Assembly (NCBI GenBank): GCA_030536995.1 | Contig: JAUNOY010000021.1 | Coordinates: 1-50,562, forward strand | Length of the DNA: 50,562 nt | Reading direction: 5' to 3' | Source of the DNA: Eubacteriales bacterium | GTDB taxonomy: Bacteria; Bacillota; Clostridia; Lachnospirales; Lachnospiraceae | Shown: piece by piece, positions 1 through 50,562 of the stretch | How the letters are laid out: every line of letters begins with the position of its first letter | How positions within the stretch are numbered: the first letter of the stretch is position 1 | Program-made: the position numbers and the translations under genes | Notes under the pieces: generated by a model | The model's input: only the letters and a program-made list of their open reading frames with translations | What the model was told of the DNA's origin: nothing | The model's database searches: none

Positions 1-24
1 TTCGTATTTTAAGATTTAGAGCCT

Positions 25-43
25 AAAAATCGGTATTAACCGA
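25..43 (-). terminator. Possible intrinsic terminator after the PucR-type regulator
   Basis: Read on the minus strand, a short TCGGT-taat-ACCGA hairpin is followed by TTTTT, about 24 bases past the stop codon of the PucR-type gene. The stem is only 5 bp, so this is a weak call. Confidence 0.4.
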
Positions 44-66
44 CAGCCCCTTTTTCTTCTTTTCTT

Positions 67-1293
67 TTAAATAAAGTGACGGAGACGGAGAGCAAGAGAC
101 AGTTCGAGAATACTGTCCGGTTCCGATAAATTATATCCTGTTAAATTTTCGATTTTTTTAATTCGATACATCAAAGTATTTCTATGTAAAAAAAGACTGG
201 TTGAAGTTGTATTTCTTGCACCCAGATGGTTTACAAGTGTTTCCAAAGTTTCCAAAAGATTGCTGTCATTTTCTTTATCATATTGTATTAACGCATTCAA
301 TTCTCTCTCAACATAATCTTTACATGCAGGTTGTCCGCTGATTTCCTTTAGGAGTTTCCAATATCCGGCTTTTTCAATACATACAACTTTCTGTTTTATG
401 CCCTGACTTCTTACAATATCCAGGGCATCCATAGCACTTTGATAAGCCTGTGTAAATTCACTATAAGATGTCATAATTTCTGATATGCCAATTATAATGT
501 CTAAACCTGTCTTTTCCTCCAGAAAATCACGCACATCTTCATAACATTGCTGATCTGGTTCGGAAATATCTTTTTTTATAATACATGGAAAAAAACTATT
601 GTTTGACAATACCATACAAGAGTATTTTTCTTCAAGAAGAATTTCTCGAATCCATTGTTCTATTTTTTGATACTGTTCTTCTACTTCATCCTCGGAGCGA
701 TTATTAAGCTGATCCATAAGTGAAACCGCTTCTATCAGCATAACTCTGTATGGAGGCTTAGGCCATTTCTGCTCACCTGTCCGATGACTGAATTCTTCCT
801 CACAGACAAGATTTCCCGCAAGCATATCTACAAATAATTTTTTATCTGCTTCCCGTCTTTTTATTTTCGCATCATACTGCTTTCTTTTATCATTATTTTT
901 TGATTTAACAAGTGTCTCCATAATTGCATAGTTTAGTTCAACAAATGCAAGATCTTCCGACATAATGATAATTGGAAATTGATATTCTTCAGAAAGCTTC
1001 AACACATCTTCCATATATGGTCCAATAAACCGTGATTTTATTGCAAGAGCAGCAGCTTTCGCTTCATGAAGACTTCGGATCAATGACAAAAGCCTTTCTT
1101 TATTTTCACTGTAAACATAGCCGGTTGTAATATATATTACATTTGGCCGCATCCACGCTTCCATATTCGGAATCTCTATACAGTCGACATAGCGCACAAT
1201 CCTTCCAAGATTTTCATGACCTGTAGCAAGTGTACATCCCTTGGCCTTTGCAATTTCACATATTTCCCTAACTGTAACTGCCAATTCTTTCAT
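67..1293 (-). CDS. PucR-family transcriptional regulator
   Basis: A 408-residue cytoplasmic DNA-binding regulator. Residues about 8-130 resemble the PucR N-terminal (purine catabolism regulator, PurC-like) domain. The C-terminal 60 residues form the PucR helix-turn-helix, with NHLGARNTTSTS then LFLHRNTLMYRIKKIE, which is the hallmark of this family. The middle is a poorly conserved CdaR/GGDEF-like linker. The start ATG has GGGGAAGG almost touching it, so the exact start is a little uncertain, although the N-terminal domain begins immediately afterwards. It lies 34 bases downstream of cobS on the same strand and could be co-transcribed with the cobalamin genes. Members sense small metabolites in purine, amino acid or proline metabolism. 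Nothing here identifies the ligand, and a role in cobalamin control would be speculation. Confidence 0.85.
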   Translation of the reverse strand: MKELAVTVREICEIAKAKGCTLATGHENLGRIVRYVDCIEIPNMEAWMRPNVIYITTGYVYSENKERLLSLIRSLHEAKAAALAIKSRFIGPYMEDVLKLSEEYQFPIIIMSEDLAFVELNYAIMETLVKSKNNDKRKQYDAKIKRREADKKLFVDMLAGNLVCEEEFSHRTGEQKWPKPPYRVMLIEAVSLMDQLNNRSEDEVEEQYQKIEQWIREILLEEKYSCMVLSNNSFFPCIIKKDISEPDQQCYEDVRDFLEEKTGLDIIIGISEIMTSYSEFTQAYQSAMDALDIVRSQGIKQKVVCIEKAGYWKLLKEISGQPACKDYVERELNALIQYDKENDSNLLETLETLVNHLGARNTTSTSLFLHRNTLMYRIKKIENLTGYNLSEPDSILELSLALRLRHFI

Positions 1294-1327
1294 CCTTCCC
1301 CAAATAAGTTCTAGTATATATTTTATG

Positions 1328-2104
1328 TCAAAAAAAGTTTACCATAAGAGCCAGGACCAGTGCCATTCCTACCTCACAAAGACACAGAAAACATCCGGAG
1401 AGATCACCTGTTGTTCCTCCGAAATATTTCAAAGCCATATGACGATATCTTGTAAAAATAAGTAAAGCTGTCACAAAAGCTGCCACTCCATAAAACGGAT
1501 TAATAAAACACATAAATAAAAATAAAAGGATAAGATATATTATTAATATATTTCTTGTTGTTTTATCCGAAGAATTTCTGGAAAACTCTGCCACAGTTCC
1601 GTCTGTTTTGGCTTTCGGAAGCATAATCACACCGATTCCGGAAAAACATCTGGATACCATAAATCCAAGACTCAGCACAAACAGCGCATCAACGCTTCCC
1701 CTGCTGATAATCTGGCTGTATGAACCAAACCAACAGAGAAAATAAACGCAGGCTGTGATAACGGCAAAGGCTCCTGCATTGGAATCCTTAAGGATTTCCA
1801 GTCTGCGGCTCCTCTCCTGCCAGGAACTCATAGCGTCGGAAGTATCAAGAAGCCCGTCCACGTGAATTCCTCCTGTTACGATAACCGGAATCAAAGTGAG
1901 TACCACTGCGCCGAAATTCACATCGAATCCATACCGTTCAAGAACATATGCGGCCAGAAGCGTAAGCCCGCCGACCACGGTTCCTATAAATGGAAAAAAA
2001 CAAAACATATATTTCATATTTTCTTTTTTCCAATCTGCCCGAGGCATTGGAATTTTTGAAAACATGGCAAAAGCCACCTTAAAATTATTCCATAATGATT
2101 TCAC
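1328..2104 (-). CDS. cobS: Adenosylcobinamide-GDP ribazoletransferase (cobalamin synthase)
   Basis: CobS joins adenosylcobinamide-GDP to alpha-ribazole (or its phosphate) in the last assembly steps of adenosylcobalamin, at the cytoplasmic membrane. The 258 residues have the usual family length and several hydrophobic membrane segments. The conserved acidic cluster GGIHVDGLLDTSDA (about residues 78-91) and the late GGTTGDLSGC segment are both characteristic. The start is GTG, overlapping the TGA stop of cobU as GTGA, with AAGGGAG just upstream, so the two genes are translationally coupled. It forms an operon with cobU and cobT. The window has no corrin-ring genes, so by itself this cluster attaches and activates the lower ligand, as in salvage or the end of synthesis. 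Confidence 0.93.
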   Translation of the reverse strand: MKSLWNNFKVAFAMFSKIPMPRADWKKENMKYMFCFFPFIGTVVGGLTLLAAYVLERYGFDVNFGAVVLTLIPVIVTGGIHVDGLLDTSDAMSSWQERSRRLEILKDSNAGAFAVITACVYFLCWFGSYSQIISRGSVDALFVLSLGFMVSRCFSGIGVIMLPKAKTDGTVAEFSRNSSDKTTRNILIIYLILLFLFMCFINPFYGVAAFVTALLIFTRYRHMALKYFGGTTGDLSGCFLCLCEVGMALVLALMVNFF

Positions 2105-2661
2105 AATGCTGTTACTCCCTTCTGTAAGTCATTAGCATTTGAAAAATCCCCTTTCATATATACAGGAATTCCATATACAACCTCCACTGCTTCGTCCGCA
2201 TCCTGGGCAAGTTTTTGATTAATCCTGCCAAGAGCATCAAGATAAGCTTTCATCTCCCCTTCATAAGAGGCAGAAGCAGAAAAAATTTCGTTTGTTACAA
2301 TAACGAGATGCCTGACTTTTTCCCTGAGATTTTTGACTCCTTCCAGAATTTCCTCCGCAGTATTTTCATGTGCGCCCTCAGGTGCAAACATTTCATTTGC
2401 AGCCAGGTTGGACATACATTCCAAAAGAACCACACTATCTTTTGGAATACTCAGATTCTTTAAATCCGTATACCGTTCTACTGTTTCAAATCCCTTACCG
2501 GCGCGCATTTTACGGTGACGGGCAACTCTTTTTTTTCCCTCTTCATCAAATGGCTGCATTGTGGCTATATATACGCGTTTTGCATCCCCGAAAGAAAGAA
2601 CTCTGTCTTCTGCGAAAGCCGATTTTCCGCTTCCGCTTCCTCCTGTTACCAAAACCATCAT
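2101..2661 (-). CDS. cobU: Bifunctional adenosylcobinamide kinase / adenosylcobinamide-phosphate guanylyltransferase
   Basis: CobU phosphorylates adenosylcobinamide and then transfers GMP to it, making the AdoCbi-GDP used by CobS. The 186 residues begin with VTGGSGSGKSAFAE, a P-loop at the extreme N-terminus as in all CobU proteins. The segments YIATMQPFDEE and RHRKMRAGKGFETVE follow, the latter holding the His guanylylated in the family. The VIVTNEIFS segment (usually VTNEVG) is slightly divergent. The gene sits 15 bases downstream of cobT and overlaps cobS by four bases. Confidence 0.93.
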   Translation of the reverse strand: MMVLVTGGSGSGKSAFAEDRVLSFGDAKRVYIATMQPFDEEGKKRVARHRKMRAGKGFETVERYTDLKNLSIPKDSVVLLECMSNLAANEMFAPEGAHENTAEEILEGVKNLREKVRHLVIVTNEIFSASASYEGEMKAYLDALGRINQKLAQDADEAVEVVYGIPVYMKGDFSNANDLQKGVTAL

Positions 2662-2676
2662 TTCAGGAAATCCCCT

Positions 2677-3729
2677 TTATTTTAATTCTTCATAGCTGTC
2701 AATTTCAATATCGCCAAAAGTGCTCATAGAGGAGTAGACCTCCACAGCCATATCAAGAAGAGGCAAAAGTGCGACTGCACCTGTCCCCTCTCCAAGGCAC
2801 ATGTCTCCGTGTATGATGGCATCTTTTCCCATATGTTTTAATACCAAATGAGCTGCAGGCTCTTTGGATACATGAGATGCCAGAATATAATCGGACACCC
2901 CAGGACAAAGTTTCACCGCAATGATGGCGGCTACACAGGAGATAAAACCGTCCATGAGAACAGGTATCCCCAGAGCTGCTCCACCGAGGAAAAGTCCGGT
3001 CATTCCCGCAATATCCAGTCCTCCGACTTTTGCAAGGACGTCGATAGGATCCTCCGGATTTGGTTTGTTGAGTGAAATTGCTTTTTTTATTGCGTTGATT
3101 TTTCGCTCCAGTCCTTCGCTGGAAAGACCTGCTCCCCGACCGGTCATTTTTTCTACAGGCTGTCCAAGAAGAACAGAGGCAACCGCGCTGCTGGTAGTGG
3201 TGTTTCCGATTCCCATTTCTCCGGTTGCAAAAATGTTATAACCTTTTTCTTTTAATTCACACGCAATCTGGATACCGGCCTCAATTCCGCGAATTGCCTC
3301 TTCACGAGTCATGGCAGGACCTTTTGTCATATTCTTTGTACCGCAGGCAACTTTTAAATCTGTGCGTACCTGTGTGTCCACTGCAATTCCCACATCAACA
3401 GGAATCACATCGACATTGCACTGTCTTGCCATAACACAAGCGGTTGTTATACCTTTGAGAAAGTTATCTGCAACAATCGCTGTAACTTCCTGCCCCGTCT
3501 GGGTTACGCCTTCCTCTACAACACCATTATCTGCGCACATAGGGATCAGCGCTCGTCGGCTGATATCAATCTCTGAGGTTCCGGTCATTCCTGCAATCTG
3601 AATTATCAGAGTTTCCAGCTTACCAAGAGAATGTAACGGTTTCGCAATACTGTCCCAGCGTTTCCGGGCAATCGTCATTGCATGCACATCTAACGGTTTT
3701 ACTCTGGAAATTGCTTCTTCAAATTTCAT
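2677..3729 (-). CDS. cobT: Nicotinate-nucleotide--dimethylbenzimidazole phosphoribosyltransferase
   Basis: CobT moves the phosphoribosyl group of nicotinate mononucleotide onto the lower-ligand base, giving alpha-ribazole phosphate for CobS. The 350-residue length is standard. Family motifs are visible: CADNGVVEEGVTQTG near residues 69-83, ATGEMGIGNTTTSSA near 168-182, GGLDIAGMTG near 237-246, and the acidic DMCLGEGTGAVALLPLLD close to the C-terminus, which holds the catalytic Glu. It is the first cob gene of the group. Only 57 bases separate it from gtrA upstream, with no room for a cobalamin riboswitch. The base it activates in this organism may be something other than dimethylbenzimidazole. 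Confidence 0.94.
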   Translation of the reverse strand: MKFEEAISRVKPLDVHAMTIARKRWDSIAKPLHSLGKLETLIIQIAGMTGTSEIDISRRALIPMCADNGVVEEGVTQTGQEVTAIVADNFLKGITTACVMARQCNVDVIPVDVGIAVDTQVRTDLKVACGTKNMTKGPAMTREEAIRGIEAGIQIACELKEKGYNIFATGEMGIGNTTTSSAVASVLLGQPVEKMTGRGAGLSSEGLERKINAIKKAISLNKPNPEDPIDVLAKVGGLDIAGMTGLFLGGAALGIPVLMDGFISCVAAIIAVKLCPGVSDYILASHVSKEPAAHLVLKHMGKDAIIHGDMCLGEGTGAVALLPLLDMAVEVYSSMSTFGDIEIDSYEELK

Positions 3730-3786
3730 CTGTCTTAGCCTCCATGTTATTCATATTTTTGTAAATATTCCGAATTTCAGTCAGTA

Positions 3787-4200
3787 TCACTTCTTTCCGG
3801 TTGTAAAAACGAAAAATTTACTAAATATATAATTAAGTATAAGCACAATAAACTGTGTCAGGAATTTTCCAATCATATCACCCAGCCCCATGACAGAAAC
3901 AAGCAGCCAAACACCTCCGACTTCGATTATCATGGTGACAAGGCGGGCACCGATAAATTTACAAAACGGTTGTATATGGGCTTTCAGAGAGTCGCATTTA
4001 TCCTGAAACACATATTTGGAATTTACCACATAGGCAAACAGGATTGCCAGAATAATTGAAATAATATTTGCGGTATTTAATTCCACTTTAAGTTTCCGCA
4101 ATATATAAAAGCTCACCAGATTGACCAGTGTGGTACACCCGCCAAAAAATACGTAGCGCACTACGGAATTTCCATATAGCTTTTCAATGAGTTTCTTCAT
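3787..4200 (-). CDS. GtrA-family membrane protein (putative polyprenyl-phosphate sugar flippase)
   Basis: A 137-residue protein with four hydrophobic segments: VRYVFFGGCTTLVNLVSFYI, IISIILAILFAYVVNSKYVF, a segment near residue 95, and a C-terminal LILNYIFSKFFVF. This is the GtrA/PF04138 pattern of small four-helix flippases for undecaprenyl-phosphate-linked sugars. It lies 21 bases downstream of a GtrB-like glycosyltransferase, the standard pairing. The likely job is exporting a lipid-linked sugar for modification of a cell-surface polymer. The sugar and the final acceptor cannot be told from the sequence. Confidence 0.85.
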   Translation of the reverse strand: MKKLIEKLYGNSVVRYVFFGGCTTLVNLVSFYILRKLKVELNTANIISIILAILFAYVVNSKYVFQDKCDSLKAHIQPFCKFIGARLVTMIIEVGGVWLLVSVMGLGDMIGKFLTQFIVLILNYIFSKFFVFTTGKK

Positions 4201-4221
4201 CTTTTACCTCTTTCCTGCAGA

Positions 4222-5181
4222 TCAGCGAAGATCTTTCTTAATCTGAGCGTTGGCATTTTTCGTACCGCTTACGATTTCAGAAATAATATATCTTGGACGA
4301 CGTTTTACTTCTTCGTATATTTTGGCAATATAATAGCCGATTACTCCCAGACTGAGCATAATTGCACTGCCAATCATAAGAAGTACGATTAGAATTGTTG
4401 TATACCCTTCCACTGCGTGTCCGTTAAAATATTGTATCAGGGAATAAACAATCAGCGCAAGAGAACCAATGAAGCTGATTCCGCCGGCAAAGGTTACGAA
4501 CTGAAGGGGGAAAGTTGTAAACGCAACAATATTTGTGAATGCATACTTAATCAAAGACCAGGCAGACCATTTGGATTCTCCCGCTTCTCTTTCCTGCACC
4601 TCAAACTTAACATGAGTGGTCTTAAATCCCACCCAGGAAGAAGTTGCCCGGAAGAACATGTTTCGTTCCGGCAGGGATAAAATACTGGCAACGGCTCTTC
4701 TATCCATCATCTTAAAATCTGATGCATTTTTCATGTCAACCTTTGTCGCCTTGGACATAATTCCATAGAAAAAGCCCGCGCACTTTTTGTGAATGATACT
4801 CTCTTTCCCACGGCTTTTCTTTACGCCTTCAATAACCTCATAGCCATCTTCCCACAGATGATACATCTCTACCAGTGTCTGAGGAGGGTGCTGCAAATCG
4901 CAGTCCATAACTGCAACAACATCTCCAGTTGCCTGGGCTAGTCCGGCAAACACAGCTGATTCCTTGCCAAAATTTCTGGAAAAATTCACTCCAAGAATAT
5001 TAGAATCTTTTTTCCCTGCTTTTAATATTTCCTCCCATGTGTTATCCCGGGAACCATCGTTTACTACAACCAGCTCATAGGAAATGTCTGCTTCTGTGAG
5101 AACTTCCCTGAGTACCCGGCAGGTTTTACCTACCATCAGCTCTTCATTGTAAGCTGGAAGAACTACTGATAATTTACTCAT
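4222..5181 (-). CDS. GtrB/DPM1-like family 2 glycosyltransferase
   Basis: A 319-residue membrane-anchored GT-A enzyme that probably transfers a sugar from a nucleotide donor to polyprenyl phosphate. The N-terminal catalytic domain shows SVVLPAYNEE, VVNDGSRDNTWEE and MDCDLQHPPQ (the metal-binding DxD equivalent), then DFKMMDRRAV. Two membrane helices occupy about residues 225-290, followed by the typical GxIGYYIAKIYEEVKRRPRY tail. It heads a unit with gtrA, and a sigma-A-like promoter lies about 32 bases upstream of its start. Confidence 0.9.
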   Translation of the reverse strand: MSKLSVVLPAYNEELMVGKTCRVLREVLTEADISYELVVVNDGSRDNTWEEILKAGKKDSNILGVNFSRNFGKESAVFAGLAQATGDVVAVMDCDLQHPPQTLVEMYHLWEDGYEVIEGVKKSRGKESIIHKKCAGFFYGIMSKATKVDMKNASDFKMMDRRAVASILSLPERNMFFRATSSWVGFKTTHVKFEVQEREAGESKWSAWSLIKYAFTNIVAFTTFPLQFVTFAGGISFIGSLALIVYSLIQYFNGHAVEGYTTILIVLLMIGSAIMLSLGVIGYYIAKIYEEVKRRPRYIISEIVSGTKNANAQIKKDLR

Positions 5182-5212
5182 GCTGTCATCCTTTCGTGAT
5201 TAACTCTCTTCC

Positions 5213-5240
5213 ATTATACTCCAATTATTTGAAAAGTCTA
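5213..5240 (-). promoter_or_regulatory. Probable sigma-A promoter for the gtrB-gtrA(-cob) unit
   Basis: On the minus strand a perfect TATAAT lies 16 bases after TAGACT (four of six matches to TTGACA). It is placed about 32 bases ahead of the glycosyltransferase start codon. Confidence 0.5.
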
Positions 5241-5300
5241 TTTAATTCTGAATTCTTAAGAAGATTTAATGAGTTTCTGTTAGCAAAGTAATATGACAGA

Positions 5301-5329
5301 AAAAAACCGCGGTACATAACGTACCGCGG
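5301..5329 (-). terminator. Intrinsic terminator after nifJ
   Basis: Read on the minus strand: a perfect 9-bp stem CCGCGGTAC / GTACCGCGG with a 5-base loop, followed by a run of Ts. It lies about 54 bases past the nifJ stop. This is one of the clearest terminators in the window. Confidence 0.9.
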
Positions 5330-5382
5330 CCATTGTATTACACCGTTTGGACACAAAATTTATTTATAAGATTAACCTGGAA

Positions 5383-8300
5383 TTATTCAGCGCTGTGAAG
5401 AGCGATGAGTTTATTCAGGTATTCGAATCTTGCTTTAGCTTCGGCCTCATTCTTAGCGAAGAGTCTTGCAGCCTTTTCAGGATTCTGACGTTTCAGAGAG
5501 TTGTAACGAACCTCTCCGTCAAGGAATGCCTGGTAATCTTCCATGTTAGGCTCTTTGGAATCAAGAGTGAACTTGTTGCCTTCTGCTGCTGGATTGAATC
5601 TGAAGTTGTGCCAATATCCACACTTAACTGCCAGTTCTTCCTCTGTCTGAGCTTTAGACATACCCTTCTTGATACCATGGTTGATACATGGAGCGTATGC
5701 GATGATCAGAGATGGTCCCGGATATGCCTCAGCCTCTGCAATTGCTTTAACAGTCTGGTTGAAGTCAGCACCCATGGAAATCTGAGCAACATATACATAA
5801 CCATAGCTCATTGCGATGGAAGCCATATCTTTCTTCTTAGTCTCTTTACCGCCGGCAGCGAACTGAGCGATAGCACCTGTTGGTGTAGACTTGGAAGACT
5901 GTCCGCCTGTATTGGAGTAAACCTCTGTATCGAATACCATTACATTGATGTCGCGTCCGCTTGCGAGAACGTGGTCAACACCACCAAATCCGATATCGTA
6001 AGCCCATCCGTCACCACCGAAGATCCACTGGGATTTCTTTCCAAGGAAATCTTTCTGAGCAAGGATTTCTTTTGCTTTATCACAGCCACAAGCTTCAAGA
6101 GCTGCAACTAATTTATCTGTAGCAACACCGTTAGTTGCGCCAACTGCGAATGTGTCTAACCATTCCTGACCTGCTGCTTTAACGTCTTCGTTATCTCCGT
6201 TAGCAACAACATCTTCAACTTTTGCTTTTAAGCCGTCACGGATAGCTTTCTGAGCGAGAAGCATACCATAACCAAACTCAGCGTTATCTTCGAATAAGGA
6301 GTTGCCCCATGCAGGACCCTGTCCCTTAGCGTTTACTGTGTATGGTGTGGACGGTGAGGAGTTACCCCAGATAGAGGAACATCCGGTAGCGTTAGCGATG
6401 TACATTCTGTCACCGAAAAGCTGAGTGATCAGTTTCGCATATGGTGTTTCACCACAACCTGCACAAGCTCCGGAGAACTCAAGGAGAGGCTGTTTGAACT
6501 GGCTGCCTTTAACAGTTGTTTCTTTATATTTAGCAATAACATCTTCTTTAACAGGAAGTTTCACTGCATAATCGAAGTATTTCTGCTCGCCAAGGCTTGC
6601 TTCCAGATTTTCCATAGCAAGGGCTTTCGCACCTTTCTTTCCTGGACATACGTTCGCACAGGAACCGCAGCCTGTACAGTCAAGAGCGGAAACAGCCATT
6701 GTGAATTTGTATTCTTTCATTCCTGTAAGGTCTAATGTCTTCATTCCTTCAGGAGCGTTAGCTACTTCTTCTTCTGTAAGAGCGAATGGACGGATAACAG
6801 CGTGAGGACATACATAAGCACATCTGTTACACTGGATACAGTTTTCCGGATTCCATACAGGAACATTTACTGCAATACCACGTTTCTCGTATGCGGAGGA
6901 ACCGGATGGTGTAGTACCGTCAACATAATCTTTGAATGCAGATACAGGTAAGGAGTTACCTTCCTGAGCATTTACTTTAGACTGGATGTTGTTTACGAAG
7001 TCAACAACTTCCTGACGTCCTTCGGATGCGTGAGACATGAACAGACCTTCGTCTTCTGCGTCTTTCCAGCTTTCCGGAACTTCAATCTCAACTACCTGTT
7101 TTGCACCTGCGTCGATAGCTGCCCAGTTCTTCTGAACAACGTCGTCACCTTTACGTCCGTAAGTAGCTTTTGCAGCAGCTTTCATAAGCTCGATTGCCTG
7201 CTCTTCCGGAATGATGCCTGTCAGTTTGAAGAATGCGGACTGAAGGATTGTGTTGATACGTGTTGGTCCCATGCCAGTTTCAATACCGATCTTAACACCG
7301 TCGATTGTGTAGAATTTGATATTGTGGTTAGCGATGAATGCTTTAACCTGTCCTGGTAAATGTTTCTCAAGACCTTCCATATCCCATGGGCAGTTGAGGA
7401 GGAATGTACCGCCGTCAACAAGCTCCTGAACCATGTTGTACTTGTTTACGTAGGATGGGTTGTGGCATGCTACGAAGTTAGCTGTACGGATCAGGTATGT
7501 GGATTTGATCGGTTTCTTACCGAAACGTAAGTGAGACATTGTAACACCGCCGGACTTCTTGGAGTCATAGTCAAAGTAAGCCTGAGCATACATGTCTGTA
7601 TTGTCACCGATGATCTTGATGGAGTTCTTGTTAGCACCTACTGTACCGTCTGCGCCTAAGCCCCAGAATTTACAGTTAGTTGTTCCTTCTGGTGTTGTAA
7701 CGATCGGAGCACCAACTTCCAGAGAAAGGTTTGTAACGTCATCAACGATACCGAGTGTGAATTTCTGTTTTGTTGTGTTCTCAAATACTGCAGCGATCTG
7801 AGCCGGTGTAGTATCTTTGGAACCTAAGCCGTAACGGCCTGTGAATACTTTAGCGTCAGCAAATTTGCCTTCTTCTTTTAATGCTGCAACAACGTCCAGG
7901 TACAGTGGCTCGCCAAGTGCGCCCGGCTCTTTTGTTCTGTCAAGAACAGTAATCTGTTTAACAGACTCCGGAATAGCTTCAACAAGTGCTTTGGAGCAGA
8001 ATGGTCTGTAAAGACGAACTTTAACAACACCGACTTTTTTGCCTGCTGCCATTAAGTAGTCGATAGTTTCCTCGATTGTATCGTTTACGGAACCCATAGC
8101 TACGATAACGTGTTCAGCATCTTCTGCACCGTAGTAGTTGAATAATTTATAATCTGTGCCGATTTTAGCGTTTACTTTGTCCATGTATTCCTGAACTAAT
8201 GCCGGAAGAGCATCGTAGAACGGGTTACATGCTTCTCTTGCCTGGAAGAAGATATCCGGGTTCTGAGCAGAACCTCTCTGGCATGGATGGTTCGGGTTGA

Positions 8301-8922
8301 GCGCGTTGTTACGGAACTCAGCGATTGCATCCATATCAGCCATATCTTTCAGATCTTCGTAATCCCATGTTTCAATCTTCTGGATTTCGTGAGATGTACG
8401 GAATCCGTCGAAGAAGTTGATGAATGGAACTTTACCTTTGATTGCTGCAAGGTGAGCAACCGGAGTTAAGTCCATAACTTCCTGTACGGAAGATTCACAC
8501 AGCATAGCGCATCCTGTCTGACGGCATGCCATAACGTCGGAGTGATCGCCGAAAATAGAGAGTGCGTGGGAAGCAAGCGCACGAGCGGATACGTTGATAA
8601 CGCCCGGTAACTGCTCACCGGCAATTTTATAAAGGTTCGGGATCATAAGTAACAGACCCTGGGAAGCTGTATATGTTGTAGTAAGAGCGCCTGCTGCCAG
8701 AGAACCGTGTACTGCACCGGCAGCACCTGCCTCAGACTGCATTTCAGTTACCTGAACTTCCTGTCCGAAAATGTTCTTTCTTCCCTGGGTAGCCCACTCA
8801 TCTGTAGCCTCCGCCATAACAGATGAAGGGGTAATAGGGTAAATTGCAGCTACATCTGAATAAGCGTATGATGCATGAGCGGCTGCATGGTTACCATCCA
8901 TGGTTTTCATCTTTCTTGCCAT
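5383..8922 (-). CDS. nifJ: Pyruvate:ferredoxin (flavodoxin) oxidoreductase
   Basis: This 1179-residue homodimeric enzyme oxidises pyruvate with CoA to acetyl-CoA and CO2 and reduces ferredoxin, the central energy step of fermentative anaerobes. All domains are fused in one chain. The N-terminal pyrimidine-binding region has YPITPSS near residue 29. The middle carries two ferredoxin-type clusters, CIQCNRCAYVCP and CTGCGSCANVCP. The C-terminal thiamine-diphosphate domain has CAGCGETPYAKL, GDGWAYDIGFGG and NTGGQSSKSTP. The ATG at 8922 (MARKMK) is chosen because AAGGAGGA lies 10 bases ahead; an in-frame ATG at 8964 has no such site. The gene is monocistronic, between its own promoter and a strong terminator. 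Codon use is strongly biased, as expected for high expression. Confidence 0.97.
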   Translation of the reverse strand: MARKMKTMDGNHAAAHASYAYSDVAAIYPITPSSVMAEATDEWATQGRKNIFGQEVQVTEMQSEAGAAGAVHGSLAAGALTTTYTASQGLLLMIPNLYKIAGEQLPGVINVSARALASHALSIFGDHSDVMACRQTGCAMLCESSVQEVMDLTPVAHLAAIKGKVPFINFFDGFRTSHEIQKIETWDYEDLKDMADMDAIAEFRNNALNPNHPCQRGSAQNPDIFFQAREACNPFYDALPALVQEYMDKVNAKIGTDYKLFNYYGAEDAEHVIVAMGSVNDTIEETIDYLMAAGKKVGVVKVRLYRPFCSKALVEAIPESVKQITVLDRTKEPGALGEPLYLDVVAALKEEGKFADAKVFTGRYGLGSKDTTPAQIAAVFENTTKQKFTLGIVDDVTNLSLEVGAPIVTTPEGTTNCKFWGLGADGTVGANKNSIKIIGDNTDMYAQAYFDYDSKKSGGVTMSHLRFGKKPIKSTYLIRTANFVACHNPSYVNKYNMVQELVDGGTFLLNCPWDMEGLEKHLPGQVKAFIANHNIKFYTIDGVKIGIETGMGPTRINTILQSAFFKLTGIIPEEQAIELMKAAAKATYGRKGDDVVQKNWAAIDAGAKQVVEIEVPESWKDAEDEGLFMSHASEGRQEVVDFVNNIQSKVNAQEGNSLPVSAFKDYVDGTTPSGSSAYEKRGIAVNVPVWNPENCIQCNRCAYVCPHAVIRPFALTEEEVANAPEGMKTLDLTGMKEYKFTMAVSALDCTGCGSCANVCPGKKGAKALAMENLEASLGEQKYFDYAVKLPVKEDVIAKYKETTVKGSQFKQPLLEFSGACAGCGETPYAKLITQLFGDRMYIANATGCSSIWGNSSPSTPYTVNAKGQGPAWGNSLFEDNAEFGYGMLLAQKAIRDGLKAKVEDVVANGDNEDVKAAGQEWLDTFAVGATNGVATDKLVAALEACGCDKAKEILAQKDFLGKKSQWIFGGDGWAYDIGFGGVDHVLASGRDINVMVFDTEVYSNTGGQSSKSTPTGAIAQFAAGGKETKKKDMASIAMSYGYVYVAQISMGADFNQTVKAIAEAEAYPGPSLIIAYAPCINHGIKKGMSKAQTEEELAVKCGYWHNFRFNPAAEGNKFTLDSKEPNMEDYQAFLDGEVRYNSLKRQNPEKAARLFAKNEAEAKARFEYLNKLIALHSAE

Positions 8923-9015
8923 AGTTTGTTTTTCCTCCTTAAAGGTATGATGAAAATATTTCAAGACACATTATAATGTGCAGAAAAACACAAGGGTGTC
9001 TCAAATTCCTAATCA

Positions 9016-9045
9016 ATTATAGCATAATCTTTTAATTATGTCCAA
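9016..9045 (-). promoter_or_regulatory. Sigma-A promoter of nifJ
   Basis: On the minus strand, TTGGAC and a perfect TATAAT are separated by 18 bases, giving a leader of roughly 85-90 bases before the nifJ start. The Rrf2 regulator gene lies just upstream. No obvious operator palindrome overlaps the promoter. Confidence 0.7.
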
Positions 9046-9110
9046 CTTGTTTAAATTTTTTTTGTATATAATGGAGTACAAGAAAATATATTTGCATATA
9101 GATTATGTAA

Positions 9111-9518
9111 TCATTCTCCATCCATAATCTGCTGAAGTGTTTTTCTCTTCAAAAGGTTCCAGAATTCCATCTGGATGGCTTCCAGTTCTCTGTGAACCAG
9201 ACACGGAATTCCATTCTCACCATCGCGCAGACATTTACGGCCAGGATCCATACATTCGATAATAAACAAATCCGGATCAATAGCGCTGTACACATCAAAA
9301 AGAGTCATCTCATCCGGCTGTCTGTTCAGGGAATATCCTCCATGTACACCTCTGAACCCCCGGACAATTCCGGATTTCTGCAATTTTTTTAAAATTTTAT
9401 ACGCAAAAGGTGCTGTGATCGATTCCCTTTCGCAAATTTCTGATACGCTTAGTCTCTGCTCTCCGGCTAGAGCTCGAATCACCCTTACTGCATAATCGCT
9501 TTCTCTGGTAATAAACAT
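9111..9518 (-). CDS. Rrf2-family transcriptional regulator
   Basis: A 135-residue winged-helix regulator. It begins with MFITRESDYAVRVIRALAG, the usual Rrf2 start, followed by the helix-turn-helix segment SVSEICERESITAPFAYKILKKLQKSG and the wing sequence RGFRGVHGGYSL. Three cysteines (ECMDPGRKC then GIPC) lie where IscR/NsrR-type members bind an Fe-S cluster. Their spacing (C-x6-C-x9-C) is not the IscR C-x5-C-x7-C, so cluster binding is only possible. It sits directly upstream of nifJ on the same strand. A link to iron-sulphur, redox or nitric oxide control of nifJ is inferred from position alone. Confidence 0.88.
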   Translation of the reverse strand: MFITRESDYAVRVIRALAGEQRLSVSEICERESITAPFAYKILKKLQKSGIVRGFRGVHGGYSLNRQPDEMTLFDVYSAIDPDLFIIECMDPGRKCLRDGENGIPCLVHRELEAIQMEFWNLLKRKTLQQIMDGE

Positions 9519-9582
9519 TTTTCATAACCTTTCTTCTTATTGTTATATTTTTAAAATCACTCTGTATTTATGGCCGGCACAT

Positions 9583-10104
9583 TTACCGGTTTTTTTCTCT
9601 TTCCTCTATTGTATCCAGAATTTCCCGACATATTTGCTGTGTGCTTTTCCCGTCGGTTATGACTGTAAAATCAGCGGCAGCTTCGTATTTCGGCCTGCGC
9701 TGTTCCATCAGTCGGCATATGTAATCTACATTCATATTGCCTTCCAGAAGAGGACGATTGTGATTATGTTTCACTCTGTTATAAACAGTTTCGGGACATG
9801 CATCCAGAAGAATGACAATTCCGTTTCTTTTCATTTCGGATACATTCTCATCTTTTAGAGCTGTACCCCCGCCACAGGATACTACCAGCCTTTCACTGCT
9901 GCAAAACTTCTTTAACAGACCTGTTTCAACTTCACGGAAATATGATTCGCCGCTGACTGTAAAGATTTCCTTAATACTGCGCCCTTCCTGACGCTCAATC
10001 TCTTCATCCATTTCCAGGCACTTAAATCCGTATTGTTTACAAAGATAGCGGGAAACTGTTGATTTACCGCATCCCATAAAGCCTATTAAATAAATATTCC
10101 CCAT
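9583..10104 (-). CDS. aroK: Shikimate kinase
   Basis: AroK phosphorylates shikimate at the 3-hydroxyl with ATP in aromatic amino acid synthesis. The 173-residue form fits the family. It shows IGFMGCGKSTVSRYL (P-loop, residues about 6-20), the shikimate-binding MDEEIERQEG, the EVETGLL segment, the CGGGTALK loop, and RPLLEG with its lid arginine. The start at 10104 is chosen because AAGGAGAAAG immediately precedes it; the reading frame stays open for 53 more codons upstream, but that stretch has no family resemblance. It lies 64 bases upstream of the Rrf2 gene. Confidence 0.93.
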   Translation of the reverse strand: MGNIYLIGFMGCGKSTVSRYLCKQYGFKCLEMDEEIERQEGRSIKEIFTVSGESYFREVETGLLKKFCSSERLVVSCGGGTALKDENVSEMKRNGIVILLDACPETVYNRVKHNHNRPLLEGNMNVDYICRLMEQRRPKYEAAADFTVITDGKSTQQICREILDTIEEREKNR

Positions 10105-10236
10105 TTCTTTCTCCTTAGACCCTTTTATATACGGATTATACCAGACAGTTTTTTTTTTGTAAAGGAAGCAAGTGTAAGGTTTTGACGAATGTTCGGAGGA
10201 TTTTGGGAATAATCCCGGAAAAATTGAAAATAGGTG

Positions 10237-10264
10237 TTGATTTTTTCTTATTTTACGGTACAAT
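10237..10264 (+). promoter_or_regulatory. Possible sigma-A promoter of the ABC-F gene
   Basis: TTGATT and TACAAT are separated by 16 bases and lie about 60 bases ahead of the ABC-F start codon. The region just downstream is AT-rich. Confidence 0.5.
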
Positions 10265-10323
10265 GATTACGGTTAAACTATTATAATAAGAAATAAAACT
10301 ATATACGAAAAACGAGGTATGAT

Positions 10324-11964
10324 ATGATTTCAGCAAATAACATCACTTTACGTGTAGGAAAAAAAGCCCTCTTCGAAGATGTAAACATCAAATTCACAGA
10401 AGGCAACTGTTACGGTCTGATCGGCGCCAACGGCGCAGGTAAATCTACTTTCCTGAAGATTCTTGACGGCCGCCTTGAGCCAACTAGTGGTGATGTCATT
10501 ATCACACCAGGACAGCGTCTTTCTTTCTTGCAGCAGGACCACTTCAAATATGACGCATATCCTGTACTTGACACTGTCATCATGGGAAATAAAAGACTGT
10601 ATGAAATAATGAAAGAAAAAGAAGCCATCTATGCAAAAGAGGATTTTACAGATGCAGACGGCATCCGTGCAAGTGAACTGGAAGGTGAATTCGCAGAGAT
10701 GAATGGTTGGGAAGCCGAATCAGACGCAGCAACCCTTCTCAACGGTCTTGGCATCGAAACAGAATTTCACTATACACAGATGGCAGATCTTACAGGAAGC
10801 CAGAAAGTGAAGGTTCTTCTGGCACAGGCTCTGTTTGGAAACCCGGACATTCTTCTTCTTGACGAGCCTACCAACCACCTTGACCTTCCTGCTATCGAAT
10901 GGCTTGAGGAATTCCTCATCAACTTCGAAAATACAGTAATCGTGGTATCCCATGACCGTTATTTCTTAAATAAAGTATGTACTCATACTGCGGACATCGA
11001 CTACGGCAAGATTCAGCTTTACGCTGGTAACTACGATTTCTGGTTTGAATCCAGCCAGCTTCTCATCAAGCAGATGAAAGAAGCCAATAAGAAAAAAGAA
11101 GAAAAGATCAAAGAGTTGCAGGAGTTTATTTCCCGATTCAGTGCTAACGCTTCCAAGTCCAAACAGGCCACTTCCCGTAAGCGTGCTTTGGAAAAAATTC
11201 AGCTTGATGACATGCGTCCATCCAGTCGTAAGTATCCATACATCGACTTCCGTCCGAACCGTGAAATCGGAAATGAAGTCCTTATGGTTGAAAATCTCTC
11301 CAAAACAATTGACGGCGTGAAAGTGCTTGATAACATCTCCTTTACTCTGGGACGCGATGACAAAGTTGCTTTTGTCGGCGCAAATGAGCAGGCAATCACA
11401 ACATTTTTCAAGATTCTCATGGGCGAAATGGAACCCGATGAGGGAAATTACAAGTGGGGCGTTACCACTACACAGGCTTATTTCCCGAAAGACAGCACAC
11501 AGGAATTTGATAATGACCTCACCATCACGGACTGGCTGACGCAGTATTCTGAAATCAAGGATGCTACTTATGTGCGCGGTTTCCTTGGACGTATGCTCTT
11601 CCCGGGTGAGGACGGTGTGAAACGTGTTCGCGTTCTTTCAGGTGGTGAGAAGGTACGCTGCCTTCTTTCTAAAATGATGATTTCCGGTGCAAACATTCTG
11701 CTTCTGGATGAGCCTACCAACCATCTGGATATGGAATCTATCACAGCGTTGAACAATGGACTGATCAAGTTCCCGGGAGTTATTCTTTTCACCTCCCATG
11801 ACCACCAGTTCGTACAGACAACTGCCAACCGTATTATGGAAATTCTTCCAAACGGTACTCTCATCGACAAGATCACAACCTACGACGAATATCTGGCAAG
11901 CGATGAAATGGCTAAGAAACGTCACGTATATGAAGTTAATGAAGAGGACGCAGCAGACAACTAA
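10324..11964 (+). CDS. ABC-F family ATPase (YkpA/YbiT type)
   Basis: A 546-residue soluble protein with two ATP-binding cassettes and no membrane part. ABC-F proteins act on the ribosome (translation factors of the EttA type, or antibiotic protection). The first cassette has a normal P-loop, GANGAGKST (about residues 36-44), and the Walker B region LLLDEPTNHLD. The charged interdomain linker (about 250-300) is rich in Lys and Glu. The second cassette has a good signature (LSGGEKVRCLLSKMM) and Walker B (LLLDEPTNHLDM). Its P-loop reads VGANEQAITTF, without the GK[ST] lysine. The order and the KWGVTTTQAYFPKD segment match the YkpA subgroup, as I recall it. It is a monocistronic gene ending at a shared bidirectional terminator. 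A resistance role is not indicated. Confidence 0.92.
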   Translation: MISANNITLRVGKKALFEDVNIKFTEGNCYGLIGANGAGKSTFLKILDGRLEPTSGDVIITPGQRLSFLQQDHFKYDAYPVLDTVIMGNKRLYEIMKEKEAIYAKEDFTDADGIRASELEGEFAEMNGWEAESDAATLLNGLGIETEFHYTQMADLTGSQKVKVLLAQALFGNPDILLLDEPTNHLDLPAIEWLEEFLINFENTVIVVSHDRYFLNKVCTHTADIDYGKIQLYAGNYDFWFESSQLLIKQMKEANKKKEEKIKELQEFISRFSANASKSKQATSRKRALEKIQLDDMRPSSRKYPYIDFRPNREIGNEVLMVENLSKTIDGVKVLDNISFTLGRDDKVAFVGANEQAITTFFKILMGEMEPDEGNYKWGVTTTQAYFPKDSTQEFDNDLTITDWLTQYSEIKDATYVRGFLGRMLFPGEDGVKRVRVLSGGEKVRCLLSKMMISGANILLLDEPTNHLDMESITALNNGLIKFPGVILFTSHDHQFVQTTANRIMEILPNGTLIDKITTYDEYLASDEMAKKRHVYEVNEEDAADN

Positions 11965-12000
11965 AAAAACTGTCTGTCCCAAATTATCCTGAATACAAAA

Positions 12001-12046
12001 AGAGGTTTCCCGGTAAACAAAATATTCACCGGAAAACCTCTTTTTT
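12001..12046. terminator. Bidirectional intrinsic terminator
   Basis: AGAGGTTTCCCGGT pairs with ACCGGAAAACCTCT (one mismatch). It is followed by TTTTTT on the plus strand and a shorter T run on the minus strand. It lies between the convergent ABC-F and ybaK-type genes, and the T run overlaps the stop codon of the latter. Confidence 0.85.
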
Positions 12047-12524
12047 ATTTAGCCGTAATATCCTCAATCTTACCGCCTGTCACTTTCAAAAGCTCTTTCA
12101 CAGGTACCTTCAGGGTCAGTCCGATTCTGCCGCCACTGACATATATTTCATCGAAATTACCTGCTGAAGCGTCAAACACCGTAGGAAAAGATTTCTTCAT
12201 CCCGATAGGACTGCAGCCGCCTCTCACATAACCTGTAATCTTTGTAATATCTTTTACATGAATCATATCTACAGCTTTTTCTCCCACTGCCTTTGCGGCA
12301 GCCTTACGGTCCACTTCTTTTTCGATGGGGACTACAAACACATAGAAACCTCCGCTTTTTCCCTCCATAACAAGAGTTTTAAAAGACTGCTCATAGGGTG
12401 CTCCTGTAAGGTCTGCGCTGTGCATACCATCTACAAACTCATCACAATTATAAGTCAGAGTATCATATGTTACTTTCTGCCTGTCAAGAATACGCATTGC
12501 ATTTGTTTTTGTTTCCTTAGCCAT
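12045..12524 (-). CDS. ybaK: Cys-tRNA(Pro)/Cys-tRNA(Cys) deacylase (YbaK/EbsC family)
   Basis: A 159-residue cytoplasmic editing protein that hydrolyses Cys wrongly attached to tRNA(Pro). It shows the family segments TNAMRILDRQKVTYD at the N-terminus, EQSFKTLVMEGKSGGFYVFVVP, a Lys-rich helix, then GYVRGGCSPIGMKK (the conserved GG-SPIG loop) and ISGGRIGL-like SGGRIGL near the C-terminus. AAAGGAAG precedes the start. It probably shares its transcript with the membrane protein and transglutaminase genes upstream, 27 bases away. Confidence 0.92.
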   Translation of the reverse strand: MAKETKTNAMRILDRQKVTYDTLTYNCDEFVDGMHSADLTGAPYEQSFKTLVMEGKSGGFYVFVVPIEKEVDRKAAAKAVGEKAVDMIHVKDITKITGYVRGGCSPIGMKKSFPTVFDASAGNFDEIYVSGGRIGLTLKVPVKELLKVTGGKIEDITAK

Positions 12525-12551
12525 TTCTAACGCTTCCTTTCTGTCTCTCTT

Positions 12552-13274
12552 TTATCGTCTTACGCGCCGTTCATTTTGCGGGGGCAGATTTTCCTCCCGG
12601 AACTGGAAATCCTCGTAATCATCATCCTCGCTTTCATCATCCCCATCGTCATAGTCATCCTCGTCGTCATCCTCTTCCTTTTTATTAATTGCAAACTGGA
12701 TGAGAATGCCAATAAGGGAAAAACCTGCGCTCATTCCGATTCCATAAGGAAATTCCGCAAGGCTGCCAAGTTTTGCCAGAGACATTCCAGCCATAACGCC
12801 GCCGATAATACTGGTTGCAATAATTAGAACCTCACGGCAATATTTTACCGCCAGAGAGCCTACACCTACACCACATAAAATGCAGACAAAAAATACGGAG
12901 GACTTCGTTGGATGGAGAATATAAATACTCAGAGCCCAGCCAATTCCTGCACCCATAAGGAAGATGCCTGCCTTGTAGATTAAAAATGCAATTACGGCGA
13001 ACAGGATACCTCCAAAGAGCATTGCAGCTGCATAGATTGCTTTATCCTGACTTCCTAATGTATAAGCTGCGAAAAAACCAAGTGCAGCGCCGACACCGAA
13101 ACCTCCCAGCATCATCCAGAACCGCAGAAGTCGATAACCGAGAATACAGTTCAGAATACCAAAAATCAAAATCACACCCAAACCGGCCATTGCCACATAA
13201 GAGAGCTGCTCCATATTGCCGACTCTGTCCACAATATTCATTATTCTTGAAAAAATTTCCATGAATTCTGTCAT
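12552..13274 (-). CDS. Multi-pass membrane protein with acidic tail (DUF4203/TMEM198-like)
   Basis: A 240-residue protein of unknown function. Residues about 25-190 are a series of seven or so Gly/Ala-rich hydrophobic segments, for example GLGVILIFGILNCILGYRLL and LGGFGVGAALGFFAAYTLG, resembling the DUF4203 / TM7S3-TM198 membrane domain. The last 45 residues are cytoplasmic by prediction and extremely acidic (long runs of Asp and Glu), ending in a basic ERRVRR. GAGGTGATGAT precedes the ATG. It lies 13 bases downstream of the transglutaminase-like gene, suggesting co-expression. Confidence 0.7.
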   Translation of the reverse strand: MTEFMEIFSRIMNIVDRVGNMEQLSYVAMAGLGVILIFGILNCILGYRLLRFWMMLGGFGVGAALGFFAAYTLGSQDKAIYAAAMLFGGILFAVIAFLIYKAGIFLMGAGIGWALSIYILHPTKSSVFFVCILCGVGVGSLAVKYCREVLIIATSIIGGVMAGMSLAKLGSLAEFPYGIGMSAGFSLIGILIQFAINKKEEDDDEDDYDDGDDESEDDDYEDFQFREENLPPQNERRVRR

Positions 13275-13287
13275 ATCATCACCTCAT

Positions 13288-14460
13288 TCAAAACATAAAA
13301 TACATAGTTTTCAGATTTTCCAGGATTCCATAATGATAAGAAACCTGATCAAGTCCGTAAATATCCATATAATATCTGGCAACCTCTTCCATTCTGTCAT
13401 ATTCTACCAAATCCTCATAGGCTGCCTGAAATGCATCTTGATTCGCAAATTTAAACCGTACAACTGCAGCCCCATTGTCAAGCCGAAGACGGCACAATTC
13501 ATAAATCTTTTCTCTGTCATAAGTATCGAAGCATGCTCCGTTCTTTACATAGAAATTTTTTTCTCTGGCTGTACATTCGGGTACCGAAAACTCAGAAGAC
13601 GGTATGTAATTTATTTCATATTCCTCAGGAAATGGGCAAAGGTAATCGTAAATCGTCGTTTTATGTTCTGCAATCAGCACAGCATCTCCCTCAAGGAAAT
13701 CCGGTTGATCTCCATTTGTAGCGTCAACATAATAATATTCTCCGTCAAGAAGAACCAGATTCCACGCATGGCCTTCCTCGCTTTCCGAAGAACTCCCCTC
13801 TACATAAATACAGGGTATACCAAGCCGCTCCAGAAGGTACTGAACAGCTCCTGCATATCCTGCACAGACAGCCCCTTTCTTCCAGAAAACCCCCGCAATA
13901 CTCTGGTCATCTTCGGAAGAAACATAATCCGTGTTGTCAATAATATAAGTATAGACTGTCTGCACTTTTTCATAATCTCCCGCTCCTTCCGGAACCAGAG
14001 AAAGCACATCCTGATATGCCTGTTCCATAGAATCTATGATTAATTCTGCCTCTTCTTCATTGTAGCTGTATTCTGGTGAAAACTGACAGTAATTTCCACC
14101 TGCATAAACAGTTTTATAAACCTGCTTCCTGTTATGGATCCAGAAAATCTCCGGATGATCTTTCAGAACCGCATGATAAACACGGTCCACCTGACTGTCT
14201 CCTGAAATAGTCAGATAAAACTTTTCTTTCCTGCTTCTGACTCCGGAAAGAAGCTCACGATACCCCCGCTTCTCGTCCTCTGACAAAAGACTGAAATAAT
14301 ATTCCAGATATCCTTCTTCCTTTTGGACAATTTCTTCTCTACGCATTCTGCGCACCTCGGAAGGCCCCCGGACAAGTGTAAACAGCCGGACACCTGTCAT
14401 AATCAGTCCACCAACTGCGAGAATGAGAAGAACATATCGGAAAAACTTTCTGATTTTCAT
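13288..14460 (-). CDS. Membrane-anchored transglutaminase-like protein
   Basis: A 390-residue protein with one N-terminal membrane anchor (about residues 9-27) and an extracytoplasmic transglutaminase-like fold. The Cys-His-Asp triad is visible: Cys in GAVCAGYAGAVQYLLERLG, His in EEGHAWNLVLLDG, Asp in YYVDATNGD. Bacterial members act as proteases or peptide-crosslinking enzymes near the wall, and the substrate is unknown. ATG at 14460 is preferred because AGGAG lies 5 bases ahead; a GTG two codons upstream overlaps that site. It is first in a probable operon with the acidic-tailed membrane protein. Confidence 0.8.
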   Translation of the reverse strand: MKIRKFFRYVLLILAVGGLIMTGVRLFTLVRGPSEVRRMRREEIVQKEEGYLEYYFSLLSEDEKRGYRELLSGVRSRKEKFYLTISGDSQVDRVYHAVLKDHPEIFWIHNRKQVYKTVYAGGNYCQFSPEYSYNEEEAELIIDSMEQAYQDVLSLVPEGAGDYEKVQTVYTYIIDNTDYVSSEDDQSIAGVFWKKGAVCAGYAGAVQYLLERLGIPCIYVEGSSSESEEGHAWNLVLLDGEYYYVDATNGDQPDFLEGDAVLIAEHKTTIYDYLCPFPEEYEINYIPSSEFSVPECTAREKNFYVKNGACFDTYDREKIYELCRLRLDNGAAVVRFKFANQDAFQAAYEDLVEYDRMEEVARYYMDIYGLDQVSYHYGILENLKTMYFMF

Positions 14461-14557
14461 ATACACTCCTTTATCTCAAGTTTCTTTTTTATTATAACGA
14501 CTGTACATGCGCTTGTAAACATTTACTTAACTGCTGTTTTTTATTCTCTCAAAACAG

Positions 14558-14586
14558 TTGCCTTTTTTCCTGTGAAGAGGTAAACT
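14558..14586 (+). promoter_or_regulatory. Possible sigma-A promoter of pduL
   Basis: TTGCCT and TAAACT are separated by 17 bases, about 45 bases ahead of the pduL start. Confidence 0.45.
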
Positions 14587-14631
14587 ATGATAAATTAACG
14601 TTATAAATTTTTTCTGTGGAGGAATAATGAG

Positions 14632-15270
14632 ATGAGCATAAAAATTCCCATCGAGACTTCAGCAAGACATATTCATTTATCAAGAACGGATTTCGAAAAA
14701 TTATTTGGACCTGACGCAGAGCTTCATTATGTGAAAGAATTAAGTCAGCCCGGACAGTACCTCTGCGAAGAACGTGTTACAGTTAAAGGACCGAAAGGTG
14801 TTTTTGAAAATATGGCGCTTCTGGGTCCCTTCCGTAAGGAAAGCCAGGTGGAGCTTTCTCTTACGGACACCAGAAAACTGGGTATTCCCGGTGTAATTCG
14901 CCAGTCCGGAGATATTAACGAAACCCCCGGATGTACTCTGATCGGTCCTTTGGGGGAAACAGAAATAGAAAAAGGTGTAATTGTTGCCAAACGTCATATC
15001 CACATGACTCCCGAGGATGCTCTTACACTGCGAGTTCATGACAATGACGAGGTATTTGTCCTGACCAAAAGTTACGGTCGCGCTCTTATCTATGCAGATG
15101 TTGTTGTTCGCGTGCATTGGGATTATCAACTTGCCATGCACGTAGATACAGATGAAGCAAACGCTTTTTCCAGCGATGCTGAACCTTACGGCGTAATTAT
15201 CAGGCTCTTTGACAGTAATTTTAATACAGATAAATGGATTGAAGACGTACTGTCCGGTATTAACCGCTGA
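14632..15270 (+). CDS. pduL: Phosphate propanoyltransferase / phosphotransacylase, PduL type
   Basis: PduL-type enzymes exchange CoA and phosphate on acyl groups, making acyl-phosphate for ATP synthesis by a kinase. The 212-residue protein holds the duplicated beta-barrel. The first metal-binding motif is SARHIHLS (residues about 10-17), the second is AKRHIHMTPEDA, and the C-terminal HVDTDEANA is diagnostic. The start follows GGAGG at 9 bases. No microcompartment shell genes or targeting-type N-terminal extension are present, so it is probably a free cytosolic phosphotransacetylase linked to acetate formation, which would suit the nearby nifJ (inference). It converges with fabH with a four-base gap. 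Confidence 0.92.
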   Translation: MSIKIPIETSARHIHLSRTDFEKLFGPDAELHYVKELSQPGQYLCEERVTVKGPKGVFENMALLGPFRKESQVELSLTDTRKLGIPGVIRQSGDINETPGCTLIGPLGETEIEKGVIVAKRHIHMTPEDALTLRVHDNDEVFVLTKSYGRALIYADVVVRVHWDYQLAMHVDTDEANAFSSDAEPYGVIIRLFDSNFNTDKWIEDVLSGINR

Positions 15271-15274
15271 ACCG

Positions 15275-16240
15275 TTACCAGTAAAGAAGAGTTCCTCCCC
15301 AGGTAAGTCCTGCGCCGAAACCTGACATCAAAATAAGATCCCCCCGCTCCAGCTTTCCGTCTCTGTTCAACTCATCAAGGAGAATAGGAATACTGGCAGC
15401 GGAGGTGTTTCCGTATTTATCTACATTGACAGGGAATTTCTCCTCACTCTCTCCCAGTCTTTTTGCAACCGAGCTGATGATTCGCCGGTTTGCCTGATGA
15501 AGAAGTACATATTTAACCTCTTTCAAATTCTTTCGACTCTTTTCCAAAAGTTCCAAGACACACTCAGGGACTGTTTTAACTGCAAACTTAAATACTTCTC
15601 TGCCATCCATATAGAGAAGCTTTTCCGGTACCTCCTCTGATATGGGAGTACGGGCTTTTGGCGCCTCACTCACAAGAACAGACCCCTTTGCTCCATTGCT
15701 GTGCTGGCTGATTTCCAAAATCCCATCCTCTGCTTCACCTACAACACAGGCTCCTGCTCCATCTCCAAAAAGAACACAGGTACTTCTGTCTGTCCAGTCT
15801 GTAATTCTTGAAATAGTATCAACTCCGATAATAAGAGCTTTTCTGTAAAAACCTGCCTGAATATATGCGTGGGCAGTGTTCAGGGCAAAAATAAAACCGG
15901 AGCATGCGGCACTGATATCCATAGCCGCAGCACCCTGAATACCAAGAAGGCCGCAGACCTGGCATGCTACTCCGGGAAAATTGCAACCTGCCGAAGAGGT
16001 TGCAGCGAGAACCAGATCAATTTCTGCCAAATCAGTTCCTCCGTTTTCCAGGGCCTTCTGTGCCGCTTCAAACGCAAGCGTTACCGCGTTCTCCTCCTCT
16101 CCTGCAAGGAAACGACTTCCAATTCCTGTCCTGCTTCGAATCCATTCATCGTTTGTATCTACATAGTTTGATAATTCTTCATTTGTAATCCTGTATTTGG
16201 GGAGCGCTCTCCCTGTTCCTTTGATTCTAGTTGTTCTCAT
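15275..16240 (-). CDS. fabH: Beta-ketoacyl-ACP synthase III
   Basis: FabH condenses a short acyl-CoA with malonyl-ACP to start fatty acid synthesis. The 321-residue form (ATG at 16240, MRTTRIKGTGRALP) matches the family. The catalytic triad is visible: Cys in DISAACSGFIFAL, His in VLLHQANRRI, Asn in DKYGNTSAASIP. The C-terminal GFGAGLTWG is typical. An in-frame ATG 16 codons upstream precedes sequence with no family likeness. No fab operon genes surround it, so it may be a second copy or serve a special precursor. Confidence 0.93.
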   Translation of the reverse strand: MRTTRIKGTGRALPKYRITNEELSNYVDTNDEWIRSRTGIGSRFLAGEEENAVTLAFEAAQKALENGGTDLAEIDLVLAATSSAGCNFPGVACQVCGLLGIQGAAAMDISAACSGFIFALNTAHAYIQAGFYRKALIIGVDTISRITDWTDRSTCVLFGDGAGACVVGEAEDGILEISQHSNGAKGSVLVSEAPKARTPISEEVPEKLLYMDGREVFKFAVKTVPECVLELLEKSRKNLKEVKYVLLHQANRRIISSVAKRLGESEEKFPVNVDKYGNTSAASIPILLDELNRDGKLERGDLILMSGFGAGLTWGGTLLYW

Positions 16241-16358
16241 AGTAAACCATCCATTTATATTTTGATATTCAAAATTTATTATAACCAAAGTATATGAGGT
16301 TTTTCTATGTTTGTCAACCTTTTTTTCACTTCAAGCTTCTCAGTAAACAACACAACAG

Positions 16359-16392
16359 TAAAAACAGAACCATCCCTGACGGAATGGTTCTG
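16359..16392 (-). terminator. Intrinsic terminator after the NlpC/P60 gene
   Basis: Read on the minus strand: CAGAACCAT / ATGGTTCTG, a 9-bp stem with a 10-base loop, followed by TTTTTACTG. Confidence 0.8.
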
Positions 16393-16409
16393 TATGGTTT
16401 CTTAAATAT

Positions 16410-18308
16410 TTATTCTGCTTTAAATACCTGAATCTCATCTTCAGAAAGAACAATCTTATGATCAAGAAGACTGAGAGTCGGTCCTACGAAATTCCTGTCA
16501 GGTTCAACATAATCCATTGGGAGAACAGGGCCGATAAAGTCAGACGCTGTATTCTGAGCAGACTGAGAATTCTTATCCAAAAGAGCCTGAAGAGGATCTG
16601 TCACCTGCACATCTGAGAATCCAGCCGCAGCCGTACCAGCGCTACCTGCTTCCGGCGCTTTATTGGAATCCGGATAGAAAGAGGCTTGGCGGATATACCT
16701 AAAGCTTGCGCTGTAAGCCTCTCCCACTGTCACTCCATTCTGACCTGAAGAACAGTGAACCGCAATCCAGTCTCCTGCATCTGTCTTTCCGCAGAGAATT
16801 CCCACATGATTATCACTTCCTGCCTCAGGTCCTCTCTGGAAAACGAGATCACCAGGCTGCGCTTCCGATTCACTGATTACATTTGCTTTATACCACTGAT
16901 CAGAAGTACCATCGCCGATCAGTGCCTGCATGGTTGTATTCTGGTAGCCGTTGATTACTGCCCAGGTCACAAAGCCGCTGCAGTCCAGACCATAGGCACG
17001 TAAAGTTCCTGTACTGTTGCTTCCTTCTGCGCTTACTTTGTAAACACTTCCCCAGGAAGGATTTTCACCGATACTGTTATATTTACCACCCCAGAAATAT
17101 CCCACTTTGCCTACAAGGGAATAGGCTGCTGTCAGCACGTTTACACGTTCCTCTGAAACATCGTCTCCAACGCTCTGACGCACAAACCCCTTGGCTGCAG
17201 TTACAGTAGCACTTAAGAGTTTACAGTCTGTTTCCACATATTTCTTGAGAACTTTTCGATCCTTACGAGCTATTTTATTTTTCTTAATGTAATAATTAAT
17301 ATGCCGATTACCATATGTAACTTTCGTAATATTCTTTTTGTCTCTTACCACAGGATTCATCATAGCAAATATCTTTGCAAGTTCGTCCTTACAGGACGCA
17401 TCCAGTTTATATTCTTTCACGCCTTTTTGATTCTGTTCGTATATATAAACAGCAATGATATCCTGCCAGTTTCTTACAAGGAGCGTATCCTCCGAGCTGG
17501 TAATACCGCCGTTTCTATCGCTGGCATCCTGCAGTTTGTTCTTCTCTTTATATTCTTTTTCGATAGATTCCATTACATCTGCAAAGTCTTCCGAAAAACT
17601 AAGCTGGTAGTTCTTTTTAAGACTGTTCAGATAAAATTCCTTCCCTGCATGAAGATTGGAAACCATATTTGTATAATATACAGGCTGTCCAATAAGAGGA
17701 GAATTAATGTTTGTGCTATCCGAAATAAACGGATTCGGACTATCATCAAATGGAAGTTCGTGTTCTGTTTCGTTTAGTTTTTCAAGTTCTTCCAGCTTTT
17801 TCTCTATTTCCCGGAAAAGGGAATAGTTTGTTACGAGAAGTTTTTCCTCTTCTGTAAGCCGATTATATTCTTCACGAATGTGTTCTATCGTTTTTTTATG
17901 ATTCAGTGTAATTGTTTCAAGCGCCAGTTTATTTATCTTCTCAATAAGCAGTCGGATTTTCTCCTGTACCTCCGGTGTAGGAGTGATGCCGGGTTCTTCA
18001 GGCGTAGGCGTTACGCTTGGTCCCCCCGGCGTAGGAGTGATACTTGGTTCTCCTGGCGTAGGGGTTACTTCCGGCTCTCCCGGTGTAGGAGTTGCTTCCG
18101 GCTCTTCTGGCGTAGGAGTCGGCTCTTCCGGTGTGAGTTCAGGATCTCCGGGAACGGAAATAAAATCATCCTCCGGATGATCGGAGAAATCATCTTCCGA
18201 ACTTAATTCTGCTGTTTCTGCCGCCAGAACGGTTGCCGGTACTGTAGTAAATATCATTCCGGACACTAATGTGATGCATAAGCATCTTGTCAGGTATCTG
18301 TTTTTCAT
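16410..18308 (-). CDS. Secreted NlpC/P60 peptidoglycan endopeptidase with proline-rich repeat
   Basis: A 632-residue exported protein. It starts with a signal peptide (basic MKNRYLTR, hydrophobic core, cleavage near ATVLAAE), then an acidic stretch. A Pro/Thr-rich repeat follows (period 8 residues), then a helical region, a central unknown domain, and an NlpC/P60 domain in roughly residues 400-560. The catalytic Cys lies in YGLDCSGFVTW (about residue 443), and a His lies in SDNHVGILCG with a following AVHCSSG. Such enzymes cut stem peptides of peptidoglycan. A 70-residue tail follows the catalytic domain. ATG 18308 is preferred over 18341, because the earlier one overlaps its only ribosome site. 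It has its own promoter and terminator, and a 16-base palindrome sits in its leader. Confidence 0.85.
   Translation of the reverse strand: MKNRYLTRCLCITLVSGMIFTTVPATVLAAETAELSSEDDFSDHPEDDFISVPGDPELTPEEPTPTPEEPEATPTPGEPEVTPTPGEPSITPTPGGPSVTPTPEEPGITPTPEVQEKIRLLIEKINKLALETITLNHKKTIEHIREEYNRLTEEEKLLVTNYSLFREIEKKLEELEKLNETEHELPFDDSPNPFISDSTNINSPLIGQPVYYTNMVSNLHAGKEFYLNSLKKNYQLSFSEDFADVMESIEKEYKEKNKLQDASDRNGGITSSEDTLLVRNWQDIIAVYIYEQNQKGVKEYKLDASCKDELAKIFAMMNPVVRDKKNITKVTYGNRHINYYIKKNKIARKDRKVLKKYVETDCKLLSATVTAAKGFVRQSVGDDVSEERVNVLTAAYSLVGKVGYFWGGKYNSIGENPSWGSVYKVSAEGSNSTGTLRAYGLDCSGFVTWAVINGYQNTTMQALIGDGTSDQWYKANVISESEAQPGDLVFQRGPEAGSDNHVGILCGKTDAGDWIAVHCSSGQNGVTVGEAYSASFRYIRQASFYPDSNKAPEAGSAGTAAAGFSDVQVTDPLQALLDKNSQSAQNTASDFIGPVLPMDYVEPDRNFVGPTLSLLDHKIVLSEDEIQVFKAE
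17973..18143 (-). repeat. 24-bp coding tandem repeat (Pro/Thr-rich)
   Basis: About six imperfect copies of a 24-base unit encode an eight-residue motif of the form TPTPxxPx inside the NlpC/P60 protein. This is a wall-spanning type of linker. Copy number may vary between strains by slippage. Confidence 0.85.
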
Positions 18309-18342
18309 ATTAGAAAGATGCTCCCTTCTTTCATCGAACATC

Positions 18343-18358
18343 CTTTACACGTGTAAAG
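18343..18358. promoter_or_regulatory. 16-bp perfect palindrome in the leader of the NlpC/P60 gene
   Basis: CTTTACACGTGTAAAG is perfectly self-complementary. It lies between the inferred promoter and the start codon, about 40 bases past the predicted transcription start. Its size and symmetry suit a dimeric repressor. The binding protein is unknown. Confidence 0.5.
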
Positions 18359-18400
18359 TACGCACAAATGCTTTTCTCCAGTTAAAATATCAACGTACAT

Positions 18401-18429
18401 ATTTTAGCACACTTTTTTTTTGAACGCAA
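18401..18429 (-). promoter_or_regulatory. Probable sigma-A promoter of the NlpC/P60 gene
   Basis: On the minus strand, TTGCGT and TAAAAT are separated by 17 bases, about 95 bases ahead of the start codon. Confidence 0.5.
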
Positions 18430-18498
18430 GAAAATGAATAGATCAGGAAAATAATTCATACTTTTTTTATATTTTATAGTGTTCTGCTTATATAACAT

Positions 18499-18529
18499 TC
18501 AAAAAAAGAACCCTATATTTAGGATTCTT
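18499..18529 (-). terminator. Intrinsic terminator after the phospholipase C-like gene
   Basis: AAGAACCCTA pairs with TAGGATTCTT (one mismatch), followed on the minus strand by a run of seven Ts. A T run also lies on the plus side. Confidence 0.7.
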
Positions 18530-18562
18530 TTTTCTGAATGTATTTTATGTATTCGAACTTTC

Positions 18563-19153
18563 TTATGCCTGAACAAGTGCTGCAGATGAAAAACTGATTC
18601 CCGTACAGAGACTGATAATTCCCTGAATCACCTGAAAACATACATTCAGGATATAACGGATGTCATCTTCCACATTGCGCAGCTTGCGAAGATAAAACTC
18701 ATGTCTTTCCTCAATATAAGAAGTAAGCTGTGCAAGGCTGCCAAAGTGAATTGCCTCTTCAAGATTCTTGCAGGCTTCGCCGCTCTTGATACATGTCTTT
18801 AAATCATTCTTAAGGATTTTTTCATAGTGGTTATGCTCTACAAGATTTCCTGTGTAGGTTTTATTATGAGGAAAAGTAAAGTAGTCTGCCATGTAATGAA
18901 TCACTTCCCCGAATCTTCTCCAGTATACTCTGGCATTACATTCTTCCGGGTTGGAGTTTACAAGAGCCTCAATCTTTTCCTGAATTTCATCAAAGGTACC
19001 GAAAAATTCATGTTTCTTAGTTACGAAAGAAGGTCTAATATCCGGCAGGATACTTCCAAGACAGAATGCCTTTCTGTGAGACTGTAAGCTCTCATCAACA
19101 ACCATCTGATCAGCCAGGTATCTTGCCAGTAAAATATGTGATTTCTTACGCAA
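18563..19153 (-). CDS. Zinc-dependent phospholipase C-like protein
   Basis: A 196-residue protein resembling the family annotated as zinc-dependent phospholipase C. Potential metal ligands are spread as in that fold: SHILLARYLAD at the N-terminus, CLGSILPDI, a His in KKHEFFG, then GEVIHYMADYFTFPHN and EHNHYEKIL. There is no signal peptide, so the protein is probably cytoplasmic, and hydrolysis of phospholipids is not established for this subgroup. It is monocistronic. Confidence 0.75.
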   Translation of the reverse strand: MRKKSHILLARYLADQMVVDESLQSHRKAFCLGSILPDIRPSFVTKKHEFFGTFDEIQEKIEALVNSNPEECNARVYWRRFGEVIHYMADYFTFPHNKTYTGNLVEHNHYEKILKNDLKTCIKSGEACKNLEEAIHFGSLAQLTSYIEERHEFYLRKLRNVEDDIRYILNVCFQVIQGIISLCTGISFSSAALVQA

Positions 19154-19322
19154 TTTTTTCCCCTTTTCTTATATATACGTTTGTATTATTAGCGTTGTTA
19201 GTTGTTATTGCCACCAAGGTCAACTATAGCAGATAACACTCAAGAAAGCAAATAAAAACTTTGTAAAAAAATCAACAATTTTTCGGGAATAGATTAGGTT
19301 ATTTTTGCTAGATACAGTATAT

Positions 19323-19694
19323 CTATTCTATATTTTTTGTCGCAATCACATCAACCCCTGTGGAAGCTGCGTTTTCCAGAATAACGTCTCCGATTCTGAC
19401 AGGTGGTACTGCCACCAGATTTTTCAGGGCAAAAAGAACCGGATAAATTTTTTCTTTCGGAATATCCGTACGGGTTTTTACAGAGAGCATACGGGTCTTC
19501 TGTCCTGCGACGCGAACTGTGGTGGTAAGGACACGGGTAGGAGCCGTCACTTCTTTTGCAGCGTATTTTGCGCCATGACTGCAGGTATTTCCTGTAATGC
19601 TTACGACTTCTTTTCCGCACATAACAACTGTGATCGGACAGCCCATGGGACAACCGATACAGATTAATTTATTTTCTTCTGTCTTATCTCCCAT
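19323..19694 (-). CDS. DUF1667 protein of the glycerol operon (Fe-S cysteines)
   Basis: A 123-residue protein with a short cysteine cluster at the N-terminus, CIGCPMGCPI, plus a Cys in TGNTCSHG, and a C-terminal PPVRIGDVILENAASTGVDV segment that is the DUF1667 signature. It overlaps the end of the preceding oxidoreductase gene by 11 bases, the last gene of glpK-glpA-like-oxidoreductase-DUF1667. By position it is the likely third component of an anaerobic glycerol-3-phosphate dehydrogenase complex. It perhaps carries electrons from the flavoproteins, the place GlpC has in Escherichia coli, but it shows no sequence likeness to GlpC (inference). Confidence 0.82.
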   Translation of the reverse strand: MGDKTEENKLICIGCPMGCPITVVMCGKEVVSITGNTCSHGAKYAAKEVTAPTRVLTTTVRVAGQKTRMLSVKTRTDIPKEKIYPVLFALKNLVAVPPVRIGDVILENAASTGVDVIATKNIE

Positions 19695-20964
19695 TTTCCT
19701 GCGCCTCCTCTATTTTTAGTGTAATTGTTTTTAAGTCCGGGTATTCCATGAGAGTTTCTCTGGTTAGCTTAAGCTCTTCCATTTCTCCCGGCGCAACTGC
19801 CGGACGTTTCCTGCGAATTACTTTTTTATCGTCAAAGTATGCGCAGATACAGCAGTTTTTATATACTCCTCCGACCCGAAATCTGAGCGTAAGCTTTTCG
19901 TCCATTCTGCTTACATCAATAACACCGGGGACCGTATAGCGGATACCATCAGCAGGCTGTATTTCTATTATATGACTTTTTCCAATTTCGGTATCCCCAC
20001 GGACAAAAGCTGCCGCATGTTTTCCGGCTGATGCAGCCTCCTCGGAAACAAAATCTACCAGATCGTGAACGTGCAGTACATTTCCGCAGGCAAAAATTCC
20101 AGGCACACTTGTCTCAAAGCTTTCATTTACTTCAGGACCGGAAGTAACCGGATTTATTTTTATTCCGCATTCACGGGACAACTCATTTTCAGGAATAAGT
20201 CCCACCGAAAGGAGAAGGGTGTCACAGGAGTACTCTTCCTCTGTACCCGGAATGGGTTTTCCAGAGGAATCCACCTTCGCAAGTGTGACTCCCTCAAGAC
20301 GCCTTTTCCCTCTGATATCTACAACTGTATGGCTTAATTTCAGAGGAATACCAAAATCGTCAAGGCACTGGACAATGTTTCGCTTCAGTCCTCCGGAATA
20401 TGGCATCAGCTCCGCTACTGCTTTGACCTTGGCGCCTTCCAGTGTCATGCGACGCGCCATGATAAGTCCGATATCACCGGAGCCAAGAATTACAACCTCC
20501 CGTCCCGGAAGATACCCTTCGACATTTACCAGTCTCTGCGCTGTTCCGGCAGAATAAATTCCTGCCGGACGATATCCGGGTATATTGAGTGCGCCTCTGG
20601 AACGCTCTCTGCATCCCATGGCAAGGATCACAGCTCCTGCCTGAATAGTGAAAAGACCGTCATCACGGTTCATTGCCGTAACAGTTTTATCCTGCCTGAT
20701 ATCCATGACCATTGTATTTAATTTGTATTCGATTCCAAGTTCTTTTACTTTCCTGATAAAACGATCCGCGTATTCCGGGCCTGTCAGCTCTTCTTTAAAG
20801 GTATGGAGACCGAAGCCGTTGTGGATACACTGATTGAGAATTCCTCCAAGCTCCTGATCTCTTTCCATAATCAGAATTTCCCTGATTCCTGCCTTTCTTG
20901 CGGAAATAGCTGCAGCAAGCCCTGCCGGTCCGCCTCCGACGATTACGATTTCGTAATTTTTCAT
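19684..20964 (-). CDS. FAD/NAD-dependent oxidoreductase of the glycerol operon
   Basis: A 426-residue pyridine-nucleotide-disulphide-type flavoprotein. The first Rossmann fold is IVIVGGGPAGLAAAISA (residues 5-21). The second nucleotide fold is VVILGSGDIGLIMARRM near residue 155, and the FAD-contacting VPGIFACGNVLHVHDLVD lies near 285. The C-terminal part is a small substrate-binding-like region. It lies 18 bases downstream of the GlpA-like gene and overlaps DUF1667. I infer it takes electrons from glycerol-3-phosphate oxidation to NAD or another acceptor. Its direct substrate is not shown by the sequence. Confidence 0.85.
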   Translation of the reverse strand: MKNYEIVIVGGGPAGLAAAISARKAGIREILIMERDQELGGILNQCIHNGFGLHTFKEELTGPEYADRFIRKVKELGIEYKLNTMVMDIRQDKTVTAMNRDDGLFTIQAGAVILAMGCRERSRGALNIPGYRPAGIYSAGTAQRLVNVEGYLPGREVVILGSGDIGLIMARRMTLEGAKVKAVAELMPYSGGLKRNIVQCLDDFGIPLKLSHTVVDIRGKRRLEGVTLAKVDSSGKPIPGTEEEYSCDTLLLSVGLIPENELSRECGIKINPVTSGPEVNESFETSVPGIFACGNVLHVHDLVDFVSEEAASAGKHAAAFVRGDTEIGKSHIIEIQPADGIRYTVPGVIDVSRMDEKLTLRFRVGGVYKNCCICAYFDDKKVIRRKRPAVAPGEMEELKLTRETLMEYPDLKTITLKIEEAQENGR

Positions 20965-20982
20965 TTTTTTACTGCCCCCTTC

Positions 20983-22419
20983 TCACAGCCTGTCCTTATT
21001 TGTCCCACATATCAGGTTTGAGCCATCTCCTGCCTTTGTGATTTGTGAAAGGTCTGCATTAAGCTCCTGCGCCAGTATCTCCATTACTTTCGATGAACAA
21101 AAGCCGGACTGACAGCGCCCCATTCCCGCTCTTGTACGCCGTTTCACACCATCCAGAGACTTTGCCCCCAGCGGACGGCGGATGGCTTCCCTGATTTCTC
21201 CTTCAGTCACCATTTCACAACGGCAGATAATATTTCCATAAGCCGGATTTTCTTTGATTAATGCATTTCTTTCTTCAAAAGAAAGAGAAGCCGGACGGAG
21301 AATACCTTTTCTTTTACTGATGAAATTTTCTTTCTCTTCAAGCCCAAGCTTTTCTCTTAAAATTTCCGCTACTCGTTCTCCTATGGCAGGAGCACTTGTA
21401 AGTCCCGGGGATTCAATACCCGCACAGTCAATAAAGCCCGGTGCATCCTCAACTTCTTCAATGATAAATTCGTGATGATCTTCATGGGCACGAAGTCCGG
21501 CAAAGGAGGTAATTATCTGACGAAGCAGAAGATTCTTTACGTTTTTACCTGCTTTATTTATTACCTGGGCAAGACCGTTCCCTGTTGTATTTGTCCCTTC
21601 TTTTTCTTCAATGTCTGTAGCAGTGGGACCAATAAGGAGATTTCCATGAACAGTGGGCGTTACAAGAACACCTTTGCCCTCTTTACCGGGAAGAGCAAAA
21701 ACAGTTCTGCTCACGTGAGCACCTGCACTTTTGTCAAGTAGACAATACTCCCCTTTCCGCGGAGTAATGTGAATCTTTCTTTTGCTTACCATATTGTGGA
21801 TGTCATCTGCGTAAACTCCCGCTGCGTTTACAATACATTTTGTCTCAAATTCCCCTTTGTTTGTAAAAATCCGGTAACCTTTTTCTATTTTTTCAAGCCT
21901 TATAACCTCTGTATTAAAATGAAACTCAACCCCATTTTCATATGCATTTTCCCCAAAAGCAAGATTCATTTCAAAAGGACATACAATTCCCGCAGTTGGC
22001 GCGTACAGTGCCGCAAATACCTCGTCAGAGACGTTTGGCTCCATTTTCAGAACTTCTTCCCTGCACAGAATCAGGAGATTTTTTACCCCATTTGCAATTC
22101 CTCTGTCATAAAGAAGCTTCAGGGAGGGCAGATCCTCCGGAGAAAAACACAGAACAAGAGAGCCTGTTCTTTTAAAAGGAAAATCCAGTTCCCTGGAAAG
22201 CTTTTCCATTTTTTCGTTTCCCAAAACATTCAACTTTGCCATGAGGGAACCCTCAGGGGCATCGTATCCTGCATGCACAATACCACTGTTGGCTTTTGAT
22301 GTCCCACAGCAAAGATCTTCTTCTTTTTCCAAAAGACAGAACGTTCCTTTATATTTGGAAAGTTCTCTGGCAGTGGCAGTTCCCGAAGCCCCGCCTCCGA
22401 TTATGATTACATCATACAT
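20983..22419 (-). CDS. Glycerol-3-phosphate dehydrogenase-like flavoprotein with [2Fe-2S] domain
   Basis: A 478-residue GlpA/L-2-hydroxyglutarate-oxidase-type protein. The FAD-binding DVIIIGGGASGTATAREL opens the chain. KANSGIVHAGYDAPEG near residue 44 is the DAO-family contact segment. The C-terminal 90 residues form a BFD-like [2Fe-2S] domain with CRC and a later MGRCQSGFC cysteine pair. Likely reaction: glycerol-3-phosphate to dihydroxyacetone phosphate, with electrons passed to partner proteins. It lies 21 bases downstream of glpK, which makes the substrate. Confidence 0.88.
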   Translation of the reverse strand: MYDVIIIGGGASGTATARELSKYKGTFCLLEKEEDLCCGTSKANSGIVHAGYDAPEGSLMAKLNVLGNEKMEKLSRELDFPFKRTGSLVLCFSPEDLPSLKLLYDRGIANGVKNLLILCREEVLKMEPNVSDEVFAALYAPTAGIVCPFEMNLAFGENAYENGVEFHFNTEVIRLEKIEKGYRIFTNKGEFETKCIVNAAGVYADDIHNMVSKRKIHITPRKGEYCLLDKSAGAHVSRTVFALPGKEGKGVLVTPTVHGNLLIGPTATDIEEKEGTNTTGNGLAQVINKAGKNVKNLLLRQIITSFAGLRAHEDHHEFIIEEVEDAPGFIDCAGIESPGLTSAPAIGERVAEILREKLGLEEKENFISKRKGILRPASLSFEERNALIKENPAYGNIICRCEMVTEGEIREAIRRPLGAKSLDGVKRRTRAGMGRCQSGFCSSKVMEILAQELNADLSQITKAGDGSNLICGTNKDRL

Positions 22420-22440
22420 ATTTAAATCCCCCGTTTGCCA

Positions 22441-23961
<1,521 letters not shown>

Positions 23962-23998
23962 CTATATTTTTTCTCTGTTTACTTGTATTTTTATAGAT

Positions 23999-24027
23999 AT
24001 TATGTATGTTTTTTTGGTATTCGTCAA
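23999..24027 (-). promoter_or_regulatory. Probable promoter of the glpK operon
   Basis: On the minus strand, TTGACG and CATAAT are separated by 17 bases in an AT-rich divergent region. Confidence 0.5.
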
Positions 24028-24073
24028 TTTATTTTTGGTTATTTTTTTGTTTTGTTCCAAAACCTTTATTTTA

Positions 24074-24102
24074 TTGACATTTTATTCCATTTATCCTATA
24101 CT
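24074..24102 (+). promoter_or_regulatory. Sigma-A promoter of the YfhO-type gene
   Basis: A perfect TTGACA and TATACT are separated by 17 bases, 37 bases ahead of the start codon. Confidence 0.75.
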
Positions 24103-24138
24103 TTTTTTATCATAATTTAATTTAGTGGAGTAAAAGAC

Positions 24139-26913
24139 ATGAAATCTTCAAAACATCCTTTTCTGAAATACCTGCTCGTCTACACCCTTGTATCGGGCAT
24201 GTTTTTTTCTGTCATAGCTGCCGGATTTTATCTCAATGGAAAGTCCTTTATCTATGAAGCACGCATGGGTGACGGGCTGAAACAGCATTATGTTTCTCTG
24301 GCATATCTGGGGCACTATCTCCGTGATGTTATCAAGACTCTTTTCACAGAGCATACACTACGACTCCCCATGTGGGATTTCCACATCGGATACGGCTCCG
24401 ATATTCTCACCACCTTACATTACTATGCCATCGGTGATCCTTTGAATCTGCTATCTGTGGTGGTCCCGTACAAATATACGGAGTATCTTTACAATATATT
24501 GCTGCTTTTGCGTATTTACCTGGCCGGTGTTACTTTTTCCATATACAGCAGATATCACAAAAACGGGTATTTTCCCACTCTCCTCGGCGCAATTCTCTAT
24601 GCTTTCTGTCAGTGGAGTTTCGTTGCCGGATTTAAACATCCGTTTTTCCTGAATCCCGGAATTTATTTTCCTTTACTACTGGTTGGCGTTGATAAGATTT
24701 ATAAAAAAGAACGTCCTTATCTTTATATTCTTACCCTTGCGGTAAGTGCATTGTCGAATTTTTATTTTTTTTATATGCTGGGAATTTTCACCGTACTTTA
24801 TGCGATTTACCGATATTTTATGATTTTCGGCAAAATCCGCCTGAAAGAGCTGGGCACTTATCTTGGAAAATTCGCTCTTTTCAGTACAGTTGGCGTTTTG
24901 ATTGCCTCGGTCATCTTCTTTCCTACGCTTGCAGCAGTTCTCGACACAGACCGCATCGGAGCTGTGAATCATATCATGGATTCCTACAGAACGGTGTATT
25001 ATCGCAGACTGGTTCCTGCTCTCATCGGAAAATTTGAGGGACATTTCACGATTATCGGAATATCTGCCGTGGGAATTCTGGGGGTTCTTCTCCTGTTTAC
25101 TATAAAGAAAAATTTTTCGGCAATGAAAATCGGTTTTCTGATGTGTATGATTTTCCTGTGTGTTCCTTATATTGCACATGTTTTTAACGGTTTTTCCTAT
25201 GCAACAAACCGTTGGTGTTGGGCACTTACCATGCTGATGTCCTATATTTTTGTAAAAATCTATCCGGAGTTTTTCCATCTTACAAAGAAACAGCGCATTT
25301 GTATTCTGGGGATTCTTCTCCTTTGGGGAGCCTATGTTTTTACAGATGTATATGCCCGCAATAGTTGGAACATTTCCTCTCTTGTGCTTGTACTGGGATT
25401 CTGGGCTATTTTTTCTCTGGGATATTCTTATTTGCGTAAAAAGAGGGCTTTTATCGGTTTTCTTCTCTTTGCAGGAATTTCAGCAGGTACTGTACTAAAC
25501 ATTTACCAGTGCTTTTTCTGTCTGGAAAATGATGATGTACATACCTCCCAATTTGCAGATATCGGAAGCGCTTACACAAAAAATGTCACGAAGATACAGA
25601 ACGTACTTTCACGGATGGAAAATATGAAGGATTACCGCTTCGATCAGGTTTCTTCAGGAATTCTGCAGAATGGTCAGATGATGAGTGCCTTAAACGGCGG
25701 ACAGTTTTTCTTTTCCCTTGCAAACGGGGATGTAAGCAGATTTCAGAATGAATTATATCCATGTAAGCCTATGGGACAGAATTTCTATAACCTAAACAGT
25801 CGTGCTTTCCTGATGAAGCTTTTTTCTATGAAGTACCAGGTCGGCGGCAGGCAGTTCATGCCTCACGGATATGAGAGTGTCAAGCGAATTAAGATGCCGG
25901 ATCTTATGAAAGACGAAGCAATCCGAAACGTATTTATCTACGAAGACCCGGATGCTCTTCCCTTTGCTTATACCTATGACTCCTACATTTCTCGTGAGGA
26001 ATTCGAGACTATGAATGTAATGCAGCGTCAGCAGGCACTTCTTCAGGGAGTAGTTCTGGAAGACAGCAGGCTTCAAGAATGTAAGCCTGAAGATACCTCA
26101 AGCGAACGGAAATATAAAATCCTACCTGTTTCAGGCTGTGCGATTTCCGAAAATCAGATTGTTGCGACCCAGAATGACGCAGTATGTGTTCTGGAGTTTT
26201 CCGGTATTCCCGAAAGCGAGCTGTATGTTGTTTTTGACCAGCTTCATTACCAGCCTGTTACAAGGCGCTCTGAATATACGGATGAGGAATGGAATTTTCT
26301 TACGAAAGAAGAACGAAGAAAAATAGAAATCAAGGATGAAAAGGTGACAAATGATTTTTTCTTCACAGTGGAAGCTGAAATCGACGAACGAATGATCGAT
26401 AAAAAAATCCATGTAGTCACAGACCGGAACAATTTCTATAACGGCCGTCACAATTTCGCCAATAATCTTGGTTATTCAAATGCCCCTGTAAATAAAGTTT
26501 ATCTCACAATCCAGAGAAAGGGATGCTACTCTTTCGATGATCTGAGCATTTACTGCCAGCCTTTGAAACGCCTTCCTCTCTATACAGCCCAGCGAAAGGA
26601 AGACAAAATCGAGAATCTTACAACCGATTACGGAGATGTAAGCTGTCAGGTAGATTTAAAAGAAAAAAAAGCGCTTGTTTTTTCCATTCCTTACAGCAAG
26701 GGCTGGAATGCCATTGTAGACGGAGAAGAAATGGAACTAAAAAAAGCAAACATCATGTTTATGGCTCTGGAGCTTGAACCCGGAAAACACGAGATTTCCC
26801 TTCATTACAAAACTCCTTACATCGAGGGAATGTTCCTCCTAAGCATACTTGGCGTAATTTCGCTTGCCGCCATTACCTTTTACACTGAAAAGAAACTGAA
26901 AAAAGAGATATAA
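24139..26913 (+). CDS. YfhO-family membrane protein (GT-C-like)
   Basis: A 924-residue polytopic membrane protein. About twelve hydrophobic helices fill residues 10-470, with an early extracytoplasmic acidic loop (EARMGDGLKQHY) like the DxD-type loop of GT-C glycosyltransferases. The remaining 400 residues form an outside domain, and one last helix (about 895-915) precedes KKLKKEI. YfhO of Bacillus subtilis is linked to glycosylation of lipoteichoic acid. A similar role, adding sugar from a lipid carrier to a surface polymer, is plausible but not shown. It is monocistronic with its own promoter and converges with hisIE, with a gap of only 7 bases. Confidence 0.85.
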   Translation: MKSSKHPFLKYLLVYTLVSGMFFSVIAAGFYLNGKSFIYEARMGDGLKQHYVSLAYLGHYLRDVIKTLFTEHTLRLPMWDFHIGYGSDILTTLHYYAIGDPLNLLSVVVPYKYTEYLYNILLLLRIYLAGVTFSIYSRYHKNGYFPTLLGAILYAFCQWSFVAGFKHPFFLNPGIYFPLLLVGVDKIYKKERPYLYILTLAVSALSNFYFFYMLGIFTVLYAIYRYFMIFGKIRLKELGTYLGKFALFSTVGVLIASVIFFPTLAAVLDTDRIGAVNHIMDSYRTVYYRRLVPALIGKFEGHFTIIGISAVGILGVLLLFTIKKNFSAMKIGFLMCMIFLCVPYIAHVFNGFSYATNRWCWALTMLMSYIFVKIYPEFFHLTKKQRICILGILLLWGAYVFTDVYARNSWNISSLVLVLGFWAIFSLGYSYLRKKRAFIGFLLFAGISAGTVLNIYQCFFCLENDDVHTSQFADIGSAYTKNVTKIQNVLSRMENMKDYRFDQVSSGILQNGQMMSALNGGQFFFSLANGDVSRFQNELYPCKPMGQNFYNLNSRAFLMKLFSMKYQVGGRQFMPHGYESVKRIKMPDLMKDEAIRNVFIYEDPDALPFAYTYDSYISREEFETMNVMQRQQALLQGVVLEDSRLQECKPEDTSSERKYKILPVSGCAISENQIVATQNDAVCVLEFSGIPESELYVVFDQLHYQPVTRRSEYTDEEWNFLTKEERRKIEIKDEKVTNDFFFTVEAEIDERMIDKKIHVVTDRNNFYNGRHNFANNLGYSNAPVNKVYLTIQRKGCYSFDDLSIYCQPLKRLPLYTAQRKEDKIENLTTDYGDVSCQVDLKEKKALVFSIPYSKGWNAIVDGEEMELKKANIMFMALELEPGKHEISLHYKTPYIEGMFLLSILGVISLAAITFYTEKKLKKEI

Positions 26914-26920
26914 CAGGAAT

Positions 26921-28201
26921 TCATCTTCTTGCAAGCTCTTTTGTGATGTCTTCCCAGCTTACTTCTTTTTCTGCCATAAGAACCATCATATGATAAAGGA
27001 AATCTGAAATTTCGCACTTGATTTCCTCTTTATCCGAATTTTTGGCGGCAATGACGATTTCTGTGCACTCTTCGCCAACTTTTTTGAGGATTTTATCAAT
27101 GCCTTTGTCAAAAAGGTAATTGGTATAGGAGCCTTCTTTCGGATTTTGTTTCCGATCGAGAATAGTGTCATAGACATCCTGAAACACCTTCAGGGGATTA
27201 GCATCGTCATATTCTTTTTTCATAATAGTTTTGACGAAACAGCTCCTGTTTTCTGTGTGGCAGGCGTCGCCTGTCTGAGCAACTTTTGCAAGAATCGTAT
27301 CGTTATTGCAGTCCAGAGTAAGAGATTTCACATACTGAATATTTCCGGAAGTCGCTCCCTTTGCCCAAAGTCCATTCCTGCTTCTGCTACAATAAGTCAT
27401 TTTTCTGCTTTTTAAAGTCGCATTAAAGGCATTCTCGTTCATATAGGCAAGCATCAGTACCTCATCCGTCTTATAATCCTGCACAATAACCGGAATCATA
27501 CCGTCGCTGTTGAGCTTAAATTCAGACCATGAGATTTCACTTTCAAAAGTCCGCACAGGGATTCCTTTTGCTTTACAACGCGCCTTAAACTCTACAACAG
27601 ATGTCTCTTTACTGCTTACGAAATCTCCGCTTAGAGCTGCGACTGCCTTTGTGCCCAGAAGTCGCACAAGGGATTCCTCTTTTCCCTCATCGGTGTGAAG
27701 AATTACCGTAACAGAAGAAATTTCCGCGATAAAATCCTGCACTGTATCCAGAGCAAGAACTGCATCTGCATAGGTTTCTATTAATTCTTTATTAGCTGCA
27801 AATTCTTCTTCTGAGGAAATACTCACCAGCATTTTTTCTTTACCGAAGCGTCTGGAAACTTCGGCAAGGAGATCGATGTTGCTCTGCTTGGAAAAATTAA
27901 GCACCACCTTTGCACAACCTGCGTAAATCAGTTTTTTGACATCTTCTGCGCGCTTAATATTTCCGGCGGCAATTACCGGTATCTCAGAAGCAAGGCAAAT
28001 ATCTTTGATTTTTCCGATGGCTTTCTCATGCTCCTCATCTGCAGAAGAAAAGTCAAAGACAAGAAGTTCATCTGCGCCATTATCACTGTAAAATGATGCC
28101 AGCGCCTCCACATCTCCGTCTCCGAACAGATTTCTTTGTCCAAATCCTGTCACTGCCTTTTCATACTGCAGATATAGGCAGGGTATCACTAACTTTTTCA
28201 A
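26921..28201 (-). CDS. hisIE: HisIE (phosphoribosyl-AMP cyclohydrolase / phosphoribosyl-ATP diphosphatase) with HisF-like N-terminal domain
   Basis: A 426-residue fusion for the second and third steps of histidine synthesis. About residues 1-205 look like a degenerate HisF/HisA barrel: [38 protein letters not shown] and [10 protein letters not shown] echo HisF segments. The HisI domain follows (about 215-320) with [28 protein letters not shown] and the metal ligands in LDCNNDTI and [12 protein letters not shown]. The HisE helical domain ends the chain, with [16 protein letters not shown] choose the TTG at 28201, which has AAGGAG at a good distance. The longer reading frame from 28300 would overlap recU by 71 bases. 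No other his genes are nearby. Confidence 0.88.
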
Positions 28202-28229
28202 TCTTAATCTTCTCCTTATGAAAGTCTTG

Positions 28230-28763
28230 TTAATCCCTGTTACATAAATCTTTCTGAATCCCGTCAAGATACGGAACCAGAAATCCATTTTTTTTATCAA
28301 GATAATAATTCGGGTTTAGTTCTTCCCTGCGGAAGCTTTTCCGTCCGCCTTCTTCCATTCTCTGCCAAAATGTCAAAAGATTTCGGAGGGGAAGATAATA
28401 GAATTGATTGCTGTTGCTGTAGAAAATCAAGAAGAAGGCAACGCCGCCCTGCTTTTCGAAATCTTTCATAAACTGAACCTGATGAGGATGGACATTGGCC
28501 AGGGGAAAGGTGTCTGCACAACATTCTTTTGCATCGAAGCAGACAGGAATCCCCTGTACTGCTCCGATATAATCAACAGTACTTCTCTGTTCAAAGTATG
28601 CAAGGGTGATATGGCGGTGCTCCTTATCTATCCGCACCGGTGTGATGGGAGTGGGGATTTTCTGGATCAAAGCCAGCCCTTTTTCGTGATACTGTTCATT
28701 TGTTCTGTTTATCAGTTCTTCAAGAGTAGAACCGCGAAGCCCTCTGCTGTTCCAGGTTGCCAT
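28230..28763 (-). CDS. recU: Holliday junction resolvase RecU
   Basis: RecU cuts Holliday junctions in recombination and chromosome segregation in Firmicutes. The 177 residues include the conserved N-terminal [37 protein letters not shown], the nuclease core with [19 protein letters not shown] (D-x-n-K-type catalytic residues), and [22 protein letters not shown]. It is slightly shorter than B. subtilis RecU, lacking the flexible N-terminal tail. It lies 4 bases downstream of lepB. In Bacillus recU adjoins a penicillin-binding protein gene, whereas here it pairs with signal peptidase. Confidence 0.92.
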
Positions 28764-28767
28764 GAGC

Positions 28768-29349
28768 TTACTCCGCCGGCTCGTACTGGTTCAGAAGCTT
28801 GATAGACGGAAAATATCTCACAATTGCTTTTCCCACAATCTGGTCAAACTGCACGAAAGTATTTTCCCAACGACGGGAATCCCACGAGTGGTTTCTGTTA
28901 TCGCCCATCATGAAATAACAATCCTCGGGCACCACGTAAGGTCCCAAATCTTCCGGACGCGGCATTTCCGGGGTAAAGCTGTCATCCAACGGGGTTTCAG
29001 CGCCATCAATATACACTTTACCACCTTTGATTTCCACAGTTTCCCCAGGAAGACCAATCAGACGTTTAATGTAAAGCTGACTTTCGTCATCCGGATATTT
29101 AAAAATCACAATATCAAAGCGTTCCGGATCTTTAAATTTTTTGGATACAATCTGTTTGCCGAATAAATCAAGATTGATTCCATATGCGAGGCGGTAACCA
29201 AACAGCCTGTCTCCGGTCATAACCGTTTTTTCCATGGATTCAGACGGGATTTTTGCATTAATAAGCACCACATTATTGACTACTGCAACAATAAGAACTA
29301 CAACGATAATCATTTTTATATAGTCCCAGATTTCATGCCAGATTTTCAT
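28768..29349 (-). CDS. lepB: Signal peptidase I
   Basis: A 193-residue membrane-bound serine peptidase that removes signal peptides from exported proteins. One N-terminal helix (residues about 12-32) is followed by IPSESMEKTV with nucleophile Ser38, and IKRLIGLPGE with the general-base Lys95. The C-terminal box GDNRNHSWDSRRW is typical. It overlaps the 3' end of the pseudouridine synthase gene by 17 bases, pointing to translational coupling. GAGGAGAG precedes the start. Confidence 0.95.
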   Translation of the reverse strand: MKIWHEIWDYIKMIIVVVLIVAVVNNVVLINAKIPSESMEKTVMTGDRLFGYRLAYGINLDLFGKQIVSKKFKDPERFDIVIFKYPDDESQLYIKRLIGLPGETVEIKGGKVYIDGAETPLDDSFTPEMPRPEDLGPYVVPEDCYFMMGDNRNHSWDSRRWENTFVQFDQIVGKAIVRYFPSIKLLNQYEPAE

Positions 29350-30325
29350 AATAACTCTCCTCTAACTGTTCTTCTCTTATGATTTTGTGAAAAAGCTCCG
29401 GCACAGGCGCTGTGAATGTCCTGTCTGATAATCTCTCAAATTTCCCTTTCAGCTCCGGCAGAGTCACTTTATACGCATGGAGAAGCTGATGGTTGAGTTT
29501 ATATCTATCCCGATACTTTTTATTTAAGGCTTCATTTCCATATTTGCCGTCTCCGAGAAGCGGATGTCCGATACTGGAAAGATGAGCGCGAATCTGATGA
29601 GTACGACCTGTGATCAGGTGTACCTCCAGAAGCGTCAGTTTCCCGTTGTTTCCCAGCGGTCTGTAAGCGGTTTCAATGGGAAGGGAGTCTTCTTTTTTTT
29701 CTTTGAATACTGTTACTTTATTTGTTTTTTTGTCTTTATGCAAATAGCCTTTGATATAATTTTCTTCACTGATCACACCTCTGACAAGACAGAGATAATA
29801 TTTATGCAGTGTCCTGTCATGAAAAAGTTCTGACAGCATCTGAAGTCCGGCAAGACTCTTTCCCCCTGCAATAAGTCCGCTTGTATTGCGGTCCAGACGG
29901 TTACAAACGGAAGGTTTAAAAGTTTTCAGCTGTTCTTCCTCTATCATTTTTTTCTCAAGAAGATAACCGATAAGATACTCCACCATGGAAGGCTCTTTTT
30001 CATCTGCCGGCTGAGAAAGGATTCCTGCAGGTTTGTTGATAAAGATTACGTCTTCATCCTCATAGACAACATCAAGATCACATACCGCCCGGGCAACTTT
30101 TTTGTCTCCTGCAAATTTATCAAAAGTCTCATCGCTGAGAAACAGCTTTACTGCATCGCCTTTTTTCAGCATTTCATTTCCGGATGCCTTTTTACCGTTA
30201 AGAGTGATGTTCTTTTTTCGCATCATTTTGTAAAAAAAGCTTTTGGGCACTTCTTTCAGAAGTTTGCCCAGATATTTATCAAAGCGCTGCTCTGCTTCAT
30301 TTTCGTCAATAATAAACTGTTTCAT
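29333..30325 (-). CDS. RluA-family pseudouridine synthase
   Basis: A 330-residue enzyme converting specific uridines of ribosomal RNA to pseudouridine. An S4-type RNA-binding segment at residues 1-75 (EQRFDKYLGKLL, NITLNGKKA) precedes the catalytic domain. The catalytic motif is NRLDRNTSGLIAGG, with the active-site Asp. HQIRAHLSSIGHPLLGD is the second family signature. It resembles RluC/RluD-type enzymes, but the target uridine cannot be fixed from sequence reading. It lies 8 bases downstream of the small membrane protein gene. Confidence 0.93.
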   Translation of the reverse strand: MKQFIIDENEAEQRFDKYLGKLLKEVPKSFFYKMMRKKNITLNGKKASGNEMLKKGDAVKLFLSDETFDKFAGDKKVARAVCDLDVVYEDEDVIFINKPAGILSQPADEKEPSMVEYLIGYLLEKKMIEEEQLKTFKPSVCNRLDRNTSGLIAGGKSLAGLQMLSELFHDRTLHKYYLCLVRGVISEENYIKGYLHKDKKTNKVTVFKEKKEDSLPIETAYRPLGNNGKLTLLEVHLITGRTHQIRAHLSSIGHPLLGDGKYGNEALNKKYRDRYKLNHQLLHAYKVTLPELKGKFERLSDRTFTAPVPELFHKIIREEQLEESYYENLA

Positions 30326-30333
30326 ATTCTCTC

Positions 30334-30957
30334 CTATAAACAGAGGGCAAGTATGGTATGCCTGATCATTTCATTTCTGGAAAACTCAGGGTATCTTTCA
30401 TCCGGAGTAAATTTAATATCTGCTTCCAGCGATTCCCTGTGTTCATTCATTGAATCCAGACGTTCCAGGAATGGCTTCAGGTCTGTAAAAATTTTAATGG
30501 TTACTTTATATCCATTTTTCCGAACAATCTGCTGCGCCTGTTCACCCATAAATCCGGCGTCAATTTTCGGATCGCTGCTGTAGCAGGCAACTGTATTCCC
30601 GCAGACAGCAACTGCGTCAATGTAACCGCTTTTTTCATAGAAGGTCATATACATCTCATACGCCATTACAAGACTTCCTTGGTGCTCTCTGATTTTGAGG
30701 TAAAGGCTTTCGTCCATTGGTCTGCATCGGAGAATCATGATCAGATTTACAAGTGCTTTACATGCCGGCAGGCAGCCCACAACACTGATAACTGTCCATA
30801 TAGTAAGTCTTGACTTATGATATACCCACGCACTGAAAAAAATTCCCAGCGGCACTGCAAAGAGAACGAAGGTAATAAAGAGCTGTTTCTTCTTTTCTGC
30901 TTTGAAATAGCCATAATCACCTTTTTTTATCTTCTGTTTTTTCTTAGAATCACTCAT
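30334..30957 (-). CDS. Hypothetical two-helix membrane protein
   Basis: A 207-residue protein not recognised by family. A very basic N-terminus (KKKQKIKKGDYGYFKAEKKKQ) is followed by two adjacent membrane helices (about residues 28-47 and 53-78). The soluble C-terminal domain is of about 120 residues with no known motif. It lies between ygiQ-type and RluA-type genes, 18 and 8 bases away, so it is certainly co-transcribed. The family is common in Clostridia next to rRNA-modification genes, as I recall, but I assign no function. Confidence 0.75.
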   Translation of the reverse strand: MSDSKKKQKIKKGDYGYFKAEKKKQLFITFVLFAVPLGIFFSAWVYHKSRLTIWTVISVVGCLPACKALVNLIMILRCRPMDESLYLKIREHQGSLVMAYEMYMTFYEKSGYIDAVAVCGNTVACYSSDPKIDAGFMGEQAQQIVRKNGYKVTIKIFTDLKPFLERLDSMNEHRESLEADIKFTPDERYPEFSRNEMIRHTILALCL

Positions 30958-30975
30958 TTACGTAAGAACTCCTTT

Positions 30976-32880
30976 TTATTTGCGTTTATGTACGTTTCGT
31001 ATGGTTTTCTTTTTCATATTTCCTTTTTTGCCCTGTGTATTTCTGCCTTCCTGTCCTTTATGTCCTCCTGTACCGGATGCCCTGTCGCGAATAGGACGAA
31101 TAAGACATTTTTTATCAAATCCCACCAAATCCATACGACCTGCAAGCTTCAGGCCTTCCAGAACCAGTTCCCGGTTCGCCGGATTTTTGTACTGCATAAG
31201 CGCGCGCTGAATTGCCTTTTCACGGGGATTTCTGGGCACATAAACCTTTTCCCCCGTAAGCGGGTGTATTCCTGTGTAATACATACAGGTAGAAAGCGTT
31301 GACGGGGTCGGATAAAAATCCTGCACCTGTTCCGGCGTAAAACCAAGATCCCGCACATATTCCGCAAGACGTACCGCTTCTTTCATGGTACAGCCCGGAT
31401 GGGAAGACATGAAATACGGCACTGCAAACTGCTGCTTTCCTGTCTTTTTGTTCGCATCCTCATATTCCCTCAGAAATTGTTGATATACGCTGTGAGAAGG
31501 TTTTCCCATATATTTCAGCACCTGATCGGATACATGCTCCGGGGCCACTCTGAGCTGACCACTTACATGGTGTTCTACCAGTTCCCGCAGAAAGGTTTTA
31601 TCTTTATCGGCAACCACATAGTCAAATCGTACGCCGGAGCGGATAAAGACTTTTTTCACTTTTGGAATCTGACGCAGCTTGCGCAGAAGAGACACATAAT
31701 CTCTGTGATCTACCTCCAAATTTTTGCACGGAGTAGGAAAAAGGCACTGACGATTCATGCAGACACCTTTCGTGAGCTGCTTCCTGCAGGATGGCTGTCG
31801 AAAATCTGCTGTAGGCCCACCCACATCGTGAATGTAGCCTTTGAAATCTCTGTCCTGTGTCATAAGTTTTGCTTCTTCAATCAGGGATTCATGACTTCTT
31901 GTCTGCAGAATACGTCCCTGATGGAAGGTGAGCGCACAAAAACTGCAGCTTCCAAAGCATCCTCTGTTGCTTGTCAGACTGAACTTGATTTCTTCAAGAG
32001 CCGGAATTCCTCCTTTTTCTTCGTACATTGGATGGCTTTTTCTTGTATATGGAAGAGCATAGACATCATCCATCTCTTCCTGACTCAGCGGCATAGCCGG
32101 AGGATTCTGGACAATATAACCTTTTGTTCCATAAGATTCTGCCATTGGTTTCGCAGTGAAAGGATCTGTATTTTTATACTGGACAGCAAAACTTTCTGCG
32201 TACAGCTTCTTATCCTCTGAAATCTCCTCAAAGGAAGGCAGAAGAATCGGTTTATATACACGACTTAAATCTTTACATTTAAAGACAGTTCCTGCAATAT
32301 AGGTAATCTCTTCCACCGGAATCCCACTTTCCAAAGCTTCTGCAATTTCAAGAATGGAGTGTTCACCCATTCCGTAAGAGATAATATCTGCACCAGAATC
32401 CATAAGAACACTGCGTCGTACACGGTTGTCCCAGTAATCATAATGAGCAAGACGTCGAAGGCTGGCTTCTATCCCTCCCAATATAATCGGTGTCCTTTTA
32501 TATGTCTGACGAATGAGATTGCTGTAAACTGCCACAGCCCGATCCGGTCTGTGTCCCATTTCACCACCCGGAGAATACGCATCCTTCTGTCGATGTTTTC
32601 CGGAAACTGTATAATGATTTACCATAGAATCCATATTTCCGGCTGACACCAGAAAGCCCAGACGCGGTTCCCCAAACACCTGAATACTCTCTTTTTGTTT
32701 CCAGTCAGGCTGGCAGATCATTCCTACTCTGTATCCTCTGCTTTCCAGAAGTCGGCTTATGATTGCAGACCCAAAGGAAGGATGGTCCACGTAGGCATCC
32801 CCTGTCACATAGACGAAATCTACCCGGTCCCATCCTCTTTCTTCCATCTCTTTTTTATTTACCGGTAAAAAATCCTGCAT
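30976..32880 (-). CDS. YgiQ-family radical SAM protein
   Basis: A 634-residue cytoplasmic radical S-adenosylmethionine enzyme of unknown reaction. The N-terminal region (VTGDAYVDHPSFGSAIISR, GGIEASLRRLAHYDYWD) and the cluster-binding CFGSCSFC (C-x3-C-x2-C) are the YgiQ hallmarks. PHVSGQLRVAPEHVSDQVL-like HHVSGQLRVAPEHVSD and the late QVQDFYPTPSTLSTCMYYTG are also characteristic. The C-terminus is a basic tail of Gly, Lys and Arg. It abuts the HAD phosphatase gene (stop and start adjacent) in the long minus-strand operon. Confidence 0.92.
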   Translation of the reverse strand: MQDFLPVNKKEMEERGWDRVDFVYVTGDAYVDHPSFGSAIISRLLESRGYRVGMICQPDWKQKESIQVFGEPRLGFLVSAGNMDSMVNHYTVSGKHRQKDAYSPGGEMGHRPDRAVAVYSNLIRQTYKRTPIILGGIEASLRRLAHYDYWDNRVRRSVLMDSGADIISYGMGEHSILEIAEALESGIPVEEITYIAGTVFKCKDLSRVYKPILLPSFEEISEDKKLYAESFAVQYKNTDPFTAKPMAESYGTKGYIVQNPPAMPLSQEEMDDVYALPYTRKSHPMYEEKGGIPALEEIKFSLTSNRGCFGSCSFCALTFHQGRILQTRSHESLIEEAKLMTQDRDFKGYIHDVGGPTADFRQPSCRKQLTKGVCMNRQCLFPTPCKNLEVDHRDYVSLLRKLRQIPKVKKVFIRSGVRFDYVVADKDKTFLRELVEHHVSGQLRVAPEHVSDQVLKYMGKPSHSVYQQFLREYEDANKKTGKQQFAVPYFMSSHPGCTMKEAVRLAEYVRDLGFTPEQVQDFYPTPSTLSTCMYYTGIHPLTGEKVYVPRNPREKAIQRALMQYKNPANRELVLEGLKLAGRMDLVGFDKKCLIRPIRDRASGTGGHKGQEGRNTQGKKGNMKKKTIRNVHKRK

Positions 32881-33546
32881 TTATAATTCCTCGTATGTAT
32901 CTGTAATTACCTCTTCATAGGTAGTAATGTAATAATCTGCTGTCTGCCTTTTTTCTTCTTTTTGAAACATACTGTAACCATCCTCTACGGCACAGACACG
33001 CATGCCCGCATTCTTTCCCGCCATAATTCCTGCTACAATATCTTCAAATACCAGACATTCCTCCGGCTTTACTCCCAGCTTCTGTGCTGCTTTCAGATAA
33101 ACGTCAGGGGCCGGTTTACCGCGATTTACTTCACAGGCTGTTACAATATGGCTGAAAAAGCCTCGGATTCCATGACTTTCAAGAACTGCTTCTATGAGTG
33201 TTCTGTCATTGCTGGATGCCACTGCCATAAGAATCCCCTTTTCTTTCAAATAAGGAAGAAATTTACTGACACCGGCTTTTAGCTGTACACTGTAACGGTA
33301 TTTTTCCATTGCCATCTGTTTCCATGTCTCTTTAATTTCATCAAGAGATTCTTTTATCGGAAAATGTTCCTTGAAATAAGCAGCTGTCTCTGTAAATGAT
33401 AACCCCTCAATTTCATGCTGCAGACCATTTGGTACTTCCAGGCCGTAAGAACCCAGATACTCAATATCAATGTCTCCCCAGATTCCAAGGGAATCCACAA
33501 GAGTTCCGTCCAAATCAAATATTACTGCCTTTTTATTTGTAAGCAT
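32881..33546 (-). CDS. HAD-family phosphatase (beta-phosphoglucomutase-like)
   Basis: A 221-residue haloacid dehalogenase-type hydrolase. The nucleophile motif DLDGTLVDSLGIW is at residues 10-22. A helical cap follows (about 20-85), then motif II in AVASSNDRT and motif III/IV in KPAPDVYLKAAQKLGVKPEECLVFEDIVAG. These features place it with sugar-phosphate phosphatases and phosphoglucomutases. The substrate is not determined. It lies 12 bases downstream of the alarmone synthetase gene. Confidence 0.9.
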   Translation of the reverse strand: MLTNKKAVIFDLDGTLVDSLGIWGDIDIEYLGSYGLEVPNGLQHEIEGLSFTETAAYFKEHFPIKESLDEIKETWKQMAMEKYRYSVQLKAGVSKFLPYLKEKGILMAVASSNDRTLIEAVLESHGIRGFFSHIVTACEVNRGKPAPDVYLKAAQKLGVKPEECLVFEDIVAGIMAGKNAGMRVCAVEDGYSMFQKEEKRQTADYYITTYEEVITDTYEEL

Positions 33547-33558
33547 CTTTTCCCTCTT

Positions 33559-34371
33559 CTATATTCGATGATAAACTGCCTGTGCGCGATAGCCTTCTGA
33601 GATAATATCCAACTGTCGGTGGAAACGCTCAAGCTGCTGAAGATCCTTTGTTTTAAACACCCGGAGGAATTCATCCTGAATCTTCATTACCTCGCGCTGG
33701 TTAGCAAGCTTATACAGATTTTCGATATTAATCAGAATATCCTTCACAAGATTAGACTGCATCTGAGAGGAATTCTGCGCATCCATGATTTCGTTTCGCA
33801 CAGACGCCATTTCGTGATCCAGAGAAATAATCGCATCTGCCGCCTTACTCAGACGTTCTGCAACGTGAGCAGGCATATCTCCCTTGTACTTATACTGAAG
33901 AGAATGTTCGATGGTAGCCCAGAAATTCATTGCCATTGTACGTATCTGAATTTCCGCCTGCAAACGCTTCGGTCCATGAATCGTTTCCACTGTATAATAG
34001 ATAATCAGATGATAACTTCGATATCCGCTCTGCTTCATATGTTTGAGATAGTTTTTCTCACTCTTTATTTCCATATCGCTGCGGTTCTGGATCAGGCGAG
34101 CAACCGTTTCAATATCTTCCTCAAACTGACAGATGATACGTACGCCTGCAATATCTTCTATTTCTGTCTCCATGCGTTCCATGGGAATGTGCTTTCGCTG
34201 CATTTTTTCAAGAATACTGCTGACGCTTTTTACACGGCCTTCTACCTGTTCAATTGGAGAATACAGGTCATTCTCTCTGTGTTCATCAATGATATGTCTG
34301 AATTTTACAACCAGCTCTCTTACTGCCAGTTCATATGGGCATAAAATGCTTCTCCATAACTGTATTTCCAT
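33559..34371 (-). CDS. Small alarmone synthetase (GTP pyrophosphokinase, RelQ/YjbM-like)
   Basis: A 270-residue single-domain (p)ppGpp synthetase. The RelA/SpoT synthetase motifs are present: EGRVKSVSSILEKM, IEDIAGVRIIC, KQSGYRSYHLIIYY and EIQIRTMAMNFWATIEHSLQYK. There is no hydrolase domain or TGS/ACT regulatory region, which defines the small alarmone synthetases. The start at 34371 (MEIQLWRS) has AAGGAG 8 bases ahead; the frame is open for 37 further codons upstream without a site. It is the head of a run with the HAD, YgiQ and later genes. Confidence 0.9.
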   Translation of the reverse strand: MEIQLWRSILCPYELAVRELVVKFRHIIDEHRENDLYSPIEQVEGRVKSVSSILEKMQRKHIPMERMETEIEDIAGVRIICQFEEDIETVARLIQNRSDMEIKSEKNYLKHMKQSGYRSYHLIIYYTVETIHGPKRLQAEIQIRTMAMNFWATIEHSLQYKYKGDMPAHVAERLSKAADAIISLDHEMASVRNEIMDAQNSSQMQSNLVKDILINIENLYKLANQREVMKIQDEFLRVFKTKDLQQLERFHRQLDIISEGYRAQAVYHRI

Positions 34372-34435
34372 TTCACTCGCTCCTTGCATTTCCATATGTC
34401 GTTTTATTATAGCATAATTCCCGAAAAAATTCTCG

Positions 34436-35248
34436 TTAATATGAATAGTTTCTAAAATTTTTAGAATTGGCACAAAGCACATAATAAGGATTTACGCTGA
34501 GTTCTTCGTGATGTGGAGTTTTTATATAAATCCCAAGATGAAGGTGTACCGGAAATTTCCCTCTGGTTCCTACAGGGCCATATCCGGTATCTCCCATATA
34601 TCCCAGAATTTCCCCTGCTTCTACAGATTCTCCTTCCTGAAAGTCGCGTTCATATCCTGAAAGATGAGCATAATAAAAATACCCTCCTCCGGGCGCACGG
34701 ATTCCAATTCTGTATCCTCCCAGGGGCAGCCATCCAATACATTCTACCACTCCGTCTGTCATACTTATGATAGGATAATATCCGGCTTTGCCTGTTTTTC
34801 CAAAAAGATCTGTTCCCTCATGTCTGCGCTCTCCCCCGTATTCTCTGGGGTCTCCAAAAGTATTTTCAAACGAGATGTTCCGGTCCGGTATGGGAAAGCA
34901 AATCACATCAGCCCAGACAGCGCGATACGCCTCTTTTAAACGCTGAAATTCCCGTGGCTTATACTTTACAAAGGGGTTTTTGTCCAAAGAAACTTCCTTT
35001 GGTGAAAAATTGCCCCTGAGCATAGTAACTGTAAGAACTTCTGAAAAGTCAGCACCTTTTTCACTCTGCCTGCAAATTTCTTCGTAAACTTCCGGTTTCA
35101 ATATCTGTTTACGAAATGCGTCTGTTTCACAGGCAAATTCTTTCAGCACAGAAGCCGCACTCCTCTCCTCAATAAGGAGAAGCATTGCTGCAGTTACCAA
35201 AAGCGCTGCAACTAGCCTCAGACTATATGATTTCCACTGAAATTCCAT
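34436..35248 (-). CDS. M23-family metallopeptidase (LytM-type), membrane anchored
   Basis: A 270-residue protein with an N-terminal membrane segment (about residues 9-25), an extracytoplasmic spacer and an M23 peptidase domain. The zinc-binding pieces are recognisable: RRHEGTDLFG (His and Asp), then YYAHLSGY and the last HLHLGIY. Related proteins include SpoIIQ/LytM-type cell-wall endopeptidases and non-catalytic scaffolds. The ligand His and Asp are all kept, so catalysis is likely. It is downstream of pepD but separated from it by a terminator. Confidence 0.85.
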   Translation of the reverse strand: MEFQWKSYSLRLVAALLVTAAMLLLIEERSAASVLKEFACETDAFRKQILKPEVYEEICRQSEKGADFSEVLTVTMLRGNFSPKEVSLDKNPFVKYKPREFQRLKEAYRAVWADVICFPIPDRNISFENTFGDPREYGGERRHEGTDLFGKTGKAGYYPIISMTDGVVECIGWLPLGGYRIGIRAPGGGYFYYAHLSGYERDFQEGESVEAGEILGYMGDTGYGPVGTRGKFPVHLHLGIYIKTPHHEELSVNPYYVLCANSKNFRNYSY

Positions 35249-35327
35249 AGCTTACCTCCCATATCCTATACAGCATATGAAAGAAGCTATTGTCTTAGAA
35301 CTATTTTCTTCTTTTTCATGTATAAAA

Positions 35328-35360
35328 CCCCATCCGGTCTTTTCAGATTCCGGATGGGGT
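35328..35360 (-). terminator. Intrinsic terminator after pepD
   Basis: Read on the minus strand: ACCCCATCCGG / CCGGATGGGGT, an 11-bp perfect stem, followed by TTTTAT. Confidence 0.85.
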
Positions 35361-35400
35361 CTGCTTTCTGACTGTAAAAGAAGGCCGGGACTGTGTTTTA

Positions 35401-36849
35401 TCAGTCTTTCAGTGCTTCCAGAGTCTTCAGAAGATATTTCCACACACGTTCTGTAGAAGCAACGGAGAGACGTTCCTCTGAAGTGTGAACATTCTTCATG
35501 TCAGGACCAAATGAAATAGAATCCAGCCCTTCCATTTTCTGGAAGAAAAGTCCGCACTCAAGACCTGCATGAATTGCAATAACCTGAGGCTCTTCTCCGT
35601 ACATTTCTTTGTATACTTCAATCATTTTATCGCGAAGAGGAGAATCTTTGCGGTACTCCCATGCAGGATATGCTCCCTTCACTTCGTATTCTCCGCCAAT
35701 GAATTCGGTCAGATATGCAAGTTTATCGGAAAGCATATCTCTGCCGGTTTCAACAGAGCTTCTTACGCTGGATGCAGTCGTAAATTCATCCTCTGTAAGC
35801 TTCATAACACCCATATTCGTAGATGTCTGCACCAGATTGTCAATTGTTCCGCTCATTTTTACAACTCCGGAAATCACATTCATCAGATAGAAAATGACTT
35901 TTTCACAGCTTGTCGGATGCAGAACCTTCTCACTGGCTGTTCCCAGTTCTTCCACAACTACGGTAATTCCCTCATCTGTGCCTGCATATTCTGCGCGGAA
36001 TGCATCTTCCAGAGAAGCAGCAATACGCTTCACTGTATCAACATCTTCTTTTGTAACAAGGATTTCCGCAAAAGCTTCTCTTGGGATGGCATTATCTTTC
36101 TGACCGCCTTCAAGATGAATAAGACCGAAAGAACTTTCTTCTTTCAGCTTATAAAGGAAACGTCCCAGAAGGATACTTGCGCTTGCGCGTCCTTTGTCAA
36201 TCTCAATACCGGAATGTCCGCCCAGAAGACCGCATACCTTTACTTTCAGCTTCTCTCCCTCTGCCTCTGCTCTGCATACCGGAATATGGCTGATGCTTGT
36301 CTGACCGCCTGCGCAGCTTACAAGAAGGAAGCCCTCTTCCTCAGAGTCAAGATTCAGAAGTCTTCTGCCTTTAAGAACGCTGCAGTCCATTGCTTCTGCA
36401 CCGAGAAGACCGATTTCTTCATCCACTGTAATAACAACTTCAAGAGCAGGATGTACAATTTCATTACTCTCAAGAATTGCAAGACTATAAGCAACTGCGA
36501 TTCCGTTATCTCCGCCAAGTGTTGTGCCGTTAGCTGTCACAAAGCCATCCTCTACAGAAAGGGTTAATCCATCTTTCGTGAAGTCATGGTCAACATCCGG
36601 GCGTTTCTCGCACACCATATCCATATGTCCCTGAAGAATCACTCCCGGCGCATTCTCATAACCTGCTGTTGCCGGTTTACGGATAATCACATTTCCAAGC
36701 TCATCCTGAATATATGAAAGTCCATGCTCCTTCGCAAACTGCACAAGGTAATTGCTGATCTGCTCTGTGTTGCCTGATCCACGCGGAATTTTGCTGATTT
36801 CTTCAAAATAATGAAATACTCTTTTCGGTTCACAGTTTTCTAATGCCAT
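35401..36849 (-). CDS. pepD: Aminoacyl-histidine dipeptidase (peptidase D, M20 family)
   Basis: A 482-residue zinc peptidase that cleaves dipeptides such as Xaa-His (carnosine type). It has the M20 features: LQGHMDMVCEKRPDVDHD (first metal His and Asp), GTTLGGDNGIAVAYS, the catalytic VDEEIGLLGAEAMD (Glu pair), and a dimerisation domain near residues 190-350. The late AIHAGLECGLFFQKM supplies another ligand region. GGAGGTAATC precedes the ATG. It is monocistronic with its own terminator. Confidence 0.95.
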   Translation of the reverse strand: MALENCEPKRVFHYFEEISKIPRGSGNTEQISNYLVQFAKEHGLSYIQDELGNVIIRKPATAGYENAPGVILQGHMDMVCEKRPDVDHDFTKDGLTLSVEDGFVTANGTTLGGDNGIAVAYSLAILESNEIVHPALEVVITVDEEIGLLGAEAMDCSVLKGRRLLNLDSEEEGFLLVSCAGGQTSISHIPVCRAEAEGEKLKVKVCGLLGGHSGIEIDKGRASASILLGRFLYKLKEESSFGLIHLEGGQKDNAIPREAFAEILVTKEDVDTVKRIAASLEDAFRAEYAGTDEGITVVVEELGTASEKVLHPTSCEKVIFYLMNVISGVVKMSGTIDNLVQTSTNMGVMKLTEDEFTTASSVRSSVETGRDMLSDKLAYLTEFIGGEYEVKGAYPAWEYRKDSPLRDKMIEVYKEMYGEEPQVIAIHAGLECGLFFQKMEGLDSISFGPDMKNVHTSEERLSVASTERVWKYLLKTLEALKD

Positions 36850-36890
36850 AGTTGATTACCTCCAAAACTTTATTAAATTCTTATCTAAAT

Positions 36891-36919
36891 TCATATATCA
36901 TCATAAAGCACCATATGTT
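36891..36919 (+). promoter_or_regulatory. Possible sigma-E-type promoter of ylbJ
   Basis: TCATATA and CATATGTT are separated by 14 bases, near the mother-cell sigma-E consensus (KCATATT, then CATACAMT). They lie ahead of a gene that is sigma-E controlled in Bacillus subtilis. The minus-10 match is only partial. Confidence 0.4.
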
Positions 36920-36942
36920 TTTATAAAAAACTTCCGGCGCGT

Positions 36943-37890
36943 ATGAACTTTATGAAATCCGTGGTAAAAAAAATAATCCATGCTGCAGCTCCCTGTCTGC
37001 TTCTTTTTCTTTTTTTTCATCCTGCCGAAGCGATTGCCGCTTCCAGAGAAGGATTGAAACTCTGGCTGAACACCCTGCTTCCCACGCTTCTGCCCTTTAT
37101 CATTCTCACAGGCATTCTTTTACATACACAGGAAATAGAATTTCTGTTTTATCCTCTGCATACACTCTGGGCAAAACTTTTCGGTCTGTCCCCCTGGGGG
37201 GCTTATGCATTCCTGCTTGGTCTTCTATGCGGATACCCAATGGGAGCCAAACTCACCTGTGACCTGTATCGTTCAGGAAAGCTATGCAAAAGAGAAGCTC
37301 ATTACCTTTTGGGCTTCTGCAACAACCCAAGTCCCGGATTCCTGAGCGCATATCTTTACAGCATATGTCTGGGAAAAAGAACACCTCTTGGGATAATCTT
37401 CACAATTCTTCTTCTGGCAGATGGATTATGCATGATATTTTTTCGCTTCATCGTCTATAAAAATAACACAATTTCACCAATTATGCAAACGAAAAAAGAG
37501 ACATCGACCACCCCTTTTGGCGAAATCATCGATGTCTCTATTATGAACGGATTCGAAACAATTACCCGACTGGGCGGATATATCCTGTTGTTTTCCATTC
37601 TGTCAGCCTGTATCAGTTACTACTGGCCATTTTCGCCAATGAAAAAAATGATACTGCTGGGAATCTGCGAGGTTACAACCGGATTATGCGGACTTGCATC
37701 CTCAAATCTCGCCTATTCTGTACGCTTCCTCATATCCATGACAATCACTGCCTTCGGAGGTCTTTGCATACTTGCTCAGACAAAAAGTGTACTGAAAAAA
37801 GATTTAAGCATCTTCCCTTATCTGATAGCAAAAATATTAAATGCTGCTGTTACGGCACTTCTGACATTAGTTGTTGCCAAGATCATCTAA
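36943..37890 (+). CDS. ylbJ: Sporulation integral membrane protein YlbJ
   Basis: A 315-residue membrane protein with about eight hydrophobic helices and the nucleoside-recognition (Gate) domain: LWLNTLLPTLLPFIILTGIL near residue 32 and GYPMGAKLTCDLY near 92. It shows FCNNPSPGFL, typical of YlbJ. YlbJ is needed for spore cortex formation in Bacillus. In B. subtilis ylbJ lies directly after rsmD (ylbH) and coaD (ylbI); here these genes are close but on the opposite strand. The start has no strong ribosome site, so ATG at 36952 is an alternative. Confidence 0.85.
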   Translation: MNFMKSVVKKIIHAAAPCLLLFLFFHPAEAIAASREGLKLWLNTLLPTLLPFIILTGILLHTQEIEFLFYPLHTLWAKLFGLSPWGAYAFLLGLLCGYPMGAKLTCDLYRSGKLCKREAHYLLGFCNNPSPGFLSAYLYSICLGKRTPLGIIFTILLLADGLCMIFFRFIVYKNNTISPIMQTKKETSTTPFGEIIDVSIMNGFETITRLGGYILLFSILSACISYYWPFSPMKKMILLGICEVTTGLCGLASSNLAYSVRFLISMTITAFGGLCILAQTKSVLKKDLSIFPYLIAKILNAAVTALLTLVVAKII

Positions 37891-38487
37891 CAGTGCATCC
37901 TCTTCTTCCTCTGCATGATAGGAACCTGTAATTGCCGCTGCCTGTGCAGTCTGAGGTGCAAGCTCCTGGCGATTGTGATTCACTACTTCAAGGCAGCTCT
38001 GAAGTGCATCAATAAATGCTTTATATTTACCGCCTGCATCTTCCAGTGTCATGTTAAGTACATTGCCGATATTCGCCATCATATCGTCTGTATATGTGAT
38101 GGCACTCAGACGGATACTGTTGGCATCCTGTGTCGCAGAGTCCAGAATTTCTTGTGCCTGCTTATTTGCCGCATTGATTGTATCATTCGCCTGCGCATAA
38201 GCTTTCTGCATGATTTCATGCTGTGTAACAAGCTCCTGCGCTTTTGCCTGAGCATCTGCAATCAGGGTGTCTGCCTTGGACTGTGCATCTTCAAGAATGG
38301 CATCCTTATTGCTGATAATCTTCTGGTAACGTTTGATCTCGTCCGGTGTTTTCAGACGGAGTTCACGTAACAATTCAAGAATCTCTTCTTTATTTACAAC
38401 AATCTTGGTTGTAGAAAGCGGCTGATATTTACAACTGTCTACATATTCATCAATCTCATCGATAATCTGTTCAATTCTGCTGCTCAT
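37867..38487 (-). CDS. Coiled-coil protein, DivIVA/ATPase-subunit-like
   Basis: A 206-residue protein rich in Ala, Gln and Lys heptads. After an N-terminal segment (MSSRIEQIIDEIDEYVDSCKY) and KEEILELLRELRLKTPDEI, a long coiled coil spans about residues 58-125 with ILEDAQSKADTLIADAQ-type repeats. Proteins like this are usually called ATPase or DivIVA-like in Clostridia, without proof. It lies about 57 bases after coaD on the same strand. Its last 24 bases overlap the 3' end of ylbJ on the other strand. Confidence 0.75.
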   Translation of the reverse strand: MSSRIEQIIDEIDEYVDSCKYQPLSTTKIVVNKEEILELLRELRLKTPDEIKRYQKIISNKDAILEDAQSKADTLIADAQAKAQELVTQHEIMQKAYAQANDTINAANKQAQEILDSATQDANSIRLSAITYTDDMMANIGNVLNMTLEDAGGKYKAFIDALQSCLEVVNHNRQELAPQTAQAAAITGSYHAEEEEDALLDDLGNN

Positions 38488-38543
38488 GGTACTCTCTCTC
38501 CTTATTATCTCTATTTCTCCCGGTGGTCAAACCACCTAGCCAT

Positions 38544-39029
38544 TTATCTCTGCGGATGAAGCTTCTCCAATACGGCAGATGTAATCTCCTTTGGCGCAAA
38601 TTTACTCAAATCACCACCAAAGCGGGCTACTTCTTTCATAATGGTGGAACTCAGATACGCATATTCCAGACTTGTGGTAAGGAACACTGTATCAACATCC
38701 GGTGCAAGTACGCGATTAGTCTGGGCCATCTGAAGTTCGTATTCAAAATCTGTGACCGCACGCAGTCCCCTGACAATTACCTGGGCATGGTTCTCCCTGG
38801 CAAAATTTACAGATAATCCTTCAAATGCTTTTACTTCTACATTAGGAAGGTCTTTGGTGGCCGTCTCTAATATTTTAACACGTTCTTCTACAGAAAACAA
38901 CGGACTTTTTGAAGAATTATGCAAAACGCCGACGATAACTTTATCAAACGACTGGCTTGCGCGCTGAATTACATCAAGATGCCCGTATGTAGCCGGGTCG
39001 AAGCTTCCTGGATAAACTGCTGTTTTCAT
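38544..39029 (-). CDS. coaD: Pantetheine-phosphate adenylyltransferase
   Basis: CoaD adenylates 4'-phosphopantetheine to dephospho-CoA in coenzyme A synthesis. The 161 residues open with [21 protein letters not shown], holding the nucleotidyltransferase T/HxGH-like motif. [18 protein letters not shown] (residues about 88-105) and the ISSTIMKE-like [15 protein letters not shown] follow. The ATG at 39029 is chosen since the first recognisable family residue follows it. It lies 10 bases after rsmD, the same pairing as in Bacillus. Confidence 0.96.
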
Positions 39030-39039
39030 GTATTCTTTC

Positions 39040-39594
39040 TCACTTTCTCCTGCATAAAAAAACATGCTTGTTTGTTTTATATTCTTTGGAGCGAAGCTGC
39101 CTGTATCCCAAATCCTCCAGATAACCGAAATCAGTATGAATATCAGCTTCCACCACGATCAGCGTATTTTCGTCAATTACAGTACTGTCCTTTAAATAGG
39201 TAAGCACCTGACGTTCCAGTTCCTGATCATAGGGAGGATCCATGAAGACACAATCAAAGACTCCCTTGTTCTCAAGGGAGCGCAGTGCCTGCAGTACGTC
39301 CATGTTTAGCAGTTTACCACCTTCTGCTAATTTTGTAAATGCAAGATTTTCTTTTATACATGTACAAGCCTTGGGATTTTTTTCTACAAAAACAGCATAT
39401 TCCGCTCCGCGGCTCAATGCTTCAATACCAATAGCGCCGCTGCCGCTGAACAGATCAAGAAAGCGGCAGTTCAGAAGCTCCGGCTGAAGGATGTTAAAAA
39501 GAGTCTCTTTTACTCTGTCAGTTGTAGGTCTCGTATCTAATCCGGGAACTGTTTTCAGATTCAATCTTCTTGCTTTTCCTGCTATTACTCTCAT
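39040..39594 (-). CDS. rsmD: 16S rRNA (guanine966-N2)-methyltransferase
   Basis: RsmD methylates guanine 966 of 16S rRNA using S-adenosylmethionine. The 184 residues start [11 protein letters not shown] and show [15 protein letters not shown], the SAM-binding [19 protein letters not shown] and the catalytic FMDPPYDQE. The start codon overlaps the stop of mgsA (ATGA), so the two are translationally coupled. Confidence 0.95.
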
Positions 39595-39986
39595 TTCAGA
39601 TTCAGTCTCCAATCCAGATCGCCTCGTGCAAGTCCGAGAATCAAAAGCTCTGCTGTGGCGATATTTGTTGCGACAGGGATGTTATACTGGTCACATCTCC
39701 TGACAATGCTCATAATGTCCGGCTCTTTCGGGTCAATCATGACAGGATTATAGAATAAGATAACCATATCCAGATCCTGGCGTTCTACCATTTCCATAAA
39801 CTGTTTATCTCCGCCGATGCTTCCGGCAAGAAATTTGTGTACGTGAAGGCTTGTTGCCTCCTCGATTCGTCTTCCAGTAGTTCCGGTAGCGTAAACCTCA
39901 TGTTTCGCAAGAATGTTTTTATAAGCGATACAGAAATCCTCTATCAATACCTTCTTGCTGTTGTGTGCAATAATGCCTAAATTCAT
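39591..39986 (-). CDS. mgsA: Methylglyoxal synthase
   Basis: MgsA converts dihydroxyacetone phosphate to methylglyoxal and phosphate, a bypass of lower glycolysis under phosphate stress. The 131 residues hold the family pattern: NLGIIAHNSKK, TGTTGRRIEE (phosphate binding), LAGSIGGDKQFMEMV with the catalytic Asp region, and LFYNPVMIDPKEPD. GGAGAGGTG precedes the start. It leads mgsA-rsmD-coaD-coiled-coil, with a strong promoter upstream. Confidence 0.95.
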   Translation of the reverse strand: MNLGIIAHNSKKVLIEDFCIAYKNILAKHEVYATGTTGRRIEEATSLHVHKFLAGSIGGDKQFMEMVERQDLDMVILFYNPVMIDPKEPDIMSIVRRCDQYNIPVATNIATAELLILGLARGDLDWRLNLK

Positions 39987-40082
39987 CGTTCACCTCTCCG
40001 TTTCCAATATATATTTCTATTTTCAAATATTTCAGAGCAGAAAACATCCTACTCTGTTTCTTTTGCCTTTATACTATTATAC

Positions 40083-40111
40083 ATTATAACAAATAGCCAA
40101 ATAAAGTGCAA
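40083..40111 (-). promoter_or_regulatory. Sigma-A promoter of the mgsA-rsmD-coaD unit
   Basis: On the minus strand, TTGCAC and a perfect TATAAT are separated by 17 bases, about 100 bases ahead of mgsA. Confidence 0.65.
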
Positions 40112-40189
40112 TTAAATCTTGAAAAATATACAATATTCATAGTTTATTAATATTTTCCAATGCTTCCCATTTGATACAGAAACTTCTAG

Positions 40190-40217
40190 TGTATTATTTT
40201 TTTTGAGACACATACTA
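40190..40217 (+). promoter_or_regulatory. Sigma-G/sigma-F-like promoter of the SASP gene
   Basis: CATACTA fits the minus-10 consensus CATWMTA of forespore sigma factors. TGTATT lies 15 bases upstream, close to the TGNATA minus-35. The element is 46 bases ahead of the SASP start codon, which has AAGGAGG at the usual distance. Confidence 0.6.
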
Positions 40218-40262
40218 GCATTGTAACATCAAATACAACAACAAGCAAGGAGGAAACGAAAA

Positions 40263-40571
40263 ATGACAAACAACAGTTCTTCTAACAAAGCAGTAGTTCC
40301 GGAAGCAAAAGGTGCATTAGACCGTTTCAAATTTGAAGTTGCCAATGAATTAGGTGTTCCGCTCACGGATGGATACAACGGAAACCTTACTTCCAAACAG
40401 AACGGAAGCGTCGGCGGCTATATGGTGAAGAAAATATTCCCCAAACGTCCCACAGACTTTCTTCCTGATCTGGATTCTTCTATAAGTTCGGGTAGAGTAT
40501 CACGTTCATGGGAGCATAAGCAACGCATGGGTGTGGAAATTCATACGCAAATTTCTGTTTTTATAAAGTAG
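40263..40571 (+). pseudogene. Alpha/beta-type small acid-soluble spore protein, 3' end replaced by the integrated element
   Basis: The first 56 or so residues are a textbook alpha/beta SASP, a DNA-coating protein of dormant spores: EAKGALDRFKFEVANELGVP, with the GPR protease site (FE-VANE), and GYNGNLTSKQNGSVGGYMVKK. Normal family members then continue for only about 10-15 more residues. Here the frame runs instead into an unrelated 46-residue tail (IFPKRPTDFLPDLD and beyond) encoded by the element, and the end overlaps the last codons of the recombinase on the other strand. Promoter and ribosome site are intact. Whether the truncated chimera is stable or binds DNA is not known. The missing 3' part should lie at the far junction of the element. 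Confidence 0.8.
40424..40440. other. Left attachment junction (attL) of the element inside the SASP gene
   Basis: Codons for GGYMVKK are conserved up to about 40431 and the sequence then leaves the family. The recombinase gene lies just inside and faces this boundary. The exact crossover dinucleotide cannot be set without the right junction or an empty site. Confidence 0.6.
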
Positions 40572-42247
40572 GTTACACCATTTTTGCCTTCCAGTGTCCG
40601 TTCAGCGTCCGTGGAAGATAAAGTAGTTTCCGAACTGCCGACATAAGCTGTTTTTTTACGGGGGCAACCATTATGAAAAGAAATGACTACCTCCGCTTGT
40701 TTTAAGCTTCTGGGGTGGATTGTTATGGAAGAAATAGTGCTTTCCAATATTTCTGGTGTAAGGTCTTCAGGATTTATTTGGGCGTACTCTCGGATACTTG
40801 CTGTGAGATTTTCGATGTTTTTAAGAATTTCTTCCTTTGACATCGGTATGTTCTTTTCAAGAAGAGAAAGCTCCCGTTTCTTTTCTTCAATTTCAGAAGA
40901 AAAACTTCTATTCCTGGAAAGAAATTCCTTATCGGAAATAAGTCCTGTTAGATTAAAATCCAGAAGTTTATCTCTTCTTGCCTCTAGTATTTCAATATCC
41001 TGCTTGAGACTTTCCGTTTTCTGATCGGTACATGTCAGAGAATAAACTTCTTTTTCATACATAGCTAAGTACTTGTCCAAAAACGTCTGTTTATTCCCGG
41101 ACATTTCGTTGAAAGAATCAGATACTATCTTCAGAAGATCCTCTTCCTTTACCGGAAAAGAGTTACAGGTTCCAGCTCCATTTCTAATTTTGGAACTGCA
41201 GACCCATGTTTTTGATTCTTTTCCATGAATGTTTCGTGCTTTTAGCCAGTATGTGGCTCCATCATTTCCGCATCGGATTAATCCTGTAAAAAGATTATCT
41301 GGCTTACAGGAAGTCTTTTTTTCTTTCACATTATTGCTGCGTTTTGCAAATACTCTGTTCGCTTCTTCCCAAAGTTCTTCAGACACAATTGCAGGTACAC
41401 GACTTCCATCATCCGGATACATTGTCCATTCCTGTTCCGGTAGAAATTTCTGTTTTTTTGAGAAAATATCAATAATCTTGACTTTCCCACCCACATAAAA
41501 CCCCTTATATTTGGGATTACGGATGATGTTTCCAATTACACGACTGCTTATTCTGCCACCTTTGTAATTTCGGTATCCACACTCCCAAAGAAATTTTTCC
41601 AGAGAATGTGTGGACCAGCATCCTGATGCGTATTTTTGATAAATAATCCGAACCATTTCAGCTTCTTTTTCGTTAATATATAAACGTCCGTCTCTTTTAT
41701 CCCATCCATAAATATGAGAATTTCCAAGAACAACGCCATTCTGGATTGAACGGGCATGGCCAAAGCGGACACGGCTAGATAACTTACGACTTTCATCTTG
41801 GGCAATTCCTGACATAATTGTCAGCCGCAATTCAGAATCTTCATCCAAAGTGTTGATATTATCATTCTGAAACCAAACAGCGGTGCCACACTCCAAAAGA
41901 TTACGCGTATAACCAATACTATCTACTACGTTACGCGCAAATCTGGTGATCTCTTTTGTAAGGATCAAATCAAATCGCCCCTGTTTCGCATCAGCAATCA
42001 TTTTTTGAAATGCCTCTCGTTTACTGGTGTTTATACCGGAGAAACCTTCGTCGATATATTTACCGACATAAGTCCACTTTTCCACTCCTGCAATAAATTC
42101 TTCAAAATAATCCTGCTGATGGTCAATAGAAGTTTTCTGTTCTTCTTTTTCTGTACTGACACGCGCATAATATACCACGCGTAACTGCAGATCAAAAATG
42201 GTGCATTGATTTAGTTTCATTTGTTTTCTTGTATTATAAATATCCAT
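40541..42247 (-). CDS. Large serine recombinase (site-specific integrase)
   Basis: A 568-residue resolvase/invertase-superfamily integrase. The catalytic domain holds the nucleophile Ser in VVYYARVSTEKEEQ, the segment DEGFSGINTSKREAFQKM and KEITRFARNVVDS. The recombinase domain follows (GNIIRNPKYKGFYVGG), then a zinc-ribbon (LIRCGNDGATYWLKAR and later CSSK, GAGTC) and a coiled-coil region (about residues 400-490). The start at 42247 is chosen because AAAGGA lies 9 bases ahead. The gene ends about 110 bases from the SASP junction and runs toward it, the normal place for the integrase of such elements. It should recombine attP with a short site in the SASP gene. Confidence 0.93.
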   Translation of the reverse strand: MDIYNTRKQMKLNQCTIFDLQLRVVYYARVSTEKEEQKTSIDHQQDYFEEFIAGVEKWTYVGKYIDEGFSGINTSKREAFQKMIADAKQGRFDLILTKEITRFARNVVDSIGYTRNLLECGTAVWFQNDNINTLDEDSELRLTIMSGIAQDESRKLSSRVRFGHARSIQNGVVLGNSHIYGWDKRDGRLYINEKEAEMVRIIYQKYASGCWSTHSLEKFLWECGYRNYKGGRISSRVIGNIIRNPKYKGFYVGGKVKIIDIFSKKQKFLPEQEWTMYPDDGSRVPAIVSEELWEEANRVFAKRSNNVKEKKTSCKPDNLFTGLIRCGNDGATYWLKARNIHGKESKTWVCSSKIRNGAGTCNSFPVKEEDLLKIVSDSFNEMSGNKQTFLDKYLAMYEKEVYSLTCTDQKTESLKQDIEILEARRDKLLDFNLTGLISDKEFLSRNRSFSSEIEEKKRELSLLEKNIPMSKEEILKNIENLTASIREYAQINPEDLTPEILESTISSITIHPRSLKQAEVVISFHNGCPRKKTAYVGSSETTLSSTDAERTLEGKNGVTYFIKTEICV

Positions 42248-42276
42248 AATGAATAAACGTCCTTTCCATTTGGATA

Positions 42277-42456
42277 TCACACCATTTTTTTATTATAATT
42301 GTTATAATCAAAAGAATCAACATCTGTTTGTTTTCCAGCTTCTGGACGCATTACAATAATATCTTTTTGCAATGCATTGTAAAGTTCCTGTGAAATTTTA
42401 CTGTGTTTCAACATTTTGTCATTAATCATCGTTAATATTGTTTGTTCAAAGGTCAT
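42277..42456 (-). CDS. Small protein upstream of the recombinase
   Basis: A 59-residue reading frame with AAAGGAG 12 bases ahead of its ATG. It begins MTFEQTILTMINDKML and ends with an Asp/Asn/Tyr-rich tail. It lies 29 bases before the recombinase start and is surely co-transcribed. I do not recognise its family. A small partner ORF beside a large serine recombinase could be a directionality or regulatory factor, but this is speculation. Confidence 0.6.
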   Translation of the reverse strand: MTFEQTILTMINDKMLKHSKISQELYNALQKDIIVMRPEAGKQTDVDSFDYNNYNKKMV

Positions 42457-42642
42457 TAATCATCTACTCCTTTCAACGAGGCGTTCTTTTATTTACTGAA
42501 GTATTATCATTTTTAGGCCAAAATAATCTTTTTTACACTTTTTTGCAGTTAAGATTGTTTGCTTCCATATTAATATGACAATCCCTCACTCTAAAAGCAC
42601 TTACGGTTAATTAGGTCCCATGAATTGTAAAAGGTAAAAACA

Positions 42643-42677
42643 GCTATAAAATGGCAATAACTAGATCCTTTTATAGC
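42643..42677. repeat. Inverted repeat in a 400-base non-coding stretch
   Basis: GCTATAAAA and TTTTATAGC are perfect 9-base arms separated by 17 bases. They lie within 42457-42816, which has no gene I can support. There is no T run directly after it, so it is not an obvious terminator. Confidence 0.5.
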
Positions 42678-42816
42678 ATTTTGTAGAAACATAGGCCGTT
42701 TCAGCATCCCCTGTTTTGATCATTCACCCCAAACTGCTATGATGTCGTAATTTTACTCTTTCGTTTTCATTTCAAAATAATATGAAATATCGTGTTGAAA
42801 ATATAAAATCCAGTAC

Positions 42817-42836
42817 AAAAGGCAGCTTACGCTGCC
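42817..42836 (-). terminator. Intrinsic terminator after the 292-residue element gene
   Basis: Read on the minus strand: GGCAGC-gtaa-GCTGCC followed by TTTTGT. The same stem recurs at 45891-45910. Confidence 0.7.
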
Positions 42837-42856
42837 TGGATGAGACGGAATGCAGA

Positions 42857-43735
42857 TTAAGTTATTGGTTTGGAAAAATCTAATCGGTATTCCTTTTTTA
42901 CAAATGCACCATCTTTCTTTCCTTTTATGTAAGGCTTAATATATATAGTTTTACCGTTTTGATAGTGGCGATAGTGTCCACGGACACACCATGTTTCTGT
43001 AAACCGTTGTCTGGTTCTGCTTTTAATTTTACGGATAATCTGAGAATCTGTAGAAATTATACGGATACCATTGATTTTAATTGTATGGGGCTGATTAGAA
43101 GAAACTGATAACATCGAGGAAGTATTTATATGAGGTTTGATATTTCTGCGATGATTTTTCAAATATTTTGTGTCATCTTTTTCTATGATTTTTTCCTCTG
43201 GATGTTCGCTGAGCCAGTTCATCCATGCCATGACTTTATACATAGTCCAAATGTTTGCCGTATATTCATTGATGTGTTCATCTGTATGCTTTTGAGCCAG
43301 TTCACCCCGTTTTTGCTTTGTGAATATACTTGTGTGGGCATTAGAGAATGAATGGAATTGTATTTCTATATCTTCATTAATGTGTCTGAAAACTCCATTT
43401 ACCAAATAAGCATCACAATTGTAACACCATAACGGTGATTCATTCTTAGTATTGGTCTGGAATGTCTGGCAGTGCATTTTAAACCCGTTTTCTGATATTT
43501 CATAGACCTCGAAAAGCAAGTGATCTGTAAAGGAATCCGTTTTTTGTATAAAAGCGCCTTTTTTCAGAATAGGTAATCCATTTAGCAATCCTACATAATT
43601 TGTTTCATCCTGTTTTTTGAAACAGGAATACACATCTTCTTGCGTAACGATGATTTGATCCAGCTCCTGTTCTTTTTCTTGTAGTTCCAACCCTTGTTCC
43701 ACCATTAATAATCTGATCTGTTTATTCGTCTTCAT
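42857..43735 (-). CDS. Unknown element protein with C-terminal GHYRHYQNGKTIYIKPYIKG motif
   Basis: A 292-residue protein not assigned to a family. It is soluble, with a Gln/Glu-rich N-terminus (residues about 10-28). A cysteine-containing middle (WCYNCDAY) follows, then a Lys/Arg-rich region. The C-terminal motif, Trp-Cys-Val-Arg-Gly-His-Tyr-Arg then a Gly-Lys and Lys-Pro-Tyr-x-Lys-Gly, recalls the ending of several conjugative-element and phage proteins of unknown role. AAAGGAGATTTTTAC precedes ATG 43735. It ends at a terminator. Confidence 0.65.
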   Translation of the reverse strand: MKTNKQIRLLMVEQGLELQEKEQELDQIIVTQEDVYSCFKKQDETNYVGLLNGLPILKKGAFIQKTDSFTDHLLFEVYEISENGFKMHCQTFQTNTKNESPLWCYNCDAYLVNGVFRHINEDIEIQFHSFSNAHTSIFTKQKRGELAQKHTDEHINEYTANIWTMYKVMAWMNWLSEHPEEKIIEKDDTKYLKNHRRNIKPHINTSSMLSVSSNQPHTIKINGIRIISTDSQIIRKIKSRTRQRFTETWCVRGHYRHYQNGKTIYIKPYIKGKKDGAFVKKEYRLDFSKPIT

Positions 43736-43881
43736 GTAAAAATCTCCTTTCTTTTCATTTATAAAAATATGAATCTTTGTTCCCCAAACAAAAATATTTG
43801 TTTTTCCCAATTAAATATCTGCCTTCCGGTAGCTATAGTGGGATATTATTTTCCTTTTATTTCAAGAGAGGGAGTTTTTCC

Positions 43882-44073
43882 ATGACAGGAAGATATAGAA
43901 TGTCATATTCTGGACTGGATTCGACCTCGACTTCGTATGAGATTAACTCTGAGGGGGATAATTCCGTATTTCTTTCTTCTACAGTTAATATGCGGGATTG
44001 GTATTTCATAAAAGCGATATTTTTTCATTTTATATACGACCACAAAATGAAAGGAGAACGCAATCATGAATGA
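43882..44073 (+). CDS. Possible 63-residue leader ORF
   Basis: AGAGGGAG lies 8 bases ahead of an ATG, and the frame overlaps the start of the DUF3846/YodL gene by 8 bases. The protein (MTGRYRMSYSGLDSTS...) has no known relatives by eye. An open frame of similar size also exists on the other strand, so this may be non-coding leader. Confidence 0.35.
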   Translation: MTGRYRMSYSGLDSTSTSYEINSEGDNSVFLSSTVNMRDWYFIKAIFFHFIYDHKMKGERNHE

Positions 44074-44775
44074 AAATATCAAAGTCCTGGTCATAGAACC
44101 ATTGAAAAAAGCTTACGAAACGGTCATTCCGAATACCCTTGAAGCAATGCAGCAGCTTGTGGAGGGAATGATACAGGTCGTTTCCCTGGATGAAAACACC
44201 ATTGCAGTAATGAATGAAAATGGAAAGTTCAACAAGTTTCCGAACAGACCATTATTTATTAATGGGCAAGAATCCAAAGATGTAATATGCGGAACATTTT
44301 TTCTTGCAGGAAGTAGCGGAGATGATTTTGCAGATATAGAACAAAAATCCTTGGTTAAATATCAGAAATTATACGGAGATCCTGTTATTTTCAAAAATAT
44401 CGAAGGGACACTTGAAATAAAAAAAAGATTTGACCTTGTGACGTATTCTATCTGGATGTTAAGGCAAACAGCGGCAAATAGACCGTATTTTTTTATGACA
44501 CTGGATGTCCTCAAAAAAATAGGGTTATCCCCTGAGCGGAATCGTTATGAAAGGATTTATACTGGCTCCATTATTCCTGATGAAAACGGTTTTTTTCTCC
44601 AATGGCATATCTGGAACAGTTGTATGCCAAATTCAATATTGAAAAGCCGGATAATTATCACGGACGCTCCCTTTCTGTATCAGATATCATTGTATTTTCA
44701 GATGTAGATCGAAACGAAAAAGCTTATTTCTGTGATCACTTCGGATTTAAAGAAATACCTGATTTCTTAGAATGA
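44066..44775 (+). pseudogene. DUF3846 / YodL-domain protein, frameshifted in a T run
   Basis: The N-terminal half (IKVLVIEPLKKAYETVIPN, then GRPL-like NRPLFINGQESKDVICGTFF) is a DUF3846 domain. After YERIYTGSIIPDENG (about residue 177) the frame is lost at a run of seven Ts (44590-44596), and the open frame ends at 44707 with meaningless sequence. In another frame the YodL domain continues clearly: LEQLYAKFNIEKPDNYHGRS, then LSVSDIIVFSD and HFGFKEIPDFLE, with a stop at 44775. One added T restores a full-length protein of about 236 residues. It is either a mutation, a sequencing error or a slippage site. A terminator follows directly. Confidence 0.75.
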
Positions 44776-44944
44776 TCAAGCCTCTTCGGAGGCTTTTTGT
44801 ATAATCTCGGCAAGTTCTTTGTCGAGGTCATGCTTTAGCTATATGTTTTCTCTTTCGATATACTGGCACTACTCTTTTTCGTCCATGCCATTAAAATCCT
44901 TATAAAGCACCCCTTTGAGTTTCCATGGGCCTCTTTTTTACCAT
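44776..44944 (-). pseudogene. Remnant of a small gene with two in-frame TAG codons
   Basis: On the minus strand, convergent with the YodL gene, a reading frame gives VLYKDFNGMDEKE-stop-CQYIERENI-stop, then LKHDLDKELAEIIQKASEEA and TGA. Both internal stops are TAG. An upstream piece (MVKKEAHGNSKG) is in another frame. The whole looks like a decayed protein of about 55 residues. No ribosome site is seen. Confidence 0.35.
44778..44799 (+). terminator. Intrinsic terminator after the DUF3846/YodL gene
   Basis: AAGCCTC-ttcg-GAGGCTT followed by TTTGT. A tetraloop hairpin directly after the restored stop codon supports 44775 as the true gene end. Confidence 0.85.
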
Positions 44945-44958
44945 TCTAATTTTTAACT

Positions 44959-44993
44959 AAAAAGACACCCACAGTCAGAGACTTGTGAGTGTC
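44959..44993 (-). terminator. Intrinsic terminator, minus strand
   Basis: Read on the minus strand: GACACTCAC / GTGGGTGTC (one mismatch) followed by TTTTTAG. It lies about 250 bases past the HD-domain gene, after the remnant frame at 45040-45247. Confidence 0.65.
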
Positions 44994-45039
44994 CAAAACA
45001 AAAGGATTATACATAAATGAGGATGTGTCTTCCTCATAT

Positions 45040-45247
45040 CTACAAAATACCATATGATAATGTTCTCTGCTTCTCAGATAGGAAAGTCATTTCCCATAAA
45101 AATTGCATATTCTTATCAAAAATAGAAAAATCTGGATTTAATAAAGTGTTTCCTCGTATCATGTTTCTAGCTGTATTCTGATTATGTCTATAATGTATAC
45201 CACAATCCGAATAGACCTAGTCTGAGCTGAAGAATCCAATTACTTCA
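45040..45247 (-). pseudogene. Coding remnant downstream of the HD-domain gene
   Basis: Directly after the HD gene a shifted frame reads ALEVIGFFSSD, then TAG, then a 58-residue open stretch including YRHNQNTARNMIRGNTLLNPD and FLWEMTFLSEKQRTLSYGIL. Its composition is protein-like, but it has no start codon with a ribosome site. It could be a decayed separate gene. No family is recognised. Confidence 0.35.
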
Positions 45248-45814
45248 AGGGCAACGTTTCAAATATTTATTTTCATTTTGCAGAAATACTTTGTTAAGTG
45301 CGTCTATAACACTATCACTTAAATCTTTTTGCTCCTGAACAATTTTAATCCCTTCTTCTATAGATACTTTTCTATGATATGGCCGATCGTGTGTAACTGC
45401 CTCTAAAATATCACAGGCTCGTAGGATATCTGCATAAAAACAGTTTTGAGTAGAATAAGTTTTTCCATACCGTTCTTTATCGTAACCATGATGTAGCAGA
45501 ATAAGTTCCGCAATACTTTCTTTTACTCCGAGAGAACTCACATATATTTGCCCTAATACAGAATGCAAGTCTACAATCTTTCTTTCGTCTGGCGTAAGTT
45601 TCTGTGGTTTCAGTAAAATATTCGGATTTATAAATATTTTACCAACATCATGAATTAAAGCTGCATTGTATAATAATATTTTTTCTGGATCCTTCAATCC
45701 CAAAATCACAGAAATCATTTTAATTAAAGTTGCTGTGTTTTTGCAATGAGTCCATAATTTTAAGTCATATTGTTTCATTGCCGTGATTATTATTGATTGA
45801 GTTTCCTTTTGCAT
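45245..45814 (-). CDS. HD-GYP-like phosphohydrolase domain protein
   Basis: A 189-residue cytoplasmic protein consisting of one HD domain. ALIHDVGKIFINPNILLKP gives the HD metal site and the HD-GYP-like Lys-x-x-L-x-K pattern. DLHSVLGQIYVSSLG, LILLHHGYDKERYG and RACDILEAVTHDRPYHRKVS follow. HD-GYP enzymes break down cyclic di-GMP. The second signature normally reads HHExxDGxGYP; here it is HHGYDKERYG, without the Glu, so activity is uncertain. The second ATG (45814) has the better ribosome-site spacing (GGAGG, 7 bases). Carriage on an integrative element suggests it alters host signalling or element control (inference). Confidence 0.8.
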   Translation of the reverse strand: MQKETQSIIITAMKQYDLKLWTHCKNTATLIKMISVILGLKDPEKILLYNAALIHDVGKIFINPNILLKPQKLTPDERKIVDLHSVLGQIYVSSLGVKESIAELILLHHGYDKERYGKTYSTQNCFYADILRACDILEAVTHDRPYHRKVSIEEGIKIVQEQKDLSDSVIDALNKVFLQNENKYLKRCP

Positions 45815-45890
45815 ATACATTCTCCTCCCATGTGATTATATTTTTCCTTTCGTTTTGATTTTTTAATATGAGAGCTATTAATTTAAGATA

Positions 45891-45910
45891 AAAAGGCAGC
45901 TTCTGCTGCC
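45891..45910 (-). terminator. Intrinsic terminator after the DNA methyltransferase gene
   Basis: Read on the minus strand: GGCAGC-agaa-GCTGCC followed by TTTTTATC, directly after the stop codon. It has the same stem as 42817-42836. Confidence 0.8.
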
Positions 45911-47417
45911 TTATGCGAAAGAAAATTGTCCATTCTCCTGTTGTCCGAGCTGTACAAAAGGAACTCTTTCCTTTTCATAGAGATATGGGCAGTTTGCAGA
46001 CACAATTGCTTCTGCCATGACTGGTACAACAGCATTTCCTATTTTAGCAACCTGTTCATGGATAGGAAGCTTATGCCAGAACGTGTCGTGTGATATATCA
46101 TAATCGTCCGGGAAACCATTACCTCTTTTCAACTCATCTGGATCTAACATACGGAGATGTATATCCATAAGGACACGGTTATCATGTAGTACGGTTACCA
46201 AAGCAAACCGATCTTTTGTAGTGATTGTCCGCAATGGCTGGTTGATTGTCTGACCAATATCTGAGCCATAATAAGCCAATAAGAACTGACTTACCTGATG
46301 TGCCCGTTCCAGCTCTTTTTTGCTTGTTTTGGACAAGTCTGATATCGAGGAAATATTGACGCTTACAAGCCCAAAATGACCAGGGCTGGTCGTGATGGTA
46401 TGTAAAGGTTCATCTATAGACTGACCAATACCGGTTTTGTAATATTTCGTCATAAATTGTTTTGTTTCGCAAATCGTTCCCTGAACGATTCCCATCCCAA
46501 GTTTACATGTAAAAGTGGGCAATGGTTCATCCACGGATTGTCCACGGAAACTGTCTCCAGAATGATTGATATGAACAAGAAATGGTTTATCGCCGTCCAG
46601 AACATATTTCTTAATTCCCTGAGCGATACGCCGCATGGTATTGGGAGCCAGAGGTTTTTTCCGTTCAAAGATAGAGTCTCCGTAATCATCCAGTTTCAGA
46701 ATCTTTGAGGCTGGGATCCATTTTTTCATACCATTGCTTCCATCTTTATTAAAGCGGGGTTCTGGCCACTTGATAGAACGCCCATCCTTTCGGATGACAG
46801 CATACCAGCGCTTACGTGTGGTTGGTGCTCCATAATCTGCAGCACATAATTCGCGTGCTTCAAAGTGCTACCTGACAATTATCACAAAAATGCCGGCAGC
46901 TTTCCGGAACATCCAGAGGACGTCCATCGTAACGCAATCTTCCAGTTGTCATATGTTCAACAAAACAGCGATAACAAACACCTTCCAGTTCCTTTACGGG
47001 GCGTCCATATCCGGGGAAATTCTCCCTGTCTTCAATTGGTGCCCAGTTCTGTATTTCTGTGACGTTTTCCATACAGATGACTTCCGGACTGATCTTTGCG
47101 GCATGATAATACACCGCAAATGGAAGCATACGGACTCCCGCACACCGGGGAGTATTTCCCTTTGCTTTTGAAAAGTGTGTACAGTCCGGAGAAGCCCACA
47201 CCAGAGATACTTTTCTGCCCGAAACAAACTTCTCTACATCGGCACTGAAGATATCTTCCGTCATATGGTAGGTTGACGGGTGGTTTCTGGAATGCAGCAT
47301 GATAGCTGTCTGGTCATGATTTACTGCAAAATCAACACTTCGTCCAAATGCTTTTTCGATACCGACACTTGCTCCTCCTGCTCCACAAAAAAAATCTCCA
47401 ATTAATCCTCTTTCCAT
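45911..47417 (-). pseudogene. DNA (cytosine-5) methyltransferase, split by a one-base frameshift
   Basis: The first open part (47417-46860) has cytosine-5 methyltransferase motifs I (DFFCGAGGAS, residues 8-17), IV (SPDCTHFSKAKG, catalytic Cys79) and VI (MENVTEI). A cysteine set (C148, C151, C174, C178, C181) follows and may bind zinc. The frame then ends in TGA at 46860. Removing one T from the CTTTGAA at 46859-46865 joins it to ARELCAADYGAPTTRKRWYA (motif VIII region), which runs on through the target-recognition part to motif X (GNAVVPVMAEAI). In the C-terminal half three copies of a Q-S/T-x-x-E/Q-P-L-x-T-x-T motif occur. Restored length is about 500 residues. As read, no active enzyme is made unless the halves associate. 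The start is probably coupled to the small upstream ORF. Confidence 0.8.
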
Positions 47418-47538
47418 TTATCATCTTCTAAAATAATAGTTCGTTTCCCAAAATCCAGATACAGCTTGAAATATTCGGCCCAAGATTCATATGTATCAAA
47501 AATCCAGCATTAATATTACTTAAAATATGATTAGTCAT
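47402..47538 (-). pseudogene. Small ORF before the methyltransferase, apparent one-base deletion
   Basis: MTNHILSNINAGF reads from the ATG at 47538 to a run of five Ts (near 47497-47501), after which the sensible frame is one base off: DTYESWAEYFKLYLDFGKRT, then IILEDDKWKED and TAA. A sixth T gives a continuous 45-residue protein overlapping the methyltransferase start by 16 bases, a typical coupled arrangement. No good ribosome site precedes the ATG, and a terminator lies 15 bases upstream. Confidence 0.4.
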
Positions 47539-47552
47539 TCTTTTTGCTGTTT

Positions 47553-47579
47553 AAAAAAGCCCAGCAAACACTGGACTTT
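47553..47579 (-). terminator. Intrinsic terminator after the 301-residue element gene
   Basis: Read on the minus strand: AAAGTCCAG / CTGGGCTTT (one mismatch) followed by TTTTAAAC. Confidence 0.7.
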
Positions 47580-47592
47580 CATGGAACAATTA

Positions 47593-48498
47593 TTATCTTT
47601 GTGGTTTGTTTTGCTCTCTTTTCAATCTCCCGTATTTCTGAGCGATTCCGTACTGTGTACGGAAATATAAACTTTCATAGTTACGCAAAGTGGATTCAAT
47701 ACGGTAGATAAAAGAATCCATTTCTTCCTGTGTAACAGTCATGCCACAAACTTTCTTATCTTCAGCTGTTCCTGCCTGTACAATCGTTCCCTGCAACTTT
47801 GCATAATAATTGTTGAGCGTAAATAACCACTCATTTGTCTTTCCAGCTGATCCAGTGATCGTAATCCCATAGATCAAATTGTATCCTTTGGCATTGCGAG
47901 TGGACCTATGCTTCATCTGACGGTCATACAAAGGCGGCGCGATATACACAGACTGAACTTTCTCCAGTCGCCCTTCCTGATAAAGCTTCATCGCCTCATC
48001 AATTGCGTTCATCATCTCCCTGTTTTTTGGATATTTTGCTGCATTTTTTTCAAAATATGCCCTGGCATTCTGAAGTTTACTCACGCCATCCGGATCCTTT
48101 ATGATATCAGCTGCTGTTCGCTTTTGACAGGATTTTTCGTTGATCGGCATCGTGTATGCTGGGGAAGATGGTGTTTCTTTGCTTTGGGCAACGTAATTCA
48201 TTTGGGCTTTTCTAAGCAAATCCCTTTGGAAACGATATTCTTTTAGAATGTAAGGAACATCATTTGCCGGAATATTTGCTACGACACTTCCAACCCCTGT
48301 CTGTGCGATCGCTATCCGAAATACAGAATAAGAATTATGCATCTCCAATGGACTCTTATTCTCATCTGTTTCCGGTGGAACACAAAGGCTTTCTGCACAC
48401 GATATCGTTTTCCCTTCCCTTGGGGCTGCCCATATCTGTCTCTCATATCGCTGTACCATGGGCGTTTTTTTGTTTTCATTTTGATTATAATTGTTCAT
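47593..48498 (-). CDS. Unknown element protein, 301 residues
   Basis: A soluble protein not recognised by family. The polar N-terminal part has MVQRYERQIWAAPREG. The middle has VGSVVANIPANDVPYILKEY and an alpha-helical KLQNARAYFEKNAAKYPKN. The C-terminal domain (YNLIYGITITGSAGKTNEWL, then QEEMDSFIYRIESTLRNYE) is the best conserved-looking part. GGGAG lies 8 bases before ATG 48498. A hairpin terminator follows on the minus strand and another precedes it, so it is a single-gene unit. Such proteins accompany recombination and methylation genes in Clostridia elements, as I recall, but the role is unknown. Confidence 0.65.
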   Translation of the reverse strand: MNNYNQNENKKTPMVQRYERQIWAAPREGKTISCAESLCVPPETDENKSPLEMHNSYSVFRIAIAQTGVGSVVANIPANDVPYILKEYRFQRDLLRKAQMNYVAQSKETPSSPAYTMPINEKSCQKRTAADIIKDPDGVSKLQNARAYFEKNAAKYPKNREMMNAIDEAMKLYQEGRLEKVQSVYIAPPLYDRQMKHRSTRNAKGYNLIYGITITGSAGKTNEWLFTLNNYYAKLQGTIVQAGTAEDKKVCGMTVTQEEMDSFIYRIESTLRNYESLYFRTQYGIAQKYGRLKREQNKPQR

Positions 48499-48611
48499 CA
48501 ATTCTTCTCCCTTCGTTTATACTTCATGGAATAATATGAGAGGTTCCATAATAATAAAAAATAATCTGGTAAAGGGCAGCGCCCAACGGAAACAATATGT
48601 ATCTGATCCTG

Positions 48612-48649
48612 CAAAAATTCCCGTGAGTGCGAAAACAGATCACGGGAAT
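48612..48649 (-). terminator. Intrinsic terminator after the zinc-ribbon gene
   Basis: Read on the minus strand: ATTCCCGTGA / TCACGGGAAT, a perfect 10-bp stem with a 13-base loop, followed by TTTTGC. Confidence 0.85.
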
Positions 48650-48655
48650 AAATTG

Positions 48656-49513
48656 CTACCATGGAAGTTTCTTGGGAACTGTGAATTTAGGGCACTTAAT
48701 AACAAGGGAACCGGAGAAACAGGAACCTTCCGGAGAAGCAGTAAAATTCGATTGAAGACGTTCACAGTCCTTGTATGATGTACGGCAAATGCCGCAAAGA
48801 CCATTGCTTTCTATATACTCCTTCCTCTTTTTCTGCGAAAGATCTTTTTTTTCTGAGTCCGCTTTTTTTCTGTTTCTTTTGTCCAGTATGGATGCACATT
48901 CCCGGGAACAAACGGGATTCATTAATCCATCTACAGAACAGTCAAATACCTTACCGCAGACAATGCAACGCTTTTTCACCGTTTGTGGCACACGTTTCAC
49001 CCCATGTTTTGCAAGGTGTTTTTTATAGCAGGTCATGGAACAGTAGGTCCTTTCTTTTTCGATAAAAGGTTTACCACATTCTGGACAGGTTTTGACTTCT
49101 CCATTTTCAATGGCCCTTTTCCATCTGTAGTTGTCTTTGCATGTCTCCGAGCAATACCATGGACGACCAGACATATATCTTTGATCGTCCGTATCTGTCA
49201 TCTTTTTCCCGCAGAACGCGCAAGTTGTACTTTTGATAGCATATTCTATTTTACAGGAATCACTGCAAAAAGGAACTTTATTATAAGTTTTAAATTCCTT
49301 TCCGCAATTCCGGCAGACACAGGTCACTTCTTCCCTTTTTCTGCCAGTCCCACACCGATAAATACTTTCCTGCAGATTCTTCCTTAAACGGATTTTTTCC
49401 CTCTCTGGATGTTTACCACATTCCGGGCAATACTTTTGAGTTTTTCGTGATGCAGTGAACCAAACCCCACATATCTCACATTCCTTTTCCAATAAATTTT
49501 TTTCAGTATTCAT
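48656..49513 (-). CDS. Multi-zinc-ribbon protein
   Basis: A 285-residue protein with a chain of about six cysteine modules, each a C-x2-C knuckle usually followed by a second cysteine pair. They start CEICGVWF...CPECG, then CRNCGKEF...CSDSC, CAFCGKKM...CSETC, CPECGKPF...CSMTC, CIVCGKVF...CSREC, and end with GLCGICRTSYKDCERLQSNF. Repeats are 25-40 residues long. The closing segment (SPEGSCFSGSLVIKCPKF) recurs in other element proteins. Binding of nucleic acid is likely from the fold, though not proven. AAAGGAGACAAA precedes ATG 49513. It is divergent from the DUF5688-type gene. Confidence 0.75.
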   Translation of the reverse strand: MNTEKNLLEKECEICGVWFTASRKTQKYCPECGKHPEREKIRLRKNLQESIYRCGTGRKREEVTCVCRNCGKEFKTYNKVPFCSDSCKIEYAIKSTTCAFCGKKMTDTDDQRYMSGRPWYCSETCKDNYRWKRAIENGEVKTCPECGKPFIEKERTYCSMTCYKKHLAKHGVKRVPQTVKKRCIVCGKVFDCSVDGLMNPVCSRECASILDKRNRKKADSEKKDLSQKKRKEYIESNGLCGICRTSYKDCERLQSNFTASPEGSCFSGSLVIKCPKFTVPKKLPW

Positions 49514-49614
49514 TTTGTCTCCTTTCATCATTGTGTATATGATTAGAATGACCGAAAACATAAGAAAAGAAAAAATATCAAAATTTACATTTACTGTTTT
49601 TTATTTTTGATTTA

Positions 49615-49642
49615 TTGGAACATATTAGTTTTGTCATAGAAT
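49615..49642 (+). promoter_or_regulatory. Possible promoter of the DUF5688-type gene
   Basis: TTGGAA and TAGAAT are separated by 16 bases, about 24 bases ahead of the start codon. Confidence 0.4.
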
Positions 49643-49665
49643 AAAAAATGAAAGGAGAATCAATT

Positions 49666-50499
49666 ATGGCGAAATTATCCAAGGAATTATTTATGGCAAA
49701 AATAGAAAAGGGATTGAAGGAAAAAGGGTTTGATGTTGAAAAGAGACAGCTTTATAAAACAAATCAGACATATACCGGTCTGGTTATAACAGGCAAAGAA
49801 AGTTCAGGGCAGAGGCTTTCCCCTGTTATTAATGTAGATGCCCTACATACTGATTACGTGAAAAATGGATGGATCATTTCAGATGTGATCGAATTTTTAT
49901 TGAAGGCAGTAAAAAAGGGCCCTGAAGAAAATCCAGACATAATTAAGCGTTTAAATGATTTTGAGTATGTAAAACAGCATCTGGTGATCGAATTGTATGA
50001 TTCTTCTCGCAACATATCCTTCTTAAAAAAATATGTTCACAGGCAGATTGAAGATTTAGCCCTTGTTCCAAAGATTATTCTTGATGAACGTAATGACGAT
50101 CTGACGGTGTGTCCGGTTCTACATAAATATATGAACAGATGTCATATCACGGAAAAAGAATTAATAGATATGGCAATTCAAAATTCATGCAGACTTCGTC
50201 CAGCAGATATCCTTATTCTTGAACCTGAATGTTATGCAATTACAAATAGGCAAGAATGCTACGGCGCAGCTGCTATATTCTATCCAGGAATTTTAGATGA
50301 ACTGTATCAGGTGATTGGAAAATTCTATATTCTTCCAATCAGCATACATCAATGCGTCGTCAAATCATTTAACAAAGAAATTTCTGTTTTATCATTGAAG
50401 GATTTATTACATGAAATGAGAGGCAGCATGATTAAAAAAAAGGAAGAGCTGACGGATTCTATTTATCTGTATGATGGTATGTTTAAGATGATTCGCTAA
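49666..50499 (+). CDS. DUF5688-type element protein
   Basis: A 277-residue protein resembling the DUF5688 family of Lachnospiraceae mobile elements, function unknown. It begins with a helix (KELFMAKIEKGLKEKGFDVEK), then INVDALHTDYVKNGWIISDV with the usual spacing. The late VIGKFYILPISIHQCVV fits the family ending. ATG 49666 has AAAGGAGAATC ahead. It is monocistronic with a strong terminator. The high basic and acidic content suggests a cytoplasmic protein. Confidence 0.7.
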   Translation: MAKLSKELFMAKIEKGLKEKGFDVEKRQLYKTNQTYTGLVITGKESSGQRLSPVINVDALHTDYVKNGWIISDVIEFLLKAVKKGPEENPDIIKRLNDFEYVKQHLVIELYDSSRNISFLKKYVHRQIEDLALVPKIILDERNDDLTVCPVLHKYMNRCHITEKELIDMAIQNSCRLRPADILILEPECYAITNRQECYGAAAIFYPGILDELYQVIGKFYILPISIHQCVVKSFNKEISVLSLKDLLHEMRGSMIKKKEELTDSIYLYDGMFKMIR

Positions 50500-50507
50500 A
50501 AAATGAT

Positions 50508-50554
50508 AGGGGATGTGAAAAAACTCGATTGAGTTTTTTCGCATCCCTCTTTTT
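50508..50554 (+). terminator. Intrinsic terminator after the DUF5688-type gene
   Basis: AGGGGATGTG/AAAAAACTC pairs with GAGTTTTTTC/GCATCCCT around a 4-base loop (one G unpaired), followed by CTTTTTGCTTTT. The long stem of about 18 bp is near the end of the window. Confidence 0.85.
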
Positions 50555-50562
50555 GCTTTTGT

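Follow-up and report, generated by a model that had tools for sequence, protein, structure and literature searches.

The interrupted SASP gene and the recombinase gene

The window (the whole stretch of DNA that was analysed, 50,562 nucleotides) is the entire contig C10 of its genome and ends inside an integrated element. The ORF at 40263-40571 was matched to the Pfam SASP family (PF00269, 2.2e-25) at profile positions 1-51 of 59, after which the family likeness ends, and the first base diverging from intact SASP genes is 40436 (Table 1). The promoter block of this gene was read by eye and named by what we take to be the sigmaG consensus. It was also visible by eye upstream in the captured SASP regions of six relatives, and an automated pattern for a sigmaG-type block gave 0 matches among the captured upstream regions of the relatives. 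The promoter block and the ribosome site are common to relatives.

For the comparison within the genus, 24 relatives were searched and a SASP match was obtained in 18. At the point where the window diverges, VKKMIEAQE[RK]QM was present in all 18 intact loci, and an intact gene with the odd C-terminus of the window was found in none of them. The 1.6 kb upstream of the junction was matched by blastn in 18/18 loci, in several of them in pieces or near the SASP gene only. In the family sample, SASP was matched in 265 of 396 genomes, and among the matches listed only that of the present genome stops short, at residue 60 of 69. A structural relative of the protein was SspC (PDB 2z3x, 1.1e-7), presumably in its complex with DNA; because the truncation falls inside the last part aligned to 2z3x, part of the DNA-binding protein is likely lost.

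A second, divergent SASP-type gene lies elsewhere in the present genome (L002, contig C31, 24063-24182, minus strand; Pfam positions 13-50), similar divergent genes occur in G479, G480 and G481, and the SASP search of the present genome found no third SASP gene. Among five genomes tested, a divergent gene is the sole other SASP-type match in four (the present genome, G479, G480 and G481), and G478 has a second full-length SASP gene.

The large serine recombinase (LSR) gene converges on the SASP junction, with its stop about 105 bp from the core, and encodes a single protein with a resolvase, a recombinase and a zinc-ribbon domain (PF00239, PF07508 and PF13408, respectively, all above the cut-offs). 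Its product was matched to a PHROG integrase (3.7e-112) and its catalytic domain to PDB 3g13 (1.1e-32). A sigmaA-type site precedes the LSR in 25 of 32 clade members (shuffles: mean 1.1, maximum 5 of 300). The 59-aa ORF directly upstream, a candidate directionality factor or partner, gave nothing above the cut-off against Pfam. Similar short ORFs precede the LSR in L037, L038, L039, L040, L042, L063, L057 and L058, and a strict pattern for them was found in 6 of 32 clade members.

These features agree with the original prediction, in which the SASP gene keeps its promoter, its ribosome site and about 56 codons (57 are shared) and leaves its family at about 40431, with a large serine recombinase facing the junction.

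Table 1. Features at the SASP junction in the window
Feature	Position	Strand	Basis or remark
Putative sigmaG-type promoter of the SASP gene (TGTATT ... CATACTA)	40190..40217	+	read by eye
5' part of alpha/beta SASP gene, 57 shared codons and 2 bases of the next	40263..40435	+	PF00269 positions 1-51; 18 intact same-genus loci
Shared core TGAAGAAAAT of attL; probable crossover dinucleotide AA at 40428-40429	40426..40435	+	same core on C6
Right arm (P') of the element's attachment site	40430..40455	+	reverse complement matches C6 arm, 18/26
Left 10.1 kb of the element, cut by contig end	40430..50562	.	at least 9.8 kb more on C6
Element-encoded tail of the fused SASP ORF, non-SASP, different in other cases	40436..40571	+	
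Large serine recombinase gene; start in relatives is the codon at 42247	40541..42280	-	Pfam, PHROG, alignment
59-aa ORF directly upstream of the LSR	42277..42456	-	candidate directionality factor or partner
Putative sigmaA-type LSR promoter, TTGATT-17-TATAAT	42292..42320	-	sequence pattern

The other end of the element and the gene restored in silico

The assembly of the present genome (2.83 Mb) comprises 40 contigs, two of which, C10 and C6, each hold part of the element. The missing 3' end of the SASP gene, which the original prediction expected beyond the window together with a matching core, was found by a degenerate pattern for IEAQERQM once in the whole genome, at C6:1954-1977 on the minus strand, and the reversed control pattern gave 0 matches. 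On C6 (11,809 bp), the core TGAAGAAAAT lies at 1988-1979 on the minus strand and is followed by MIEAQERQMSSGSSASMGGQTGM and a stop; the attR as a whole reads GAGAACATTTTGAAGAAAATGATCGAAGC, then MIEAQERQMSSGSSASMGGQTGM and the stop. When the window and C6 were joined in silico at TGAAGAAAAT, an in-frame alpha/beta SASP like that of the 18/18 same-genus loci was obtained. Chance similarity was considered for the C6 3' end and ruled out by the single genome-wide match and the in-frame join at the shared core. Together with the Pfam domains, the two halves and their shared core bear out the predicted interruption of an alpha/beta SASP gene at a precise site by an LSR-bearing element.

Beyond the SASP stop, the C6 flank is not syntenic with that of the relatives: no more than its first 35-45 bases are matched, and these in 14/18 loci. 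C10 and C6 were therefore paired by core, frame and uniqueness and not by synteny. The C10 and C6 ends of the element do not overlap, the middle of the element was not found, and seven small contigs of the genome look chromosomal by eye. Searching for close relatives of the body of the window element gave nothing useful.

Recurrence and the recombinase clade

Nine LSR relatives were obtained from a scan of named genomes. In L037 and L042 the LSR faces a SASP gene whose break falls at the same codon as in the window, and the LSR frame of L038, L039, L040 (from the culturable strain Anaerotignum lactatifermentans DSM 14214) and L041 continues into a 3' end of the SASP type. Among the 39 contigs obtained in a viral scan, SASP junctions were present in L057, L058, L059 and L060; two further viral scans with other LSRs added no contigs. 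For the window, G476, G479, G480 and G481, five genomes or records in all, the two SASP halves could be paired, and all five joins made in silico were in frame, at the same codon, and gave a canonical SASP, in line with the predicted restoration of the gene by precise excision. In the virus record G476 the whole insertion lies on one contig, with the halves 26.5 kb apart. Many of the 3'-half junctions were called by eye from a short tail motif, the 5' partner being sought in few of them. G483 (L038) has two full-length SASP genes next to the junction, and a cut 5' partner was not recognised there.

A first tree placed the LSRs at SASP junctions in one clade of 33 rows. The enlarged clade has 58 rows (SH-aLRT 99, quick search) and includes the window LSR; 30 rows abut the SASP 3' half, 9 face the 5' half, 9 have a free attP, 8 were unread and 2 are other cases. 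The LSR thus abuts SASP, in either orientation, in 39/58 rows, which are not 39 independent insertions because they include near-copies. From the 8 unread rows, L208 was the 40th to abut SASP, its LSR being frameshifted. The LSR frame of L225 (contig C41 of G1141), also from these 8, reads into a tyrosine-recombinase gene and not into SASP; this LSR seems to sit elsewhere than SASP, and a target switch is possible.

A clade member was found in 15 of 391 genomes of the class sample (14 at SASP, and one on a contig that ends too soon) and in at least 22 of 392 genomes of the order sample (17 at SASP, 4 unread and 1 elsewhere), the latter number being a lower bound because six matches had no locus and were left unread. 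In the family sample, an LSR at E up to 1e-95 was found in 2 of 397 genomes, both at SASP. The three samples overlap (the present genome, G034, G040 and G185), and limits and query proteins differed between them. The LSR clade is best read as specialised on the Lys-Lys-Met codons of SASP in Clostridia.

Attachment sites and orientation

In all five paired cases the predicted attP arms are palindromic around AA, with 14 (the window), 16, 17, 16 and 17 of 20 bases, scores that were reached by 4, 0, 0, 0 and 0 of 5000 shuffles, respectively. The palindrome centre falls at the same codon in each case and was the best of the 13 centres tried.

Where the LSR strand reads TT at the centre, the LSR faces the 5' half of SASP, and where that strand reads AA, the LSR abuts the 3' half; the two orientation types are interspersed on the LSR trees. 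This pattern agrees with the rule that the central dinucleotide sets the orientation of integration (Ghosh 2003, as cited in PMC3783163). Of the 48 clade rows that have a free attP or a junction that was read, 47 have an LSR frame passing through the attP centre, a count that leans to in-frame cases because the 3'-half junctions were recognised via the LSR frame. The one exception is the window LSR, which stops before the site. An out-of-frame junction was found in none of the ten leftover clade rows checked in all frames. On our reading, a frame that crosses the attP centre would mean that the recombinase has its last codons exchanged on integration, the new end being supplied by the host SASP or by its antisense strand.

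Uninserted attP forms were found inside the viral contigs L061, L063, L071 and L079; virus contigs with a free attP, such as L061 and L063, reach lengths of up to 137 kb. At the free attP of L069, L070, L072, L074 and L077 the centre is TG or CA and not AA or TT, and the target is perhaps a shifted site or another gene.

Gene content of the element and its carriers

The genes of the window element are of the accessory kind (DUF3846, HD domain, methylases, HNH-type, Myb repeats and macro domain), and no virion or lysis genes were seen among the proteins scanned from its 20 kb, from which the middle is missing. The relative G474 encodes a tail protein (1.4e-187), an endolysin (6.6e-46) and an antirepressor (5.4e-68). 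A cytosine-5 methylase lies on the minus strand of the window at 45911-47417 in two pieces in different frames (N-terminal 46860-47417 and C-terminal 45911-46729), which is either a broken gene or a sequencing error. On C6 (L036), several Myb-like DNA-binding repeats (2202-3653), a macro-domain protein (7313-8224) and, by eye, a TnpB-like zinc-finger fragment (9779-10549) were observed.

In the virus record G476, an ORF that looks Cas5-type-like by eye (L118, 5672-6382) lies inside the SASP-integrated prophage. On contig C1 of G478 (L042 and L163-L179), 167 kb lie beside the SASP-integrated LSR, from 143 kb to the contig end at 310 kb, and neither the right end of the element of L042 nor the SASP 3' half was found in them. 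This stretch codes for a tubulin of the PhuZ/TubZ type, a phage-type DNA polymerase and an HSP70. One of its proteins weakly matches RNA polymerase Rpb1, several are TasA-like or signal-peptidase-like by eye, and the whole is perhaps a very large integrated phage.

Interpretation of the insertion

The element is very probably of the temperate phage type, carries an LSR of a SASP-specialised clade and is integrated inside the alpha/beta SASP gene of its host. The two gene halves, the core, the in-frame restoration, the recurrence and the two orientations can all be read in the sequences; the enzyme is presumably active, and AA presumably the crossover point. The LSR would have recombined attP, a palindrome around AA, with attB at the conserved Val-Lys-Lys-Met codons of SASP, the strand bearing AA setting the direction in which the element enters. 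The insertion would leave the promoter with a 5' part of 57 codons and place a 3' end of 23 codons beyond the element. In the integrated state the main SASP of the host would be truncated, to be regained once the element leaves, and since serine recombination is conservative, recombination of attL with attR would give back the exact gene. Excision would probably be brought about by a directionality factor, ordinarily after phage induction and not by the spore programme. That the conserved SASP site serves as a mere target, one of the two readings originally offered, is strongly supported, because related LSRs strike the same SASP codons again and again.

In the ordinary form of this explanation, to which about an even chance is given, the loss is tolerated: lysogens would carry a truncated SASP and form less resistant or few spores, and the element would be excised only on phage induction. 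The sigmaA-like promoter of the LSR, the rarity of the insertion in the family (2/397 genomes at the limit used) and the second full-length SASP gene retained by G478 are consistent with it. A cost is expected, however, because 4/5 genomes tested are without a second full-length SASP match, and the whole clade keeps the SASP target all the same.

It is conceivable, though rather unlikely, that a sporulation-controlled directionality factor excises the element in the forespore around the onset of SASP synthesis and restores the protein, after which the spore chromosome would be cured, or the element would ride as a circle and re-integrate at outgrowth. In each of the five paired cases the two halves of the gene are intact and open, as such a switch would have it, but the intact halves fit a recent insertion too. 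Further points in its favour are that the only other SASP-type match is divergent in 4/5 genomes tested, the present one included, that the hosts keep SpoIVA (5/5) and Gpr (4/5; the Gpr match of the present genome lies in two stretches, the second with an internal TGA), and that excision in the related SPbeta and C. difficile skin systems is timed by a small directionality factor, as described in PMC4191935 and PMC5025042. On the other side, a sporulation promoter was looked for before the window LSR and none was found, the SASP promoter of the window would, by its geometry, read against the LSR gene, and no directionality factor was recognised. The sigmaA-type LSR promoter neither proves nor excludes developmental timing, because the skin element of C. 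difficile also has a sigmaA-driven LSR. According to the account of sspC in PMC8270828, SASP proteins are made in the forespore under sigmaG. Because SASP acts there, excision in the forespore would remove the element from the inherited chromosome; the caution originally expressed on this point stands, SPbeta excision being confined to the mother cell in PMC4191935. That the SASP landing site ties the element to spore biology, with exit in the forespore, dormancy as a free circle or loss, and re-integration at outgrowth, is likewise doubtful.

A defunct recombinase or element, with the SASP gene permanently broken in this strain, is improbable: the cytosine methylase is in two separated pieces and the part of the element seen has no virion genes, but the LSR ORF is intact with all three domains and both SASP pieces are undamaged. 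An assembly artefact or chimeric contig is scarcely credible, for although the genome is in 40 contigs, with the element split over two and the far flank of C6 non-syntenic with the relatives, the architecture recurs in four more genomes or records, and in one of these a single contig holds both halves.

Integration at SASP raises the question of how a lysogen of this clade protects its spore DNA, and whether the phage leaves the inherited chromosome. If true, forespore excision would be the forespore counterpart of skin, in a phage life cycle built on spores. The clade offers LSRs for which attB is defined, attP is predicted and orientation variants occur naturally, as well as a marker for phages of spore formers that are hard to culture.

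Comparison with known systems

The anatomy of the locus fits that of sporulation gene-intervening (skin-like) elements: an LSR element lies in a sporulation gene whose frame can be restored. The target is an alpha/beta SASP and not a gene acting in the mother cell; the element may work like the skin-type elements, yet it is not classed as one. In the accounts available to us, the sporulation-gene rearrangements with a stated compartment act in the mother cell, the genome of which is discarded.

In B. subtilis, SPbeta in spsM is described as having the SprA recombinase, the SprB factor, a core of about 16 bp and inverted repeats, its excision being confined to the mother cell under a mother-cell-controlled factor, and the spore keeping the phage (PMC4191935). 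The SASP element is likewise an LSR prophage in a sporulation gene with precise restoration, here predicted by the in silico join. Unlike spsM, which is restored in the mother cell, its target is, by its sequence, a forespore protein, and a mother-cell route of the SPbeta type could not repair SASP because SASP is needed in the forespore. SPbeta itself carries the SASP gene sspC (PMC8270828), in contrast to the present case, in which the genome gave no further SASP gene beyond the interrupted and the divergent one.

In skin in sigK (B. subtilis SpoIVCA, C. difficile CD1231), an LSR element also splits a sporulation gene, a likeness of architecture. For C. difficile skin, a sigmaA-dependent promoter of the LSR (CD1231), a regulated directionality factor (CD1234) and mother-cell-specific excision are described in PMC5025042. 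The LSR promoter of the SASP element is likewise of sigmaA type, as its pattern suggests, whereas no counterpart of CD1234 was recognised in the element.

The gin element in gerE (B. cereus) and yin in yabG (C. botulinum) are LSR elements whose measured excision restores the genes, as reported in PMC5595907 and PMC10747680. They resemble the SASP element in lying in a short or conserved sporulation gene, and the targets differ; yin is described there as unique to one strain, whereas the SASP-targeting family recurs in many genomes. Distantly related LSRs have been reported to share a single target in a coding sequence, for example the genes for magnesium chelatase and prolyl isomerase (Durrant et al. 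2022, PMC10083194), and the SASP clade is like the site-specific LSR clusters of that study in that one conserved target gene is used by related LSRs. The terms SASP, acid-soluble and PF00269 are absent from the main text of that paper, and no report of SASP as an LSR target was found in the main texts of open papers. The SASP insertion is of a known kind, an LSR element in a sporulation gene, and what is new is the SASP target and the clade-wide scale.
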